A DNA stretch of 64,000 bases, from positions 372,001-436,000 of the forward strand of contig NZ_JAINZT010000005.1 of the NCBI RefSeq assembly GCF_020166515.1, read 5' to 3'. A program made the position numbers and the translations under genes. Positions 1 through 64,000 of this stretch are shown here, piece after piece; within the stretch, counting starts at the first letter, position 1; every line of letters begins with the position of its first letter. Origin of the DNA: Robertkochia flava. GTDB lineage: Bacteria > Bacteroidota > Bacteroidia > Flavobacteriales > Flavobacteriaceae. A model generated the notes under the pieces. It saw only the letters and a list, made by a program, of their open reading frames with translations, was not told where the DNA came from and did no database searches.

Positions 1-186
1 AATGCTGCAACGGTCCGCATCAAATACAGGCGAGGCTAAAAGGTGGTCGGTGTCCAGCAGGATACCGGCCCAAAGCAATAGTAAGGTGTGGCGAAATCTG
101 GAGCCATAGAAAAACCATGCTACAGCTATTGGGATCCCGAAATGAATTCCGTAATGTATTAAAGGTCTCAGGTATTCTGCACTCAT
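1..186 (-). CDS. DUF6122 family small membrane protein (partial)
   Basis: The 62 visible codons read from an ATG at 186 down to the window edge with no stop, so the C-terminus is missing. The start overlaps the TGA of the upstream wbqC-like gene as ATGA, which suggests translational coupling. The visible part has a hydrophobic N-terminal half, a GIHFGIP segment and a second hydrophobic segment ending in an LDTDHLLASP motif. This resembles DUF6122 proteins that sit beside WbqC and signal peptidase genes in flavobacteria. The D-x-D-H pattern recalls metal-binding membrane hydrolases of the YdjM type, but no activity is established. The family call is from memory of its conserved opening. Confidence 0.7.
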   Translation of the reverse strand, partial: MSAEYLRPLIHYGIHFGIPIAVAWFFYGSRFRHTLLLLWAGILLDTDHLLASPVFDADRCSI

Positions 187-803
187 TGAACCGACTGACT
201 TTCCAGGTAATTCAATGCATTTGGCCCTTCATTAAATAACAAATCGAGTATGCATAGGTTGGGGATAAATCCTTGCTTTTCTTCAAATACCTGGGTGTAG
301 GGCTGAAAATCGAAAGTTGATTTGCTTTTGGCGTTTGCCAGGTTTCTGTGGTCTGTAGTTTCCTGAGGAGATTTTTCATAGCTTCCAGTAAAACTGTAAT
401 CCAGGTCGGTTTGCATGATCTCCGCCAGCAAAAGCGCCGATTCCAGGTTCATATCGTAAAGCCGGGTGTGTTTTTTTTCAAAAAAGGGGGCAATCTCGTC
501 CTCGTAGAATTCAAAGAAGGGAGAGGTGCGGTAGGCGGTCTGTATGGATTTCCAGTGCTGCTTTTTCCAGTCGAAATTGTCTTCTATAACCACTTCCCTG
601 TATTTCTGGTGGCCTTCAGCATTATTGCTGTGCTTGACAGGGACCGATAGCAATTGCGGGCCGTTTGCACTATAGATATACGTCCTGTTGCGATAGGTCT
701 GTTTCTGATAATTGTCTTCTTTTTCAAACACAAATCCGCCCTTTACCATGACCGTAAAATGGGCAATGTTGGGAAAATATGTAGGATGTAAAAGCGGTTT
801 CAT
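183..803 (-). CDS. WbqC-like family protein
   Basis: This 206-residue protein has the WbqC-family opening, with HPTYFPNIAHF near the N-terminus followed by a basic/aromatic stretch (YQKQTYRNRTYI) and a conserved LSVPVKH segment. WbqC proteins occur in surface-polysaccharide loci of some bacteria. In flavobacteria a stand-alone copy sits next to signal peptidase I, and its biochemical role is unknown. There is no signal peptide or membrane segment, so it is probably cytoplasmic. It starts 9 bp after the lepB stop and its own stop overlaps the next start, placing it late in the parA-to-DUF6122 cluster. Confidence 0.85.
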   Translation of the reverse strand: MKPLLHPTYFPNIAHFTVMVKGGFVFEKEDNYQKQTYRNRTYIYSANGPQLLSVPVKHSNNAEGHQKYREVVIEDNFDWKKQHWKSIQTAYRTSPFFEFYEDEIAPFFEKKHTRLYDMNLESALLLAEIMQTDLDYSFTGSYEKSPQETTDHRNLANAKSKSTFDFQPYTQVFEEKQGFIPNLCILDLLFNEGPNALNYLESQSVQ

Positions 804-812
804 GCGAGTGAA

Positions 813-2519
813 CTAAGAGGTTTGCTTTTTGCGTTTCCGAAATTGTGCCCATGCGAGATAGATCGCCAGGGCGCCTACAAACCACAACAGGTAGGATTTC
901 GGTTGACCTTCACCGCCCACGGTGGTGAAAACCCGGTCCCAGCGAACCTTCCAGTTTTTCATGCCCTGGGTAAAGTTCTCTACACTCATCCAGATGAATA
1001 CTGGCTTACCTACAATATGGTCTGCGGGAACAAAGCCCCAGTAGCGGCTGTCTTCTGAGCGGTGTCGGTTGTCTCCCATCATCCAGTAATAGTCCTGCCG
1101 GAATGTATAGGTGGTTGTGGGATTCCCATTAATAATGATCTGATTGCCTTCCACATCAAGGGTATTCCCCTCGTATTCGCGGATGATCTTTTTATACAGG
1201 GGCAGATTTTCTGTGGTCAGGGTCACTGTTTTCCCTTTTTCCGGCATATAGATGGGCCCCATATTGTCGAGGTTCCAGGTGTATTCCGGGGCATTGGGGA
1301 AGAAAGACTGGCTGGTGAGCTCTTTTGGCATCACATAGCGTATCACACTGTCTATAGCCGGGTTGGCACGCAGTTTTTCAGCTCCTTCCAAAGTCAGGGT
1401 GGCTTCTCTTTCGAAATTGGCGATCTCCTTTAGATTGAGCCTGTAGTTTCTGACCACTTCCAGGGGAATACCGTTCTTTCCGGTTTGCAGGACGATTCCG
1501 CCCTGTTGTGCGTTCTGTGGCGGGGCCGTTAAGTAGGGGGCTACCCCGTTAAGTTGCTGCTGGGTCATATTGCTGGCAATATAAACCCGGTTAAGCTCTC
1601 TAGCTCCTGCGTCGATAAGTGCTGCAGAGGTTACGCCCTTAGATGAAGTAACACGGTACGAATACTGGGTTTTTGCCCTGTCCGGTAGCACGGTTTTTTC
1701 TCCGTTTATGTAAACGAACCCATCTCTGATCTCCAGGGTATCTCCGGCAATGGCCACACAGCGTTTAACGTAGTTTGACTTCTTATCGATAGGTTTTCGT
1801 ATGCGTTTGTCTGTGATCTTAAAAAACTGTTCCACCGTATCTGCAGGCCAGCTAAAAACCACTATGTCGTTGCGCTTTACTTCCTGGAACCCGGGCAAAC
1901 GGAAATACGGTAACTGAGGCTTTTTCAGGTAGGATTTGGTTTTTACCACCGGAAGAGTATCGTGAACCATCGGGAAGGCTACTGTAGTCATCGGTGCCCT
2001 TGCCCCGTAATGGAATTTACTCACAAAAAGGAAATCGCCTACTAAAAGGGTTTGTTCCAGGGAGGAAGTGGGTATTACATAAGGCTGAATAAAATACGTG
2101 TGCACCAGGGTAGCTGCAACCACCGCAAAAAGAATAGAACTTACCCATTCGCCCAGTGCTGTTCTGGGCTGCAGAGACCGGTCTTCAATATAGTCTACCT
2201 CCAGGGCATAGTTTACGTAATAGATATAAAGCCCGAGGGTGATCAGCACTAAGAGGGTGTCTGTGGTGCTGTTGCGTCCAAAGCTTCTGATGGTTTCTAC
2301 CCAGACCACCGGGATCATGATCAGGTTGATAATGGGCAAGAATAAAAGAATGACCCACCACCAGGGGCGGCGAATGATCTTCATCAGGATTACGGCATTA
2401 TAAACAGGAACAAGAGCTTCCCAGGCTTTTCTTCCTGCTTTGGTGTACAGTTTCCAGGTTCCAAGAAAGTGGATAACCTGAATAAGGAAGAAGAATATGA
2501 TCCATTGCGTTGCTGTCAT
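813..2519 (-). CDS. lepB: Signal peptidase I (long Bacteroidetes form)
   Basis: Type I signal peptidase, the membrane-bound Ser/Lys protease that removes Sec signal peptides on the periplasmic face. The protein has 568 residues, much longer than E. coli LepB (about 324). Hydrophobic segments lie near residues 4-20, 54-73, 87-104 and 126-143. The catalytic serine box is VIPTSSLEQTL, nucleophile about S153. The general-base lysine lies in YVKRCVAIAGD (about K252), and the conserved GDNRHRSEDSRYWGFVP box lies near 482-498. A long insert between the lysine box and that last box accounts for the extra length, and a C-terminal hydrophobic segment precedes a basic tail. It lies 86 bp downstream of dapB and 9 bp upstream of the WbqC gene. 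Confidence 0.95.
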   Translation of the reverse strand: MTATQWIIFFFLIQVIHFLGTWKLYTKAGRKAWEALVPVYNAVILMKIIRRPWWWVILLFLPIINLIMIPVVWVETIRSFGRNSTTDTLLVLITLGLYIYYVNYALEVDYIEDRSLQPRTALGEWVSSILFAVVAATLVHTYFIQPYVIPTSSLEQTLLVGDFLFVSKFHYGARAPMTTVAFPMVHDTLPVVKTKSYLKKPQLPYFRLPGFQEVKRNDIVVFSWPADTVEQFFKITDKRIRKPIDKKSNYVKRCVAIAGDTLEIRDGFVYINGEKTVLPDRAKTQYSYRVTSSKGVTSAALIDAGARELNRVYIASNMTQQQLNGVAPYLTAPPQNAQQGGIVLQTGKNGIPLEVVRNYRLNLKEIANFEREATLTLEGAEKLRANPAIDSVIRYVMPKELTSQSFFPNAPEYTWNLDNMGPIYMPEKGKTVTLTTENLPLYKKIIREYEGNTLDVEGNQIIINGNPTTTYTFRQDYYWMMGDNRHRSEDSRYWGFVPADHIVGKPVFIWMSVENFTQGMKNWKVRWDRVFTTVGGEGQPKSYLLWFVGALAIYLAWAQFRKRKKQTS

Positions 2520-2605
2520 CTTGGATATTTGGGTTTTATGATTCAGGCCGTCAGGCCAGAGAATGTTATCGTTTCAGTAAAAATAGCTGTTTTCTTTAAA
2601 ATGCT

Positions 2606-3301
2606 TCAGAGGCTGAGCACATCTTTCATGCTGTATACCCCCTTTTTGTCTTTCAGCCATTCCGCGGCGATAACGGCTCCAAGTGCAAAGCCTTCTCTGT
2701 TATGGGCGGTATGGGTGATATCGATGCGGTCTACAGCACTTTCCCAGCTAATGGTATGGGTGCCGGGAACCTGTCCGGTTCTTATGGCTTTAACGGGAAT
2801 GGATTTTTCATCCGGGTTTTCAAGGCTCCAGTCCTTGTATGGGGTATGTGCTATAATGCCCTCTGCCAGGGTAATGGCCGTACCGCTGGGAGCATCCAGT
2901 TTTTGGGTATGGTGGATCTCTTCCATTGCGACCTTATAGGTTTCCAGGTTCCCCATCATTTTTGCCAGGAACCGGTTCAATTCAAAAAAGATATTAACCC
3001 CAAGGCTAAAATTGGAGGCGTAGATAAAGGCGCCGTTCTGCGCCCGGCATACCTCGAGAGCCTCGTCATACCTGTCCAGCCAGCCGGTGGTACCTGAGAT
3101 CACGGGGACATTGTGATGAAAACAATGGGTGATATTTTCAAAGGCAGATTCCGGAACGCTGAAATCAATAGCGACGTCGGCATCTTTAAGATCCAGGGCA
3201 TCTTGTTTTTTTATGCGGGATACGATATGGTGCCCCCTTTGGCGGGCGATCTCCTCGATCATTTTCCCCATTCTTCCGTATCCGATAAGTGCAATCTTCA
3301 T
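2606..3301 (-). CDS. dapB: 4-hydroxy-tetrahydrodipicolinate reductase
   Basis: DapB catalyses the NAD(P)H-dependent reduction step of lysine and diaminopimelate synthesis in the cytoplasm. The N-terminal Rossmann motif GYGRMG (residues 7-12) binds the nucleotide. The catalytic segment EIHHTQKLDAPSGTA (about 128-142) carries the active-site His pair, the Lys and the substrate-binding SGT. The length of 231 residues is slightly short for the family (240-270) but all hallmarks are present. It lies 18 bp after the DUF5683 gene, in line with a parA-to-lepB operon linking chromosome partition with envelope and cell-wall precursor genes. Confidence 0.95.
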   Translation of the reverse strand: MKIALIGYGRMGKMIEEIARQRGHHIVSRIKKQDALDLKDADVAIDFSVPESAFENITHCFHHNVPVISGTTGWLDRYDEALEVCRAQNGAFIYASNFSLGVNIFFELNRFLAKMMGNLETYKVAMEEIHHTQKLDAPSGTAITLAEGIIAHTPYKDWSLENPDEKSIPVKAIRTGQVPGTHTISWESAVDRIDITHTAHNREGFALGAVIAAEWLKDKKGVYSMKDVLSL

Positions 3302-3319
3302 GGTCTTGTTTTACTGTGG

Positions 3320-4000
3320 TCAGAACTTCAGGTTGAGGGTCAGTCCGAAATTGGTGTTAAAACTGGTCTGATCCTGTTCTATAAAGGGTTTGAAGCTCAG
3401 GTTGTCGTTTACGTTGTATTGTTTCAGGTGGGCGTCTACATTGGCGTCGATAATGTTAAGCGCATAGAGTCCAACGGTGATAAGCAGGGATAGATCCCGG
3501 TTTCTCTGGTAGAATTCCTGGGCATTTCTCAGGGCCTCATCACTTACGTCCGGACTGCCTGGTATAATTCCGCTGTTGTTGATATCGTAGAACTCGTCAT
3601 TCTGAAATCCGGCGAGCCTGCTTTTATAGGCATCCCGGTACCTGTTGTATTCGTTGGTGTTGTTAATGTAGAAATAAAGCCCGGTACCAATAGCGCCGTA
3701 GACTAAAGGGACCTTCCAGTAGCTTTTGTTATAGATCTGCCCCAAGCCGGGTAATATGGCCGAATAAAAGGCGGCCCGTGCAGGGGAAAGCGGATTGATC
3801 TGCTGGTTGGAGCGCAGGCTGTCTTTACGCTGCTGCCTTTGAAGCCGGCGAATTTCCTTTTTACTTAAGGAGTCACCTTGTATCCCGGGAGTGGTGAGCG
3901 CTGTCTTTGTATTTTCAGAAGCAGGCGATTGGGTTTCCTGTGCGCTGATCGCCAAATGGGAGAGGCACAAAAGAAAGATCGCTAAATATTTTATCTGCAC
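3320..4000 (-). CDS. DUF5683 domain protein
   Basis: 226 residues with an N-terminal signal peptide (hydrophobic to about residue 20, cleavage likely after AISA). A basic, glutamine-rich linker follows, then a PGLGQIYNKSYWKVP segment with two adjacent hydrophobic stretches typical of DUF5683. The function of the family is unknown. The start is GTG at 4000, sharing one base with the parB stop (TAGTG). The next ATG lies well inside the conserved region, so the GTG start is preferred. Envelope location is inferred from the signal peptide and the C-terminal beta-strand-like, aromatic-terminated sequence. Confidence 0.8.
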   Translation of the reverse strand: MQIKYLAIFLLCLSHLAISAQETQSPASENTKTALTTPGIQGDSLSKKEIRRLQRQQRKDSLRSNQQINPLSPARAAFYSAILPGLGQIYNKSYWKVPLVYGAIGTGLYFYINNTNEYNRYRDAYKSRLAGFQNDEFYDINNSGIIPGSPDVSDEALRNAQEFYQRNRDLSLLITVGLYALNIIDANVDAHLKQYNVNDNLSFKPFIEQDQTSFNTNFGLTLNLKF

Positions 4001-4899
4001 TACTTCAGAAGTTTGGCGAGACGCAAAAAGTCTTCCTTGGAATGAAAAGGAATAATAAGCCTTCCTTTTCCGTTTTTGGCAACTTTTACATCTACTTTAG
4101 ACGATAGATATTCCGTAAGGCTGTCCAGGTTGTCGGAAACATATTCAGGCATTTCTGCAGCAGCAGGTTTTTTGGTTTCCCCGGTTTCCTTTTTGAGCTG
4201 GTAATCGCGTACCAGTTTTTCTGTCTCTCTTACCGAGAGGGAATGCGATATGATCTTTTCATAGATCTGTATCTGGTCTTGTTTACTCTCGATATTGATC
4301 AGGGCCCTTCCGTGTCCCATGCTCACAAACCCATCCCGCATTCCGGTTTGAATAATTGGGTCCAGTTTGAGCAGTCGCAGGTAATTGGTAATGGTTGAAC
4401 GTTTTTTACCTACACGGTCACTGAGTTGTTCCTGAGTGATTTCAATCTCATCCAAAAGGCGCTGGTAAGACAGTGCTACTTCAATAGGGTCGAGATCCTG
4501 ACGCTGAATGTTTTCCACCAGGGCCATTTCAAGAGACTCCTGGTCATTGGCGATACGAATGTAGGCGGGAACAGATTTTAACCCTGCCAGTTTAGAGGCC
4601 CGGAGCCGGCGTTCTCCTGAAACCAGCTGGTATTTGTTAAAATCTACCTTGCGAACCGTAATAGGCTGGATTACTCCAAGCTCCTTAATCGAAACAGCCA
4701 GTTCCTGAAGGGTTTCCTCATTGAAGTTGGTACGGGGCTGGAAAGGGTTTACCTCGATGGTCTCCAGATCCAGTTCTACGATATTACCAACTACCTGATC
4801 GGCATTTTTGTCTTCTGCCGATTGTATGTCATTTTCCGGGTCCTTTAACAGGGCCGAAAGTCCTCTTCCTAAAGCTTGTTTCTTGGTTGCCTTTGCCAT
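4000..4899 (-). CDS. parB: ParB/Spo0J chromosome-partitioning protein
   Basis: ParB is the CTP-dependent DNA clamp that loads at parS sites and works with ParA to segregate chromosome origins. The N-terminal GRGLSALL motif (residues 11-18) is the typical ParA-interaction peptide. The nuclease-fold/CTPase domain carries GERRLR (95-100) and ENIQRQDL (129-136). A helix-turn-helix follows around 157-178, and a C-terminal dimerisation segment ends at residue 299. Its ATG overlaps the parA stop (TAATG). No parS-like palindrome was seen nearby, but parS sites are often not at the locus. Confidence 0.95.
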   Translation of the reverse strand: MAKATKKQALGRGLSALLKDPENDIQSAEDKNADQVVGNIVELDLETIEVNPFQPRTNFNEETLQELAVSIKELGVIQPITVRKVDFNKYQLVSGERRLRASKLAGLKSVPAYIRIANDQESLEMALVENIQRQDLDPIEVALSYQRLLDEIEITQEQLSDRVGKKRSTITNYLRLLKLDPIIQTGMRDGFVSMGHGRALINIESKQDQIQIYEKIISHSLSVRETEKLVRDYQLKKETGETKKPAAAEMPEYVSDNLDSLTEYLSSKVDVKVAKNGKGRLIIPFHSKEDFLRLAKLLK

Positions 4900-5672
4900 T
4901 ATACCGCTTGCTTGTTCTTTTCAATAATTTCGTGGGCCAAATTTAGATAATTTGTAGCACCTTTACTGGTCGCGTCGTAATTTATTATGGTTTCTCCGTA
5001 GCTGGGCGCCTCGCTCAACCGCACATTACGCTGGATGATCGTATCGAAAACCATATCGCTGAAATGCTTCTGCACCTCTTCAACAACCTGATTGGAAAGT
5101 CGTAAACGGGAATCGTACATGGTAAGCAGCATTCCTTCGATATCCAGATTCGGGTTGTGGATTTTCTGAACACTTTTAATAGTGTTCAGGAGTTTTCCCA
5201 GTCCTTCGAGGGCAAAATACTCACACTGTATCGGGATGATCACCGAATCGGAGGCCGTAAGGGCATTCAAGGTGAGCAGGCCAAGGGACGGAGCACAATC
5301 GATCATGATATAGTCGTATTCGTCCTTTACCTCGGCAATGGCTTTACGAAGCATATATTCCCGCTCGTCCTGATCCACGAGCTCGATCTCGATAGCCACC
5401 AGGTCAATATGTGCAGGAATAAGATCTACATTGGGGGAATCGGTTTTTATGATGGTGTCCCTGACCGGCAGGGAGTGTTCCAGTAACTGGTAGGAACCGT
5501 GCTCTACAGCCTCTACATCAATGCCTAACCCGGAGGTGGCGTTGGCCTGTGGATCTGCATCGATAAGCAATACCTTTTTCTCCAACACGCCGAGTGAGGC
5601 TGCGAGGTTTACAGAGGTGGTGGTTTTGCCCACGCCTCCCTTCTGATTCGCAACAGCAATTATTTTACCCAT
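4899..5672 (-). CDS. parA: ParA/Soj chromosome-partitioning ATPase
   Basis: ParA-family ATPase of 257 residues. It begins with the deviant Walker A motif KGGVGKTT (residues 11-18). Further hallmarks are LLIDADPQANATSG and DYIMIDCAPSLGLLTLNAL (Walker B and switch regions). It drives ParB-parS movement across the nucleoid. The gene opens the parAB-DUF5683-dapB-lepB-wbqC-DUF6122 cluster. The 208 bp upstream, to the SDR gene stop, should hold the promoter, but no perfect TAnnTTTG element was found there on this strand. Confidence 0.95.
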   Translation of the reverse strand: MGKIIAVANQKGGVGKTTTSVNLAASLGVLEKKVLLIDADPQANATSGLGIDVEAVEHGSYQLLEHSLPVRDTIIKTDSPNVDLIPAHIDLVAIEIELVDQDEREYMLRKAIAEVKDEYDYIMIDCAPSLGLLTLNALTASDSVIIPIQCEYFALEGLGKLLNTIKSVQKIHNPNLDIEGMLLTMYDSRLRLSNQVVEEVQKHFSDMVFDTIIQRNVRLSEAPSYGETIINYDATSKGATNYLNLAHEIIEKNKQAV

Positions 5673-5792
5673 AACAATAAATAGAATTACCTCGTAAAAA
5701 TACGATTATTTGTGAGTATTAAAAATGAATTTTTTTAACAACGGCCTTCCTTTTCCCCCATTGGTTCACGGCAGAAATACATAAGCAACTGA

Positions 5793-5816
5793 GCCCTATC
5801 CTGTTTTAGGATAGGG
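5793..5816. terminator. Perfect 10-bp stem hairpin between the SDR and parA genes
   Basis: GCCCTATCCT and its exact reverse complement AGGATAGGGC flank a 4-base loop. The hairpin lies 64 bp after the SDR stop in transcription order and 120 bp before the parA start. Neither side has a long T run, so it is not a canonical intrinsic terminator. It may still end the udk-to-SDR operon or separate it from parA. Confidence 0.4.
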
Positions 5817-5880
5817 CCGGGAATGCTGGCTTTTCGTTGTTGATAACTTCGTGCCCGGAGTTGCTAACAGCCTGGGGTAT

Positions 5881-6762
5881 TTACTTTTGTTTTTTAGCCC
5901 GGATCATGGCTTCGAGCATATCCCACATTTCTTCGGGGATGGCCTCCAATAGGTTGAACTGCCCGGCGCCCTTCAGCCATTCGCCTCCGTCTATGGTGAT
6001 CACCTCCCCATTGACATAGGCGCTGAAGTCGGAAACCAGGTATGCCGCAAGGTTAGCCAGTTCCTGGTGCTCGCCCACACGCTTCAGGGGGACTTTTTTG
6101 GCCAGATCGAATTTTTCTTTCAGTTCTCCCGGTAGTAGTCGGTCCCAGGCGCCTTTGGTGGGGAAAGGACCGGGTGCAATGGCGTTAAAACGCATGCCGT
6201 ATTTAGCCCACTCCACCGCAAGACTGCGCGTCATGGCCAGTACTCCGGCCTTTGCCGTAGCCGATGGCACTACATAGGCCGATCCTGTCCAGGCATAGGT
6301 GGTTACGATATTCAACACGCTGGTATTTTCCTGTTTGGTGTCGATCCAGTGTTTCCCGAAGGCCAGGGTGCAATTTTTAGTTCCCTTCAGGACAATATCG
6401 ATGATGGTGTCGAAGGCATTTGCAGAAAGTCGCTCGGTAGGGGAGATAAAGTTTCCCGCAGCATTGTTGAGCAATACATCCACTTTTCCGAATTTCGTGA
6501 TAACCTGGTCTCTCATGGCTTCGACCTGGTCGTAATGGCGTACATCACATTGCAGTGGGAGGCAGGTGCCTCCGGTTTCAGCTTCCAGTTCCTTTGCCGT
6601 GTTCTCCAGCTTTTCCATGTTCCTGGAGGTGATGGCTACCCGGGCACCCAACTCGAGGAAATACCGTGTCATTGCTTTTCCGAGTCCGCTACCGCCACCG
6701 GTAACCACTATGGTCTTATCTTTTAACGCTCCGTCGCGTAACATTTTTTCTTTAAAGTTCAT
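5881..6762 (-). CDS. SDR family oxidoreductase, 2,4-dienoyl-CoA reductase-like
   Basis: Short-chain dehydrogenase of 293 residues. The NADP(H)-binding motif TGGGSGLG lies at 21-28, with LLNNAAGNF in the middle. The active-site region TTYAWTGSAYVVPSATAKAG closely resembles animal-type 2,4-dienoyl-CoA reductases (DECR), which reduce dienoyl-CoA intermediates of unsaturated fatty acid beta-oxidation. The following RFNAIAPGPFPTKGA segment also fits DECR. It lies 30 bp downstream of methylmalonyl-CoA mutase, so a role in acyl-CoA breakdown is plausible. The DECR substrate assignment is an inference. Confidence 0.8.
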   Translation of the reverse strand: MNFKEKMLRDGALKDKTIVVTGGGSGLGKAMTRYFLELGARVAITSRNMEKLENTAKELEAETGGTCLPLQCDVRHYDQVEAMRDQVITKFGKVDVLLNNAAGNFISPTERLSANAFDTIIDIVLKGTKNCTLAFGKHWIDTKQENTSVLNIVTTYAWTGSAYVVPSATAKAGVLAMTRSLAVEWAKYGMRFNAIAPGPFPTKGAWDRLLPGELKEKFDLAKKVPLKRVGEHQELANLAAYLVSDFSAYVNGEVITIDGGEWLKGAGQFNLLEAIPEEMWDMLEAMIRAKKQK

Positions 6763-6792
6763 CTTGGTTGTTTTGAATGATTAATTACGTTG

Positions 6793-8919
6793 TTATTCCT
6801 CGTCTGTAAGGATCTCCAGGATCTTGATAGCCGTGTCACTTATTCGGGTTCCCGGACCGAATACGGCAACCGCCCCGTCTTTGAACAGGGCCTCGTAGTC
6901 TTTTCGGGGGATCACCCCCCCGACGATGACCATGATGTCTTCCCTTCCGTAATCCTTAAGGGCTTTAACCACCCGCGGCACAAGGGTCTTATGCCCGCCC
7001 GCAAGGGAGGAGACCCCCAGCACGTGGACGTCGTTTTCCACCGCCTGTCTGGCAGCCTCTTCCGGGGTTTGGAAAAGTGGTCCGAAATCCACATCGAACC
7101 CTACATCGGCATATCCTGTGGCTACTACTTTGGCGCCGCGGTCATGGCCATCCTGGCCCATTTTGGCGATCATGATCCTGGGGCGTCTTCCTTCTTTTTC
7201 TTCAAAGGACCGGGCCATTTCCCTGGCTTTACTAAAACTGCTGTCGTCTTTCACTTCTTTAGAATATACTCCGCTAAAGGATTGGATTTTTGCTTTGTAA
7301 CGGCCGTAAACCTTTTCCAGGGCTTCCGAGATCTCGCCCAGGGTTGCCCTGAGCCTTGCAGCTTCCACCGCCAGGCTCAGCAGGTTCCCTTCCCCTGTTT
7401 CTGCGGCCCGGGTAAGGGCGAGCAGGGCAGCGGTTACTTGCTCCTGGTCTCTGGTGCTTTTGATCTTCTCCAGGCGCTCCAGCTGTTGTCTTCGCACCTG
7501 CTCGTTATCGACCTCGAGGGTCTCCAGGTGGTCCTCATTATCGAGCCTGTATTGATTGACCCCGACAATAATATCTTTCCCGCTATCGATACGGGCCTGT
7601 TTTCGGGCCGCCGCCTCTTCGATCCTCATCTTTGGAATACCAGCCTCTATGGCCTTTGTCATTCCTCCGAGCTCCTCTACCTCTTCGATAAGCTTCCATG
7701 CTTTTGCAGCGATTTCCCCGGTAAGCGATTCCACATAGTAACTCCCTGCCCAGGGGTCTGTTGTCTTGGTAATCATGGTTTCCTCCTGGAGGTACAACTG
7801 TGTATTCCGGGCGATATGTGCCGAAAAATCGGTAGGCAGGGCAATCGCTTCATCCAGGGCATTGGTGTGCAGGGATTGGGTGCCCCCGAAGGCCGCTGCC
7901 GCAGCCTCTATACAGGTGCGGGCCACATTGTTAAAAGGGTCTTGTTCGGTCAGACTCCAGCCACTGGTTTGTGAATGGGTTCTCAGGGCCAGAGATTTGG
8001 GGTTCTGAGGGTGGAACTGCGAGACCAGTTTTGCCCAAAGCATGCGCCCCGCCCGCATTTTTGCGATCTCCATGAAATGATTCATACCAATGGCCCAGAA
8101 GAAAGAAAGCCGAGGGGCAAAACTGTCGATGTCCATTCCGGCCTTAAGACCGGTGCGTATGTATTCCAGTCCGTCGGCAAGGGTATAGGCCAGTTCTATG
8201 TCTGCAGAAGCACCGGCTTCCTGCATATGGTATCCGGAAATACTGATGCTGTTGAACCTGGGCATATGCCTGGAAGTAAATTCAAAGATGTCTGCAATGA
8301 TCTTCATGGAAGGGGTGGGAGGGTAGATGTAGGTGTTTCGCACCATAAACTCCTTGAGAATATCATTTTGAATGGTTCCGGATAACAGTTCCGGAGCTAC
8401 GCCCTGCTCCTCGGCAGTAACGATATAAAATGCCATGATAGGCAATACTGCCCCGTTCATGGTCATGGATACCGACATTTTATCCAGGGGGATCTGATCG
8501 AAGAGGATCTTCATATCCTCCACGCTGTCAATAGCCACTCCGGCCTTTCCCACATCGCCGATCACCCTTTCGTGATCGGAGTCATATCCGCGATGCGTGG
8601 GAAGATCGAATGCGACCGACAATCCCTTCTGACCTGCAGCCAGGTTACGGCGGTAAAAGGCGTTGCTTTCTTCTGCCGTGGAAAACCCGGCGTACTGCCT
8701 TATGGTCCAGGGTCGGCGTACATACATGGTGCTGTATGGACCGCGAAGGTAAGGGGCGATTCCTGCTCCAAAGTTCAGGTGTCCGAGGCCTTTGAGGTCT
8801 TCAACCGAGTAATGGGATTTTATTTCGATATCTTCTGCGGTGCGTTTTCCCTCAGAAGGGGCATCAGTTCCGGTTTCCGGTGTTTTTAATCTTAAGTCCT
8901 GTAATGGTTTTCTGCTCAT
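6793..8919 (-). CDS. scpA: Methylmalonyl-CoA mutase, large (catalytic) subunit
   Basis: Adenosylcobalamin-dependent mutase interconverting methylmalonyl-CoA and succinyl-CoA. The 708 residues match the usual size. The N-terminal TIM-barrel domain carries the [18 protein letters not shown] segment that contacts substrate. The C-terminal cobalamin domain has DGHDRG (590-595; H592 is the expected lower axial ligand), then SSLAGGH and VIVGGVIP. The small-subunit gene is immediately upstream (3 bp gap). The pathway links odd-chain fatty acid and branched amino-acid breakdown to the TCA cycle. The enzyme needs vitamin B12, and no B12 synthesis or uptake gene is visible in this window. Confidence 0.96.
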
Positions 8920-8922
8920 CGC

Positions 8923-10332
8923 TTACTCTTCTTTTAGGCGTTTCTTTTCCAGAGACTCTGCCAGGCGTTTCTCAATAATGGGCTCGATAAGTGTCTTTTT
9001 CTCCTCTTTTTTTAAAAAGGGATCCAGTTCCAGGTCCTGTTTCATCCGGTCTTCCGGATTGATGTATTTGTTGGTTCCCACAAGAATCCGCTCTTTCCGG
9101 TCAAAGGCTTCCTGCTCTTCCCTTGCGGTTTCCTTGATCTTTTTCTGAATGGTATGGTCCATAAGCTGCCTGAGGTATCCTCCTCCTGCTTCGATCTGCT
9201 TAAAGATCTCCAGGGCTTTCTCGGCCATTTCTGTGGTTAGTGTCTCGATGTAATAACTTCCGTCAGCCGGATTGTCCACCACATCAAAATAGCTTTCCTT
9301 TTTGAGGACCAGCAATTGATTGCGCGCTATTCTTGACCCGAATTCATTGTCTTTATGGTATATGCTGTCGTATGGCATACTGCAAACCGTGTCGGCTCCT
9401 CCGAGGATAGCACTCATATACTCGGTCGTGGTTCGAAGCATATTAACGTTGTAGTCATATAGCGTTTTGTTTCGTTTTCCGGGAATAGCCAGGATATGTG
9501 GGGTATGGGTATTTCCGTAAGCTCCGGCCAGGGATTCCCAGAGCACCCGGAGGGCTCTGATTTTGGCGATCTCAAAAAAGTAGTTGCTACCCACCCCGCA
9601 AAAGAAAAGGGGTTGAAGTGCCGAAGCCTTGATTTCATGGGCCTCGAGCAGATGAAGATACTCATTGGCGTGGGCCAGGGCATACGCCAGTTGTTGTATG
9701 GCAGATGCACCTGAGTTAAGGTACCTGCCCAGGTTGATACTTACCTGCGAATGGATGTTCGCTACTCCGGGGTGTTCTTTATCTTGAAGATATGCAAGAA
9801 TGTCTGCCAGAAGCTGCATATCCTTTTTCTGGTTATAATGCCAGTTACCGGAAGCATTGAGGTCGTTGACCGGGTCCAGAAGGAGGTACACCCTGAAGGT
9901 GGTTCCTTCCAGGAAACCGGTAAGTTCCCTGATGAAATCGGGAGATAAAAAATGCATCTCCAGGTAAACCGGAACGGAGGTTTCTCCCAGAGCACTGAGC
10001 AAAACCTCCGGCTTTACTTTTTTATCGTGCAATACGAACAGGATGGATTCTGCTCCTTTTTCAAGAGCATGCCGGGCTTTTTTCGCTGCCTTTTCTTCAT
10101 TGGCGGTGTAAATGCGTTCGCATATGCTCCAGGTCCGTCCGGGAGTGGTTGGTTGCAAAACCGGCCTGTTTTCCAGGTCTTCGGAATGATAAAAGGGTTT
10201 TATGGTGATGTTTTCAGGAGTAGTGGTCAGCAGGGTGTTATTGTAATCCAGGCCTTTAAGGTCAAACTGGATCTGCTGCTTCCACTGTTTAGCGCTCACT
10301 CCTTTAAATGCATCAAATAAGGGTTTAGTCAT
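8923..10332 (-). CDS. mutA: Methylmalonyl-CoA mutase, small subunit (short form)
   Basis: 469 residues resembling the N-terminal barrel domain of the mutase, with the paired-subunit features FCGVGSNYFFEIAKIRALRVLW and RNQLLVLKKESYFDVVDNPADGS split over the middle of the protein. The C-terminal cobalamin-binding domain present in the roughly 640-residue propionibacterial small subunit is missing; the protein ends in a charged helix. It is expected to be a non-catalytic partner of the large subunit. Its start overlaps the end of the ftsB/divIC-like gene by 8 bp. Confidence 0.92.
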   Translation of the reverse strand: MTKPLFDAFKGVSAKQWKQQIQFDLKGLDYNNTLLTTTPENITIKPFYHSEDLENRPVLQPTTPGRTWSICERIYTANEEKAAKKARHALEKGAESILFVLHDKKVKPEVLLSALGETSVPVYLEMHFLSPDFIRELTGFLEGTTFRVYLLLDPVNDLNASGNWHYNQKKDMQLLADILAYLQDKEHPGVANIHSQVSINLGRYLNSGASAIQQLAYALAHANEYLHLLEAHEIKASALQPLFFCGVGSNYFFEIAKIRALRVLWESLAGAYGNTHTPHILAIPGKRNKTLYDYNVNMLRTTTEYMSAILGGADTVCSMPYDSIYHKDNEFGSRIARNQLLVLKKESYFDVVDNPADGSYYIETLTTEMAEKALEIFKQIEAGGGYLRQLMDHTIQKKIKETAREEQEAFDRKERILVGTNKYINPEDRMKQDLELDPFLKKEEKKTLIEPIIEKRLAESLEKKRLKEE

Positions 10333-10660
10333 TAGTATCAGTTTTTAGGCTGTCTTCGTATTCTATGATAAAGATCTCCTCATTATCCTTTTTATAATAG
10401 TATTCCTCCCGGGCAAACCGCTCCAGTTCCCGCTTTTTTTGCAGGGCTCTCAGCGCCTTCTTGTCCTTGGCAATTTCCCGTGTCAGGTGCTTTTTCTGCA
10501 TCTGGAGTTTTTCGATCTCTGCATTGAGTTCACGATGGGTGAACCACCAGGAATTGGTGTCAAAAAATAACATCCAGATCACGAATACCAGGGAAACCAA
10601 TACATAAATATTGCTTCCGATTCGAAACCATCTTTTCTCGCGTATGGATTTCCAGTTCAT
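10325..10660 (-). CDS. FtsB/DivIC-type septum formation initiator protein
   Basis: Bitopic protein of 111 residues: short basic N-terminus, one membrane segment around residues 17-33, then a periplasmic coiled coil rich in Glu, Lys and Leu and ending in a conserved ERFAREEYYYKK block. This is the architecture of FtsB/DivIC, which bridges the divisome with FtsL and FtsQ. It directly abuts udk and overlaps mutA, so it is embedded in the metabolic operon. That arrangement is recurrent in flavobacteria, from general knowledge. Confidence 0.88.
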   Translation of the reverse strand: MNWKSIREKRWFRIGSNIYVLVSLVFVIWMLFFDTNSWWFTHRELNAEIEKLQMQKKHLTREIAKDKKALRALQKKRELERFAREEYYYKKDNEEIFIIEYEDSLKTDTND

Positions 10661-11269
10661 TTAAATGAGGCGTTCGTTTATTATGGTTCGTACGATATTG
10701 ATCGCAACGGTATTGTACTTGTTATTGGGAATGATAATATCGGCATATTCTTTTGTAGGTTCAATAAACTGCTGATGCATCGGTTTCAGGGTGGTCTGAT
10801 AGCGGGTTAACACCTCTTCCATATCTCGTCCGCGCTCGTCCACGTCTCTTTTAATACGGCGGATAAGCCTTTCATCAGAATCGGCATGCACATAGATCTT
10901 AATGTCAAAAAGATCTCTTACCTCCGGATGGGTAAGTATCAGTATGCCTTCTACGATCATTACCTTTCGCGGAATGGTGGTCTCTGTATCTCCTGTTCTG
11001 TTGTGTTCCCTGAACGAATACACAGGCTGCTCCACGGCATTCCCGGCTTTTAATTCCATCAGGTGTGCACAAAGTAATTCGAAATCTATAGCCCCGGGAT
11101 GGTCGAAATTCACCCTTACCCTTTCTTCCATTGGCATATGAGACAGATCGTTGTAATACGAGTCCTGGGATATGATCCCGACCTCATCCGGAGGTAATTC
11201 GTTAATGATCTGGTTAACAACCGTTGTCTTTCCGCAACCTGTTCCTCCGGCAATTCCAATGATTAGCAT
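10661..11269 (-). CDS. udk: Uridine kinase
   Basis: Uridine/cytidine kinase of the pyrimidine salvage pathway. The P-loop GGTGCGKTT lies at residues 8-16 when translation starts at the ATG at 11269. A longer reading frame to 11329 exists, but its extra 20 residues precede the conserved MLIIGIAGG start and are unlikely to be translated. Other family features are SQDSYYNDL, NFDHPGAIDF and RRIKRDVDERGR. At 202 residues it has normal length. It is the first gene of the udk-ftsB-mutA-scpA-SDR operon. Confidence 0.94.
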   Translation of the reverse strand: MLIIGIAGGTGCGKTTVVNQIINELPPDEVGIISQDSYYNDLSHMPMEERVRVNFDHPGAIDFELLCAHLMELKAGNAVEQPVYSFREHNRTGDTETTIPRKVMIVEGILILTHPEVRDLFDIKIYVHADSDERLIRRIKRDVDERGRDMEEVLTRYQTTLKPMHQQFIEPTKEYADIIIPNNKYNTVAINIVRTIINERLI

Positions 11270-11286
11270 AAACCCTGATTTATTTA

Positions 11287-11294
11287 CAAAAATA
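11287..11294 (-). promoter_or_regulatory. Putative Bacteroidetes -7 promoter element for udk operon
   Basis: On the minus strand this reads TATTTTTG, a perfect match to the Bacteroidetes -7 consensus TAnnTTTG, 17 bp upstream of the udk ATG. No good TTG -33 element is present at 19-21 bp spacing, so the assignment is tentative and implies a very short leader. Confidence 0.35.
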
Positions 11295-11698
11295 GAGATT
11301 TGCAGCGAAGAGATAAAGTGAAAAGTCAAGACCTTTTAAACAGCCTCGCCCGGGCGCTCCGGAATTTGTAAAATCCGGTGCCTAACCGGCAGAGTCGGCT
11401 ATAGCATTAATGGGGTTTAAAAACAATCAAGAAGGGCGCTGCATAAGGACCCTGCCCCGTATCGTTTAATATTCGGCGGTTTTATCAGGCGGTTGACGGG
11501 GAAAAATAACGCACAAAGCTAAATAATACTTAACTTTTCTAAGGAAAAGATGGTCCGGGAGGGCAGGGGTTACTCCTGCAAAAAGATCCCGGGTGATGCT
11601 TTCTTTTCTGCCTGAATACAATAGCCTCACTTACTTTCTGCTAATGGTAATCAGAGGCCTGGTCATGCCAGGGCCTTTATCCTTATTCCGGTACCTGT
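11295..11698. other. Intergenic region with an inverted repeat before the MscS gene
   Basis: About 400 bp between the divergent udk operon and the MscS gene, with no convincing reading frame. The only clear structure is a near-perfect inverted repeat at 11655-11676 (AGGCCTGG, 5-base gap, CCAGGGCCT), ending 22 bp before the MscS ATG. It could form a hairpin in the leader or serve as an operator. No RNA gene was recognised. Confidence 0.4.
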
Positions 11699-13492
11699 AT
11701 GATGAATTGCATTAGAAGATTTTTTGTTCCCTTATGCCTGACCCTGTTAGGGGCACTTCCTTTTATTTTATTCGCAGGTCTACCCGAAACGGATCCTTTT
11801 CCGACCTATCCTGTGGCGCAGGACAGCATTGCAGGTGTACAGGATTCTCTTGCGTTGAAGCAGGATACTGTAAGGCCTGGGCAGGATGCTGTAGAGGCGG
11901 GTGATTCCCTTGCGGGAGGAGCCGAATTAATACGTAAGCTTTGGAGAGACGAGTTTAGTACGGAAGAGGGAAGAAAGGCCTACCAGGAGAAATATCCTCC
12001 CGCCTATGTGGTATTTGAAGGTGATACACTATTCCGGATCTATGACAACCTTGGGCCTTTTGGTCCTGGAGAACGCGCCAGGGCAGTGAGTGCAAGAATC
12101 GAGGAGATCCTCGAATCGGGGCCTGTAGATCTGAAAGAGCTGAAATTGAGTTGCGATCCGTTGATGTGCAGGATTGTCTATAAGGATATCCTGATCACCA
12201 CCATGACCCTAAGGCAAGCCGACCTGATGGGATCTGACCTGGAGGAAATGGCCCAAGGCCGTTTTGACCGCCTGTACACATTTATGGAAAGTCAGAAAGA
12301 CCGCAGCTGGACAATGATCCTGAAAAGACAGCTGATCTTTCTTGTAGCCCTGGTTTTTTTCGTGGTGGGATTCAAATACCTCAATCGTTTTTTGAAATGG
12401 CTGATGCTGAAGGTGCTCAGGAGATTCCGGGAACGACTTGGGGCTGTTAAGTTTAACGAGTATGAGTTCCTGTCCAGGGAGCGGTCGGAGATGTTGGTAT
12501 TATGGTTGCTTAATATCCTGAAGAATATTGGCTTACTGGTGCTGATCTATTTCTATTCCCTCCTGCTCTTTACCATTTTTCCGAAGACAGAGCCCATCGC
12601 CATGAAATTGTTCAATTATGTGGTAAGTCCTTTGGAAGAATTTGGTCTGGCCATTATCGGGTTTGTTCCCAACCTGATTACCATCGCGGTGATCATTTTC
12701 CTGGTGCGATACCTGAAAAAGGGCCTTAGATTTTTAACCTCAGAGGTCGAGAGGGGAAAACTGGAGATCCCGGGGTTTTATCCCGATTGGGCCCAACCTA
12801 CCTACAGGCTGATCAGTGTGATCATAACCCTCTTCGCTTTTGTAGTGATCTTTCCCTACCTTCCCGGTAGTGACTCCCCGGCTTTCCAGGGGGTAAGCGT
12901 ATTTTTGGGCTTGCTGCTGTCTCTGGGATCAACTTCGGCCATCAGCAATATCATCGCCGGACTGGTAATTATTTATATGCGCTCGTTCAAGATCGGCGAC
13001 CGGGTAAAGATCGGGGATACTACCGGAGATGTCATCGAAAAAACCATGCTGATCACCAGGTTGCGAACGGTTAAGAATGAAGAGGTTACCCTGCCCAACT
13101 CCACCATCCTGAATGGGAGTACCATTAATTACACCAGCGGATCACTCAACCAGGGGCTCATCGTGCATACTACCGTTACCATAGGTTATGACGTTCCCTG
13201 GAAGCAGGTACATGAACTGCTCCTGGAGGCTGCCGCCCATACCGAACTCATTAAAAAGGATCCGAAGCCCTTCGTGTTGCAAACCAGCCTTGATGATTTC
13301 TTTATCAGCTACCAGCTCAACGGGTATACAGACCATGTGAGTTCCCAGGGCCGCATCTATTCGGAGCTTCACGCCAACATACAGGATGCCTTCAATAATG
13401 CCGGGGTAGAGATTCTTTCCCCCCATTACCGGGCAGAACGCGATGGGAATGCCAGTACCATTCCGCCCCCACAAAAATCCGGAGCGTCTTAA
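11699..13492 (+). CDS. MscS-family small-conductance mechanosensitive channel (long form)
   Basis: 597 residues: an N-terminal signal peptide (to about residue 26), a roughly 180-residue periplasmic domain, then several membrane segments between about 215 and 425. The MscS core follows, with pore helix GSTSAISNIIAGLVIIYM and beta domain FKIGDRVKIGDTTGDV, LRTVKNEEVTLPNS. MscS channels gate on membrane tension and release solutes at hypo-osmotic shock. The extra periplasmic domain and membrane helices make it a large variant like YbdG/MscK-type relatives. Two consecutive ATG codons open the frame and either may be used. A proline-rich tail ends the protein. Confidence 0.9.
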   Translation: MMNCIRRFFVPLCLTLLGALPFILFAGLPETDPFPTYPVAQDSIAGVQDSLALKQDTVRPGQDAVEAGDSLAGGAELIRKLWRDEFSTEEGRKAYQEKYPPAYVVFEGDTLFRIYDNLGPFGPGERARAVSARIEEILESGPVDLKELKLSCDPLMCRIVYKDILITTMTLRQADLMGSDLEEMAQGRFDRLYTFMESQKDRSWTMILKRQLIFLVALVFFVVGFKYLNRFLKWLMLKVLRRFRERLGAVKFNEYEFLSRERSEMLVLWLLNILKNIGLLVLIYFYSLLLFTIFPKTEPIAMKLFNYVVSPLEEFGLAIIGFVPNLITIAVIIFLVRYLKKGLRFLTSEVERGKLEIPGFYPDWAQPTYRLISVIITLFAFVVIFPYLPGSDSPAFQGVSVFLGLLLSLGSTSAISNIIAGLVIIYMRSFKIGDRVKIGDTTGDVIEKTMLITRLRTVKNEEVTLPNSTILNGSTINYTSGSLNQGLIVHTTVTIGYDVPWKQVHELLLEAAAHTELIKKDPKPFVLQTSLDDFFISYQLNGYTDHVSSQGRIYSELHANIQDAFNNAGVEILSPHYRAERDGNASTIPPPQKSGAS

Positions 13493-13539
13493 CCGGGAAT
13501 GTAAAAAAGACGGTTTTAGCCGCTACGTTTAAAAGCTTT

Positions 13540-14694
13540 TCAGGACTTAGGCACGATCCTGAGAATACCTTTGCCTTCCACGGCTAAATAGAGATACCCG
13601 TCCGGACCTTGTTTTACATTTCGGAGTCTTCCTACACCTTCAAAAAGTTTTTCCCGTTTGGTAACACTGTTGCCGTTAAGTTCAAGGCGTTCCAGGTACA
13701 GGAACTTTAATGAGCCTGCCAGCAGACTGCCTTTCCATTCGGGGTAGCGGTCGGAAGTAACAAAGGCCATTCCGCTGGGAGCAATAGAGGGAACCCAGTA
13801 ATACAGCGGCTGTTCCATGCCTTCTTTTTCGGTAAGCTCGGTAAAAGATGTGCCATCGTAGTTGATGCCGTAACTGATTACCGGCCAACCGTAATTAGCC
13901 CCTTTTTTAATGATATTGATCTCATCACCACCCTGGGGACCGTGTTCGTGGGTCCATACTTCCCCGGTTTCGGGATGGATCGCCATTCCCTGGGGATTGC
14001 GGTGACCGTATGAATAAGCTGCCTCGACAGCATTGGGCTGGCCAACAAAAGGATTGTCTGTGGGAACCCGCCCATCGTCATGCAGGCGGTATACCTTTCC
14101 TCCGTCGCGGGTCAGGTCCTGTGGGTTCACCTCGCGGGCTCCCCGTTCGCCGATGCTGAAGTAGAGCATTCCTTCCTTATCAAAGGCCATGCGCGAGCCG
14201 AAGTGAACAGATTTGGTGGTGTTGGGCGTTGCCTTGTACAGCAATTCATTATCGGTAAGAGTACTGTCTTTCAGCCGGGCCCGCATAAGTGCCGTATGAC
14301 CTCCTTCCCCTTCCCCTTCACTGGAAGCATAGGTAAGGTAGATCCAGCCATTTTGCTGGTAATCCGGATGTAATTTGATATCCAGTAATCCGCCTTGTCC
14401 GTGATAGTAGACTTCCGGTACGTTAGACACCTTGGTCTTTTTCCCGTTGTCGAACAGGATCAGGTTCCCATTCTGTTCCGTAATGAGCATTCTTCCGTCA
14501 GGAAGAAACTCCATACCCCACGGAATGGTAAGGTCATCCACTATTAATTCAGTCGTATAATTTACCTGTTCAGGAGTTTCAATTTCGATGGGGGCTTCTT
14601 CCATTGCGGTATCCTTTTTCTGACCACAGGAAGCAGTAATTAATAACCCACATAGGATGGTTGTAAGTTTGATCGTTTTAAAACGGTATTTCAT
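13540..14694 (-). CDS. PQQ-dependent aldose sugar dehydrogenase-like lipoprotein (GSDH family)
   Basis: 384 residues with a lipoprotein signal peptide (lipobox ITASC, Cys23), then the six-bladed glucose/sorbosone dehydrogenase fold. Hallmarks are PWGMEFLPDGRMLITEQNG, GGLLDIKLHPDY, GHRNPQGMAIHP, HGPQGGDEIN and GANYGWP, which contain the catalytic His and the PQQ/Ca ligands of the family. It is predicted to oxidise aldose sugars in the periplasm with PQQ, like YliI. No PQQ synthesis genes are in the window, so external or unlinked cofactor supply is implied. It converges on the MscS gene with 47 bp between. Confidence 0.88.
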   Translation of the reverse strand: MKYRFKTIKLTTILCGLLITASCGQKKDTAMEEAPIEIETPEQVNYTTELIVDDLTIPWGMEFLPDGRMLITEQNGNLILFDNGKKTKVSNVPEVYYHGQGGLLDIKLHPDYQQNGWIYLTYASSEGEGEGGHTALMRARLKDSTLTDNELLYKATPNTTKSVHFGSRMAFDKEGMLYFSIGERGAREVNPQDLTRDGGKVYRLHDDGRVPTDNPFVGQPNAVEAAYSYGHRNPQGMAIHPETGEVWTHEHGPQGGDEINIIKKGANYGWPVISYGINYDGTSFTELTEKEGMEQPLYYWVPSIAPSGMAFVTSDRYPEWKGSLLAGSLKFLYLERLELNGNSVTKREKLFEGVGRLRNVKQGPDGYLYLAVEGKGILRIVPKS

Positions 14695-14759
14695 AATTCG
14701 GGTTTTCTCTTTGCTACAAAATTAAAAATATTCACCCGCTCTGGAAGCGGTACCGGCTT

Positions 14760-15473
14760 TTAATTCTTAAGTGCGCGTTCAATTCCTTTAAGTACAATGG
14801 GTTCCATTACCCTGTAACCTGCCGCATTGGGGTGTACCCCGTCTTCAGAATAGATTTTTTTCATTCCTTTCTTCTCATCAGACAAGGCTGAAAAGTAGTC
14901 GACATAGATATGGTTATTTTCTCCGGCAAAATCCTTTATCCAGGCATTCACCTGGCTTATTTTTTCGACCGGTTCCAGACCGGGTCTCCAGGCATAATCG
15001 TAAACGGGAAGGATCGAGCAAAGCACGACCCTGATCCCGTTGGCCTGAGCCAGTTGTGCCATGGCTTTGATGTTATCGGTGATCATCTTAACGCTGGCGT
15101 ATCCTGTATTTCCGGCAATATCATTGGTTCCAGCCAGAATGACTGCGATCTTTGGCCGGAGATCGATTACATCGGGGGTGAACCGGATCAGCATTTGCGG
15201 GGTGGTTTGTCCACTGATGCCCCTTCCGGCAATTTGATGCTCCCGGAAGAATTCCGGGTGATGATCGGCCCAGACCTCGGTGATGGAATTCCCCATAAAG
15301 ACCACTTTTGGGTAGTTTTGCTGTTCAGCGATTTCCCGGTTGGCGGCAGCATAGCGCTTTAGGTCAGGCCAGTCCCGGGCCATAAGTTCTTTATATAACT
15401 TCTCCTGGGCGCTGATATCGTCAGGAACCAAAAGGAGCAGAACAGGTGCCAGAATGTATTTTAAAAGTCTCAT
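14760..15473 (-). CDS. SGNH/GDSL-family secreted hydrolase
   Basis: 237 residues with a signal peptide (cleavage likely after DISA). SGNH blocks: nucleophile in FMGNSIT (Ser63), Gly in GRGISGQTT, Asn in LAGTNDIAG (Asn117), and the catalytic Asp/His in SEDGVHPNAAGY (about D211 and H214). These enzymes are esterases, lipases or carbohydrate deacetylases; the substrate cannot be told from sequence. The gene is co-directional with the sugar dehydrogenase 65 bp downstream and the PagL-like gene 62 bp upstream, which suggests envelope or polysaccharide processing. Confidence 0.9.
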   Translation of the reverse strand: MRLLKYILAPVLLLLVPDDISAQEKLYKELMARDWPDLKRYAAANREIAEQQNYPKVVFMGNSITEVWADHHPEFFREHQIAGRGISGQTTPQMLIRFTPDVIDLRPKIAVILAGTNDIAGNTGYASVKMITDNIKAMAQLAQANGIRVVLCSILPVYDYAWRPGLEPVEKISQVNAWIKDFAGENNHIYVDYFSALSDEKKGMKKIYSEDGVHPNAAGYRVMEPIVLKGIERALKN

Positions 15474-15535
15474 AATTACAACTTAAAATCTTACAATAAT
15501 AAGACTTTAAATTGTAAAGACCGGGAGTCATGGAA

Positions 15536-16681
15536 CTACCACTCAAATGGTTTCCAGCCAACCCCGAATTCTATCCAGTCGGCCCCGGCCCCGTTTCGGG
15601 TTTTTAGTCCCAGCTGGGCGAAAAACCGCTTTGAAATTTCATATTGTATGGCAGGCCGAATAAAAAGGTTGTCCTTCATGCGGTCGTCGGTGAGATAGGT
15701 ACCCAGTTGTACCCTGATATTAAGCCTCCAGAACATGAAGTCATAACCCGCATGTACTCCGATAAGGTACCTGTCTTTACTGTCGGGGTAGGATTCGGCG
15801 AGGGAATTGTCATAAAACAGGTCCATCCCCGTGGTAAGTCCATGCATACGGTTGAAATATCTTCTGTAATCCACCACGCCGGAGAAGGTGCCATAGCGCA
15901 GGTCAGTACCCTGATCAATATAATTCTGTACCGTGCCTACGGCCAGGTAGATATCCACCGAATTGTTGTAGGGGTTCTTCTCCGATTTCGGCCGCTCCGG
16001 TCGCAGGAACCGGGAACTTACCACCGTGGTGGTATAGGGGTCCCTATCCAATTCTTTTTGCAATTGATTGAAGTGATAGCGCATACCCAGGTTTAAACCA
16101 AAAAGATTCAAGCCGTAATTCGGGGTATAGGTCCTTCCGTTGCTGTAATGTGTGAAATCTATTCCATATAAAAGATCGATCTCCCGGTTTAATTTCCAGG
16201 CCCCTCCGAAATTCACATTAAAGTAAACCGCCATTCTTGCTCCAATGGCATCGTTAAGCGGGTTGCTTTCTTCATTAAATGGTTCAAGATTGTAGGTAAG
16301 TCCTAAGGCAGGACTGATCTCCAGAACATTTCTGCGGTGAGGTTTACTCAAAAAGAAGTTTACAAAACCATAGAGGGCATGCGGATTTCCGAATACCTGT
16401 GGGTCTCCGATATTAGCAGTGTAGTATCCGACCCCATATGCGGCAAAACCGGTTTCCCGGGACCATTGATCCGCATTGGAAGGTTGCCATGCAAACCTGA
16501 TATCGAGCGCCCCGTATCCGTAATTAACTTTATCATTCAGGTCCTGTCCTGAATATAGATGAGCTCCGGAGAGTGCTTTTATGGAGATACTTTTAAACTT
16601 CCCTTCTTCCTGTGACCACAGTCCTGTGATGCACCCGATCATAAAAAAGATGCCGCAAAAAAGTTGATGGTTCATTTTCAT
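15536..16681 (-). CDS. PagL-like lipid A 3-O-deacylase (acyloxyacyl hydrolase family), extended
   Basis: Outer-membrane beta-barrel protein of 381 residues with a signal peptide (cleavage near WSQ). The first half matches the lipid A deacylase family; the active-site pair is visible in FTHYSNG (about H178, S180), followed by GLNLFGLNLGMRYHF. PagL itself has about 150-190 residues, so the C-terminal half (about 200-381) is additional. It is also rich in alternating aromatic strands and ends in a typical barrel terminus. Predicted role: removal of an acyl chain from lipid A in the outer membrane. Deacylase activity is inferred from the motif only. Confidence 0.78.
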   Translation of the reverse strand: MKMNHQLFCGIFFMIGCITGLWSQEEGKFKSISIKALSGAHLYSGQDLNDKVNYGYGALDIRFAWQPSNADQWSRETGFAAYGVGYYTANIGDPQVFGNPHALYGFVNFFLSKPHRRNVLEISPALGLTYNLEPFNEESNPLNDAIGARMAVYFNVNFGGAWKLNREIDLLYGIDFTHYSNGRTYTPNYGLNLFGLNLGMRYHFNQLQKELDRDPYTTTVVSSRFLRPERPKSEKNPYNNSVDIYLAVGTVQNYIDQGTDLRYGTFSGVVDYRRYFNRMHGLTTGMDLFYDNSLAESYPDSKDRYLIGVHAGYDFMFWRLNIRVQLGTYLTDDRMKDNLFIRPAIQYEISKRFFAQLGLKTRNGAGADWIEFGVGWKPFEW

Positions 16682-16958
16682 ACATATGTGGTATTTATGT
16701 TGTGTTTCAGGTGGCGGTTCATAACCGGCCTGATCAGTTGCTGGTATTTAGGCATCAGGGATAAGAAATGCGGACGCATAAAAAGGGAGCCGGAAGAAGA
16801 AGAGGGATTTAAAGTTACTTAATTTTTTGTAAATAAAGGCTGACATCTTACTTATAATCAATGTGTTGTGAGACAGGGGCTCATGAAGAGCAGGACAGGC
16901 AGTCAGGGGGTGCATTTCACGTATTTTATAGTGCCTTTACCGATGGGAAAACAGATTT

Positions 16959-16974
16959 ACGAAAACGTTTGCGT
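16959..16974 (+). promoter_or_regulatory. LacI/PurR-type operator upstream of PEP synthase
   Basis: The 16-bp site ACGAAAACGTTTGCGT is the exact reverse complement of ACGCAAACGTTTTCGT, the textbook E. coli PurR consensus. It has the central CG dyad common to LacI/GalR-family operators. It ends 21 bp before the PEP synthase ATG, where a bound repressor would block initiation or elongation. The regulator is unknown; in this phylum a sugar-responsive LacI-family protein is more likely than a true PurR. Confidence 0.55.
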
Positions 16975-16995
16975 AGATTTCCGAAAAACAACAAT

Positions 16996-19449
16996 ATGAC
17001 CGGTAAAATTCCCTCTAACGACTATGTGATATTCCTGGATGAGCTCGGTATGGAGTACCTTCCAATGGTAGGTGGTAAGAATGCATCCCTGGGAGAAATG
17101 ATCAGAAACCTTGGCCATCAGGGTATAAAAGTTCCAAACGGTTTTGCCGTAACGGTAAAGGCATTCGACGCTTTTATCCTGGAAAACCAGTTAAAGGATA
17201 AAATAGAAGATATCCTTAAGGGCCTGGATGTAAATGACATCATTAATTTAAGGAAAACCGGTTCAGAGATCCGGAAATTGATTTCAAACGGGAAGTTCCC
17301 TGTTTCTGTGGAAAAGGCCATCCTCAGCTCCTATTACAGGTTATCGGAGATGTACGGGCAGGAAGCTACGGATATAGCCGTGCGCTCTTCGGCCACAGCC
17401 GAAGATCTTCCCGATGCCTCATTTGCCGGGCAGCAATCCACTTTTCTCAACATTAGGGGCGGGGAAATGTTACTCACGGCCATTCGCAGTTGTTTTGCGT
17501 CTTTATATACCGACAGGGCTATTTCCTACCGGTCTTCCAGGGGTTTTGACCACTTTGCAGTGAAACTGTCTGTAGGGGTACAGAAAATGGTGCGATCGGA
17601 TCTCGGGGTTTCCGGGGTAGCATTTTCCCTGGATACCGAAACCGGTTTCAGGGATGTTATTCTGATCAATGCCGCCTTCGGACTGGGGGAATTGCTCGTT
17701 GGGGGTGAAATTCTACCCGATGAGTTTCTCGTTTTTAAACCTGCCCTTAAAAAAGGATACAGGTCTATCATAGAAAAGAAAATGGGTGAGAAGAGCCATA
17801 AACTGATCTACGGCCATAAACCCTTTGAAACGGTGAAAAAAGTACCGGTGGAGAAATCCCAGCAATCTGCCTTTTGTCTGGATAATGATCAGATCCTTCA
17901 GTTGGCCCGATGGGTTCAGAAAATAGAAGATTATTACACGGGTATACGCGGAAGCTGGTGCCCTATGGATGTGGAATGGGCCATAGATGGGTTAACCGAT
18001 GAGCTCTATATCGTTCAGGCCAGACCTGAAACCATACATTCCCAGGAGACCCAGGAAGGTATCAAGGAATTCAAGGTGGAGGATGGTGATCTGGCTGAAA
18101 GGTTGCTCTTTGAGGGAGTGGCTGTAGGAGAGAAAGTAGGAACCGGAAAGGTTCGCCGTATCGTAAGCCTCGACGGGAGAGATGGAAGTGTAGATGAAAC
18201 AGCCTTTAAGGAAGGGGAAATCCTGGTCACCGAAATGACCGATCCTGATTGGGAGCCTTTAATGAAAAAGGCCGCAGCCATTATTACTGAAAAAGGAGGG
18301 AGAACTTGTCACGCAGCCATTGTAGCGCGGGAAATCGGAGTGCCGGCTATAGTAGGCGCTTCAGGGGCTACCCGTCTGGTGGAAGATGGACAGGAGATTA
18401 CCGTTTCCTGTGCCGAGGGAAGCACGGGGAAGGTGTACGATGGTAAGATCAATTACAGCCTGAAGGAAACAGCCTATGCCGACTTCCCTCAAACCAGGAC
18501 ACCAATTATGATGAATGTGGGTTCTCCGGAACTCGCCTTTCAATATTCAAGAATTCCCAATAGTGGTGTCGGGCTGGCCCGGGAAGAGTTTATTATTAAC
18601 AATCATATAAAGGTGCATCCGCTTGCCCTGCTGAGACACCGGGAGATCGGCGATGAAGAACTTTCTGCGGCCATTCAAAAGATCACCGCAGGATATGAAT
18701 CCGAAAAAGCATTTTTTATCAATAAACTGGCTCAGGGAGTGGCCAGGATCGCAGCTGCCTTTTACCCCAAACGGGTGATTACCCGATTGTCTGATTTTAA
18801 ATCGAATGAATATTTCCATTTGTTGGGCGGGCAATACTTCGAACCGGAAGAAGAAAACCCTATGATCGGGTGGAGAGGGGCATCGCGCTATTATGCCGAA
18901 GATTTCAGGGAGGCTTTTGACCTTGAGTGCAGTGCTTTAAAAATGGTAAGAGATGAATTCGGACTTGATAATCTTACCGTAATGATCCCCTTTTGCAGGA
19001 CTCCACAGGAACTAAAAAAGGTGCTCGATATCATGGAGGTAAATGGTTTGAAAAGAGGAGACCGCAACCTGGAGATCTACCTGATGGCAGAGATCCCTTC
19101 CAATATTATTCTTGCAGAAGATTTTATCCCCATGATCGATGGATTTTCGATTGGTTCAAACGACCTGACTCAGCTTACCCTGGGCCTTGACCGCGATTCC
19201 AGCCTGGTGGCTCACCTCTACGATGAACGTAATGAGGCGGTAAAAACCATGATTAGAACCCTGATTAAGACAGCCAGGCGCCACGGAACCAAGGTAGGTA
19301 TCTGTGGCCAGGGACCTTCCGATTTTCCGGATTTCTCGGAATTTCTGGTACGGGAAGGGATCGACAGTATTTCGGTGACCCCGGATTCTGTGCTGAAGAC
19401 CCTGAAGGTCATTTCAAGGGTGGAAGCCAAGGATCAGATCAAGGTATAA
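16996..19449 (+). CDS. ppsA: Phosphoenolpyruvate synthase (pyruvate, water dikinase)
   Basis: Gluconeogenic enzyme converting pyruvate, ATP and water to PEP, AMP and phosphate. With the ATG at 16996 it has 817 residues; an upstream-extended frame to 16861 adds 45 residues with no family similarity. The N-terminal nucleotide-binding domain opens with GGKNASLGEMIRNL and contains VRSSATAEDLPDASFAGQQ. The swivelling domain carries the phosphorylated His in GGRTCHAAIVAREIG (about H439). The C-terminal barrel has GGASRYY-like, SIGSNDLTQLTLGLDRDS and GICGQGPSD (about Cys770) motifs. A LacI-type operator lies just upstream and an intrinsic terminator follows, so it appears monocistronic. Confidence 0.95.
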   Translation: MTGKIPSNDYVIFLDELGMEYLPMVGGKNASLGEMIRNLGHQGIKVPNGFAVTVKAFDAFILENQLKDKIEDILKGLDVNDIINLRKTGSEIRKLISNGKFPVSVEKAILSSYYRLSEMYGQEATDIAVRSSATAEDLPDASFAGQQSTFLNIRGGEMLLTAIRSCFASLYTDRAISYRSSRGFDHFAVKLSVGVQKMVRSDLGVSGVAFSLDTETGFRDVILINAAFGLGELLVGGEILPDEFLVFKPALKKGYRSIIEKKMGEKSHKLIYGHKPFETVKKVPVEKSQQSAFCLDNDQILQLARWVQKIEDYYTGIRGSWCPMDVEWAIDGLTDELYIVQARPETIHSQETQEGIKEFKVEDGDLAERLLFEGVAVGEKVGTGKVRRIVSLDGRDGSVDETAFKEGEILVTEMTDPDWEPLMKKAAAIITEKGGRTCHAAIVAREIGVPAIVGASGATRLVEDGQEITVSCAEGSTGKVYDGKINYSLKETAYADFPQTRTPIMMNVGSPELAFQYSRIPNSGVGLAREEFIINNHIKVHPLALLRHREIGDEELSAAIQKITAGYESEKAFFINKLAQGVARIAAAFYPKRVITRLSDFKSNEYFHLLGGQYFEPEEENPMIGWRGASRYYAEDFREAFDLECSALKMVRDEFGLDNLTVMIPFCRTPQELKKVLDIMEVNGLKRGDRNLEIYLMAEIPSNIILAEDFIPMIDGFSIGSNDLTQLTLGLDRDSSLVAHLYDERNEAVKTMIRTLIKTARRHGTKVGICGQGPSDFPDFSEFLVREGIDSISVTPDSVLKTLKVISRVEAKDQIKV

Positions 19450-19516
19450 TCATCGGGGAGGAGGAGATACACCCAGGTGAAAATTTTTATTGCATCGAGG
19501 TATCTTCCGGGTCCTT

Positions 19517-19555
19517 AGAACCGGAACCGTGTAAGCTCCTGCTTCCGGTTTTTTC
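19517..19555 (+). terminator. Intrinsic terminator after ppsA
   Basis: AACCGGAA (19519-19526) pairs exactly with TTCCGGTT (19543-19550), and a T run follows, 70 bp after the ppsA stop. Confidence 0.65.
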
Positions 19556-19670
19556 TGAAACAGCGGCTGTAAGCCCGGGTATTTTTAAAATTTAATATCA
19601 GGTAGTGTAGAATTTTTTTTACAAAAATGATTCTCTATATTGTCCGAAAATTTTTATTTCGACTACCGTG

Positions 19671-20429
19671 ATGTTTAATAATGTCTTTTCATTTAACGGG
19701 AGGATCAGGCGCCTGGAATACGGCCTGAGCCTTATTCTTTACGTGGTATTGTATGCCTGTCTTGTGGTGGTATGGGAGGCTTTTAACCGGGGAGCTTTTA
19801 TTTTTTACCTGATTTCTGTGGTGCTGTTGTGGTTTCTTCTGGCTCAGGGATCGAAACGCTGTCATGATATAGGGTATTCTGCCTTTTATCAGTTCATTCC
19901 TTTTTACTTCCTGATCCTGATCTTTCAGGACGGGCAAAGTGCCCGGAATGCCTATGGGAAAAACCCAAAGGACACCCCTCCGGCAAGTACACTGCCCACT
20001 TTAAAGCGTTTAAAAGAAAGGAGGTCTTTTAAACATTCCCGCACCAGGTTGCTCATCCTTATGAGCAGTTCTATTATGAGCTATGTTTTAATTTCAGTAG
20101 TACTGCTGGAATACCTTCCCTTTGATGAACTGTTGAAATTTGCAGTGATCTGGTTGCTTGTTGTTCCCTTTTTTTTATTGGCACTACTGGCGGTTTACCG
20201 GCGAAGACCCTTAAATCTGAGCTCTTACCTTATTCTTAAACAACGGTTTCTTTTTGGTACCTGTTTCTATATTGGATTGCGACTCTATGTCCTCTTTTTC
20301 AGGGAAACGGCCTTTGAACCCTACTCAGTTCCCCTGGAGCTATTATTTATCCTTCTTTTGGCAGGAATTTCCTGGGGTTCCTACAAGATATACCTCTCCA
20401 TGTTTAACAAAACACAGGTACACGCATGA
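19671..20429 (+). CDS. DUF805-type membrane protein
   Basis: 252-residue polytopic membrane protein. The N-terminus FNGRIRRLEYGLSLIL and the SKRCHDIGYS block are hallmarks of DUF805 inner-membrane proteins, whose function is unknown. About six hydrophobic segments are present: three in the DUF805 half (to about residue 90) and three in a less conserved C-terminal half. The frame can also start at a GTG one codon earlier; the ATG at 19671 is preferred. Its stop overlaps the next gene start as ATGA, so the two proteins are probably made together. Confidence 0.8.
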   Translation: MFNNVFSFNGRIRRLEYGLSLILYVVLYACLVVVWEAFNRGAFIFYLISVVLLWFLLAQGSKRCHDIGYSAFYQFIPFYFLILIFQDGQSARNAYGKNPKDTPPASTLPTLKRLKERRSFKHSRTRLLILMSSSIMSYVLISVVLLEYLPFDELLKFAVIWLLVVPFFLLALLAVYRRRPLNLSSYLILKQRFLFGTCFYIGLRLYVLFFRETAFEPYSVPLELLFILLLAGISWGSYKIYLSMFNKTQVHA

Positions 20430-23116
20430 GGAACTTATCGCATCTTTTTATTTCGGGACTATTGTTTGCAGTCCTCCTCATTTTTGGAATTACCCATGAT
20501 CGAACGTACCATTACCAGGATCCTGTGGCCTGGTCTGAACTGCCTCTGAATTGGGATCAGTTCAGACTTGTGGATGAACTTGAAAATAATTATGCAGCCA
20601 TCATTTATTCGGGGATCGTTGCTCCCGACCTGATCACGGAATCCGATTCCAGGGTATATGCTTATATGGATCCCAATCAGTCAGCAAGAATAGCCGAGGC
20701 TTCCCAGGAAGGTTCCAGCGTCCTGATACATGAACAATACCATTTCAACCTTGCCGAGTACTGCTCCCGGTTATTGCGAAGAGCAATTGTTCGCAAGGGC
20801 CTGGAAGGAATGTCTTATGAAACCCTCGAGCATTTAAGATTCAAATACACGGACAAGCTGGAAGAACTTCAACAGGAATACGACAATAAAACAGATCATA
20901 ACCTGAATACCGATGAGCAGAGACAGTGGGTGTTAAAGATCGATGACTGGCTTCGGGAAACTGCTTTGTACAAGGAACCGGACATCTACAACTATTTTAA
21001 TTTTTATGGAAATAATTCCGGGTATTACAAGGAAATGAGCTATACCCTGACCGGGAAGCTGCTTCCGTCCATTCCTACCGGAATGCAGGAGATGCAATAC
21101 GGAGAGGTGTACCAGGTCATATATCAGGATGGAGATCGACTGGTTAAATTTTACAAGGACGGAGTTCATACCTCGGGAGGCATTTTTGAAACAGCAACCT
21201 TAAAGATCGTACGTAAAGCAGAAGGTGTTGTGGAAACGCATTACCTGGATGCTGATGGGGCGTATAATGAAAAACGGGAGTACGCCATTCGGGAAGCGAG
21301 AACCGGGAAGGACGGCAGCCTTGTCTTCCGTTATTTTAACGCCAAACAGGAACGGGTAGACTTTGATGCCAATTTTGAAATAAGGTATGACTTCAATGCA
21401 AAAAACAATTCCTATACCTCGACCTTTTTGAACGCACAAGGTATGGAGATCCCCAACGATGAAGGCATAAGTCATGTTCAGAAAATACTCGATAAACATG
21501 ACAGGACCATCCAGAAAATAAACTTAGACCGGGATCTTCGTATGCTTAATGATCGTAACCTGGTAGCCCGGTATACGTACCGCTATAATGACAATAACCA
21601 GGAAACCACTATGAAGTTGTATGACGCCAATGGAGCTTTTGCATATCACCTTCAGGATTATCATTTGAATTATGAATATGATGAACGTGGGAATCTCCGG
21701 ATAATAAAATCGCTGGATGAAAAAGGGAATCTGATCTATGATGCTAACGGAACAGCGGTCTATGAATATTATTACGACAGGAACGATCGCGTCATGTTGG
21801 AGAAAAGGTTTAACCATAAATACGACCCGGTAGTGTCCAGGGACGGGTATCATAAGCGGGTAACTGATTATGATTCTTTAGGGAGAATTGTCTTTACGGC
21901 CCTGTACCTCCCGGGAGATGTCTTAAAATTTAACGACAACAAATGGGGTGCGACCCGTAACGAATATGTGGGTGACAGCGTGGTTTTTGAATATAACCTC
22001 AACGGCTACGGGGAGGTTGATGTAAACGAAACAGGGATCGCTATGGTAAAGAAAATCCTGAACGACCGGGGAGAAGTACTGGAAGAGCAATACCTGGATA
22101 TGATCGGTCGTAAAGCGATCATGGCCAACGGAGTCCATAAATTCAGCTATGTTTATAATGATAAGGGACAACTACTTCAAACCACGACATACGACAGTCT
22201 GGGTCAGGCGACTCCCTTCGAGGTCGATATCGTCAAGATCGTCAGGGAGTACGACAGTCTCGGAAATCCTTCCCGACTCGCTTGTTTTGATAAGGATGAC
22301 CAGCCCGTAGCCGATGAATCCGGCGTAAGCGTCACCCGATATCAATACGGTAGTGATTCCCAAATTTCCTCAGAATGGTACTTCGATGAAAAGGGCCTTC
22401 CCGCAGCGCGCGACGGAGTTCATAAGTGGGAGTATGAGCGCAATTCCAAAGGACTGGATGCTGTGGTAAAAAAATATGGCCTGACCGGAAACTTAATCGA
22501 GGGAGCCTGCATCGAAAAGTATACCTATAATGCTTATGACCGGTTAACAAGAAAGGCTTTTTATAACCGGAATGGCCAAAGAACCAGAAATGCTGAGGGT
22601 GTAAGTGCTATAGCATACCGTTACGATAAAAGAATGTTGTCTTCCGGTGAAGCATATTTTGACGAACTGGATAAGCCGGTAAATAACAACGGAGGTATAG
22701 CTTATGAAGTCTACACGCTCAATGCGATGGGGTATACGCAAAGCCTGCAATATTTGGATAAGGAGCACCAGCCGGTTCCTGGCCCCAATGGATATCACAA
22801 AATAGTACAGGAATGGGATGAAGTGGGTGAGTTGAAAATGTACGCCATGTATGACACCGGCCTGCGTTTGATGGCAGACCAAAGCGGAATTGCTACTTAT
22901 GAATACGAGCTATTCCCTTCCGGACTCACCCGCGAGATCCGGAGGTATGATACCAGCGGGGTCCTGGCCAATAACACTATGGGGGTAGCCCTGACCCGAT
23001 ACAGGTTTACCATGAATGGCTTGTATTACCTGGAGGAGGAACTGGATGCGAATACAGCTTTGGCATATAGCCCGAAACAGCCTGCCCAAAATGAGGATAC
23101 GGCCCTATTGGAATAA
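20426..23116 (+). CDS. Secreted HExxH-motif protein with long YD-like repeat domain
   Basis: 896 residues with an N-terminal hydrophobic signal or anchor (to about residue 23). Residues 40-130 contain HEQYHFNLAEYCSR, an HExxH motif (H102, E103, H106) with a Glu at 111. This resembles the HEQGHFDIAE signature of DUF922-type putative zinc peptidases. From about residue 200 to 885 there are roughly a dozen degenerate repeats of 40-50 residues, each with a pattern like YxYDxxGxxxxxxYxDxxGxPxxxxxG, related to RHS/YD repeats. No RHS toxin core (DPxGxxxG) or toxin domain is seen at the C-terminus. It is co-translated with the DUF805 gene. Function is not known; peptidase activity is only suggested by the motif. 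Confidence 0.7.
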   Translation: MRNLSHLFISGLLFAVLLIFGITHDRTYHYQDPVAWSELPLNWDQFRLVDELENNYAAIIYSGIVAPDLITESDSRVYAYMDPNQSARIAEASQEGSSVLIHEQYHFNLAEYCSRLLRRAIVRKGLEGMSYETLEHLRFKYTDKLEELQQEYDNKTDHNLNTDEQRQWVLKIDDWLRETALYKEPDIYNYFNFYGNNSGYYKEMSYTLTGKLLPSIPTGMQEMQYGEVYQVIYQDGDRLVKFYKDGVHTSGGIFETATLKIVRKAEGVVETHYLDADGAYNEKREYAIREARTGKDGSLVFRYFNAKQERVDFDANFEIRYDFNAKNNSYTSTFLNAQGMEIPNDEGISHVQKILDKHDRTIQKINLDRDLRMLNDRNLVARYTYRYNDNNQETTMKLYDANGAFAYHLQDYHLNYEYDERGNLRIIKSLDEKGNLIYDANGTAVYEYYYDRNDRVMLEKRFNHKYDPVVSRDGYHKRVTDYDSLGRIVFTALYLPGDVLKFNDNKWGATRNEYVGDSVVFEYNLNGYGEVDVNETGIAMVKKILNDRGEVLEEQYLDMIGRKAIMANGVHKFSYVYNDKGQLLQTTTYDSLGQATPFEVDIVKIVREYDSLGNPSRLACFDKDDQPVADESGVSVTRYQYGSDSQISSEWYFDEKGLPAARDGVHKWEYERNSKGLDAVVKKYGLTGNLIEGACIEKYTYNAYDRLTRKAFYNRNGQRTRNAEGVSAIAYRYDKRMLSSGEAYFDELDKPVNNNGGIAYEVYTLNAMGYTQSLQYLDKEHQPVPGPNGYHKIVQEWDEVGELKMYAMYDTGLRLMADQSGIATYEYELFPSGLTREIRRYDTSGVLANNTMGVALTRYRFTMNGLYYLEEELDANTALAYSPKQPAQNEDTALLE

Positions 23117-23127
23117 GGACGGATGTT

Positions 23128-23160
23128 CTTCGGGGAATCAAAGTCCGAAGTCTCTTTTTT
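23128..23160 (+). terminator. Probable intrinsic terminator after the YD-repeat gene
   Basis: CTTCGG (23128-23133) pairs with CCGAAG (23145-23150), followed by TCTCTTTTTT. It lies in the 71-bp gap between two convergent genes. Confidence 0.5.
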
Positions 23161-23187
23161 CTTCCGGATGTAAAACGGGGTTACTTC

Positions 23188-24348
23188 TTAAAAATCCAAT
23201 AGAATATATTCCACCCGCCTGCTTTCACGCAGCTGTTCCTCTGTACAGGGTTGCCCTTCACGGCAGGGTCCTTCGATCTCGTTCTGGATAGAACCCACAG
23301 CCTTGATCCTTTCCGGGGCAACCCCCTGGGTAGACAGGTAGGCTTTAATCCTGTTGGCGCGTCTTACCGAGAGCCAGGCATTATATTCTTCGGAACCCCT
23401 GGGGTCTACATTCCCACGAATCTCGATAACAGTGGTGGGATAGTAATTTAGAAAGGCAGCAAGCTGGTCGATCTTTTCCAGGTCTTCCAGGGTAATAAAA
23501 GAGGAGTTGACCTCAAAAGAAATCCTTTCTACGGAAGCGAGATCCGATTTGAGTCGGTTGATGATCGCCACTCGTTTTTCCTCTTCAGATACGGATTTTA
23601 CAGGCTGCGTTTCAGCGGCTGGAGGAACTGTTTCTTCTTCTTTCTCTAAAGGGGTGTTCTCGGTTGAGGCCACCAGGGATCTGTCGATCTCCGGCTGTTT
23701 ATTTATGGAATCGTTCACCACCAGGGTGTTGTTTTCTTCTGTCTCCTGTTTTCCGGCAAAAAGTTTTCCAAGGTCCGGTTTGAATACCACTCCTATCCCG
23801 TGTTGAATATGATTATCTCCTGAACCATCGCCCAACTGCCACTTGCCCAGGGTGCTCAGGTTTACTGCAAAACGGTCGTTAAACCAGAAGTTAAATCCTG
23901 CCCCGAGGTTGTAGGTCAGGCTGTTATTTCCAGCCAGGCGATTTACTCCCATTCCTGTATTGATAAACGGATCAAACCAGCCTCTGGGGTCGATCATATT
24001 TTTGAATCCATACCCAATCATTCCGTCAAGAGCGTAATAGTTCCATTCGGTTGATTGCGGGTTTCCATCAACGATCACGTCTTTCTGATACCTGTTGTAA
24101 CTGGCAAACCCCTGGAAAAACATTCCATTGGTGAGGGCGTAGCCCATGGAGAACCTGGAGGGAAATACGACACTGCTCCAGTTCTCTGTAAAATTAAAGG
24201 GTTCAGATCCGTTTGTGCCCGAATCATCAATAAAATTAAAGCCCCCTCCAAATAACCAGCCTTGTTTTTCATACTGGGCATGGGCCTGCACTGTAAACAG
24301 GATAATAAACAGAGCAGAAGCCATAACATGTAGATGTCTTCTCATCAT
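23188..24348 (-). CDS. OmpA family outer-membrane protein
   Basis: 386 residues: signal peptide (cleavage after QAHAQ-like sequence), N-terminal beta-barrel of about 190 residues, a Glu/Pro-rich linker, and a C-terminal OmpA domain. The OmpA domain carries EIRGNVDPRGSEEYN and LSVRRANRIKAYL, including the Asp and Arg that bind meso-diaminopimelate of peptidoglycan. A CREGQPC pair near the end may form a disulfide. It tethers the outer membrane to the cell wall. Two adjacent ATG codons open the frame. It converges with the YD-repeat gene. Confidence 0.92.
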   Translation of the reverse strand: MMRRHLHVMASALFIILFTVQAHAQYEKQGWLFGGGFNFIDDSGTNGSEPFNFTENWSSVVFPSRFSMGYALTNGMFFQGFASYNRYQKDVIVDGNPQSTEWNYYALDGMIGYGFKNMIDPRGWFDPFINTGMGVNRLAGNNSLTYNLGAGFNFWFNDRFAVNLSTLGKWQLGDGSGDNHIQHGIGVVFKPDLGKLFAGKQETEENNTLVVNDSINKQPEIDRSLVASTENTPLEKEEETVPPAAETQPVKSVSEEEKRVAIINRLKSDLASVERISFEVNSSFITLEDLEKIDQLAAFLNYYPTTVIEIRGNVDPRGSEEYNAWLSVRRANRIKAYLSTQGVAPERIKAVGSIQNEIEGPCREGQPCTEEQLRESRRVEYILLDF

Positions 24349-24446
24349 AATAAGATTTATGGTTGGCGAAAAATGTTAATTTCTGGGGGAAAGGTACTAT
24401 TAGCAATTCCTGTAATCCTATTAAAATTCCAGGATATTTCTATGGT

Positions 24447-24454
24447 CAAATATA
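24447..24454 (-). promoter_or_regulatory. Putative -7 element for the ompA-like gene
   Basis: The minus strand reads TATATTTG, a perfect TAnnTTTG match, 98 bp upstream of the OmpA gene start. No TTG at the usual -33 spacing is evident. The surrounding 24349-24639 stretch is otherwise AT-rich intergenic DNA without a plausible gene. Confidence 0.35.
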
Positions 24455-24639
24455 GTAAACTCTCCAAATATGCTCGTAAAAAGCTAAAATAAAAAGCGTT
24501 TTTTCGTACAAGACATGTGGGTTCAACCTGTTGGTATGTGATATTGCAAGCTTAATCTCACGGGTGTGTGGGTTTTGACCGGTAACCGGTCAAGCCATTA
24601 TCCATCGATTCCAGTTTTCAGGAATGGAGGAGGTGTTTT

Positions 24640-25008
24640 TTAAATCCTGATGATATCTGATGGTGTATCCACCAGAATAGCGGTTTTTCCCCTTATGGCT
24701 ATGGGTTGTTTCAGGATTTCCGGGTTGCTTCGGATCATGGTGATCCAGTCTTCTTCCGACAGGTCATAGGGGAGGGCTCCTGAGGAATGCAAGCTAGGGT
24801 GTTCAGCAATAATAAGTTCATGGATCTCCATGTTCAGCATTGCGGCCAATTCTGCGATCTGAGTGCCTGTTGGAGGTGTTTTAACAATGTCGACTTCCAG
24901 GATGGGCAGGCCTTCGGCAAGGGCATAAGCCCTCGTTTTCTTTGCTTTTAGCGTATCCGGGTTACAGAATAAGGTGATCTGTCTGTCTGAGGTGGCTATT
25001 TCTCCCAT
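24640..25008 (-). CDS. ArsC/Spx-like thioredoxin-fold protein lacking the canonical Cys motif
   Basis: 122 residues. The pattern ITLFCNPDTLKAKKTRAYA at the N-terminus, the middle VDIVKTPPTGTQIAELAAML and the end RSNPEILKQPIAIRGKTAIL follow the arsenate reductase (ArsC/YffB/Spx) fold, including the NPxLLxxPI-type strand. The usual catalytic Cys after NP (NPxCxxS) is absent; the only Cys is two residues earlier, so classic arsenate reductase activity is doubtful. It is the last gene of a minus-strand group with the phosphoribosyltransferase and a coiled-coil protein, possibly a redox or stress factor. Confidence 0.72.
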   Translation of the reverse strand: MGEIATSDRQITLFCNPDTLKAKKTRAYALAEGLPILEVDIVKTPPTGTQIAELAAMLNMEIHELIIAEHPSLHSSGALPYDLSEEDWITMIRSNPEILKQPIAIRGKTAILVDTPSDIIRI

Positions 25009-25138
25009 GATTACTTTTTTTTTATGTTTTTTGCCGGTATCGGTTGATAAACACTTGCATTACCGGTTTGTGATCTGAATGCATCGGACATCAAAAGTGC
25101 TCCGTTTCCTGTTCGTGTCGGGGATTTAGGGAAGAATA

Positions 25139-25786
25139 TTATAGATCCCGGGATTTGTTTCTCTTTGCTGCTTCCCTTATCAAGGCGGCAGCTTCCTGGT
25201 CTGAAACCTGGTCGAAATCCCTGTAATATGCACCTACGGAATTAAAGAATTGAGGGGTTTCCAGGCAAATAATTTCATCTATGTAGGGAGATCGCCTAAA
25301 TTTCTTTAATGCCGATTCGGGGGCTACGGGAATAGCAAGTACGATCTTTTCAGGCGACTCCCCATGGATCAGTGCTACCGTGGAAAGCAGGGTATTCCCT
25401 GTGGCCACCCCATCATCCGTAAGGATAATGATCTTTCCGTGCAGTGGCTCCCGGGCTTGTTCGCTGTAATAGATTTGCTGTCTTTGCCTTAGAAGTGTTC
25501 TGATGTTTTTAATTTCACGGTCGATATACTCCCTGGAAATGCCCGAAGCCTGTTTGTCCAGTACCACTCCCTGAAGACTTACTGCCCCAATTGCGTATTC
25601 TTTATTATCGGGATGCCCGATCTTTTTGGAAAGGACGACCCCCAGCGGGAGATCAAGTTCTTTTGCAATAACCGACCCCAGAGGTAAACCACCCCTGGGA
25701 ACAGCCAGTACCAGGGCATTTGTCCCTTTATAGGGTTTTAACCTTTCTGCCAACAGGCTTCCTGCATGTGTTCTGTTGAGAAACAT
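25139..25786 (-). CDS. Phosphoribosyltransferase-domain protein
   Basis: With a start at the ATG at 25786 the protein has 215 residues; a 36-residue upstream extension is possible but does not resemble the family. The type I phosphoribosyltransferase fold is shown by LAVPRGGLPLGSVIAKELDLP and the PRPP-binding loop IILTDDGVATGNTL, with a KKIGHPDNKEYAIGAV segment between. Stand-alone proteins of this type often accompany universal stress or dormancy-type clusters in bacteria; the base substrate is unknown. Its neighbours are the ArsC-like gene downstream and a coiled-coil gene upstream. Confidence 0.85.
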   Translation of the reverse strand: MFLNRTHAGSLLAERLKPYKGTNALVLAVPRGGLPLGSVIAKELDLPLGVVLSKKIGHPDNKEYAIGAVSLQGVVLDKQASGISREYIDREIKNIRTLLRQRQQIYYSEQAREPLHGKIIILTDDGVATGNTLLSTVALIHGESPEKIVLAIPVAPESALKKFRRSPYIDEIICLETPQFFNSVGAYYRDFDQVSDQEAAALIREAAKRNKSRDL

Positions 25787-25909
25787 AATCCTGTTTTTTA
25801 CGACCCGCTGTGTCCTGTTTGTACCCGATATTTTAGCTTTTGAACTTCCTGTTTTTTGTGCAATATCCGGCAACAGGCCAGCAATTAATTGCACCGTTTT
25901 CGGAAACGT

Positions 25910-26293
25910 TTACATGTACCGGGAAAGAAATCCAAAAAACCTCTTTTTGAGGTCGTTGTATATTAAACGTTCCGACTCCATCTGTTCCCTGATCTCTTCA
26001 TGGTGTCTGTACCCTTTCATATCTATGGCGTCATGATCAGCGTTTACGTTCATGGCAATAATATGTTCATGACCTTCAGTTTCATCGAGGAGATCATTGA
26101 TCTTTTCCCGGTGAATAAAAAACTGATTCTGAAATTGCTCCAGCCTCGCCAGTACTTGCTCATCGGTCCATCTGCTTGCTATTTCAGAAAGTCGTTTCTG
26201 GAAACTTTTTATCTCATCTTTCCAAAACAACAACTCTTTTTGCCAGGTTTCATGTTCAAAATGAAGATCGGCATTGTTAATAATTTTCTTCAT
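25910..26293 (-). CDS. Hypothetical cytoplasmic coiled-coil protein
   Basis: 127 residues with no signal peptide or membrane segment. It is rich in Glu, Lys, His and aromatic residues in long predicted helices (EIKSFQKRLSEIASRW, QFQNQFFIHREKINDLLDE). No family was recognised with confidence. An FNR-like site lies 55 bp upstream of its ATG, and it leads a possible operon with the phosphoribosyltransferase and ArsC-like genes. A role in stress or low-oxygen physiology is inferred from context only. Confidence 0.7.
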   Translation of the reverse strand: MKKIINNADLHFEHETWQKELLFWKDEIKSFQKRLSEIASRWTDEQVLARLEQFQNQFFIHREKINDLLDETEGHEHIIAMNVNADHDAIDMKGYRHHEEIREQMESERLIYNDLKKRFFGFLSRYM

Positions 26294-26347
26294 GATAAAA
26301 CGGATTTAATACAGAGGGAAGGTAAGGCAGGGATAATTGTTTTAGAA

Positions 26348-26359
26348 TGATGAAGATCA
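26348..26359 (-). promoter_or_regulatory. FNR/CRP-like site between divergent stress genes
   Basis: TGATGAAGATCA fits the palindromic core TGAT-N4-ATCA of FNR-type sites. It is embedded in a longer block (26344-26363) that recurs at 29562-29581 with only two differences out of 20. It lies 55 bp from the start at 26293 and about 140 bp from the ribonucleotide reductase start. Confidence 0.5.
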
Positions 26360-26496
26360 GTTTGTTAACCCGGGATTTGGAGTACTTTTCATCTTTGGGA
26401 ATACCGACGGGGTTTATCGCGGAAAACCCGGCACTCCCGGGAACTTTTGTCAGGTCCTCCCGCTGCGGTGATCCTGATTAATAGGTCTTTAGTATT

Positions 26497-28215
26497 ATGG
26501 AAGCATTAACGGCAAACGCTTTACAGATCCTGGAGGAGCGATATCTTCTAAAAAACGAGGCAGGCAGTATCACGGAACAGCCTGAAGCGCTTTTTCACCG
26601 GGTTGCCAGGGGTGTTGCCGCTGCAGAAGGCAAGGATGCCGGGTTCTGGGAAGAGGTATTCTTTAACCTGATGAGTGAAGGCTTATTTTTACCCAATTCC
26701 CCGACCCTTATGAATGCAGGGCTTCCTCAAGGGCAGTTAAGTGCTTGTTTTGTCCTGCCGGTAGAAGATAGTCTGGACCAGATATTTTTAACCCTGGCCA
26801 GGGCATCCCTGATCCATAAGAGCGGGGGTGGCACGGGATATAATTTTTCAAAATTAAGACCCGGCGGGAGTCGTATCGATTCCTCCGGAGGAACGGCCTC
26901 TGGTCCTGTTGGGTTCATGAAGGTGTTCGATGAGGCTACCCGACAGGTGAAACAAGGGGGGAAGCGCAGGGGGGCAAATATGGGAATTCTTAATATTGAT
27001 CATCCGGATATTGAAGCCTTTGTCAGGGTGAAAGCAGATGGGGTAAGTTTGCAGAACTTCAACCTCTCTGTGGGGATCACAGATGAATTCATGAACCGGG
27101 TGATCCAAGACCTGGAATGGAGTCTGAGAAATCCCATGACCCGGGAGATTACCCGTGTACTCCCGGCAAGGGAACTGTGGGACACCATTGTACAGATGGC
27201 CTGGCAAACCGGAGATCCGGGCCTGATCTTTCTGGATGCTATTAACCGGGAGAATCCTTTGGCCAAAACCTCGGTAATCAACAGTACCAATCCCTGTGGA
27301 GAAGTTCCGCTTCAGGATTTTGAAAGTTGCAACCTGGGATCGGTAAATCTATCGCGGATGCTACGCCCCGGAAAAGGGGGGAAGGAGGTGGATTGGGAAC
27401 GGTTGAAAATAACGGTTCAACACGGAATTCGATTTCTGGATAATGTGATCACCGTAAATCATTATCTCCTACCTGAAGTGCGAAGGGTTACCCTGGCCAA
27501 CAGGAAAATAGGTCTGGGTCTGATGGGATGGGCAGAACTGCTATTGGAGTTGGATATCCCGTATGCTTCAACGGAGGCTGTAACCCTGGCTGAAGATCTT
27601 ATGCAGTTTGTGCAGAAAGTAAGCTATAGTACCTCAGAAGCACTGGCACAGGAAAAGGGGGTGTTTCCCTCCTGGGGGGAGAGTCATTTTTATCCGGACA
27701 GGAGAATGAGAAATGCCACCTGTAACAGTATCGCACCCACAGGCTCTTTGGCAGTTATTGCCAATACCACCTATGCTGTAGAGCCCTTATATGCGCTTTC
27801 GTTTATCCGCAGTGGTATCTTAGATGGTAAGAGGCAGGAAGCGACCATGCCGATTGTCAGGAAAAAACTCGAGGCCATGGGGTATTGGGATGAACGGCTG
27901 AAGGCTATGATCTGGGAATCCGGAAGAATTGCCGCAGCCCATTGGCTGCCTGAGGAGGTCCGCCTGTTATTTCAAACCAGCATGGAGATCGGATGGGAAT
28001 ACCATCTGAAGCACCAACATGCATTTCAGAGATTTACCGATAATGCGGTTTCCAAAACCATTAACCTGCCCAAACATACCACTACCGATGTAATCGATAT
28101 GATTTTAATGACTGCCTGGAAATACGGACTGAAGGGTATAACCATTTACAGAGACCAGAGTAAACCGGTACAGGTACTCAACAGGAGATGCGGGATTTCT
28201 GCTTCATCCTGTTAG
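26497..28215 (+). CDS. nrdJ: Class II (adenosylcobalamin-dependent) ribonucleotide reductase, short form
   Basis: Reduces ribonucleotides to deoxyribonucleotides using an adenosylcobalamin-generated thiyl radical, without oxygen. In 572 residues one sees NSPTLMNAG, the first redox Cys in LSACFVLPV (C84), SGGGTGYNFSKLRP, and the radical triad in STNPCGEVP (N265, C267, E269). The second redox Cys lies in ESCNLGSVNLS (C278), and the phosphate-binding TGSLAVIANTTYAVEPLY follows. There is no N-terminal ATP-cone. The long C-terminal region and zinc ribbon of larger NrdJ proteins are absent; instead the protein ends with two Cys (565 and 572) that may act as the thiol shuttle. Its stop overlaps the convergent DUF2267 stop by four bases. 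Confidence 0.93.
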   Translation: MEALTANALQILEERYLLKNEAGSITEQPEALFHRVARGVAAAEGKDAGFWEEVFFNLMSEGLFLPNSPTLMNAGLPQGQLSACFVLPVEDSLDQIFLTLARASLIHKSGGGTGYNFSKLRPGGSRIDSSGGTASGPVGFMKVFDEATRQVKQGGKRRGANMGILNIDHPDIEAFVRVKADGVSLQNFNLSVGITDEFMNRVIQDLEWSLRNPMTREITRVLPARELWDTIVQMAWQTGDPGLIFLDAINRENPLAKTSVINSTNPCGEVPLQDFESCNLGSVNLSRMLRPGKGGKEVDWERLKITVQHGIRFLDNVITVNHYLLPEVRRVTLANRKIGLGLMGWAELLLELDIPYASTEAVTLAEDLMQFVQKVSYSTSEALAQEKGVFPSWGESHFYPDRRMRNATCNSIAPTGSLAVIANTTYAVEPLYALSFIRSGILDGKRQEATMPIVRKKLEAMGYWDERLKAMIWESGRIAAAHWLPEEVRLLFQTSMEIGWEYHLKHQHAFQRFTDNAVSKTINLPKHTTTDVIDMILMTAWKYGLKGITIYRDQSKPVQVLNRRCGISASSC

Positions 28216-28661
28216 AACAGCAGCTGATGGTAGACCATGTGTTTTAAATCCTTAGGTAATTCTGATCGGATATCTTCCATTTCGCCAAGGGAGGTATATC
28301 TCCGAAGGGCAATAAATGTACTCAGGATATAGTTTTCGGCCATTTCATCTGATCCGAAATCGTTTATGGAGGTCTTACCATCCATACGCCTGACCAGATC
28401 GGTGAAATCCGTTATGTTTTTTACCTTTTGCCTTGTCTTTCCGGGAGACCACCCGTTCACATAGACCGCCTTTAAGAACATGGGTAGTTGCGCCATGAAC
28501 TGAAATGATTCCTGCACGGATATCACTTCGCGAAGGGCATGTAAAACACTGGTAAGTATCCTGCCTGCTTTATCCCGGTTCTCCGGCATATCGAGGTCTC
28601 GGGCATAAGCCTTTAAAAAGGTATTGCCTTCGGTAGCGTAATTGTTGAAATTGAGTGACAT
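28212..28661 (-). CDS. DUF2267 domain protein
   Basis: 149 residues, all-helical. The segment VLHALREVISVQESFQFMAQLPMFLKAVYVNGW matches, in two parts, the DUF2267 pattern of a repeated helical domain with LRALRERLs...AQLP....GW. DUF2267 proteins are soluble, of unknown function, and frequent next to universal stress proteins. It follows the USP gene by 28 bp in the same orientation, so the two are probably co-transcribed. Confidence 0.8.
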   Translation of the reverse strand: MSLNFNNYATEGNTFLKAYARDLDMPENRDKAGRILTSVLHALREVISVQESFQFMAQLPMFLKAVYVNGWSPGKTRQKVKNITDFTDLVRRMDGKTSINDFGSDEMAENYILSTFIALRRYTSLGEMEDIRSELPKDLKHMVYHQLLF

Positions 28662-28689
28662 GGTGTTTATTTTTAAGATGCTGCTTATA

Positions 28690-29517
28690 TTATGATATTC
28701 CGGGAATGGGCGTACTCCATGAATTATAAACCCACAGGGGGATCGTACTGTAATGGCGCATTTGCTGTACCGTATCCCTGTTGAGTAAGAAACGGGATAA
28801 TCCTCTTCTTTCCCGAGCCGTCATAGCCACGATATCTGCTTTGTGTTCGTCAAGGTAATGGGTTAGGGTGTCAAAAACCCTGTCTGCGCGCAATAAGGTG
28901 AAACGGGTAGTTTCACTGGTGTAGGTTTTCACGAAACATTCCTTAAAGGCAAGTAGCTTTTTTTCCTCCTCCAGCGCCTGTTTTGCCAGTACGTGGATCA
29001 CATGAGTTTTAGCCTGAAAGGATCTCAGAAAAGAGGTGAAATGATCAATGGCCGGAAGGTCCTGCGGTTCCAGATCGGTAGCAAAAACGAGGGTTTTCAA
29101 TCCTTTGAACTCCGTGCCTTCGGGTATCATGAGGAATGGACATGGGGCTTGCTGTATCAATTCCCTCGCCACATGGCCCATGAATAACTCTTTTAGCTTG
29201 TTCGTTCCCTTACGCCCCGAGATGAGCAGGTCGGCCTCGACGTGACGTATCTTTTCAACAATGCCTTCAACTACAGAGCGGTGCTCCATAAGACTGGAGT
29301 GTACCCGGCTTTCTCCATCGCTTTTTTGCAGGATCTGAGCTACCAGGTTTCCGAGTTTTTTTTCTTCTGCTCTGAGATTGCTGCTAAAAACAGTAGGCTG
29401 GTCATATACATGAAAAACCTCTACCCTGGAAGTAAGTGCCTTGCCTAAAGCCAGGGCATAACGCAGGGCTGCGATGGAGTTGTCTGAATAATCTATGGCG
29501 CACAAAATGGTCTTCAT
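28690..29517 (-). CDS. Universal stress protein, tandem UspA domains
   Basis: 275 residues made of two UspA domains. The first starts MKTILCAIDYSDNS and ends with SGRKGTNKLKELFMGHVARE followed by PCPFLMIP, close to the G-x2-G-x9-G ATP-binding pattern. The second (from about residue 145) starts KTLVFATDL and ends in IVAMTARERRGLSRF. Such proteins bind ATP and help survival under starvation or hypoxia. The upstream region carries an FNR-like site 49 bp from the start. Confidence 0.9.
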   Translation of the reverse strand: MKTILCAIDYSDNSIAALRYALALGKALTSRVEVFHVYDQPTVFSSNLRAEEKKLGNLVAQILQKSDGESRVHSSLMEHRSVVEGIVEKIRHVEADLLISGRKGTNKLKELFMGHVARELIQQAPCPFLMIPEGTEFKGLKTLVFATDLEPQDLPAIDHFTSFLRSFQAKTHVIHVLAKQALEEEKKLLAFKECFVKTYTSETTRFTLLRADRVFDTLTHYLDEHKADIVAMTARERRGLSRFLLNRDTVQQMRHYSTIPLWVYNSWSTPIPGIS

Positions 29518-29565
29518 GATTTTTAGCGTTTAACTAAAGGAAATTTAAAAAGTTGGCTTACAGAA

Positions 29566-29577
29566 TGATGAGGGTCA
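29566..29577 (-). promoter_or_regulatory. FNR-like site upstream of the universal stress protein
   Basis: TGATGAGGGTCA, part of the 20-bp block 29562-29581 shared with 26344-26363. On the minus strand, a TAAATTTC sequence (one mismatch to TAnnTTTG) lies about 24 bp downstream of the site centre, so the site could act as an activator position for the USP-DUF2267 operon. Confidence 0.5.
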
Positions 29578-29581
29578 GTTT

Positions 29582-29927
29582 TGAAGTTTTAAAAGCGAAC
29601 ATTATTCACCCCAGCCACTCATGTGCCTGCCGTCCGAAATAAATTGCTCCCCCATGCATAGAAATAACAGTCGTTAATGGAGTACTCCATATGTTACCAG
29701 CTTTAAAATGGATTGGTTGGTAACCGGGCAGGATGAAGGTAAAATGGTGGAGCATTAGGGCGATGGTACGCTGTTTTGGTCGTGTCTTTCCGGTATTTCC
29801 GGTTCACGATCTCATACATCAGACCCGACATCACCACTTTAGTCTCAAAATCAGGAATCTTAATAAAAGTTTAACAAGAATTTTAAGTGATAATCAGGTT
29901 CTTTGAGAAAAAATTAAACTACATCCT
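29582..29927. other. Intergenic region with palindromes
   Basis: The rest of the gap between the divergent USP and metalloprotease genes has no plausible gene. It contains a perfect 12-bp palindrome TGGAGTACTCCA (29679-29690) and an inverted repeat GTTACCA/TGGTAAC (29694-29700 and 29719-29725), possibly operators. No perfect TAnnTTTG element was seen before the metalloprotease start. Confidence 0.35.
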
Positions 29928-32399
29928 ATGAAATTAAGATTGGGCATTACGCTGCTTATGTCTGCCGGGATGCTTCTTTCCTCCTGTTCAGCTGAGTCTC
30001 AGCTGTTTAAGAAGAAGACCGGAAAAGAAGCTCCGTCTGAAGCGAAGAAAGAGAGCAAAAACGGTATCAAACCTTTTGACAAGGTGATCCCTTCAGGTGC
30101 TGAAAAAGACACCGGATTATTTACGGTCTATACCGATGATGACAAAATGTACTATGAGATCCCCGACAGTCTCTTTGGCAGGGAAATGCTCATGGTTACC
30201 CGTATTGCTAAAACCGCTACCAATATAGGTTTCGGCGGAGGGAAAGCCAATACCCAGGTGCTTCGCTGGGAAAGGAAACCCAAAAAAGTGCTTCTAAGGG
30301 TGGTGTCTCATGAGATCTTTGCTTCTGATTCCCTGCCTATTCATGAGGCGGTGGTGAATTCCAACCTCGAGCCCATTTTACACAGTTTTGATATCAAAGC
30401 CATCGGTAAGGATTCTACCTCGGTGGTCATCCAGGTAAACAGTCTTTTTGAAGACGATGTTAAAGCCCTGGGACTGCCTGATAATTACAGGGAGCGGTAT
30501 AAAGTAACCAGTATCGACAGAGACCGCACCTACATTGAAAACCTGAGAAGTTTTCCGTTGAATATCGAGGCTAGGCATGTAAAGACCTATAATTCCAAGA
30601 ATCCTCCTTCTAACGAAAGCCTGGGATCTATTACCGTAGAAATGAATAATTCCATGGTGCTGCTTCCTAAAGAACCTATGAAAAGGCGGTATTTTGACCA
30701 GCGTGTTGGTTGGTTTGCCAGGGGACAAACAGATTACGGCCTGGATGTGCAGGAGAGTAAGACCATTCGCTACCTCGATCGCTGGAGACTTGAGGTAAAG
30801 GATGAAGACCTTGAAAAATTTGAGAGGGGAGAGTTGGTAGAACCCAAAAAGCCCATCGTATATTACATAGACCGGGCTACTCCGGTAAAATGGAGAAAGT
30901 ATATCAAACAGGGTATTGAAGACTGGCAAACTGCCTTTGAGGCCGCCGGATTTAAAAATGCCATCATCGCCAAAGATCCGCCATCAAAAGAAGAAGACCC
31001 GGAATGGTCTCCGGAGGATGTGCGTTATTCCGTAGTGCGTTACCTGGCTTCTCCCATTCCTAATGCCAACGGACCTCACGTAAGTGATCCGCGAAGTGGC
31101 GAGATCCTGGAATCTGATATCAACTGGTATCACAATGTGATGACCTTGTTAAAAAACTGGTTCTTTGTTCAAACCGCTGCCATCAATCCTGATGCGCAAA
31201 AAGTGGAGTTTGACGATGAGGTAATGGGCCGGCTTATTCGTTTTGTGTCTTCCCATGAAGTAGGGCATACCCTGGGGTTACCCCATAATATGGGAAGTAG
31301 TGTGGCGTATCCGGTAGATTCGCTGAGGTCTGCCAGTTTTACCTGGAAATACGGAACGGCGCCATCTATTATGGACTATGCGCGATTCAATTACGTAGCC
31401 CAACCCGGAGACGAGGGAGTGGCCCTTATGCCGGAGATCGGGGTGTATGACAAGTATGCCATATCATGGGGGTACAGACCCATTCCAGGAAAAACTGCGA
31501 AGGAGGAGAAAGAGACTCTTGACAGCTGGATCATGGAGCATGCCGGAGATCCATTGTATCGTTTCGGAAGACAGCAGTGGACTGTGGTTGACCCAAGTTC
31601 ACAGACGGAAGACCTTGGAGATGATGCGGTAAAAGCAAGTGATTACGGTATTGAAAACCTCAAGCGAATTGTGCCTAACCTGATCGAATGGACTTATGAG
31701 AAGGGAGCGAATTATGAAAAGCTTGATCAGATGTACGGTCAGGTGCTTTCACAGTTCAACAGGTATATGGGGCATGTAAGCAATAATATAGGAGGTGTGT
31801 ATGAACACTACAAAACCTATGACCAGGAAGGTCCTGTATATACCCATGTTCCGAAAGCACATCAGGAAAAGGCCATGGACTTTTTACAGCGTCAGCTTTT
31901 TGCAACACCTGAGTGGATGCTGGATAAGGAGATCGTGAGTAAGATCGAGCACGATGGTAGTGTGGAACGCATCCGAAGCCTTCAGACCCGCACCCTGAAC
32001 AACCTGCTGGATTTTGGCAGAATGGGGAGGATCATTGAAAATGAAGCCCTGTACGGAAATGAGGCCTATACCCTGGAAGATATGATGGGTGAATTGAGAG
32101 CAGGTCTCTTCAGCGAATTGAGACGTGGAGCAGCCATAGATACCTATCGCAGAAACCTGCAAAGGGCCTATGTGGAAAGACTTGGATATCTCATGCATGA
32201 GGAGCAGGAGCAAAGCCGCAGAACAGCCACTGAGATCGATGCCAGCCAGTCTGATATCAGAGCCATCTCCAGAGCAGAGCTCACCGCCCTGAGGACTCAG
32301 GTAAACAATGCGATCAACCGCACCGGAGATTCGATGAGCAAGTACCACCTGCGCGACCTTCGCGAGCGTATAGACGAGATCCTGGATCCGAATAACTAA
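29928..32399 (+). CDS. Zinc-dependent metalloprotease lipoprotein (DUF5117/DUF5118 type)
   Basis: 823 residues beginning with a lipoprotein signal (lipobox LLSSC, Cys about 20). The N-terminal region matches the DUF5118/DUF5117 arrangement of large Bacteroidetes zincins, with YEIPDSLFGREMLMVTRI and LRWERKPKKVLLR. The catalytic site SSHEVGHTLGLPHN gives HExxHxxGxxH (H443, E444, H447, H453), and SIMDYARFNYV supplies the Met-turn. It is predicted to be an outer-membrane or periplasm-facing peptidase; substrates are unknown. A strong terminator follows. Confidence 0.92.
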   Translation: MKLRLGITLLMSAGMLLSSCSAESQLFKKKTGKEAPSEAKKESKNGIKPFDKVIPSGAEKDTGLFTVYTDDDKMYYEIPDSLFGREMLMVTRIAKTATNIGFGGGKANTQVLRWERKPKKVLLRVVSHEIFASDSLPIHEAVVNSNLEPILHSFDIKAIGKDSTSVVIQVNSLFEDDVKALGLPDNYRERYKVTSIDRDRTYIENLRSFPLNIEARHVKTYNSKNPPSNESLGSITVEMNNSMVLLPKEPMKRRYFDQRVGWFARGQTDYGLDVQESKTIRYLDRWRLEVKDEDLEKFERGELVEPKKPIVYYIDRATPVKWRKYIKQGIEDWQTAFEAAGFKNAIIAKDPPSKEEDPEWSPEDVRYSVVRYLASPIPNANGPHVSDPRSGEILESDINWYHNVMTLLKNWFFVQTAAINPDAQKVEFDDEVMGRLIRFVSSHEVGHTLGLPHNMGSSVAYPVDSLRSASFTWKYGTAPSIMDYARFNYVAQPGDEGVALMPEIGVYDKYAISWGYRPIPGKTAKEEKETLDSWIMEHAGDPLYRFGRQQWTVVDPSSQTEDLGDDAVKASDYGIENLKRIVPNLIEWTYEKGANYEKLDQMYGQVLSQFNRYMGHVSNNIGGVYEHYKTYDQEGPVYTHVPKAHQEKAMDFLQRQLFATPEWMLDKEIVSKIEHDGSVERIRSLQTRTLNNLLDFGRMGRIIENEALYGNEAYTLEDMMGELRAGLFSELRRGAAIDTYRRNLQRAYVERLGYLMHEEQEQSRRTATEIDASQSDIRAISRAELTALRTQVNNAINRTGDSMSKYHLRDLRERIDEILDPNN

Positions 32400-32421
32400 A
32401 AAAGGAAACAGTTGTAAAATA

Positions 32422-32454
32422 AAAACACCCGGTTGATCATCAACCGGGTGTTTT
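32422..32454. terminator. Bidirectional terminator between convergent genes
   Basis: AAAACACCCGGTTGAT (32422-32437) is the exact reverse complement of 32439-32454, with A runs on the left and T runs on the right. It serves the metalloprotease on plus and the lipoprotein gene on minus. Confidence 0.85.
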
Positions 32455-32483
32455 GTTTTATTAAAGGGCTGTGGCCAATCTCC

Positions 32484-33203
32484 TTAAGGGATGAATTCCG
32501 ATTCCGTGCTTTCATCGAGTCCGTCTGTAACAAGGTCATAGATATCTTCGTTAAACTCTTCAGAGATGAGAAGTACCCCGTTGGCATTGATGTTTGCATT
32601 ATCCATAAGGGCTACAGAAACGTTGTTGAACCAGGTGTAATGGTCAATAATGATCTTACCGATCACGGTAGCATCCTCCGTCAGGGTAACCGTCTGTTCG
32701 GTTTCTGCTTCGAAGGTCTCCCCGGAATTGAATTCAAATCGCACGGGAACCGAGCTGCCGTCAGATCGGGTATAGGTACCTTCCATTACAATTGCGGGCT
32801 GAGCGTCTTCATCCCGTAATTCGGCTTCAATGTTTACATAGGTGTAGGTGCCGGAAGGTATGATCACATCATCAATGGGTGGTACGCCTTCGCCACTCAT
32901 AAGGTCAATTCGGGAAGATCGTTCAATTCTCCTGTTTATAGAGGTTCCCCTCTCCAGGGTACCGTCAAACTCCACCTCACTAACCCAAATATACCCGGAG
33001 GTGAAATTCAGGTTTCCGGAAAATTTGTTTTGCGCATTAACCGATTTCGCCTGTACCGGAGAAAACAGGCCGGCAGAGATCTCGAGGGTGGAGGTTCCGG
33101 AGCCGATCTCGTCGAGGTTGTCCTGGGAACAACCCACCAGTATCATCGTAACAAATACCATAGCACATAAGCAAGACCATTTCAGGGGTAGTAATCTATT
33201 CAT
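32484..33203 (-). CDS. Lipoprotein, DUF4382-like
   Basis: 239 residues with a lipoprotein signal (lipobox ILVGC). The mature part is predicted all-beta: a first strand block, SGYIWVSEVEFDG, IDLMSGEG, IIPSGTYTYVNIEAEL, then VMEGTYTRSDG and a C-terminal IGKIIIDHYTWF block. The order of elements resembles the plus-strand lipoprotein at 37708-38478, so the two are likely paralogues on either side of the sigma/FecR/TonB set. The DUF4382 resemblance is moderate, and function is unknown, perhaps a surface ligand of the receptor system. Confidence 0.65.
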   Translation of the reverse strand: MNRLLPLKWSCLCAMVFVTMILVGCSQDNLDEIGSGTSTLEISAGLFSPVQAKSVNAQNKFSGNLNFTSGYIWVSEVEFDGTLERGTSINRRIERSSRIDLMSGEGVPPIDDVIIPSGTYTYVNIEAELRDEDAQPAIVMEGTYTRSDGSSVPVRFEFNSGETFEAETEQTVTLTEDATVIGKIIIDHYTWFNNVSVALMDNANINANGVLLISEEFNEDIYDLVTDGLDESTESEFIP

Positions 33204-33376
33204 AATTTTTATATTCAGTTTTTATCTTTAAATTTTCAGGGGTTTCTGATATGGGAATACCCATATGTTTCTAAAACAATCCGGAAGGAGAATTTTACCC
33301 CCTCCAAAGTTATTTTTTTATTTCCTACACGATCAGCGGACCGCCTCTACGGTAAACCGGAATTTTATAAATGGCT

Positions 33377-35890
33377 TTAAAATTCAAATTTAACAAATAG
33401 ATTGATGGTGCGTTCCAATCCAAACCGGGATATCCGTTGTGGAAAATTGATGTCTGTAAACCGGTAAAAACGGCTGATCTCATTTTCCTGATCAAACAGA
33501 TTCCAAACCGCTACCCCTAACTTCGCATACCCGTTGCCATTGAGTCTCAAAGTATAATTTATGGAAGCGTCTATTCTCTGGTAATAAGGCAGGACTCTGC
33601 TGTTAGGTGCCTCGTAATTGATTGCTCCGTTTACTACCTCATTACCCTGTACAGGCAGGGTGGTGGGTAATCCCGAACGCCAATTCAAACCTATGGAAGA
33701 TATTAAACGGCGCCATGAATAACTCAACCCGGAAGAAACCGCATGATTAATATTAAAGTTGCTGGGAAATTGCTCAGGGTAAAGGTCTTCAAAATCATAG
33801 GTGGTTTCAGCCAGCGAATAACTTATCCAGCCATTAAAGGCATCGGATTGATGGTTGATGACCAGGTCTAATCCTTTAGAGGTGTAATTACCCAGGGCAT
33901 TAATTCCTTCAAAGGCGTTGGTGAACCCCTGACTTCGGGCATTCAGTCCTTCCACAGCTTTAAAATAGGCTTCTGAATGGAATTTCCAGGGACCGGTATT
34001 GTACCGGTATCCCACAGAGAGCTGCCTGCTTTTTAGTACAGGTCTTTCAGGTTCTTGTGAAAGAAACCATCGCCTGTTTTCCACTCCAAGGAAATCGGTC
34101 TGTAAGTCAACTTCCTGGGTGATCACCTGGCTTTTTATCTCTGCTGAAAGGTCTAAATAACCGGAATTGCCCAGAGCCTGAACCAGATTCAAACGCGGTT
34201 CAGCAAGGAACAAATCGGGTTGTTTCAGATAATTAAGACGTATTCCCGGCCTTAACGAGCTGCCCACCCAGGGCACCCAGAATGCTTCCGTATAGAAGGC
34301 GTGTCTTGTGATATCCTGATCGATCTCGGTAGCGATGGTACCGCCCTGCAGGGTGTCGGTGTTTTGAACCCGGGTATGGTTGAGTTCGTAACCGGTCTTT
34401 AGCAGAAGATCTGCATAAATTTCCAGTTTCCCTTCCAGTTTTATCCCGGTTTCTGAGACCTTGTTATTTTGTAGGAACAGCTGATCCTGCAAGATATCGG
34501 CATTTCGCCCTTCCAGGGTATATTGAACATGGTAGGTGTTTAGTGTACTGCTTATACGGCGGTTCCAGGATCGTTGATAGTTGAAAAAACCTCCGCTATT
34601 TCGTTGGGTACTGCTGCTTTCTCTGGATTGCTCCACGTTGTTCACGAAGGCGTTTTCTAAAAATGAAAAACTGTTATCCATCATCAAAAATCCGGCTTTA
34701 AGATGATCCCTGCTTCCCGGGGTGTAATTAAGTACGCCACCCAGGTCAAAGAAACGGAAGGAATCACTGGCTTCAATAACGTTTTCACGGTTGGTAAGTA
34801 CCTCTGTATTCTGGAAGGCCTGGTTGAAATAATTCTGGTAGGCCCGGGAGCGGAACAGATCGTTAAATGACCTTCTTCCTGCAACCTTCAGGGAGGCTTT
34901 TTTCCCCATAGGAATATTCAAAGCCGCATGGGCATTAATGAGATTCAGGCCGGCGCTAACGGAGAAGATACTGTCTGTTTGTTGTCCTGAATTCATCAAG
35001 ATACTTCCGGAAACACCCCCTGTATAAGCTGCCGAAGTCCCGTTCTTTACCAGGGTGGTTTCATTCACAAGATCAGGGTTAAAAGCAGAGATATAACTGA
35101 AAAAGTGTCCGGATTGATACATGGGAATGCCGTTCCAGGTGATATAATTCTGGTCGTGACTGCCACCCCGGATGTTGATGTTGGTAACGGTTTCATCATT
35201 GCTGTTGATGCCCGGGAGGGTCTGTACTGTCTGTAAAGGGTCGGCCTCGGTTAACCCTGGGAGGATCCCGAATTGGGAGGCATCAACCTCCAGGCTCCCA
35301 TCTGCTTTTAAGGAAATACCCCTGGCCAGAAAGTTGTATAAGGTGATCTCCTGTAATGGGTTGATCTCGCCTTGCATACGGTAGCTGCCACAGTCTGATT
35401 TGGTTATTGATGAAACAGGAAGCTCCAATGCCTTATATCCCAGGTAGGTAATGCGAAGGGTGTCGCTTTGATCCACCCGTGAAAGTCTGAAATAGCCATC
35501 ACTATTGGTAAATGTTCTTTGGTTGAGGGTTCGTATCTCGGCCCCTTCCAGGGGGGCGTTTTCCATGTCGGTAACCGTTCCGCATAAGGTTTCAGGATAC
35601 GGAATGGAAGGAGCTATAGTGATAATACGATTATCGAGGGTCTTAAATACCAGGCCTGTTTGCTGCTCCAGGTCGTTCATCGCTTCTTGTAAGGTGGAAA
35701 CAGGGGAGGGGGGAATTACCTCAAAAACAGCGATCAGCTCATCGGCATAAGAGAACCTGCATTCATAACGGGATTCCAGAGTGATAAGCACCGATTTCAG
35801 AGGGGCTGTTTCCTGTGCGGATGCCTGAAAAATAACTCCGGGAAAAAGGAGGAATGAAAATATAAATTTTAAGAAAATGCTATTTCTCAA
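33377..35890 (-). CDS. FecA-like TonB-dependent receptor with STN domain
   Basis: 837 residues: signal peptide to about 25, STN secretin/TonB signalling domain (about 28-105, ending in LVFKTLDNRIITI), then a carboxypeptidase-regulatory-like domain (GTVTDMENAPLEGAEI, GYFRLSRV). The plug (about 205-310, NINIRGGSHDQNYITWNGIPMY spread over the core) and a 22-strand-type barrel ending in NLFVKFEF follow. The STN domain and adjacent FecR and sigma genes point to a cell-surface signalling transducer that senses substrate import. No SusD partner is present. The start overlaps the FecR gene by 11 bp. Confidence 0.93.
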   Translation of the reverse strand: MRNSIFLKFIFSFLLFPGVIFQASAQETAPLKSVLITLESRYECRFSYADELIAVFEVIPPSPVSTLQEAMNDLEQQTGLVFKTLDNRIITIAPSIPYPETLCGTVTDMENAPLEGAEIRTLNQRTFTNSDGYFRLSRVDQSDTLRITYLGYKALELPVSSITKSDCGSYRMQGEINPLQEITLYNFLARGISLKADGSLEVDASQFGILPGLTEADPLQTVQTLPGINSNDETVTNINIRGGSHDQNYITWNGIPMYQSGHFFSYISAFNPDLVNETTLVKNGTSAAYTGGVSGSILMNSGQQTDSIFSVSAGLNLINAHAALNIPMGKKASLKVAGRRSFNDLFRSRAYQNYFNQAFQNTEVLTNRENVIEASDSFRFFDLGGVLNYTPGSRDHLKAGFLMMDNSFSFLENAFVNNVEQSRESSSTQRNSGGFFNYQRSWNRRISSTLNTYHVQYTLEGRNADILQDQLFLQNNKVSETGIKLEGKLEIYADLLLKTGYELNHTRVQNTDTLQGGTIATEIDQDITRHAFYTEAFWVPWVGSSLRPGIRLNYLKQPDLFLAEPRLNLVQALGNSGYLDLSAEIKSQVITQEVDLQTDFLGVENRRWFLSQEPERPVLKSRQLSVGYRYNTGPWKFHSEAYFKAVEGLNARSQGFTNAFEGINALGNYTSKGLDLVINHQSDAFNGWISYSLAETTYDFEDLYPEQFPSNFNINHAVSSGLSYSWRRLISSIGLNWRSGLPTTLPVQGNEVVNGAINYEAPNSRVLPYYQRIDASINYTLRLNGNGYAKLGVAVWNLFDQENEISRFYRFTDINFPQRISRFGLERTINLFVKFEF

Positions 35891-36797
35891 TGGCAGAGAT
35901 CTTTACATTTTTACCATCATCACTGATCTTAAATTCGAGCCCGAATGGCTGGCAGACCGATCTAAGGGCCTGATCCAGGTTGTCATGAGGGAATACTCCG
36001 GTAAAGCGTTGAGAGGAAAGCTGTTTTCGGTAATCTACTGTAACATCGTATTGCCTTTCGATCTCCTTAAAGATATGCGCCAGGGGTATACTCTCAAAAG
36101 AAGAGCTGCCATCGATCCAGGACGGATGCGCATCGCCAATAGAGCGCATGGTTAATTTTCCTTCCGCTAACAGGAGCTCTTGTCCGGGACGCAGCGTATA
36201 CTCCTCTTCACCGACTCCTACCTTTACGGCTCCTTCATAACAACTAACCTTAAAAATGCCTTCCCGGTTGTATACATTGAACTGGGTGCCAAGTACCTGA
36301 ACCCACCCGCTTTTAGTATTCACTTTAAAGGCAGATCCCTTTTCCACCTTAAACCAGGCTTCTCCTTTTAATTTCAAACTGCGTCTTTTTGACCATTCTT
36401 TTTCGTTAAAGCTGATCTCAGACTGAGCATTCAGGGTTACCTGAGATTGATCAGGAAGGGATATGGACGAATGTTCGGCCAGGTCTGCTGAGAAATTGAC
36501 CTGCGATTGCTGTTGGTAAAATAGATACGCGGTGAAAAGTACAGCAATGGCGGCTGCGATGCCGGCAACATATCTGATACGTTCTTTAAAGGAGATGACC
36601 TTGGGGGCAGACTTCATGCGAGCTTGAAGATCTTCTAATCCCTTGACGGGATCAACCGTTTTAGGGTTGGGAAAGTCCCCGCCCTTTTCAATGATCTTCC
36701 GGTAGGTTTCAAAACCCTCCATGGCTTCCAGCTCCCTGAATTCTTCGGGAGTCAGATCGTTATCAAGCCACTTCAAGATGAGGTCTTCTTTTTTCAT
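35880..36797 (-). CDS. FecR-family anti-sigma factor
   Basis: 305 residues: a cytoplasmic N-terminal domain with WLDNDLTPEEFRELEAME, one membrane segment (about 86-104), then the periplasmic FecR domain (VTLNAQSEISFNE, GEAWFKVEKG, VQVLGTQFNVYN). A C-terminal DUF4974 domain follows (IPLAHIFKEIERQYDVTV, RFTGVFPHDNLDQALRSV). It transmits the signal from the STN domain of the receptor to the ECF sigma factor encoded 70 bp upstream. The gap to the sigma gene contains a CCCTTAAGGG palindrome at 36843-36852. Confidence 0.93.
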   Translation of the reverse strand: MKKEDLILKWLDNDLTPEEFRELEAMEGFETYRKIIEKGGDFPNPKTVDPVKGLEDLQARMKSAPKVISFKERIRYVAGIAAAIAVLFTAYLFYQQQSQVNFSADLAEHSSISLPDQSQVTLNAQSEISFNEKEWSKRRSLKLKGEAWFKVEKGSAFKVNTKSGWVQVLGTQFNVYNREGIFKVSCYEGAVKVGVGEEEYTLRPGQELLLAEGKLTMRSIGDAHPSWIDGSSSFESIPLAHIFKEIERQYDVTVDYRKQLSSQRFTGVFPHDNLDQALRSVCQPFGLEFKISDDGKNVKISAIEK

Positions 36798-36867
36798 CGG
36801 GTTTCCTTTTATATGCTAAACAACTTTATCATTAATGTTTACCCCTTAAGGGTTTAAACTTTGAAAT

Positions 36868-37365
36868 TCAGATGCCGTCAATGTGTTTTCTCAGGTTTTC
36901 AACGGCCATATACAATCGTTTTCGAACGGCCCTGATTGATAGATCTAATATTTCTGCAATTTCCTGGTGGCTCCTCCCTTCCACACGGTTCAGCAGGAAC
37001 ACCACTCTTTGATTCTCACTGAGTCCGGCAAGGGCCTGTTCGTACTTTTTAAGAAATTGTTGTTCTTCGAGAATGAATTGCGGATCTTCCTGATCATAGT
37101 CTTTGACAGCCTCTTTTTGATGCTTCAACACCACTTTTTGATGCTTTAATTCGTTAAGCATGGTATTGTTAGCCACCGTGAATAAGTATCCTTTGGCTTT
37201 TTCCGGGGGTACCTTCTTACAATTCTGCCACAGCTTTACAAAGGCTTCCTGGGCAATATCGAAGTTATCCCTGCCTGCACCATACTTATAATATAAGAAG
37301 TTGGAAACCTGTTGTATGTATTTATTATAGATCTCGGAAAATACTTTTTCCTTACAAATGTCCAT
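36868..37365 (-). CDS. ECF RNA polymerase sigma factor (FecI type)
   Basis: 165 residues. Region 2 shows FDIAQEAFVKLWQN and KGYLFTVANNTMLNEL; region 4 shows LAGLSENQRVVFLLNRVEG and the helix-turn-helix RSHQEIAEILDLSIRAVRKRL. It is the first gene of a sigma-FecR-receptor operon on the minus strand, so signalling is likely autoregulatory. The length and sequence fit the FecI-like group common in Bacteroidetes. Confidence 0.94.
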   Translation of the reverse strand: MDICKEKVFSEIYNKYIQQVSNFLYYKYGAGRDNFDIAQEAFVKLWQNCKKVPPEKAKGYLFTVANNTMLNELKHQKVVLKHQKEAVKDYDQEDPQFILEEQQFLKKYEQALAGLSENQRVVFLLNRVEGRSHQEIAEILDLSIRAVRKRLYMAVENLRKHIDGI

Positions 37366-37707
37366 AAGATCCGGGCTTGATTTCTATTTGCATAGATAAA
37401 TAAAAGTTGTGGTTAAGATAACAGATTTTATGAAAATGCAGGTGCGATGGATATTCTGATGCCTGGATATCCATTCGAACCCTGGTCGCTTCAAATAGAA
37501 TGAGGTGTCTTAATAGAAGCTATAAAAGGGTAAGCAAGTGTTTCAGGAGGGGAAATAATGAATTGCAGGTATGTGCATTCTGATGTTTTAAAAAAAAATT
37601 AATTCCCGAAGGGTAATTTTTCACTGTTGTGTTGTTTTATAATTGATTCGGGCATCAAAACAGCTTAAGTCCCGATCGGGAAAAAATTAACCTTTAAAAT
37701 TAAAACC
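37366..37707. promoter_or_regulatory. Divergent promoter region with a 12-bp palindrome
   Basis: This 342-bp gap separates the sigma operon from the plus-strand lipoprotein genes. It has no plausible gene. A perfect palindrome TCCCGATCGGGA lies at 37670-37681, 26 bp before the start at 37708, and a related CCCGAAGGG lies near 37605. These may be operators or ECF-linked elements. No clear TAnnTTTG box was found. Confidence 0.35.
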
Positions 37708-38478
37708 ATGAATTTTAAACTTTTATCAAAGGTATCCGGCTTGTTTTTTTCAGGCTTGCTTATGATCTCCTGCAGTGACAATGATGATCCTGCGACAAGA
37801 GGTCAGCTCAGTATTAATGTGGCTAACAGTTTGGTTGAAACAGGAGCTAAGAGTTCTTCTCACAAGGAAGTTGCTCCCGGACTTGACCTTTCCACCTTCC
37901 TGATCAATATCGAAGAGTTCGAGCTGGAGATCGATTATGAGGATGAAAATTATGATGATGATAATTATTCTGGGGATGACGATCTCTGGGATGATGATGG
38001 CTATTACGATTCTGAAGATGAATTTGAGCTGGAAGGCCCGTTTGTAGTGGACCTATTGGCCGGAAAGGTGGAATTGATGAATATCAGTGTACCTGTCGGA
38101 CCTTTTGAAGAACTGGAATTCGAGTTTGAAAAAAGTGATGACCCGGAAAGTGCTCTATTTGGAAAATCAATTTTAATAGAGGGAACCTTCGAAGGTACTC
38201 CTTTTGTTTTCTGGCACGATTTCAATGATGAGGTAGAGGTTGATTTTGAAGATGTGGAGCAAAACATCGTTATCACTGAAGGTGCCGAAAGTGTTACCAT
38301 CAATTTTGATCTTCTCGGGATCTTTACCCAGGATTTCGGAATAGACCTTTCTGCGGCCACCGATGGCAACGGAGATGGCACAGTAGAGATCAGCCCTATG
38401 GATGAAGATGGGAACAATGACCTGGCAGATGCCATTAAGGAAGCCATTAAAAATCACATCGAACTGTTAGAGGACTAA
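37708..38478 (+). CDS. Acidic lipoprotein, DUF4382-like
   Basis: 256 residues with a lipoprotein signal (lipobox LMISC). After a beta-rich start (LSINVANSL, FLINIEEFELEIDY) comes a very acidic insert (about 75-110) built of Asp, Glu, Tyr and Asn, followed by VVDLLAGKVELMNISVPVG, SILIEGTFEGTPFVF and a C-terminal NGDGTVEISPMDEDG. The element order parallels the minus-strand lipoprotein at 32484-33203. The acidic insert may bind cations such as calcium. The function is unknown; position opposite the sigma operon suggests a connected regulon. Confidence 0.65.
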   Translation: MNFKLLSKVSGLFFSGLLMISCSDNDDPATRGQLSINVANSLVETGAKSSSHKEVAPGLDLSTFLINIEEFELEIDYEDENYDDDNYSGDDDLWDDDGYYDSEDEFELEGPFVVDLLAGKVELMNISVPVGPFEELEFEFEKSDDPESALFGKSILIEGTFEGTPFVFWHDFNDEVEVDFEDVEQNIVITEGAESVTINFDLLGIFTQDFGIDLSAATDGNGDGTVEISPMDEDGNNDLADAIKEAIKNHIELLED

Positions 38479-38515
38479 CCCGGAATCTTAACTAATTAAC
38501 TTACTTACCTATACT

Positions 38516-38926
38516 ATGAAATTTGTTTTTAAAACTTTAATGATCGCCTTTATCAGTTTAGCCACCATTGGGTGTAGTAAAGATGATGAGCCCATGGCAA
38601 AGGTGAATATTACCGCCCAAAATACCGATTTTGATGGGGATGTCACCGGACAGGGAGGCAGTTTAAATAAAAGCTATACATGGAACAATCCGTTGGCTAC
38701 TGTTGACTACAATATGGATATTACGGCTGCATCAAACGGATCTTTTCAGTTGATCCTTCAGGATGCTGACGGAGCTGTTGTACTGGACAGAACTATTGTA
38801 GCCGGACAGGGGGAAGATTCCCGTTCGGGGGTTTCCCAGGCCGGGGTGCCAGGAGAATGGACCGTAAAGATTGTACTAAATAATTTTAAGGGAGATGGGT
38901 CTTTTTCCATTTCTCCCGGAAACTAA
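38516..38926 (+). CDS. Small predicted lipoprotein
   Basis: 136 residues with lipobox ATIGC (Cys about 20). The mature part looks like a single beta-sandwich: SFQLILQDADGAVVLDRTI, a GQGEDSRSG turn and GEWTVKIVLNNFKGDGSF at the end, as in pre-peptidase C-terminal or similar domains. It starts 37 bp after the acidic lipoprotein and is followed by a terminator, so the two form a short operon. Confidence 0.7.
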   Translation: MKFVFKTLMIAFISLATIGCSKDDEPMAKVNITAQNTDFDGDVTGQGGSLNKSYTWNNPLATVDYNMDITAASNGSFQLILQDADGAVVLDRTIVAGQGEDSRSGVSQAGVPGEWTVKIVLNNFKGDGSFSISPGN

Positions 38927-38952
38927 CCTACTATTTTTGATTGTTGCTAATG

Positions 38953-38986
38953 AAAGGGCTGTTCTGAAAAGGATGGCCTTTTTTTG
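38953..38986 (+). terminator. Probable intrinsic terminator
   Basis: An imperfect stem (AAAGGGCTGTTC against GATGGCCTTT) is followed by seven T residues, 26 bp after the small lipoprotein stop. From here to 39265 there is AT-rich DNA without an identifiable gene. Confidence 0.5.
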
Positions 38987-39265
38987 TTAGCAGTATAGAG
39001 TTGGCAGTTTGAGAATTTCTGAATAGGGTTGCTCTGTTTCTGGTTTAAAATTAATAGTCCTTTCTGCTCAAACCAGTTTCCATTTTGATAGATAAAGATT
39101 CATTTTGCAGAGTTCATCTGTCTTTTAAGAAGATATCTGTAAAAGGTTTAAATGATAAAATGATTTTTCTTGTAATTTATACGAAATATCCATGGGCGAG
39201 AGTGTGATGTGCCGAAGTTCATCATAGATATTAAAGACATTTTATACACAAGAGATACCATAAAG

Positions 39266-39853
39266 ATGCGAAATCACCACACGACCGTCAGTACTATTCT
39301 ATTCAGGGTTTTGCTTCTGCTCTTTATGGTGAATTTAAGTGTAATACATGGGCAGGAATCCGGGGCTGACACCTCTGAAGCAGGCACAGTAGAGGTGGTC
39401 GGTGATGTGATAAGATTTGCCCTGCCGGTTACCACCCTGGGAAGTAGTTTTATCATTGGGGATAAAAAGGGCGCCTGGCAGTTTGCAAAAGGTATTGTGC
39501 TTACAGGAGCGGTTACATACGGCTTAAAACTCGCCATAGATAAAGAACGTCCGGACATGAGTGATAACCATGCCTTTCCCTCAGGTCATACCTCTGTGGT
39601 ATTTCACAGTGCAGGGTATCTGCACAGGCGTTACGGATTTAAATACAGTATTCCGGCCTACCTGCTTGCCGGATTCACCGCAGCCAGTCGAATGGAGGCT
39701 GATAAACACGATCTTCTGGATGTAACCGCCGGAGCGGCCATTGGGTTGTGCAGTAACCTGTTGTTCACTACAGAATACCAGCAGGAACATATGCAGCTTA
39801 CCTTCAACAGCGAAGATGGAAACTACCTTCTTGGATTTACCTATAAGTTTTAG
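39266..39853 (+). CDS. PAP2-family phosphatase
   Basis: Type 2 phosphatidic acid phosphatase family, 195 residues from the ATG at 39266 (an upstream extension to 39209 lacks family similarity and would bury the signal peptide). The three catalytic blocks are KLAIDKERPD, FPSGHTSVVF and SRMEADKHDLLDV. A signal peptide (cleavage near VIHGQE) and several hydrophobic segments place it in the envelope. It probably dephosphorylates a lipid phosphate such as undecaprenyl pyrophosphate or phosphatidylglycerol phosphate. Confidence 0.88.
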   Translation: MRNHHTTVSTILFRVLLLLFMVNLSVIHGQESGADTSEAGTVEVVGDVIRFALPVTTLGSSFIIGDKKGAWQFAKGIVLTGAVTYGLKLAIDKERPDMSDNHAFPSGHTSVVFHSAGYLHRRYGFKYSIPAYLLAGFTAASRMEADKHDLLDVTAGAAIGLCSNLLFTTEYQQEHMQLTFNSEDGNYLLGFTYKF

Positions 39854-40089
39854 GTAAGTTAAAAGGGTCTTTGGTGCAGGTTGGTTCAGAATATTAGTTG
39901 TAACACGCAACACGTCACCTTTTACCTGTTATTTTTTACCTTTAGAATCTTCCGATTGTCCATTTTAAAGAATTTAAACGTATTTCTAAGGAAAGTTAAA
40001 CTTCGGAATTCCTACTCCCATTCACCATGCTTCGCTGCATTTTGATTTGTGTTATATTTAAAGGGGTCTATGGGACTAAAAATACACCA

Positions 40090-40521
40090 ATGAACTATCT
40101 CCATAAATTTATCGCATTATCGCTTCTGATTTCTTCGTTTTTACAATCTTGTAAAAATCAGGATCAAGTGAATGTGTCCTTAGATACTGAAAAACTAAAA
40201 GTGCGAATCGCTGAAATTGAAATAGCCCCTGAATTTAGAGAAGAATATTTGTCTATTCTCAGAGAAGAATCAGAGGCCTCCGTGCGATTAGAGCCCGGTG
40301 TTATTTGTATCTATCCCATGTTTCAACAGGATAATCCAAATCTGATCAGGCTACTGGAAATTTATGAAAGTGAGGAAGCTTACCAATCTCATCTGCAAAC
40401 GCCTCACTTTAAGCATTACAAGGGAACTACTCTAAAAATGGTTAAATCATTAGAGCTGATAGACGTGGAAGCCATTGACCCCGAATCCATGAGTGCCATA
40501 TTCCTTAAGTTAAAGTCGTAA
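40090..40521 (+). CDS. ABM-domain (quinol monooxygenase-like) lipoprotein
   Basis: 143 residues from the ATG at 40090, which gives a proper lipoprotein signal (lipobox SFLQSC). The mature domain has the ferredoxin-like ABM fold: IAEIEIAPEFREEYLSIL, LEPGVICIYPMFQ, EIYESEEAYQSHLQTPHFK, the typical YgiN-like pattern. Cytoplasmic members act as quinol monooxygenases; an envelope-anchored copy is less usual. It precedes the convergent AraC gene and the redox operon, so a link to the same quinone or aromatic chemistry is possible. Confidence 0.8.
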   Translation: MNYLHKFIALSLLISSFLQSCKNQDQVNVSLDTEKLKVRIAEIEIAPEFREEYLSILREESEASVRLEPGVICIYPMFQQDNPNLIRLLEIYESEEAYQSHLQTPHFKHYKGTTLKMVKSLELIDVEAIDPESMSAIFLKLKS

Positions 40522-40566
40522 AACGGCTTAGCTATTCTAAATTAAAGGGGTATATCAATTCTATAT

Positions 40567-41472
40567 TTAATTCATCGACCGGTATTCCTGAGGTGTGTGC
40601 CCAACCCTCTTCTTAAAGAGCCGGGAAAAATGTTGAGGGTATTTAAACCCTAACGTATATGCAATTTCACTGATGGATAGATCCGGATCAAAGATCATAT
40701 CTTTAGCAGCATCAATAATCTTCATCTGGATGTAATCCTGGGCAGTAACCCCTGTTTCTCTTTTTACCAGATCTCCGAAGTAGTTGGCAGACAGGTGAAG
40801 CTGATCCGCAAAGTATTTAACCGAGGGTATTCCATATTCTTTTGCTTTGCCGGTTTTAAGGTAGGCCTTTAAGGAATTTTCAAAATTTTGAATAATGCTC
40901 AGGTTCTCATTATCGCGTGTGATGAATTGACGATCGTAAAATCTTGTACAGTAGTTCAGGAATAGCTCTATGTTAGATAGGATAAGTGCCTTACTATGCT
41001 TGTCGATACCTTGTGAAAGTTCAATGCGAATCTTATTGAAGCAATCGAGAACGATCAGACGCTCCCTTTGGGAAATGTGCAGCGCTTCATGGTTGTCATA
41101 GCTAAAGAATGAATACGTTTCCATGATGCTTCCAAGATGGGTTCCTCTTAAGAAGTCCGGATGAAATAATAAGGCGTACCCGGAAGGTTGGTAATCGGTA
41201 TCGATTCTTGAGATATTAACAACCTGTCCCGGTCCTATAAAGACCAGCGTACCATCCTGGTAATCGTAGTTCTGTCGGCCATATTTTAAAACACAGCTTT
41301 CCCCTTGCTTCAGGAAGACCCCATAGAAGTGATAGCGAACGGAGGTTACATCCGAGGTTCCCGGCCATTTCCCTTTAGAGAGATCCACTATACTAACCAG
41401 TGGATGCAAGGTCTCTAATTGAAGTCCGGTACAATAGTCATCGATCTTTATGAGGTTCTTAATGTTCGGCAT
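40567..41472 (-). CDS. AraC-family transcriptional regulator
   Basis: 301 residues from the ATG at 41472; a start 14 codons earlier is possible but family members begin close to PNIKNL. The N-terminal cupin-like part (YHFYGVFLKQGESC, GTLVFIGPGQVVNI) should bind the inducer. The C-terminal double helix-turn-helix includes VKYFADQLHLSANYFGDLVK and SISEIAYTLGFKYPQHFSRL followed by GHTPQEYR. It is divergent from the oxidoreductase operon at 41684, with three direct repeats in between, so it is the likely regulator of that operon. Confidence 0.92.
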   Translation of the reverse strand: MPNIKNLIKIDDYCTGLQLETLHPLVSIVDLSKGKWPGTSDVTSVRYHFYGVFLKQGESCVLKYGRQNYDYQDGTLVFIGPGQVVNISRIDTDYQPSGYALLFHPDFLRGTHLGSIMETYSFFSYDNHEALHISQRERLIVLDCFNKIRIELSQGIDKHSKALILSNIELFLNYCTRFYDRQFITRDNENLSIIQNFENSLKAYLKTGKAKEYGIPSVKYFADQLHLSANYFGDLVKRETGVTAQDYIQMKIIDAAKDMIFDPDLSISEIAYTLGFKYPQHFSRLFKKRVGHTPQEYRSMN

Positions 41473-41536
41473 TTGAAGTCTTGTTTTTCCGAAAATAAGT
41501 AATGTTTTTGTCAATATCTGTTTTGTTTATGCCATA

Positions 41537-41596
41537 CCTGTAAAAATGGTTAGTGATTCCGTAAATATGGTCAATACTTTACCTGTAAATATCGGT
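41537..41596 (+). promoter_or_regulatory. Three direct repeats, probable AraC-type operator
   Basis: Three copies of a CC(T)GTAAAwAT(C)GGT motif begin at 41537, 41559 and 41582. Spacing between their GTAAA cores is 21 and 24 bp, about two helical turns, as in I1/I2 half-sites of AraC-family operators. The third abuts the predicted -7 box, a position typical for activation. Confidence 0.6.
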
Positions 41597-41603
41597 ATGT
41601 TTG
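41596..41603 (+). promoter_or_regulatory. -7 promoter element of the oxidoreductase operon
   Basis: TATGTTTG, a perfect TAnnTTTG match, 80 bp before the first gene. The -33 TTG is missing, which agrees with a promoter that depends on an activator bound at the adjacent direct repeats. Confidence 0.5.
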
Positions 41604-41683
41604 ATACTTAGTGTCTGTTTCTATAGAAGTGGATAGTGTTATCGAACTCATTTATTAACCAAAAACGATAAAACACAATTAAA

Positions 41684-42136
41684 ATGAAAAAATTACTATT
41701 TGGGATACTTTTAGTGGCTATTAGTAGTGTATCCTTTGCTCAGGAATCGACCATTGAAGATGAAATCAAAGCGCTTTCAGCGGCAAAATGGGAATGGATG
41801 GCAGATAAGAATGTTGAGAAACTTGCTGATCTATTTCACGACAAATCAAAATTTGTACATATGAGTGGTTCCTGGAAGAAGGAGAGGGAGCTGGAGATTA
41901 TTTCATCCGGTAGTATCTGGTACAAAAATGCCGAAGTGCATGATGTGGCGGTGGAAACCTTTGAAGACCATACAGCTGTGCTCTGGAACCGCATAACGCT
42001 AACTGCCCACGTCAGGGGAAACGATGTTACCAATGAATTTACTGTAACCGAGTTCTACCAAAAGCAGGAAGGCGATTGGAAGTTACTCGATCTTACCTTT
42101 AGCAGTGTTAGGGATACTCACGAGATCGAACATTAA
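41684..42136 (+). CDS. Secreted DUF4440/NTF2-like protein (copy 1)
   Basis: 150 residues with a signal peptide (cleavage after VSFAQ-like sequence). The mature SnoaL/DUF4440 fold is seen in KWEWMADKNVEKLADLFHD, FVHMSGSW, AVLWNRITL and EFYQKQEGDWKLLDLTFS. DUF4440 proteins form cone-shaped alpha/beta barrels that bind small hydrophobic molecules. Copy 2 follows 28 bp later with the same core. First gene of the AraC-controlled operon; a role as a binding or isomerase-type helper for the substrate is inferred. Confidence 0.85.
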   Translation: MKKLLFGILLVAISSVSFAQESTIEDEIKALSAAKWEWMADKNVEKLADLFHDKSKFVHMSGSWKKERELEIISSGSIWYKNAEVHDVAVETFEDHTAVLWNRITLTAHVRGNDVTNEFTVTEFYQKQEGDWKLLDLTFSSVRDTHEIEH

Positions 42137-42164
42137 TAAGATTTAAAATTTAAGAATGATATTT

Positions 42165-42611
42165 ATGAATAGAAAAAGGATCTTTTTTTCGCTTCTTTTC
42201 GCCTTATTCAGTAGTCAAGCGATTTTATCTCAGACTTCGGAGTTAGAAAAAACAATTACCGAACTGTCTTCCAAAAAATGGCAATGGATGGCAGAGAAGA
42301 ATGCAGACAGTCTGGAAGTACTCTTCCATGATAAATCAAAATTCGTGCATATGGGTGGTACGTGGGGAAAAGACAGGGAGCTGGAGATCATCCGAAGCGG
42401 TTTTATTCATTATAAACAGGCAGATGTGCACGAAGTGATGGTAGAGGTTATGGATGATACAGTCATCCTGTGGAATCGAATTACCTTGGTTGCTGTCGTT
42501 GGAACCAATGAAGTAACCAACCCTTTTATGGTTACAGAGGTATATGTGAAACAGGAGGGGCAATGGAAATTGGGAGATTTGACCTTCAGTAAATTGCTGA
42601 CAACAGAATAA
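42165..42611 (+). CDS. Secreted DUF4440/NTF2-like protein (copy 2)
   Basis: 148 residues from the ATG at 42165 (an ATG three codons earlier is also possible). It has a signal peptide ending near ILSQ and a mature domain collinear with copy 1: KWQWMAEKNADSLEVLFHD, KFVHMGGTW, ILWNRITLV, VYVKQEGQWKLGDLTFS. More than half of the aligned residues are the same, which shows a tandem duplication. The two copies differ most in the C-terminal tail. Confidence 0.85.
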   Translation: MNRKRIFFSLLFALFSSQAILSQTSELEKTITELSSKKWQWMAEKNADSLEVLFHDKSKFVHMGGTWGKDRELEIIRSGFIHYKQADVHEVMVEVMDDTVILWNRITLVAVVGTNEVTNPFMVTEVYVKQEGQWKLGDLTFSKLLTTE

Positions 42612-42628
42612 TTGTTATTCGGCACCTG

Positions 42629-43213
42629 ATGAAGATGTTCTTGACCTGCATATTACTGCTAATGGCATCCGGACTTCCGCAAGAGGAGGTGGTTTCATCC
42701 GGGAAAATGTTGATCGTCTATGTTTCCAGAACAAACAATACGAAAGTGTTGGCAGAAATGATCCAAAATGAGGTTGGGGGCAATCTGATGGAACTGGAGT
42801 TGGTTACCCCTTATCCTGACAATTATCTCGATATGGTTAGGCAGGTATCAGAAGAAAATACAACAGGTTTTTTGCCGCCACTTAAAGATCATCCGGATAT
42901 TGACGACTATAACCTCATTTTTATAGGCTTTCCTACCTGGGATATGCAGATGCCACCCCCTATGAAGAGTTTCCTGCAGCATAATGCCTTTGAAGGGAAA
43001 ACGCTGGTGCCATTTAATACCCATGGGGGTTACGGTGTAGGTAGTGGTTTTAATACCGTTCGTTCACTTTGCCCCCGAAGCACTGTTTTGGAGGGTTATT
43101 CAGTAAAAGGTGGATTGGAAAAGGAGGGCGTTTATTTAGCGATAGAAGGTGAACGGAAGGAGGAAGTGAGAAGGGAAATAAAAATCTGGCTAGGTCAACT
43201 CAAACTAAAATGA
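42629..43213 (+). CDS. Flavodoxin with N-terminal signal sequence
   Basis: 194 residues. After a hydrophobic leader (MKMFLTCILLLMASG) comes a flavodoxin fold: the FMN phosphate loop VYVSRTNNTKVLAEMI, FIGFPTWDMQMPPPMKSFL and FNTHGGYGVGSGFNTV. Flavodoxins are normally cytoplasmic electron carriers; the leader suggests export, matching the other exported operon products. It could shuttle electrons from the molybdenum oxidoreductase. There is no twin-arginine motif, so export before FMN loading, or a membrane-bound form, would be needed. Confidence 0.82.
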   Translation: MKMFLTCILLLMASGLPQEEVVSSGKMLIVYVSRTNNTKVLAEMIQNEVGGNLMELELVTPYPDNYLDMVRQVSEENTTGFLPPLKDHPDIDDYNLIFIGFPTWDMQMPPPMKSFLQHNAFEGKTLVPFNTHGGYGVGSGFNTVRSLCPRSTVLEGYSVKGGLEKEGVYLAIEGERKEEVRREIKIWLGQLKLK

Positions 43214-43306
43214 GAAGGGAGGTGCTTACGGTTAGAGCTGATTCCCCTAAAGTTCGTAACTTTCTAAAGATACCTTAATTACCATAACGAAGAAAAATAA
43301 CAGATC

Positions 43307-43768
43307 ATGGCAAATTATATTTTAAACATAAACGGTAAGAGGCTTGAAGTAGAGGTAGATCCTTCGACACCTTTACTCTGGGTATTGCGGGATCATTTAA
43401 AGCTCGTAGGTACCAAGTTTGGATGTGGTATGGCACAATGTGGTGCCTGTACTGTTCATATTGATGATACCGCGGTTCGTTCCTGTGTTTTACCGGTTTC
43501 TTCCGTAGCGGAAAGTAAAATTACAAATATAGAAGGATTGTCGGCAGATGGTGATCACCCGGTACAACAGGCCTGGATGGAGGTTGATGTTCCACAATGT
43601 GGATACTGTCAGGCAGGTCAGATCATGACTGCCGCAGCATTACTCAAGCAAAATCCGAATCCGACCGAAGAGGAGATCGAGTCTGCGATGAACGGGAATA
43701 TATGCAGGTGTGGTACGTATCTCAGAATAAAAAAGGCAGTGCAGATCGCTGCCGGAAAAACCTCCTGA
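43307..43768 (+). CDS. 2Fe-2S subunit of a molybdenum hydroxylase (IorA-like)
   Basis: 153 residues with the two iron-sulfur cluster domains of xanthine oxidase-family small subunits. The plant-type site is [12 protein letters not shown] with a later RSC, and the helical second site is [10 protein letters not shown] plus NICRCGTY. It resembles isoquinoline 1-oxidoreductase alpha subunit. There is no signal peptide, so it is expected to be carried out in complex with the Tat-targeted large subunit encoded 23 bp downstream. Confidence 0.93.
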
Positions 43769-43791
43769 ACCAATTCATAAAACAGAAGACC

Positions 43792-46053
43792 ATGTCAATA
43801 AGAAAAACCAAAATAGGAAGACGAGCATTTATAAAGAATACCAGCTTGGCAGGTGGTGGGCTTATTCTTGGGTTCAGTATTCTGAATTCCTGTAGCACAG
43901 AGAAGGAGAAGTCCATGGCTGTTAAAGAAATGCCTGAGGAATGGTTTGAGATGAACGCCTATTTAAAAATAGGTGATAATGGGTTGGTAACCATTATGGC
44001 TCCCAATCCTGAGTTCGGACAAGGTGTTATTACCGCCATGCCGATGATCGTTGCTGATGAGCTGGATGTAAATTGGCAGGATGTGATCGTGGAGCAGGCC
44101 AATTTTAATGCGGAAGATTATGGATGGCAATTCACCGGGGGCAGCCAGGGAATTCGCAGACGTTGGGAAGGCCTTCGCTTGGCAGGTGCTACAGCCAAAG
44201 CCATGTTAGTGGCGGCCGCTGCCAAAACCTGGAATGTTCCCGCCTCTGAAATTTCGGTTGCCGAAGGAATTTTGACTCATGAGCAGACCGGGAAAAAGGC
44301 AGGATTTGGAGAGTTGGCCTCCATAGCAGCCACCATGGAGGTTCCTGAAGAAGTGCCATTAAAGAATGTAAAGGACTTTACGATAATCGGTACTTCTAAG
44401 AAAAGTGTTGAAAATAAAAAGATCGTAACCGGAAAGCCATTGTTCGGTTTGGATTATCAATACGAAGGGGCATTGGTGGCTATGGTGGAGCACCCACCAG
44501 CTTTTGGTTTACAGTTAAAATCTTACAATGATGAAAGTGTTCGCGCTATGTCGGGCATTGTTGATGTTTTTAAGATTAAGACCCTGGAAGACGGCTTTAA
44601 GCGCGGATACTTTGATACCAATGCCTTCACTGATCTACTGGTTATCGTAGGTAAAAACACCTGGGAGGTAATGAATGCTAAAAAGGCGATGAAAGCAGAG
44701 TGGGAGCCGATAGCCGATTCTAAGTATTTAATGGATCAGTTCGGAACCGAAGTAGAGGTGGAAGTGCCAGGAGGGTTAGAAAGTACCACTGACCATTATG
44801 CTAAGATGAAGGAAATGGCATCCAGAGCATCGACAGTAATGAGACAGGATGGTGATCCCGAAAAGGTTTTCAGGAATGCCGACAATGTTATAGAGCGTTC
44901 TTACAGTTGTCCCTTTCTGGCTCACAATTGTATGGAACCGATGAATTTCTTTGCTAATGTTACGGACGAAGGAGCACACCTTGCCGGACCACTTCAAGCA
45001 CCGGGATTAACCGAAACCACGGTGGCTGCCCGTTTGGGAATTCCTGTTGAAAAAGTAGAAATTGAACTTACCCGAATGGGTGGAGGATTCGGAAGGCGGG
45101 CATATGGCCACTATGCCGTTGAGGCTGCTTTGATCTCTCAACAAGTAAAGGCACCGGTAAAGCTTATTTATACTCGCGAGGATGATATGACCTTCGGGAT
45201 ATATCGCCCATCTTATTATGCTACCTATCGGGCAGCCCTCGATGAAAATAATGAATTAATTGCTTTTCATGTGAATGCAGGAGGGGTTCCGGAAAGTCCG
45301 TTGTTTCCTAATCGATTCCCAGCAGGAACAGTAGAGCATTACCTTGCGGAACAATGGGCCATCAAATCGAATATCACCATTGGAGCCTTCCGGGCACCCC
45401 GCTCCAATTTTATGGCCGGAGCAGAACAAGCCTTTTTGGATGAGGTCGCAGAAGCTGCAGGTAAAGATCCCATTGATTTTCGCCTGGAATTACTCGAGAA
45501 AGCAAAGAACAACCCTGTAGGGGAGGAAAACGAATACGATCCTGATCGCCTGGCGGGGGTGCTTAAATTAGTACGGGAGAAATCAGACTGGGATACGCCC
45601 AAACCGGGAGTGTCTCGTGGGGTTTCAGCCTATTTCTGCCATAACAGTTATGCGGCTCACGTATTGGATATAGTAATGGAAGGGGACAGGCCTGTAGTGC
45701 AGAATGTGGTTTGTGCCATTGATTGCGGTATTGTGATCAATCCTGATGCTGCTGCTAATATGGCAGAGGGTGCGATTATAGACGGTGTTGGGAACGCCAT
45801 GTATGGTGTGCTCTCTTTTAAGGACGGTAAACCCGAGCAAACCAATTTTGATACATACAGAATGATCCGTCATACGGAGGCGCCGAAGCAGGTAGAGGTA
45901 CATTTCGTGCAGAATGAGGTCGACCCCACAGGACTGGGAGAGCCCCCATTTCCACCGGTTTTTGGAGCGCTTGCCAATGCACTCTATAAGGCTACCGGAC
46001 GCAGGTATTATCACCAGCCATTTAATGCAGATCATTCTGAACTGTTGGGATAA
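43792..46053 (+). CDS. Molybdenum hydroxylase large subunit, Tat lipoprotein (IorB-like), copy 1
   Basis: 753 residues from the ATG at 43792; an in-frame extension to 43597 overlaps the 2Fe-2S gene and is spurious. The N-terminus has a twin-arginine signal (IGRRAFIKNTSLAGGG) ending in a lipobox (ILNSC), so it is folded, exported and lipid-anchored. The cofactor regions are GGGFGRRAYG and FRAPRSNFMAG. The catalytic Glu lies in TGLGEPPFPPVFGAL (about E717). It should hydroxylate an aldehyde or N-heterocycle in the periplasm with a cytosine-dinucleotide-type molybdenum cofactor; the substrate is unknown. Confidence 0.92.
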   Translation: MSIRKTKIGRRAFIKNTSLAGGGLILGFSILNSCSTEKEKSMAVKEMPEEWFEMNAYLKIGDNGLVTIMAPNPEFGQGVITAMPMIVADELDVNWQDVIVEQANFNAEDYGWQFTGGSQGIRRRWEGLRLAGATAKAMLVAAAAKTWNVPASEISVAEGILTHEQTGKKAGFGELASIAATMEVPEEVPLKNVKDFTIIGTSKKSVENKKIVTGKPLFGLDYQYEGALVAMVEHPPAFGLQLKSYNDESVRAMSGIVDVFKIKTLEDGFKRGYFDTNAFTDLLVIVGKNTWEVMNAKKAMKAEWEPIADSKYLMDQFGTEVEVEVPGGLESTTDHYAKMKEMASRASTVMRQDGDPEKVFRNADNVIERSYSCPFLAHNCMEPMNFFANVTDEGAHLAGPLQAPGLTETTVAARLGIPVEKVEIELTRMGGGFGRRAYGHYAVEAALISQQVKAPVKLIYTREDDMTFGIYRPSYYATYRAALDENNELIAFHVNAGGVPESPLFPNRFPAGTVEHYLAEQWAIKSNITIGAFRAPRSNFMAGAEQAFLDEVAEAAGKDPIDFRLELLEKAKNNPVGEENEYDPDRLAGVLKLVREKSDWDTPKPGVSRGVSAYFCHNSYAAHVLDIVMEGDRPVVQNVVCAIDCGIVINPDAAANMAEGAIIDGVGNAMYGVLSFKDGKPEQTNFDTYRMIRHTEAPKQVEVHFVQNEVDPTGLGEPPFPPVFGALANALYKATGRRYYHQPFNADHSELLG

Positions 46054-46114
46054 GCGCCTTATAGCGAAATCTTGGGTAACTAAAATGGATATAGCAATTA
46101 TAAAGGACTGATAT

Positions 46115-48370
46115 ATGAAGGATGTTAGGACTAAAATAGGACGAAGGGCATTTATTAAAAACAGCAGCCTTGCTGGTGGCGGTCTTGTTCTTGGTTTTAG
46201 TATCCTGAATTCCTGCACTCCTGAAAAGTCCAAAACCATGGCGGTAAACGATATGCCGGATGAATGGTTTGAGATGAATGCCTATTTGAAAATAGGGGAG
46301 AATGGTGTGGTCACCATAGTGTCGCCCAATCCTGAAGGCGGACAAAATGTAAAAACCTCCATGCCGATGATCATTGCAGATGAACTGGACGTTGATTGGC
46401 AGAAAGTTGTTGTGGAACAAGCACCATTAAACACAGATGCTTTTAGTTTTCAATTTATAGGTGGAAGTCAGGCCATCAGAAGGGGGTGGCCGGGCTTGCG
46501 TCTGGCAGGTGCTTCTGCGAGGCAAATGCTTATAAACGGGGCGGCTTCTGTTTGGTAGGTTCCATCAAATGAAATAACGACGAAGCAAGGGGTGCTTTAT
46601 CATGAGCCGAGCAACAGGTCTTTAGGCTATGGTGAAGTAGCATCTATGGCTGCTGGATTATCAGTACCGGAAGAAGTGGCACTAAAGGAAAAAGAAGAGT
46701 TTACCATCATTGGTACTTCAAGAAAAAATGTAGATGGGTTAAAAATAGTTACCGGCGAACCCTTGTTCGGTATGGACACCTACCGTGAAGGAATGCTGAT
46801 CGCAATGATCGTTCATCCCCCGGCATTTGGATTAAAGATTCGATCCATAGATGATTCTGCTGCGAAAAATATGCCAGGAATAAGGGATATTTTCAAGATT
46901 AAAGTGTACAATGAGGATTATGTGAAAACGTTTTTCGATACCCGTACCTTTAACGAAGTTGTTGTCATAGTGGGAGGTTCCACCTGGGAGGTCATGCAGG
47001 CTAAAAAGGCACTTAAGATCAATTGTGAGCCTATTCAGGGTAAGACTGAAAAAAGAGATCGGTTCGGAACGGCATGGGAACAGCATACACCTTCGGGGTT
47101 AGAAAATACATCAGACCATTATGCCCGGATGGAACAAATGGCGAATAAAGGCGGCGCAGTTATGCGTAAGGATGGTGATCCGGAAAAAGCCTTCCTGAAT
47201 GCCGAGAAGACCATAGAAAGAACCTACACGGCACCCTTCCTGGCTCATAATTGCATGGAACCGATGAATTTCTTTGCTGACGTGAAAGAGGATAAGGCTG
47301 AGTTAATAGGTCCGCTGCAGAAGCCGGAGTTTACAGAACAGACATTAGCTGCGCGACTTGGTATGCCGCTTGAGAATATCGATATTAAAATGACCCGTCT
47401 GGGAGGCGGTTATGGTCGGCGCTCCTATGCACACTGGATGGTAGAAGCAGCTTTGATCTCACAAAGAATGAAGGCTCCGGTGAAGTTGATATATACCCGG
47501 GAAGATGATATGACCGATGGGATCTATCGTCCTTCCTATTTGGTAAAGCTCAAAGCGGCGTTGGATGCCAATAATAAGCTGATCGCATACCACGTAAATG
47601 CCGGGGGAATTCCTGAAAGTCCGTTGTGGGAGAATCGGTTCCCTGCCGGAACTGTAGAGAATTATTTGGCTGAAGAATGGACCATTGACAGCAATATCAC
47701 TGTTGGGTCTTTCCGTGCTCCCAGTTCCAATTTTATGGCCTGTGCAGAACAGTCATTCCTGGATGAGGTAGCGGAACTTGCCGGGAAGGATCCTATGGAT
47801 TTTCGCCTGGAACTTCTGGGCCGCGCAATTTCCGATCCTGTGGGAGAGGAGAATGATTATGATCCGGTACGGTATGCTGAGGTGCTGAAAACGCTAAAGG
47901 AGAAGTCAAATTGGGCTGAAAAGAGTTCAGATCTGTCCCGTGGTATGGCAGCTTACTTTTGTCATAACTCTTATGCCGCTATGGTGCTTTATATGAAGGT
48001 TAAAGATAATATTCCGGTTGTCGAAAAGGTTACCTGTGTCCTGGACTGTGGAATCGTGATAAATCCGGACTCGGCAAGGAATATGGCCGAAGGAGGTATT
48101 GTTGATGGAGTAGGCAATGCGTTTTTTGGGGAGATGACCTTCGATGATGGTGTGCCATCTAAAAGCAATTTTGACACCTACCGGATGATCCGCATGAGCG
48201 AGGCGCCTAAGGAGATCGAGGTACATTTTATGGATAATGGAATTGATCCTACGGGTCTTGGGGAGCCTACCTTCCCGCCGGTGTTTCCTGCTGTTGCCAA
48301 TTCACTTTATCAGGCAACCGGCCAAAGATTTTATAAACTTCCGTTTACACTCGATAGTGAGGATGTTTAA
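46115..48370 (+). pseudogene. Molybdenum hydroxylase large subunit, copy 2, interrupted by one in-frame TAG
   Basis: Tandem paralogue of the preceding gene, 752 codons including the stop. It has the same twin-arginine/lipobox leader (GRRAFIKNSSLAGGG, ILNSC), GGGYGRRSYAH and the catalytic GLGEPTFPPVF. A TAG at 46556-46558 (codon 148) falls between Trp and Val-Pro, at the position where copy 1 has Asn. The frame is otherwise open and aligned on both sides, so one substitution explains the break. The 3' part could start at a GTG at 46592 but would lack the leader. It could be a recent pseudogene, a sequencing error or a read-through gene. Confidence 0.85.
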
Positions 48371-48518
48371 TGGTGAGGTGGCTAAGGATTACCAGGCCTA
48401 TCGTGTTACCTGTCACCTGTTACTTGTCACCTGTTACCCAAGGGTTACTTCCCTTCTTGCGTCAGGGCCGTGATACAGGTGTGGGCATACAATACCGTTG
48501 ATTTTGGAAATAAATATA

Positions 48519-48541
48519 CCCCCTCTTTTTGAAGGAGGGGT
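48519..48541. repeat. Short inverted repeat before the tandem array
   Basis: CCCCTC (48520-48525) and GAGGGG (48535-48540) flank a T-rich loop, followed by TAGTCGAGGGCCGGGGTGG. This looks like a degenerate member of the same C-rich/G-rich hairpin family as the array that follows. Confidence 0.4.
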
Positions 48542-48625
48542 AGTCGAGGGCCGGGGTGGTTATTACACTGGAAAAGCCCTTTTTAAACTTTCTTGTGATA
48601 TCTCTACATCCTTACATCCCCCTCC

Positions 48626-49232
48626 GGATTATTCGCCTTCGGCTCATGATCCAGGTAGGGGGATGTTGCTCAAAAACGCCCTGACCACACTGGCGTGTGG
48701 GCTGGTTTTTCTATACGCCTTATAAAAGAATTGGCTCCTTCCCCCAGCCGGGGGAAGGTGGCAGCGTTAATTGCGCTGACGGAAGGGGGGGATTACTCGT
48801 AACGCTTCGCGTTACTCATGATCCAGGTAGGGGGAATGTTGCTCAAAAAAGCCCTGACCACACTGGCGTGTGGACTAATTTTTATCTATAAGCCTTATAA
48901 AAGAATTGGCTCCTTCCCCCAGCCGGGGGAAGGTGGCAGCGTTAATTGCGCTGACGGAAGGGGGGATTACTCGTAACGCTTCGCGTTACTCATGATCCAG
49001 ATAGGGGGATGTTGCTCAAAAAAGCCCTGACCACACTGGTGTGTGGCCTGGTTTTTTCTATACGCTTTATAAAAGAATTGGCACCTTCCCCCAGCCGGGG
49101 GAAGGTGGCAGCGTTAATAGCGCTGACGGAAGGGGGGGATTACTCGTAACGCTTCGTGTTACTCATGATCCATGCGGAGAGATGTTGCTCAAAAAAGCCC
49201 TGACCACACTGGCGTGTGGCCTGTTTTTTTAT
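48626..49232. repeat. Tandem array of a ~173-bp multi-hairpin intergenic repeat (about 3.5 units)
   Basis: The GCTCAAAAA landmark recurs at 48668, 48841, 49014 and 49187, exactly 173 bp apart. A full unit contains hairpin 1 (CCTTCCCCC/GGGGGAAGG), hairpin 2 (CAGCG/CGCTG) and hairpin 3 (GTAACGC-TTC-GCGTTAC at 48799-48815, 48973-48989 and 49146-49162). Hairpin 4 (CCACAC-TGGC-GTGTGG) follows and is bounded by AAAAGCC and GGTTTTTT like a terminator. The leftmost copy has only a short hairpin 3 (GCC-TTC-GGC at 48635-48643) inside the same flanks. There is no open frame conserved beyond the repeat itself. It lies downstream of tRNA-Pro(GGG) and shares motifs with 54140-54385. Confidence 0.85.
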
Positions 49233-49241
49233 CCCCATACG

Positions 49242-49282
49242 CTTACAAAAGCGAGCCTGTCTGACGACAGTCAGGCTTTTGA
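49242..49282. terminator. Terminator-like hairpin next to the array
   Basis: AGCCTG-T-CTG and CAG-T-CAGGCT form an 18-base-paired-type stem with loop ACGA, bounded by AAAAGC and TTTT. It lies between the repeat array and the tRNA terminator. Confidence 0.45.
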
Positions 49283-49295
49283 CGCTTCAGGGAAT

Positions 49296-49329
49296 AAAAA
49301 AACCCGACAGTTTCCTGTCGGGCTTTTTT
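49296..49329 (-). terminator. Intrinsic terminator of tRNA-Pro(GGG)
   Basis: CCCGACAG (49303-49310) and CTGTCGGG (49315-49322) form a perfect 8-bp stem; on the minus strand a T run follows. It begins right after the encoded CCA of the tRNA. Confidence 0.8.
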
Positions 49330-49331
49330 GG

Positions 49332-49405
49332 TCGGGATGACAGGATTTGAACCTGCGACCCCACGCACCCCATGCGTGTACGCTACCAGACTGCGCCACA
49401 TCCCG
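49332..49405 (-). tRNA. tRNA-Pro (anticodon GGG)
   Basis: On the minus strand the acceptor arms CGGGATG and CATCCCG pair exactly, followed by discriminator A and an encoded CCA. The anticodon stem CACGC/GCGTG holds loop ATGGGGT, giving anticodon GGG. The T arm shows GGTTCAAATCC. Length is 74 nt without CCA. Confidence 0.93.
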
Positions 49406-49649
49406 AAAAACAGCCGGAGCTGTTTTATGTAAAATCATTAAACCTAAACTTTCCGGTGTGAACTTAACTTCATATCAGTAACCGAAAATCCACTTCATCA
49501 TGGGTGAAAAGTGGATTGCAAAAATAAACGTTTATTCAAAATTACAATAGCTTTTTTCAAGATTTTCTTCCCCTCTGCAAGGACACTTTTTGTAAGTGTC
49601 TGAGGGTCATCATGAAATTCACAAGACCTTTTTTTAAGCCCGTTTTACC

Positions 49650-49692
49650 AAAAAAATATCCCCCGGTAGATTTTGAAAGCATCCGGGGGATA
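49650..49692 (-). terminator. Intrinsic terminator of the FadL-like gene
   Basis: TATCCCCCGG (49657-49666) and CCGGGGGATA (49683-49692) are perfect reverse complements; on the minus strand a run of seven T follows. The remaining 49406-49649 sequence shows no gene. Confidence 0.8.
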
Positions 49693-49714
49693 ACAACCAA
49701 TTAATTAAGAAAAT

Positions 49715-51025
49715 TTAGTTAAAACGATAGCTGACCCCAACCTGGATCATAGAGGTGGTCATATCATAAGATACCTCTGTACCGGGAACAGCTCCGTAAG
49801 GATTATCATTGGATATAAACATAGGATTCAAAGCAGGGCCGGAAGTTGAGCCGCTGCTGTCTCCGTAATGAAACACAGCATCGACTATGAAGCGGGTTCC
49901 AAATTCATAACTTAAACCAAGTTGATAGGCGTTCTTTATAATCGCCGTTGCCGGGATATTGAAGAAGGCCAGTTCTGAGGTTATAGGGTTGGAGGAGTAG
50001 GTGTATCCCACCCGTAAGGGTAATTTATTTATGCCCTTATACTGTATTCCCGCAGAGATGATGTTGATGTTCTTCCAGCCAAATCCGCGTACCGAAGCCG
50101 TTTGGGTCCATCCGGCTTTCTCAAATCCTTCGGTATTTTCATAGTTTACCAGTCGGTAGTCAAGGGCCAGATCGATATTGCCTAAAGAATACCCAAGTCC
50201 CACAGAGAAGATAGAAGGATAATCCATTCTGAAAGAGTTCTCTTCCTGGCTGTTGTCCAGATACGTATTGTCGAGATTGAAATCGCTGAAATATTGAGGA
50301 GTTTTATAGGATACTCCCGCCTTAAAGCCAACAGGACTTTCATAATACACTGCAAATTGAGCCCCATAGCCGAAGGCAGAAGCACGGTCTGCGGAGGGAT
50401 ATCCGGACGCATTCGGGTTCGCTGTTGGATTGGGAATGAGTTCCAGGGCCGCAAAGTTGAAATTGGGCTGTATCCCAAAGGAGATGCGGTCCGTTAACTG
50501 GTAGGCCCAGGTAAAGCCCAGTTGAAAGAGCAGGTAGTCGGATTCTATTCTTCCGAACCCTCCAAATTCCTGGGGCGCATTAACGGGGTTGGTCATGCTT
50601 TCCGGGAACGTAACCCCGAAGCCGCTAATCCCGAATGCAGAAACCCCGAATTTGGAACGGCTACCTTCCTTTCCCCAAACGAATGCCAGGGCGGGCATGG
50701 GGGAGGCGCCCCGATCATCATTGGTAACGCCGCTTAAAAAGTTTCCCGTAGGTTGTCCCGTTTGCGGATTGATCTCCGGTACGGTAGAGCGCAGTTCGGG
50801 ATCAGAAAAAAAGATCCCTATATCCAGTTTAAATTGTGAACCTTCAAATGTGGTTATCGCTGCCGGATTCCAGTGTAAGGCACCTGAAATATCCAGGGCT
50901 TGTCCGGTGGCGGCTCCACCCATTGACATGTTTTTGGCTCCGACGCCTTGCATGATATGTCCTGCCTGGGCATATAAGCCGAAAGAGGCCAGGAGCGAAA
51001 ACATGGTGAATAATAGTTTTTTCAT
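49715..51025 (-). CDS. OmpP1/FadL-family outer-membrane transporter
   Basis: 436 residues with a signal peptide (cleavage after LYAQ-like sequence). The N-terminal hatch region GAKNMSMGGAATGQALDISGALHWNPA is typical in pattern: conserved GxGxAxxG followed by NPA. A 14-strand barrel follows, ending in the outer-membrane signature MIQVGVSYRFN. FadL-type channels move long-chain fatty acids or other hydrophobic compounds across the outer membrane. This matches the acyl-CoA catabolic genes elsewhere in the window but they are not linked. Confidence 0.9.
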   Translation of the reverse strand: MKKLLFTMFSLLASFGLYAQAGHIMQGVGAKNMSMGGAATGQALDISGALHWNPAAITTFEGSQFKLDIGIFFSDPELRSTVPEINPQTGQPTGNFLSGVTNDDRGASPMPALAFVWGKEGSRSKFGVSAFGISGFGVTFPESMTNPVNAPQEFGGFGRIESDYLLFQLGFTWAYQLTDRISFGIQPNFNFAALELIPNPTANPNASGYPSADRASAFGYGAQFAVYYESPVGFKAGVSYKTPQYFSDFNLDNTYLDNSQEENSFRMDYPSIFSVGLGYSLGNIDLALDYRLVNYENTEGFEKAGWTQTASVRGFGWKNINIISAGIQYKGINKLPLRVGYTYSSNPITSELAFFNIPATAIIKNAYQLGLSYEFGTRFIVDAVFHYGDSSGSTSGPALNPMFISNDNPYGAVPGTEVSYDMTTSMIQVGVSYRFN

Positions 51026-51182
51026 CGCGAATCTGTTTTTGATTTATACTGTGTTCAAAAAACATTATTGGGGTGGATCTGCCTACTAAATTAGTGGGAA
51101 GTAACCTTTAAGGGCATGACTTTTATCATAGAAGCAATTTCTTTGACCTTCCGGTGGTAACAGAGGTTGCCCAGGGCATCAC

Positions 51183-53795
51183 CTATTGTTTGGCAACCTT
51201 TCTGAAAAAGGTGCCTTCCGGGGTAATGACCTCCAGGAGGTAGATTCCCTCCTGCAGGAAGGAAAGGTCTATAGAGGGGTCGTAGGACTCCAGAATCCGG
51301 GTTCCCTTAAGATCAAAAATGGTGGTGCGTACCACCTCCTTATTGAATTTAATACGGTTTTTTGCAGGGTTAGGGTAGATAAACAAGGGGCCGTCATCAG
51401 GGATTCCCTCCAGGATGGTCAGGGGAAAGAATGCTGTGATCGTATTTCCTGAACTGTCTGAAATGGTTATTTCCAGGTCGTATTCCCCTTCCCGAAGCAT
51501 ACTCCCTGCAGGGGGAGACTGGGTGATGATCAGGTCCTCAGATAACGCGCAATTATCCTCTGCAACGATCAATGGCCTGAGGTCTGGAACTTCGGTTTTT
51601 TCCTTTTCCGCTACATAGAGCAGCAGGGGTAAAGACTTGGATTCTGTGATCAGACGAGGTGCTTTAAGATCCACCACCTGGATATTAGCCATACAACTGC
51701 TGCTGTTCCCGTGAATATCGGTGGCTTTCACCATGATGGTTTGAGAACCTTTGGATTCGCAGGTGAAAACTGCAGTTTCAAACTCCAGGTCAAACGCACT
51801 GGGATCGGTTATGTGTGCCCTGAGAAATGCATCATCCGCCACTGCCTGTCCATCGGGCCCCAGTTCAAGAAACATCTCATCACAGGCGATCTCAGGAGCC
51901 CTGGTGTCGATCACATCGATGGTCCGGATTTCTTCCGCAGTATTGCCATACAGATCCGTAGCGCTGTAGATCACCTCGTAGGTGCCAACCTCCTCCAGGA
52001 GGGGACTGGTATCCAGGATCACCTCAGAACCATCGTCAGTATAGGCCCCGGGATCTTCAAAGTTCTCTCCGGCCTCCAAAACAAATGGATTGTCGCCATT
52101 CAGGTATATTACCGGAGGGGTCTTATCGTCCAGTTCAAATGCCCCGATATCTGAAAGTGGTCCCAACAGGACTGGATTTCCGAAAAAATCGGTTTCACTG
52201 TTATTGTCAGGAATGGGGATGGCAGTATTTAAAGCCGGAGAACGGTGGGAGAGTTGATAGGCATCAAGGGATTGAAGATCATTCCCGAACCCAACGGTAC
52301 CTCCCTTCCCGGGATTGTTTAATTCAGGGTCGGTATACAATCCTGCCGGAAGGCCGTCTATAAGTTCATTACCTGTGGTTCTGAAAGCTTCCAGGGTATT
52401 GTAGGTGGTACCGTGATACTTCCAGAGCGATTGCCCTTGGGAATAATACAGGTTATTGACCAGGTTTACCGGAAAGTTTTTGGGTACGCTGATAAAGGGC
52501 GTGTTCCCCATGGTGTAAAAAATGTTGTTGGCAAAATATACTCCGCTTCCGGTGCTAAGATGATCTAAAACTCCTGCTGCGGCATGCTCCGGATTATCGG
52601 GCATATTTCCCGTATATACCGTGTTGTGATAGATGCTGATATTTTCGGGTGGAAAATCCGGGTTGAGGTTAAAAAGGTAGATCCCCCCGCCATTGGTACG
52701 GCCATCATTTTCACTAATATTATACCGTACGGTAATATTATTCATCCTGCGCGAATCGATGAACTGGCCGATGAGAAATCCCGAACCGTCGTTGTCATGT
52801 GAATAGTTGTACTGCATTATCCCGTTGGTAACCCCTCCGTCAAGATCGAAACCTCCGCCGTCACAACCCGTTCCGGAACTAATGTTGTAGGATTCACAGT
52901 ATTGAATAGTAACCTGATCCGAATCGTAATACCAGATGCCTACAGGGCCCCCGCATTGGGTATTGTTGTATCCGCAATTGTAGGTCGTACTGTGCTCAAT
53001 AACGGAGTTTTGTACATCCGAGATCACGATTCCGCTTCCGGAATGCACTTCACTGTCATATCCGGGAATATCAAAAACTTCCGTATTCCTCACCGTAATG
53101 TTGGAATGAGAATACCCTTGTTTAACCTGGGAAAAGGTTCCGGTTGCCTTAATTCCTGCATCAAGGCATTGATAAACTTTTACCTGGTCAATTAGCACTT
53201 TGTCAAATCCGGAATTCCCGGAAAGCCCGGAAATGGTTATGCCATCTACTCCAAATCCGCTTATTTCCAGTTTACTTAAAATGATGTTGGATAGTTTATA
53301 ATTTCCCTCCAGGGTGTTTCGCAAAAGGATTCCGCTCCTGGAATTGGTTTCCATCCCGCTTCCCTGGATATGAAGCCGGGTGATAGCGATCCCTTCTCCG
53401 TTTTCGATCCAGATTCCGATGCCGTTACCGGCAGCTATGGTAGCGGACCCTGTGCCAAAGGAAGAAACGCTTATGATTCTTGTAGGGTCTCCACCGTCGT
53501 TTTCATCCAGTTTTAGCTGCCCGTTAAAAATATCCCCGGATTTAAAAAGAATGCTGTCTCCCGGTTTGAAGTTGACATTGTTAAGTTTGTTGATGGTTGC
53601 CCAGGCTGTGGCAGGGGTCAGGCCATCTGCGGTATCGTCTCCCTCACTGGCAATATAATAGGTGGTTTGTGCCGATAGTAGTCCACATTTTAGAAACACC
53701 AAGAGAACTAAAAAGGCAAAGTGTTCATGAGATATTGCGGTGCCGGAAATTAATGGAAATGGAAAGAAACCTCTCTTCGTTTGAATCTTCTTCAT
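51183..53795 (-). CDS. T9SS-secreted right-handed beta-helix protein
   Basis: 870 residues. Signal region to about 43, then a DUF1565-like start (YYIASEGDDTADGLTPATAWATI) and a right-handed parallel beta-helix to about 500 with many NNITVRYN-like turns, as in polysaccharide lyases or adhesins. A DUF5011 Ig-like domain follows (PFVLEAGENFEDPGAYTDDG), then HYR-like domains (about 590-790). A C-terminal T9SS type A sorting domain is seen in FIYPNPAKNRI, DLKGTRILE and EGIYLLEVI. It is likely exported by T9SS and attached to or released from the cell surface. Catalytic residues could not be identified. The signal peptide is unusually long at its start. Confidence 0.85.
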   Translation of the reverse strand: MKKIQTKRGFFPFPLISGTAISHEHFAFLVLLVFLKCGLLSAQTTYYIASEGDDTADGLTPATAWATINKLNNVNFKPGDSILFKSGDIFNGQLKLDENDGGDPTRIISVSSFGTGSATIAAGNGIGIWIENGEGIAITRLHIQGSGMETNSRSGILLRNTLEGNYKLSNIILSKLEISGFGVDGITISGLSGNSGFDKVLIDQVKVYQCLDAGIKATGTFSQVKQGYSHSNITVRNTEVFDIPGYDSEVHSGSGIVISDVQNSVIEHSTTYNCGYNNTQCGGPVGIWYYDSDQVTIQYCESYNISSGTGCDGGGFDLDGGVTNGIMQYNYSHDNDGSGFLIGQFIDSRRMNNITVRYNISENDGRTNGGGIYLFNLNPDFPPENISIYHNTVYTGNMPDNPEHAAAGVLDHLSTGSGVYFANNIFYTMGNTPFISVPKNFPVNLVNNLYYSQGQSLWKYHGTTYNTLEAFRTTGNELIDGLPAGLYTDPELNNPGKGGTVGFGNDLQSLDAYQLSHRSPALNTAIPIPDNNSETDFFGNPVLLGPLSDIGAFELDDKTPPVIYLNGDNPFVLEAGENFEDPGAYTDDGSEVILDTSPLLEEVGTYEVIYSATDLYGNTAEEIRTIDVIDTRAPEIACDEMFLELGPDGQAVADDAFLRAHITDPSAFDLEFETAVFTCESKGSQTIMVKATDIHGNSSSCMANIQVVDLKAPRLITESKSLPLLLYVAEKEKTEVPDLRPLIVAEDNCALSEDLIITQSPPAGSMLREGEYDLEITISDSSGNTITAFFPLTILEGIPDDGPLFIYPNPAKNRIKFNKEVVRTTIFDLKGTRILESYDPSIDLSFLQEGIYLLEVITPEGTFFRKVAKQ

Positions 53796-54139
53796 AGTCT
53801 TAGGTTGGAATAAGCGCGTTATTCAGCACAAGTAATTCAGTCTAGGGGGAGTAAGTATATGGTGTTCTAAATTACACATAATCAGGTAATTACAAAATTT
53901 AAATGGTCCGAAATCGATGCGTTTTAGACGAGCGGTTCCCGGACTAAAATAATGCCAATTTTATCTGATTTTCATCGGCGAAAAAACCTTCAAAATTATC
54001 ATGTTTATGAAGATTCTGAACTCCGGGTTTGCATTTCTGCTAAAGGATGGTATTGTGGGCCAAGAACCGGGCGTGATAAAAAGGTGGGTAGACTATTTTA
54101 GCGATGCGGCCAGCCGGTGCCTGGAGGATTATGTCTAAA
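53796..54139. other. Intergenic region, possible 45-codon ORF
   Basis: Mostly AT-rich DNA upstream of the beta-helix gene. A 45-codon plus-strand frame runs 54001-54138 (ATG to TAA), encoding a peptide with KRWVDYFSDAASRCLEDYV at its end. It has no recognised homology or promoter and may be spurious. Confidence 0.3.
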
Positions 54140-54385
54140 GCGCTGACGGAAGGGAGCTGGGTTATTCGCACTCCGTTTTCTTGTTCGTGATCTTTAGTGG
54201 GAGGTGACTTACAAAAGCCGCCCAGGGCGATGCCCTGTGCCGGTTTTTTTATGCCTTGTTTGATGAAACCGGGAAATAGAGAGCAGGATTACTCGGTTAG
54301 CAAAGCTAACCTCGTGATCCTTAGGGGGAGGTGACTCACAAAAGCCGCCCAGGGCGTTGCCCTGTGCCGGTTTTTTTATGCCCTT
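54140..54385. repeat. Two-copy 127-bp repeat related to the 48626 array
   Basis: A block starting GTGATC and running through ACAAAAGCCGCCCAGGGC to GTGCCGGTTTTTTTATGCC occurs at 54187 and 54314, 127 bp apart. Each copy forms hairpin CAGGGC/GCCCTG (54223-54237 and 54350-54364) bounded by GCC and GG-T7. The second copy is preceded by GATTACTC, the hairpin GGTTAGC-AAA-GCTAACC (54295-54311) and TCGTGATCC, the same flanks as hairpin 3 of the 48626 array but with different arms. GCGCTGACGGAAGGG near 54140 is also shared. Confidence 0.75.
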
Positions 54386-54423
54386 GCGCTTATGCAAGCG
54401 GGCTTGCAACGCTTCAGGGCATA

Positions 54424-54457
54424 AAAAAAGCCGGACAACATCTGTTGTTCGGCTTTT
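54424..54457 (-). terminator. Intrinsic terminator of tRNA-Pro(UGG)
   Basis: AGCCGGACAACA and TGTTGTTCGGCT pair along 12 positions with one G-T pair; A runs on the left give a T run on the minus strand. Confidence 0.78.
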
Positions 54458-54461
54458 CTGG

Positions 54462-54536
54462 TCGGGGTGGCAGGATTCGAACCTGCGGCCTCCTGCTCCC
54501 AAAGCAGGCGCGATAACCGGGCTACGCTACACCCCG
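54462..54536 (-). tRNA. tRNA-Pro (anticodon UGG)
   Basis: Minus-strand acceptor arms CGGGGTG and CACCCCG pair exactly; discriminator A and an encoded CCA follow. The anticodon stem CCTGC/GCAGG holds loop TTTGGGA, giving anticodon UGG. The T arm contains GGTTCGAATCC. Length is 75 nt without CCA. Confidence 0.95.
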
Positions 54537-54671
54537 TGGTTTTCCTTAAAGGAGAGTGCAAAAATAAGACAATTTTTGATTTAACCAAGAAAGTGAGCAC
54601 AAGGTTTTTTTGCAGAATAATTCCTTTATAAACAGAACGCGTATTTCCGCTTTTCGGTTCTTTTCCGAAAT

Positions 54672-55367
54672 TTATTCTGATGTACTGAATGTCCAGGTAT
54701 TACCGATACTTAAAGATGATTGATCCTTGGCATGTACCTTCCAGAAATACGTTTTCCCGGCCTCGGTGGTAACGCCCAGGGTGTTGGCACCGTGATCAGC
54801 GACGTACAGCTGCGGAGGGTTGGTAGTACCGAAATAGATGTCAAAGGTTAAAACCTCGTTATCGGCATCCACGGCGTCCCATGAAAGTGTTTGGCTTCCC
54901 GGTGCTACACTTGCATTCAGGTAAGGGCTTACCAGGGTAGGGGAGTTGGGAACATGATTGCTTTCAGGGTTGCCTTCAACTGTAAATGCCTGATATTGTG
55001 CGAAAGATCCTTTCTCCCCGGAATCATCGTAAGCCGCCACCCGCCAATAATAATCGGCTGCAGGATCCAGGTTCATGGTTGTGGTGGTGTCTCTCGTGTT
55101 GAGGTCCCTGATCAGTACCCCAAAGGAAGGATCTGAACTCAATTGTAAATTATAAGAGACCTGATCGCCATCGGGATCGGTTGTCCTGTGCCATGTAAAT
55201 GCTATTACCGGATCAAGGCAAAGCTGATCTTTCTCCGGAAAGATGAGGATTGGGGTGCCGGGAGCTTTATTGATGATGATGTCGGGCCCTTTTTCCTGTT
55301 CTTCAATTTCTTCTCCGGAACAAGCGCAAAGCGCTGCCGAGATCAAGATGGTCCAAAACGTTCTCAT
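54672..55367 (-). CDS. Fibronectin-III-like lipoprotein partnered with T9SS cargo (second pair)
   Basis: 231 residues with a lipoprotein signal (lipobox ALCAC). Two Fn3-like domains follow: one with FTWHRTTDPDGDQVSYNLQL and DYYWRVAAYDDSG, and one with LSWDAVDADNEVLTFDIYFG and TYFWKVHAKD. The start overlaps the stop of the 1684-residue T9SS protein as ATGA, so translation is probably coupled. The 60420-62291 lipoprotein repeats the same domain types after another T9SS protein. Role as surface anchor or partner is inferred. Confidence 0.8.
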   Translation of the reverse strand: MRTFWTILISAALCACSGEEIEEQEKGPDIIINKAPGTPILIFPEKDQLCLDPVIAFTWHRTTDPDGDQVSYNLQLSSDPSFGVLIRDLNTRDTTTTMNLDPAADYYWRVAAYDDSGEKGSFAQYQAFTVEGNPESNHVPNSPTLVSPYLNASVAPGSQTLSWDAVDADNEVLTFDIYFGTTNPPQLYVADHGANTLGVTTEAGKTYFWKVHAKDQSSLSIGNTWTFSTSE

Positions 55368-58300
55368 TGCTTAATTAATTTATAGGTTCTTTTCTTTTCA
55401 GTGCCGATAATTACCAGGTATACTCCTGCAGGAAAGGAAGTGATATTAGCTTCTACGGTATAATTAATCACAGGGATATCCTTTCGGTAAACCGCAATCC
55501 CTGCCGTATTGTATATTGTAACGGGCATAGATTGAATTCCTGTATCACTATCCGGGTCCAGGTAGATCCTGAATTGATTCTGTGCCGGGTTGGGAATGAT
55601 ACCGGCATCCCGGTAGAAGCTCACTTTCATACTATATGAAAACTCGCATTCTGCAGCAGAGGAAACCTCGATCAGGTCGCCGTTTGAGGCGCTTATATCT
55701 ACTTTACCACGGTAGGTTTCTGTAACTACCACACCATTCATGGAGATCGTGTAGGGGAGGGTGCCTCCTTGTATATCCAGACTTACCTTTTTCGAGGAGC
55801 TTTCTGTTTTGGAACTTACTTGAAGGGGTTCGGGTTCTTTAATTTCGAATTGGTAGCAGAAGCTGGTGTTATACAAGTTCGCTGTAATACACAAATTGTA
55901 AATTCCCGGCGCTAGGTCATTAATGGTTGTTCCGGAATAAAAGCTTTGAGATTCTGTTCCGCTGGCAGACTGCAGCTCCAGATTATACATAAGTGTGGAT
56001 GGTATTTTGGAAGAAACGGTAAGCTGCCCATTGGTCTTCCCTTGGCAAGAAACATCCCTGGTCGTGATAATGAAAGGATCCTTAGGAAGAACCGTTACAT
56101 CTAGTGCGCTGGACGTCAGGATTCCCGAATCCGGGTAACGGAGGGTTAATCCAACCTGTCCGATACCACTTTCACCCCAATCCACAAATAATTCATTTCC
56201 ATTCGCCTGGTACGAAATATGACCGGAGACATGCCATATATATTTAACATTTTCTCTTATTGCCGTCGTATAGATGATACCGCTATCTTCCTCGGTAACA
56301 TGTTCAGGCCCCTGGATAACAGGTGGGTCGGGCCTGGCAAATACCCGCACCGTCAATGCTGATGAATTTCCGGAAGTACAACTGTTATATGGAGTGGCCG
56401 CGATGCTAAATGTTCCTTCCTGCAACCACTTTATTTTTGCAAGATTGCCTTCATAAACGACTTCATTTTCACCTTCTACTTCCCAGCTGTATTGCGCATC
56501 GCTGTATTTTATAACCGTATACACCTCTTCAGATCCCAGGGTAACCGTTATGTCCCCCGAGATTGCAGATGCGGTAAGGGTACTTTCATCGTCCTTTAAT
56601 TTCAGTATTGCTCCATTGCCTTGACTCAGATAAATGAGGTCGCCCTGAAATGCGAGGGCCGATATGTTTTCAGACGTCTGGTGATAGAGAGTCCAGGTGT
56701 CTCCGGTATCAGGAGAGTAATACAGTTGATTTCCTATTGCGATATACCATTCGGAAGCGTTCTTAGCTTCGATCCGAAGCGAAGTTGTACTGTTCTTTGC
56801 AGGCAGGTCCATTTTAATCCAGGTATCTCCTCCGTCGTTTGTTTTATAAAATCCGGTATCGCTGGAGATCATTCCGGTAGTGCTGTTTACAAAATGAAAC
56901 TGATGAAGGAGGAAAGCCTCCGGACTACCCATGGTTAAAGTGTCCCAGGTAGCGCCCCCATCAACAGTTCTTAAAAAAGGTGAGCTGGTCCCCGACATAT
57001 AGCCTGTTAGATCATCGGTAAATTCGATGTTTCGGAATATGGAATAAGGATCCGCTGATAGGTTCGACCAGGTGGTTCCCCCATCAGTGGTCTTTGCAAT
57101 ATTCCCGTCGACCGTTTGAACAAATAAGGTGTCTTCGCTCAGGGCATCAAAACCACCATTCGAATCTCCCTGGAAGATCTCCGTCCATGTTTCCCCGTTG
57201 TTGGCAGACTTGTATAGTTTCCCCCAACTGTCCTTCATAAATAACGATTGTCCCTGCTTTTCTGCGAATCTTATTCTGTCGTCTGTTGGATGGTTCATTG
57301 GTTTCCAGCTATTTCCTCCATCGTTGGAGATTGCAGAATTTTCTGAAAAAATAAAGATTTGATCGGAAGAATAAGAAATGTAAGAGATATTGTTTCGCCC
57401 TTTCAAATAGCTCGAAGCATACCATTTACTTTCGCTCTCGGAATAATAATGAATATTTCTGCCCTCTTCATAACAGCCACCTCCAACAGCAATAATATCG
57501 CCACTGTTATTCAGGGATATGGAAGATATACCTGTACAGCTACCCAGGATTATACGTTCCCAGGTAAGTCCCCCGTCTGAGGTTTTGTACAATCCGTTAT
57601 TATAGAGATATCCCGTGTTTTCATCAGAGAAAAACATCTTATTCATTGATGCCCGGTAGTCGGCATTGATCACCTCCCAGGTGATGCCGCCATCCGTCGA
57701 TTTCAGGAATTTACCTTTTGTGGTTGTGGCATATCCGGTTTGTTCATCAAGAAAATGAAAAGTGGAGAAGTATTCGTCATAATCTAGTCCCGGTATGTCT
57801 TCTATAGTGTATTGTATCCAATGCTCACCTCCATCGTTAGTGATGTGGTATGCCTTACTTCGGTTCAGTGCCAGCCCAAAATTATTGTTGAAGAAATATA
57901 CCGGTCCGGGGTCGTAATTGTGGGTGAGATCACCGAAAGCCTGCCAGGTTACGCCGCCATCAGTACTTTGATAGAGCTTGCCTTTATTCGGATCGTTATA
58001 ATAGGGGCTTATATTGCGAAGGATAAGGTGGTCTGCACTAAGAGCCGTTAAACTTATCCTGGTCGAATAGGATAACTCAAAATTCAGGGGTTGCCAGGTA
58101 AGTCCGCCATCATCAGTCCTGAGTAATACCGACTCACCTGTCACGAAACCGGTCTGTTCGTTTACAAACTGCACATCGGTGAGCCGGCTGTTATATGGAT
58201 AAATTCCGCTTAATAATGCGAAATTATCGATGCTGTAAAGGTGTTGCCAGGTAATTCCTTTATCTGTGGTTTTCAGGATCACCCCGCTTTGGCCAACAGC

Positions 58301-60418
58301 AATGGCATCGGTCTCATTCAGAAATTCCACATCCAGAAGCGAACTGCTCAGTGAAATTCCCTCTACAGTGCATGCTAAGAGGTCCGGTATTTTATTCGAT
58401 GCAACAACCTCGAATACGAAGACCGCTTCCTCTGTCGTTCCTCCATCGCCGGTAGCCCTGACTCTGATCGTAAGACCTTTTTGATTGTTAAAAGCGGGGT
58501 CGCCAAGAAGAACCAATTGATTGCCTGATATTGTAAACAGGTCGTTGTTTTTATCCCCCTCACCGGATGTTAACTCAAATTGAAAAGACTCTTCTCCGGG
58601 TGTTGCTACTTCAAGACTGGCTACTGTTGTATTTGCCGGGGCAGACTCTGAAATAGTGGAATTGTCAATAATAATGGAACCTGGCTGCCGGTCAAAATAA
58701 ATCTCTTTTTCCTTTGGGAAGTACGGGCTTTGCCCTGCGGGAATATCATCTGAAATATTTCCTTTGAGTTTTAATCGAAATTCTGACTGAATCGTGGTAT
58801 TGGTCTTTAGAATAAGATGGCCATTATATGGCCCTGCTTCTGAGGCGGTGAACCCAATTTCAAAATAACCGGTAGCCCCCGGATCAATTACCTGAGAAAG
58901 GTAATCGTTCTGATTGCTGTCGTGTTTACCGTTTATATAAAAACCCTCTCCACTTACGTAAGCCCTGGAAATGATCAGGGGATCATTCCCTACATTCCTT
59001 ATCCAGCCACGGGTCTTGACCAGGCTGTCTTTTTTTGATGAAAAGGACACTTCATCCAGGTGCTGTTTTATCTGACTGTAATTCACTCCAACCTCCATCA
59101 AAGGATTTGAGTTGGTATTGTAGAGATGTATACGGTAGATACCGTTATCGTTCGAGACCTGATAATATACTTTTTCCCCATCGGAATGCACGCGGTAGGT
59201 ATCGCCGGTCGTTCTGGCGTAATTTTGCTGTTTGGAAAATCTTGTTGCAGTACCTTCAGCGAGATCATATGAATACAAGTAGGAGTTACTTCCAACAAAG
59301 TAGATTTTACCATTCAGTTCAACTACCTCTGATAGCTTGTTAAGACTTACATTATCCATTTGCAAGGAGGTACCCTCCTTGGTGCCGTTAGTTACCCACA
59401 TGGCATTATTACCACCTGAACCAGCATTGAAATAAAGTTTACCATTATATTCTGTAAAACCTCTGAAATTTCCGGATTCATACAATTGGGAGTTTCCTGC
59501 ACTCATCAATTCAATGGTTCCATCACTTGTCCCATCGGTGCGCCATAAGGCATCTTTGATACTACTGTAGGAGCTCCCCGATCCCACGGCGAAATACACA
59601 TAGTCTCCAGCCTCCTTGATGGCATATAATTCCTGAGTGGTAGACGAAGCGAACTCTTTTAACATGGTAAATCCGTCTGTGGCTGTACTGGTTAATAGGT
59701 ATAGCCTGATGTGTTTGTAATTGTAATCATGCGTGTAAAAATAAAGCCCCTTACTGGTAGGGGTAAATCCTTTCATATAGTTTAATCCGTCTATAACCAC
59801 GGAAGTTGTTCCTTCAGGTGTCCCGTCGGTTTGATGAACCTGTACCAGGTCATCAATATACAGGTAGCCGTTGGCAACTCCTCTTATGTAGCCTCTACCT
59901 TCCGGCATGATGGAATCCAGTAGTACAGTGCCTTCTGCCGTGCCGTCTGTTTTATAAAGGTATCTCGAATCTATATTTATATATATATCACGGGCATTAA
60001 AGTATACCTCTCCGTTGTAAACCGTGAAATTAGTGGGGCTGGAACTATGTCTGCCCTCGAAAATATCCTTGATCATGACCGTTCCAACTGTTGTTCCGTC
60101 AGACTTCCACAATTCCTGTCCGTTTTCTGAGTCTGCTCCTGCGAAATACAGCATATTCTGGTGGACAAACAGATTTGAAGGCTGGATGGAACCCTCAAAA
60201 GCTTTTATTAAATACGTTCCTTTTGCGGTGCCGTCGGAGCTGTATAGTCCCCAGTTTTCAATGGTTTTCCCAAAGAAATAGGTCAGGTCATTCATTTCTC
60301 TGAAGGATCCCATTTCCTGGAAATTCGCGAGATAGGTTTGGCCCTGAAGCGAGCAATGGATGAATACGATCAGGAAAAGCAGAATTTTTTTGCGGGTGAG
60401 CATAGCGCAATGAGCCAT
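55364..60418 (-). CDS. Giant T9SS-secreted mosaic protein with ELWxxDGT and YCF48/BNR-like repeats
   Basis: 1684 residues (an alternative ATG at 60403 gives a cleaner signal peptide). Domains in order are a signal peptide and ELWKSDGTTVGT-type repeats (about 30-430). An anchor-D/ASPM-like domain (NVGNDPLIISRAYVSG, about 450-570) and a cadherin-like domain (STISESAPANTTVASLEV, about 590-690) follow. Next come many YCF48/BNR-like repeats with TxDGGxTWxxL (about 700-1310) and PKD/Ig-like domains (about 1320-1500). A CITANLYNTSFCYQFEI module precedes the C-terminal T9SS sorting domain (GIIPNPAQNQFRIYL, FPAGVYLVIIGTEKKRTYKL). It starts 1 bp after the preceding lipoprotein gene and overlaps the following one. 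A surface-exposed adhesion or binding role is likely; no catalytic site is evident. Confidence 0.85.
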   Translation of the reverse strand: MAHCAMLTRKKILLFLIVFIHCSLQGQTYLANFQEMGSFREMNDLTYFFGKTIENWGLYSSDGTAKGTYLIKAFEGSIQPSNLFVHQNMLYFAGADSENGQELWKSDGTTVGTVMIKDIFEGRHSSSPTNFTVYNGEVYFNARDIYINIDSRYLYKTDGTAEGTVLLDSIMPEGRGYIRGVANGYLYIDDLVQVHQTDGTPEGTTSVVIDGLNYMKGFTPTSKGLYFYTHDYNYKHIRLYLLTSTATDGFTMLKEFASSTTQELYAIKEAGDYVYFAVGSGSSYSSIKDALWRTDGTSDGTIELMSAGNSQLYESGNFRGFTEYNGKLYFNAGSGGNNAMWVTNGTKEGTSLQMDNVSLNKLSEVVELNGKIYFVGSNSYLYSYDLAEGTATRFSKQQNYARTTGDTYRVHSDGEKVYYQVSNDNGIYRIHLYNTNSNPLMEVGVNYSQIKQHLDEVSFSSKKDSLVKTRGWIRNVGNDPLIISRAYVSGEGFYINGKHDSNQNDYLSQVIDPGATGYFEIGFTASEAGPYNGHLILKTNTTIQSEFRLKLKGNISDDIPAGQSPYFPKEKEIYFDRQPGSIIIDNSTISESAPANTTVASLEVATPGEESFQFELTSGEGDKNNDLFTISGNQLVLLGDPAFNNQKGLTIRVRATGDGGTTEEAVFVFEVVASNKIPDLLACTVEGISLSSSLLDVEFLNETDAIAVGQSGVILKTTDKGITWQHLYSIDNFALLSGIYPYNSRLTDVQFVNEQTGFVTGESVLLRTDDGGLTWQPLNFELSYSTRISLTALSADHLILRNISPYYNDPNKGKLYQSTDGGVTWQAFGDLTHNYDPGPVYFFNNNFGLALNRSKAYHITNDGGEHWIQYTIEDIPGLDYDEYFSTFHFLDEQTGYATTTKGKFLKSTDGGITWEVINADYRASMNKMFFSDENTGYLYNNGLYKTSDGGLTWERIILGSCTGISSISLNNSGDIIAVGGGCYEEGRNIHYYSESESKWYASSYLKGRNNISYISYSSDQIFIFSENSAISNDGGNSWKPMNHPTDDRIRFAEKQGQSLFMKDSWGKLYKSANNGETWTEIFQGDSNGGFDALSEDTLFVQTVDGNIAKTTDGGTTWSNLSADPYSIFRNIEFTDDLTGYMSGTSSPFLRTVDGGATWDTLTMGSPEAFLLHQFHFVNSTTGMISSDTGFYKTNDGGDTWIKMDLPAKNSTTSLRIEAKNASEWYIAIGNQLYYSPDTGDTWTLYHQTSENISALAFQGDLIYLSQGNGAILKLKDDESTLTASAISGDITVTLGSEEVYTVIKYSDAQYSWEVEGENEVVYEGNLAKIKWLQEGTFSIAATPYNSCTSGNSSALTVRVFARPDPPVIQGPEHVTEEDSGIIYTTAIRENVKYIWHVSGHISYQANGNELFVDWGESGIGQVGLTLRYPDSGILTSSALDVTVLPKDPFIITTRDVSCQGKTNGQLTVSSKIPSTLMYNLELQSASGTESQSFYSGTTINDLAPGIYNLCITANLYNTSFCYQFEIKEPEPLQVSSKTESSSKKVSLDIQGGTLPYTISMNGVVVTETYRGKVDISASNGDLIEVSSAAECEFSYSMKVSFYRDAGIIPNPAQNQFRIYLDPDSDTGIQSMPVTIYNTAGIAVYRKDIPVINYTVEANITSFPAGVYLVIIGTEKKRTYKLIKQ

Positions 60419-60419
60419 T

Positions 60420-62291
60420 TTAATTAATGTTGAAATAGATGATGTTAGAATTTAAGGTGTTCGAATAGTCTGATCTGCTAGTTTGAATAGCAAGGGGTTT
60501 TTCACGACTCGATCCGCCCCATCTCAGGTTGTTATACACCCCCCCTGAAATGATGAATTGCATTTCTGTACCCTCTGCATTTACCGAAAGTTCACTGGAG
60601 TAATCACTGTATAGGTAGGTGCTTCCGAAAGATTTAATGGCCAGACGTTTTTTAAGGTTAAACCCCTTAATAACCAGGGTATCCCTTAAAGACAGGTCAG
60701 TTTTGTTGATTTCTGTGATCCTGATGATACTATCGTCATTAATGACTTCCATCATATGAGGGTATGCAGTACTTCTGTTGTTTTCTTCTATAAGGAAACT
60801 GTATTTCCCTGAAGGTATACCATCCGGAACAATAACGGTGAGGAGGTTGGTGGAGTTAGAACTTTCAAAACTGTGGGCATGAGAATACGAACTGCGGAAT
60901 ACCTCCATTTGATAGGGTGTTCCATCATCGGAAACCAGGTATAGTGCAACCTGGGATACATCCTGTATGTTTGACGCATGAATGTACTGGGTGGCTCCTG
61001 CGAATACCCGATGATCGATGCCGACTGAAGATTCGTAAAATTGAAATCCAGGGTTCCTGAAATACCCATAAATTCTGGAAAGTTTAATGGGAGCCTTAAC
61101 CACGTATGCTTTAGTAGTTCCCCGCTCTGAGGTTACTGTAAAAGTATAAGGAGAGGAAACGTCCATGATCTCTGTTTGCGCAGGATCGCTCGTAGCTGAA
61201 GGAGAAAGTACGATCTCCGGGGTGATGGAAGAGTAGTCCAAATTCCCGAGCTCGATCTCGATAGTTCCTTCTTCATGATCTATCATCCCTATATATTCGT
61301 CAGTTCCGTTAAATACCCTGAATGACTCCACCTCATGTTGCCCGCTGGTAAGGACCAGGTCATAGCGCTTGAGGGTTCCGTCCGGTAGGGTGACTTCATA
61401 GAACAGGTCGTCCAGAAAGTTTAAAGGAACGCCGCTTTGAGGATTGATACTTGCACCTTCCTGAATTTCGATGGTGGGGGCGATCTCACTGTAGCTGAAA
61501 TTGCCAAGAGTCAGGTTAATGGTTGCTGCCTCATCATCTATACTGGCTGTGTAAACAGAGTCGTTCACCGCTACGGTAAAGGAAGAAATAACAGTTCCAT
61601 TTGGAAGGTCCAGCATACGTGTTTTGGAAAAGGATTCGTTGCCAGCACCATCCCTGGTTAAGACTCTCCAGTATAGATTATTCCCTTCAGAAAGTGTTAA
61701 ACTATAAACCGGGGATTCCAGGCCGGAAGCTACAACTTCAAGGGGAGGATTATTCTTCCCCAGGTAGAGATCGTATTCAAGGGTATTGTCATCGATATCA
61801 CTGGCCTCCCAGGAGAAATCGACAGTTAACTGGGTTTTCTCCAGAACAGTCCTGTCTTCCGGAGCAGTTAATTCCGCCGGAAAAGGCGCATAGTTTGAAA
61901 TTCCTTCTCCTGAGGTATAAAATTTCCAGAGGTCACTTTCTGCCTTGTCTTCCCTGTCATTGACACGGGAAATGACCTTCCAGGAAAAGGGGGTATTCCT
62001 GCTTAATTCTGTCTTGAAAGAATTTGTAGTGACACTGCTTTTGAAGGTTTGTTCTGTTTCCAGGTTAGTGATCTCCACTTCGTAATAATCATGTTCTGCG
62101 TCCCGCCATCCAAACGAAACAAGAAGATTACCGTTACTTGTTTCCTGTCCTTCAATACAAACTGCATTATTCAGGGGGAACTCCAGATTTACCGCAACAG
62201 GGGTTGTTTTTCGGGCTGTTTCCGTATCATCTTTTTTACTGCAGGAGAGCAATAATAGTCCTAAAACTGCCAGGATTTGAACTTTTTTCAT
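60420..62291 (-). CDS. Fn3/DUF5018-like lipoprotein partnered with T9SS cargo (first pair)
   Basis: 623 residues with a lipoprotein signal (lipobox LLLSC). Two Fn3-like domains (VSFGWRDAEHDYYEVEITN and VDFSWEASDIDDNTLEYDLY) are followed by two DUF5018-type segments (SFTVAVNDSVYTASIDDEAATI and FRVFNGTDEYIGMIDHEEGTI). These are surface beta domains often seen in Bacteroidetes. The C-terminal part (about 390-623) includes IPT/TIG-like strands (ITEINKTDLSLRDTLVIKGF). Its start overlaps the stop of the upstream T9SS gene (ATGA). The same lipobox-plus-Fn3 layout as the 54672 gene suggests a related role. Confidence 0.8.
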   Translation of the reverse strand: MKKVQILAVLGLLLLSCSKKDDTETARKTTPVAVNLEFPLNNAVCIEGQETSNGNLLVSFGWRDAEHDYYEVEITNLETEQTFKSSVTTNSFKTELSRNTPFSWKVISRVNDREDKAESDLWKFYTSGEGISNYAPFPAELTAPEDRTVLEKTQLTVDFSWEASDIDDNTLEYDLYLGKNNPPLEVVASGLESPVYSLTLSEGNNLYWRVLTRDGAGNESFSKTRMLDLPNGTVISSFTVAVNDSVYTASIDDEAATINLTLGNFSYSEIAPTIEIQEGASINPQSGVPLNFLDDLFYEVTLPDGTLKRYDLVLTSGQHEVESFRVFNGTDEYIGMIDHEEGTIEIELGNLDYSSITPEIVLSPSATSDPAQTEIMDVSSPYTFTVTSERGTTKAYVVKAPIKLSRIYGYFRNPGFQFYESSVGIDHRVFAGATQYIHASNIQDVSQVALYLVSDDGTPYQMEVFRSSYSHAHSFESSNSTNLLTVIVPDGIPSGKYSFLIEENNRSTAYPHMMEVINDDSIIRITEINKTDLSLRDTLVIKGFNLKKRLAIKSFGSTYLYSDYSSELSVNAEGTEMQFIISGGVYNNLRWGGSSREKPLAIQTSRSDYSNTLNSNIIYFNIN

Positions 62292-64000
62292 TGTTTGATG
62301 ATTTTTTGATAGTGGGTATGTTGCTCCGAACGGTATTCTAATACATATATCCCCCGGGGTAGTTCCGGAAGCGCTATAGAGATGGTGTTCCCCGAAAGTG
62401 AATGGATTTCCTGGTATACCTGCTGCCCCAGAGGATTAAAAATAGTTACCACGGCAGAAGCCGACAGGTCTGAATGAGCGATCTCAAAGGTTGAATTAAA
62501 AGGATTTGGAAAGGTATAAAGATCTTCTTCCAGGTAAACTTTTTCCATCAATTTACCCTGACATTCTTTATCTGTTATGACTTCCAGGGTATTGATTCCT
62601 TTTTTCAGCGATAGTTCCAGGTACGTTTCTGAAGTGGTAAAGATCCGGTCGTTAAAGTTGATGATATACATTTCACCTCCCTGAAGCTCGACCTGAAGCT
62701 TTTCTGAGGTTTCGTCCATCTGCGTTTTGAAAGAAACCTGGGCTGTTGGAGCGATCTCTACATTATAACAAAGGGTGTCCGAGACCAATTCTGCTGCAGT
62801 AATACATACCTGGTAAGACCCCGGGGCCATGTTTTTCAGAATGAGTTCATTCGAAAAAACCTCTGCATCAGTCCCGTCCAGAATAGCCTTGTACATGCGA
62901 TTATCTCCTGCCTTAATGGTAATGATCCCATTGTTCGCGTCCGGACAAGACTCTCCGGTGCCATTTACCTCAAAAAGATCGGATCGCAGAGAGATCAGCT
63001 CACATCCTTCATCATTGACCTCAGCTCCGGGTGAGGTGTTGGGGCATTTGTCGTTTATGTCGGGTATGCCGTCTGCATCATTGTCGGTCTGATTGCTTGC
63101 ACAACCCTGGGCATTGACCTCTGCACCTAAAGCAGTATCAGGGCAATGGTCGTTTTCATCAGAAATCCCATCATGGTCAGAGTCTTTCTGGGAAAGACTA
63201 CACCCGCTGGTGTCAACAGCTTCGCCGGAAGGGGTGTCCGGACAAAGATCAAGGCGGTCTGGCACCGAGTCCTGATCGGAGTCTGTGTCGGTTGTTGAAA
63301 AGTCGATGGCAGAGAGATCATAGCTGATCAGAAATGCATTCTTTGCGTTATTCCCTGCGTTGTTCTTTAAATAGATTTGTTCGTTGATGTTAAGCGTATC
63401 TGAAGAATATGCACCTGAATAAAAGAGCTGATCATCTTCCACAGCGATAGGGCCTGAAATATCTTCTACATTGTTAAAATAGGGTTGAGGCGTTCCTGAA
63501 AGGTGAATCAGATACTCCATGCTCAGGTCATGCAGATTTACCTTTATAAGAACCGGTTCTGTTCCGGGGTTATTTGTGCTTAAGGAGCCATTCGTGAATT
63601 CCTGCTCTTCCCAGAAAGAGGTGGCCAGTAGCAGGTGATCCTTGTAATCGGCCATAAAGCCAGCCCGACCGTAATTTACAAAGGTGTCAAAGGTATTGTA
63701 GTTCATAAAGTCTCCCCGGTGCGAGTCGTATTCCAGTAAGGCGGCAGAATATCCGAAAGAGGTGCTGATCACCCGAAAATTATTGGAGATCACCGTATTA
63801 AACGCGTATGTCCATACATAAACCTTTTGGTTAGCGCCAATCTTGATATAGGCCGAGTCAAATACAGAGGACCCGTTACCTTGTTCAAATTCTTTTGCTA
63901 TTGTGGATTGCCAAACCGGTAATAGGTCCTTACTCAATTTATGGAGTTGAGTTTCATTAGGGGCACAGGTGTCTATCCCGTAGTTGATTGCAAAATACAC
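62288..64000 (-). CDS. T9SS-secreted protein with thrombospondin type 3 repeats (partial)
   Basis: 570 residues visible; the N-terminus lies beyond the window. A beta-propeller-like part (to about 230) precedes three thrombospondin type 3 repeats (DSDQDSVPDRLDLCPDTPSG, DSDHDGISDENDHCPDTALG and the third DNDADGIPDINDKCPNTSPG), which bind calcium. A CITAAELVSDTLCYNVEI module resembles one in the 1684-residue protein and precedes the T9SS type A sorting domain (YTFPNPFNSTFEI, ELPRGIYVLEYRS). Its stop overlaps the next lipoprotein start. It begins a four-gene chain of alternating T9SS cargo and lipoproteins. Confidence 0.88.
   Translation of the reverse strand: MYFAINYGIDTCAPNETQLHKLSKDLLPVWQSTIAKEFEQGNGSSVFDSAYIKIGANQKVYVWTYAFNTVISNNFRVISTSFGYSAALLEYDSHRGDFMNYNTFDTFVNYGRAGFMADYKDHLLLATSFWEEQEFTNGSLSTNNPGTEPVLIKVNLHDLSMEYLIHLSGTPQPYFNNVEDISGPIAVEDDQLFYSGAYSSDTLNINEQIYLKNNAGNNAKNAFLISYDLSAIDFSTTDTDSDQDSVPDRLDLCPDTPSGEAVDTSGCSLSQKDSDHDGISDENDHCPDTALGAEVNAQGCASNQTDNDADGIPDINDKCPNTSPGAEVNDEGCELISLRSDLFEVNGTGESCPDANNGIITIKAGDNRMYKAILDGTDAEVFSNELILKNMAPGSYQVCITAAELVSDTLCYNVEIAPTAQVSFKTQMDETSEKLQVELQGGEMYIINFNDRIFTTSETYLELSLKKGINTLEVITDKECQGKLMEKVYLEEDLYTFPNPFNSTFEIAHSDLSASAVVTIFNPLGQQVYQEIHSLSGNTISIALPELPRGIYVLEYRSEQHTHYQKIIKQ

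Follow-up and report, generated by a model that had tools for sequence, protein, structure and literature searches.

Behind the E. coli tRNA genes tyrT and tyrV lie so-called distal repeats (rtT RNA or rttR, which we take to be Rfam entry RF00391), i.e., tandem units of 178 nt; 19 nt of the tRNA 3' end, from A58 onward, recur there in three exact copies, each preceded by GAGT. Within such a unit, GGGGAAGGAT complements ATCCTTCCCC and then runs into a mismatch at A58, where the predicted fold stops pairing. The 3' ends of tRNA genes are also the insertion sites of tRNA-targeted islands, ICEs, and prophages, which leave a direct repeat of this end and a restored tRNA, and GIY-YIG homing endonuclease elements are a further point of comparison for the small GIY-YIG ORFs that we met within or next to tRNA genes, surrounded by tRNA fragments. 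REP and CGTC-tagged palindromes (PMC3733652) likewise form arrays of short imperfect hairpins.

Here we analyze a 64,000-nt stretch of the Robertkochia flava genome (NZ_JAINZT010000005.1, positions 372,001 to 436,000; hereafter the window) with two intergenic hairpin clusters, which lie directly 3' of tRNA-Pro genes at 49329-49405 (anticodon GGG; ARAGORN and Rfam RF00005) and 54459-54536 (anticodon TGG; ARAGORN and Rfam). Both genes are on the minus strand, on which all parts of the element are read as well; this adjacency to tRNA-Pro is a point absent from the first-pass annotation. The genome has 16 tRNA loci at which the tRNA is followed in the same order by a terminator (T1), a hairpin region (hp2), a second terminator-like hairpin (T2, previously hairpin 4), a linker, and a hairpin hp3 (previously hairpin 3). 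In cluster 1, T1 (49296-49329) adjoins tRNA-Pro(GGG) and probably acts as its terminator; the terminator scan lists its stem at 49303-49322 for the plus strand only, although, being palindromic, it can be read in either direction. The following hp2 region (49220-49308; structure reading and match C9:421222-421306 of the hp2-region model R2) is a T-run/A-run stem that encloses a central hairpin, the loop of which contains an additional nested palindrome. T2 was recognized from the sequence and the terminator scan in units 4 (49191-49230), 3 (49018-49057), 2 (48845-48883), and 1 (48672-48710), the latter two by plus-strand listings, and the corresponding hp3 copies are located at 49137-49171 and 48964-48998 (sequence and covariation set), 48790-48824 (sequence and shuffle folding), and 48626-48652 (sequence; the shortest copy). 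Cluster 2 comprises a putative T1 next to tRNA-Pro(TGG) that is seen in the sequence and absent from the terminator scan (54423-54458), the hp2 region (54367-54435; structure reading and R2 match C9:426369-426433), a tRNA-proximal unit with T2 at 54340-54377 and hp3 at 54286-54320 (sequence with terminator scan and shuffle folding, respectively), and a distal unit with T2 at 54213-54250 and an hp3 with degenerate inner arms at 54160-54192 (sequence with terminator scan and covariation set, respectively).

The first-pass annotation had described both clusters as a composite of up to four hairpins with changing yet pairing arms. Such hairpins are real as judged from the sequence and repeats of the window, and we recovered the hairpin 3 variants GCC/GGC (48626) and GGTTAGC/GCTAACC (54295-54311) as well as the hairpin 4 arms CCACAC/GTGTGG (unit 4) and CAGGGC/GCCCTG (tRNA-proximal unit of cluster 2). 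GTAACGC/GCGTTAC, given for three copies, is exact in two of them, but the third (49137) reads GTAACGC/GTGTTAC and keeps its pairing via G.T; the previously unlisted copy at 54160-54192 has the flanks GGTTATTC..TTCGTGATC around inner arms that no longer pair. The composite itself turned out to be a mixture of the tRNA element (hairpins 3 and 4) with an unrelated nested palindrome. Hairpins 1 and 2 (CCTTCCCC..GGGGAAGG and GCAGCG..CGCTGACGG) form a separate dispersed family outside the tRNA element proper, with copies at 48733-48791, about 48908-48964, and about 49080-49137 that were found by repeat comparison; the family is also present on contig C1, where a 3-kb locus lacks a tRNA. By motif they resemble the CGTC type of PMC3733652. 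Unlike REP palindromes, the element of the window is bound to tRNA 3' ends, and a REP/RAYT system was ruled out by the absence of any Y1_Tnp (PF01797) match in the genome at E<=0.001, a search that gave matches in 5 of 14 control genomes. DUF559 was likewise dropped as a mobilizer of hp3 because what flanks the three DUF559 genes of this genome are palindromes rather than hp3.

Across copies, the arms differ between tRNAs and pair within a locus. The hp3 copies at 48790 and 54287 fold better on the plus strand than 200 of 200 shuffles (minus strand: 0 and 1 of 200 fold equally well), and a third copy from a tRNA-Ser array (L004) showed no excess folding (equaled by 10 and 56 of 200 shuffles). 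In a set of 11 genomic hp3 copies that leaves out three tRNA-Met copies (set R1), 89.8% of cells pair and both sides have changed in 7 of 14 pairs, which 6 of 500 shuffles achieve, while the covariation score is reached by none of 500. The T1 flank is complementary to the T2 flank of its own locus to a degree that 0 of 10,000 permutations reach, and in 13 of 16 rows no other partner scores higher than the own one. For the hp2 region, 10 of 18 pairs covary, and one of five measures (further pair types) is reached by 121 of 500 shuffles. R2, built without the Pro-GGG, Leu-CAG, and Leu-TAA loci, has matches in 42 of 149 genomes of the family, including this one, and a tRNA is present at 25 of the 29 matched loci kept from other genomes. 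A tree-aware test of low power on an uneven alignment (36 rows, with L093 and L106 dropped from 38) found significance for only 3 of 11325 pairs, with 83% canonical pairing in one of the three. The covariation of hp3 and hp2 together with the locus-matching and hp3 pairing tests supports the first-pass idea of selection on complementary arms, or alternatively templating, both within the genome and across species. The element also probably lies outside the described RNA families of Rfam 15 (including Flavo-1), as only tRNAs reach the gathering score in the window and 13 array loci; RtT had no match in the window (cmscan, gathering score) or in these loci at E<=1.

The 3' arm of hp3 is a copy of the T-arm strand of the adjacent tRNA, e.g., AATCCTGC at 54286-54320, which recurs as AATCCTGC in tRNA-Pro(TGG), and in relatives hp3 is continued by 17 nt copied from the tRNA 3' end. 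Hairpin hp3 is the junction between units. It consists of an element-encoded arm y, a variable hairpin, and an arm z, which is the 3' strand of the T-arm of the tRNA itself; A58 is mismatched. The z arms match their own tRNA so closely that 2 of 20,000 permutations do as well. When the y core was positioned manually in an anchored test, pairing with tRNA nt 63 was seen in 15 of 16 cases, and pairing of y with nt 64 (9/16) and nt 65 (1/16) did not exceed chance; a cruder comparison of y with tRNA 3' strands gave no signal (5810 of 20,000). At 36 tRNA-Ser loci, for which z was chosen to have an A at position 58, a Watson-Crick pair is found there in none and at the next two steps in 34 and 33. 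The same junction form is common to the E. coli repeats, whose GAGT can be compared to GAGTAATCC of the window, and tandem units that each carry about 19 nt of the tRNA 3' end as in rtT occur in relatives; however, rtT lacks T1, hp2, and T2 and is confined to one tRNA operon. The attC sites of integrons are imperfect hairpins with a fixed mismatch, an internal loop, and a variable tip, and our element resembles them in these general features.

Copies of the tRNA-Ser 3' end are present at 26 of 120 loci, in 24 cases 147-170 nt away, and at none of 120 in an upstream reverse-strand control. Using fixed 17-mers (88 of 97 tRNA loci from three genomes scored), a copy of the own tRNA end was detected at 11 of 88 loci versus 1.7% for foreign ends; in an earlier control, truncated ends of 4 and 7 nt interfered, and no locus reached p<=0.02. 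The end repeats of this genome are worn, with only tRNA-Met retaining a copy (13 of 17 nt) and the match in the window extending over only about 8 nt (tRNA-Pro TGG).

Some units carry a gene. In Psychroflexus curvus, one array (L182) has unit spacings of 177, 177, 373, 178, and 177 nt, and the 373-nt unit 3 contains a GIY-YIG ORF (87 aa; Pfam 4.2e-17) and has its left end in common with its ORF-less 177-nt neighbors. This unit has an end hairpin of its own, and its tRNA copy begins about two nt later than in ORF-less units. At tRNA-Asn arrays, T1 runs into GIY-YIG ORFs and the junction sits in the anticodon arm, not the T-arm; GIY-YIG ORFs at other tRNAs are found on the 5' side. Small GIY-YIG loci are within 450 nt of a tRNA in 6 of 29 examined cases (chance: 1.4% each). 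A home-made HMM for GIY-YIG ORFs in trailer units found no match in L092-L171, L182 is alone among L172-L211 in having a match within 600 nt of a tRNA, and reading the ORF list by eye revealed no GIY-YIG ORF in the window's own arrays. We abandoned the idea of GIY-YIG genes as a general autonomous form for all trailers because most of the small GIY-YIG loci examined lie away from trailers. Unlike known GIY-YIG homing elements, the units have no intron or intein and are mostly ORF-less, and homing is what we infer from these arrangements.

Could the units act in cis as trailer RNA or as a terminator array, with hp2, T2, and an hp3 that mimics the T-arm affecting termination, maturation, or read-through of the tRNA? 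Their place and orientation behind tRNAs, the terminator-like hairpins, the covariation, and their wide spread would fit, and in E. coli rttR carries a small-RNA annotation. However, T1 separates the tRNA from all the rest, and roughly half the genome's tRNA units are, by eye, without the structure. At L159 and L141, which have the same downstream gene, only T1 or a remnant of it is left, and several matching tRNAs of a congener lack it altogether (by eye, with flanks not always alignable), which makes such a role very unlikely. As the main idea, a free-standing structured RNA gives way to a mobile element at the DNA level, which fits better because units carry tRNA-end copies in relatives and lie beyond the terminator. 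Tandem duplication of a tRNA end and its terminator, followed by unequal crossing-over and gene conversion, would need no mobility and could account for the high similarity of units within arrays (repeat comparison of the window) and for the copy-number differences between congeners; rtT itself is a 175-bp VNTR in Salmonella Paratyphi A according to PMC2658671. Yet, differing units adjoin one another at one tRNA in L161 (by eye), and at the orthologous tRNA-Arg(ACG) of two congeners (L288/L316), where the upstream DNA aligns and the DNA downstream of unit B does not, different units lie between the tRNA and this common resident unit B (96% identical over 147 nt). With one conserved anatomy at many different tRNAs and the ORF-bearing unit of L182 amid ORF-less ones, we judge duplication without mobility improbable.

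An unlikely though more serious alternative views the units as miniature integrative elements that are non-autonomous and depend on a tyrosine recombinase supplied in trans by tRNA-targeting islands, with the 17-nt repeat as att core and y and z as core-binding arms. Integration into a tRNA gene with the intact gene reconstituted is the rule for such elements according to PMC8371274, in relatives the tRNA 3' end is directly repeated at the two ends of the element, and an island at tRNA-Arg(ACG) of one genome (G376) terminates in a longer stretch of the tRNA 3' part. Candidate frames that look tyrosine-recombinase-like by eye follow the truncated trailer at L132 as well as tRNA-Asn and tRNA-Leu(CAA) of this genome. 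On the other hand, the stretch between y and z varies from few to >20 nt, unlike a fixed crossover region, an unsystematic look at the ORF-less units showed no recombinase inside them, and the ORF of the ORF-bearing unit is GIY-YIG. Unlike islands, ICEs, and prophages, the units are about 170 nt long, have conserved covarying hairpins, form tandem arrays at many tRNAs, and have no integrase or cargo that we noticed.

With a probability of about 0.5, we favor elements that accrete at tRNA 3' ends and are probably mobilized by GIY-YIG nucleases, with decayed ORF-less copies in the window. What we see are tandem copies, directly behind tRNA genes, of a small element that seemingly inserts at the gene's 3' end, and the small DNA-cutting enzyme of longer sister copies may move the whole family. 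A complete unit comprises the last ~17 nt of the tRNA as a copy, together with about 155 nt that hold a replacement terminator T1, hp2, T2, and arm y, and ends where the next tRNA 3'-end copy starts at about nt 57/58 in the T-loop. Insertion would be site-specific, and the GIY-YIG nuclease of longer units would move both kinds through a homing-type break and repair at the tRNA. The arms would change together because y must match its tRNA and T2 has outer arms that match the T1 found at its locus; later copy-number changes and homogenization within arrays would reflect ordinary tandem recombination. More tentatively, and at less than even odds, these may be phylum-wide parasites of tRNA genes, i.e., GIY-YIG units with ORF-less satellites that home into the T-arm, replace the tRNA 3' end and terminator, and form tRNA-matched junction hairpins, with tyrT/rtT of E. 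coli as an offshoot.

A narrow literature search, which left subscription journals and preprints outside, found nothing on tandem elements behind Bacteroidota tRNA genes, nuclease-linked tRNA trailers, or DUF559 with palindromes. The idea is directly testable with one nuclease, one tRNA target, and one junction hairpin. If true, it would account for a widespread type of repeat downstream of Bacteroidota tRNA genes, provide a possible origin for the long unexplained rtT repeats of E. coli, and add a non-coding satellite-like element with the tRNA T-arm as its target and a small GIY-YIG nuclease as its likely motor.

The two clusters of repeated hairpins described in the first-pass annotation are confirmed. 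They lie at 48626-49230 and 54160-54377 of the window, directly 3' of tRNA-Pro(GGG) (49329-49405, minus strand) and tRNA-Pro(TGG) (54459-54536, minus strand), respectively, and the natural reading direction of both is that of their tRNA. We read the 3' flanks of all 41 tRNA matches in the R. flava genome and found at 16 loci a trailer, i.e., structured DNA behind the tRNA, with the order T1 (a putative terminator), hp2 (a central hairpin), T2 (hairpin 4 of the annotation), linker, and hp3 (its hairpin 3). At these loci hp2 is a T-run/A-run stem enclosing a central hairpin, often AAGCTTGCTT, while hp3 typically has the form GGATCAC - variable hairpin - GTAATCC. Hairpins 1 and 2, which had been counted as parts of the same composite, turned out to be a separate dispersed palindrome that is also present in a tRNA-free 3-kb locus of contig C1. 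Its insertion into one unit and subsequent co-amplification would account for the unit spacing of 172-174 nt in cluster 1.

The palindrome CCTGTCTGACGACAGTCAGG sits inside the hp2 loop of cluster 1 (49256-49275) and is found again in the His and Arg-TCT arrays. Three of the four genes matching DUF559 (Vsr-like nuclease; L009 at C6:88085, L010 at C1:50313, and L011 at C10:66034) have short G/C-rich palindromes on both sides, those around the C6 and C1 genes being of the same type as hairpins 1 and 2 (CCCCTTCCGTC..GCCACCTTCCCC). According to PMC3733652, CGTC-tagged palindromes lack a dedicated transposase, and the pairing with DUF559 may therefore be of interest. The window also holds a molybdopterin-oxidoreductase-like gene (from reading its translation) at 46115-48370 that is split over two frames (46115-46558 and 46592-48370) by either a frameshift or a sequencing error, with an intact paralogue alongside at 43597-46053.

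The view that these repeats are structured and covarying is supported by 7 of 14 covarying pairs in hp3 (11 copies, own genome) and 10 of 18 in the hp2 region (13 of the 16 loci). For the latter, the covariation score was reached by 0/500 shuffles and the number of further pair types was equalled by 121/500. Shuffle tests of this kind are inflated by the relatedness of the rows. A tree-aware null applied to 36 tRNA-Ser trailers left 3 of 11325 pairs significant, one in T1 and two in hp2. The T1 and T2 flanks of the 16 loci match each other with a mean complementarity score of 10.3 within a locus versus 5.9 between loci (0/10000 permutations), and in 13 of the 16 rows no other partner scores higher than the own one. 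R2, a covariance model of the hp2 region, matched 42 of 149 family genomes (E up to 0.01) and 9 of 296 phylum-wide (E up to 0.001), own genome counted in both, with two of the nine outside the class. A tRNA is present at 25 of the 29 loci kept from other genomes in the family search (a tRNA 3' end at two of the remaining four) and at 17 of the 20 examined from the phylum search.

The hairpin hp3 marks the junction between element and tRNA sequence: one arm (y) is encoded by the element, and the other (z) copies the 3' strand of the T-arm of the adjacent tRNA. In the own genome, z resembles its own tRNA at 6.9 of 10 positions versus 5.7 for others (2/20000 permutations), and at 15 of 16 loci y is complementary to nt 63 of the tRNA that it follows; pairing with nt 64 and 65 was not significant at these loci. 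A scan for tRNA-Ser(TGA) 3' ends gave at least 120 stretches assigned to Flavobacteriia or other Bacteroidota, and picking a T-run, A-run, and z arm among the first 80 of these loci and five others yielded 38 tRNA-Ser trailers, of which 36 were kept. Here the hp3 arms are paired except for one step, at tRNA A58, which is never Watson-Crick (C.A 25, G.A 9, A.A 2); the picking pattern itself requires the A of the z arm. The two steps beyond are paired in 34/36 and 33/36 trailers, with compensatory changes. The 11 hp3 copies analysed from the own genome all have U.G on the plus strand, i.e., C.A on the tRNA strand, at the same step. At the tRNA-Ser loci z often continues without a break into a copied tRNA 3' end. 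Among the 120 matches listed, eight of which have less than 215 nt of downstream DNA, 26 carry such an end downstream (at least 14/17 nt), at 147-170 nt from the tRNA in 24 cases; the upstream reverse-strand control gave 0/120 among the matches listed. In three genomes taken whole, 88 tRNA loci were scored, and 11 of these carry a copy of their own end (at least 13/17) versus 123 of 7140 for foreign ends, and in the own genome these copies are mostly worn.

Two genomes of one genus (G274 and G376) have a unit B in common behind tRNA-Arg(ACG), with 96% identity across 147 nt. Their sequences on the 5' side of this tRNA also align (84% and 79%); those beyond unit B gave no alignment. Between tRNA and unit B, G274 carries a 97-nt unit C, and G376 an island of ca. 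1.65 kb followed by a unit A of ca. 156 nt that is unlike C, both C and A ending in AATCCTGGCGAGGTCAC. By eye, two unlike trailers also stand in tandem at one tRNA-Ser (L161). Elsewhere the same downstream gene is preceded by two units (L145), a remnant (L159), or T1 only (L141), which fits gain or loss alike. We consider it probable (ca. 0.7) that more than duplication is involved, namely accretion at tRNA 3' ends by some site-specific process, whatever the enzyme. At a Myroides guanonis tRNA-Ser (L116:2850-4060), one trailer is followed by ca. 1 kb with a 194-residue ORF before the tRNA-end copy, possibly a cargo unit.

A known parallel is rtT, the distal repeats of E. coli tyrT/tyrV. Downstream of tyrV, the tRNA-Tyr 3' end is repeated exactly three times, at 159, 337, and 515 nt, each time after GAGT, and the unit contains GGGGAAGGAT, the complement of ATCCTTCCCC, so that the junction has the same form. 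However, the E. coli repeats lack T1, hp2, and T2, and the pairing in their predicted fold stops at the mismatch; RtT was also absent from the Rfam matches of the window and 13 array loci. The window repeats thus work like rtT repeats and tRNA-targeted integrative elements, yet we file them as members of neither.

By eye, tyrosine-recombinase-like frames start or end close behind tRNA-Asn (L040) and tRNA-Leu-CAA (L047) in the own genome, and a putative one follows a truncated trailer directly at L132. Small GIY-YIG nuclease ORFs also lie directly upstream of tRNA genes (Leu-CAA, Met, Asp, Arg, Pro) or within their duplicated 5' parts (L057, L058, L240, L252, L261, and L268), in some cases with the tRNA fragment broken by a short palindrome, which has the look of tRNA-gene homing by a nuclease element.

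A GIY-YIG enzyme is a candidate mover of the trailers themselves. In a Psychroflexus curvus tRNA-Ser array (L182), tRNA ends are spaced by 177, 177, 373, 178, and 177 nt. Four of the units lack an ORF, and the 373-nt unit opens with a nearly identical T1, encodes an 87-residue GIY-YIG protein (Pfam PF01541, 4.2e-17), and has its own, differing end hairpin, with the tRNA copy beginning about two nt later. The tRNA-Asn arrays of G274 and G376 likewise contain units whose T1 leads into the first part of a GIY-YIG ORF (identity supported by Pfam for one G376 ORF), and in G376 the first 22 nt are common to an ORF-less unit and the ORF units. Of 29 small GIY-YIG loci examined, six have a tRNA no more than 450 nt away, versus 1.4% expected for each; several of the six have the ORF flanked by fragments from the 5' part of the tRNA, an arrangement related to, yet distinct from, that of the trailers. 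A search with a small custom GIY-YIG HMM gave no match in loci L092-L171 and, in L172-L211, L182 alone among the matches listed near a tRNA. Judged from sequence comparison, our preferred reading, at even odds, is that the window repeats are decayed, ORF-less units of an element accreting at tRNA 3' ends with GIY-YIG as its motor.
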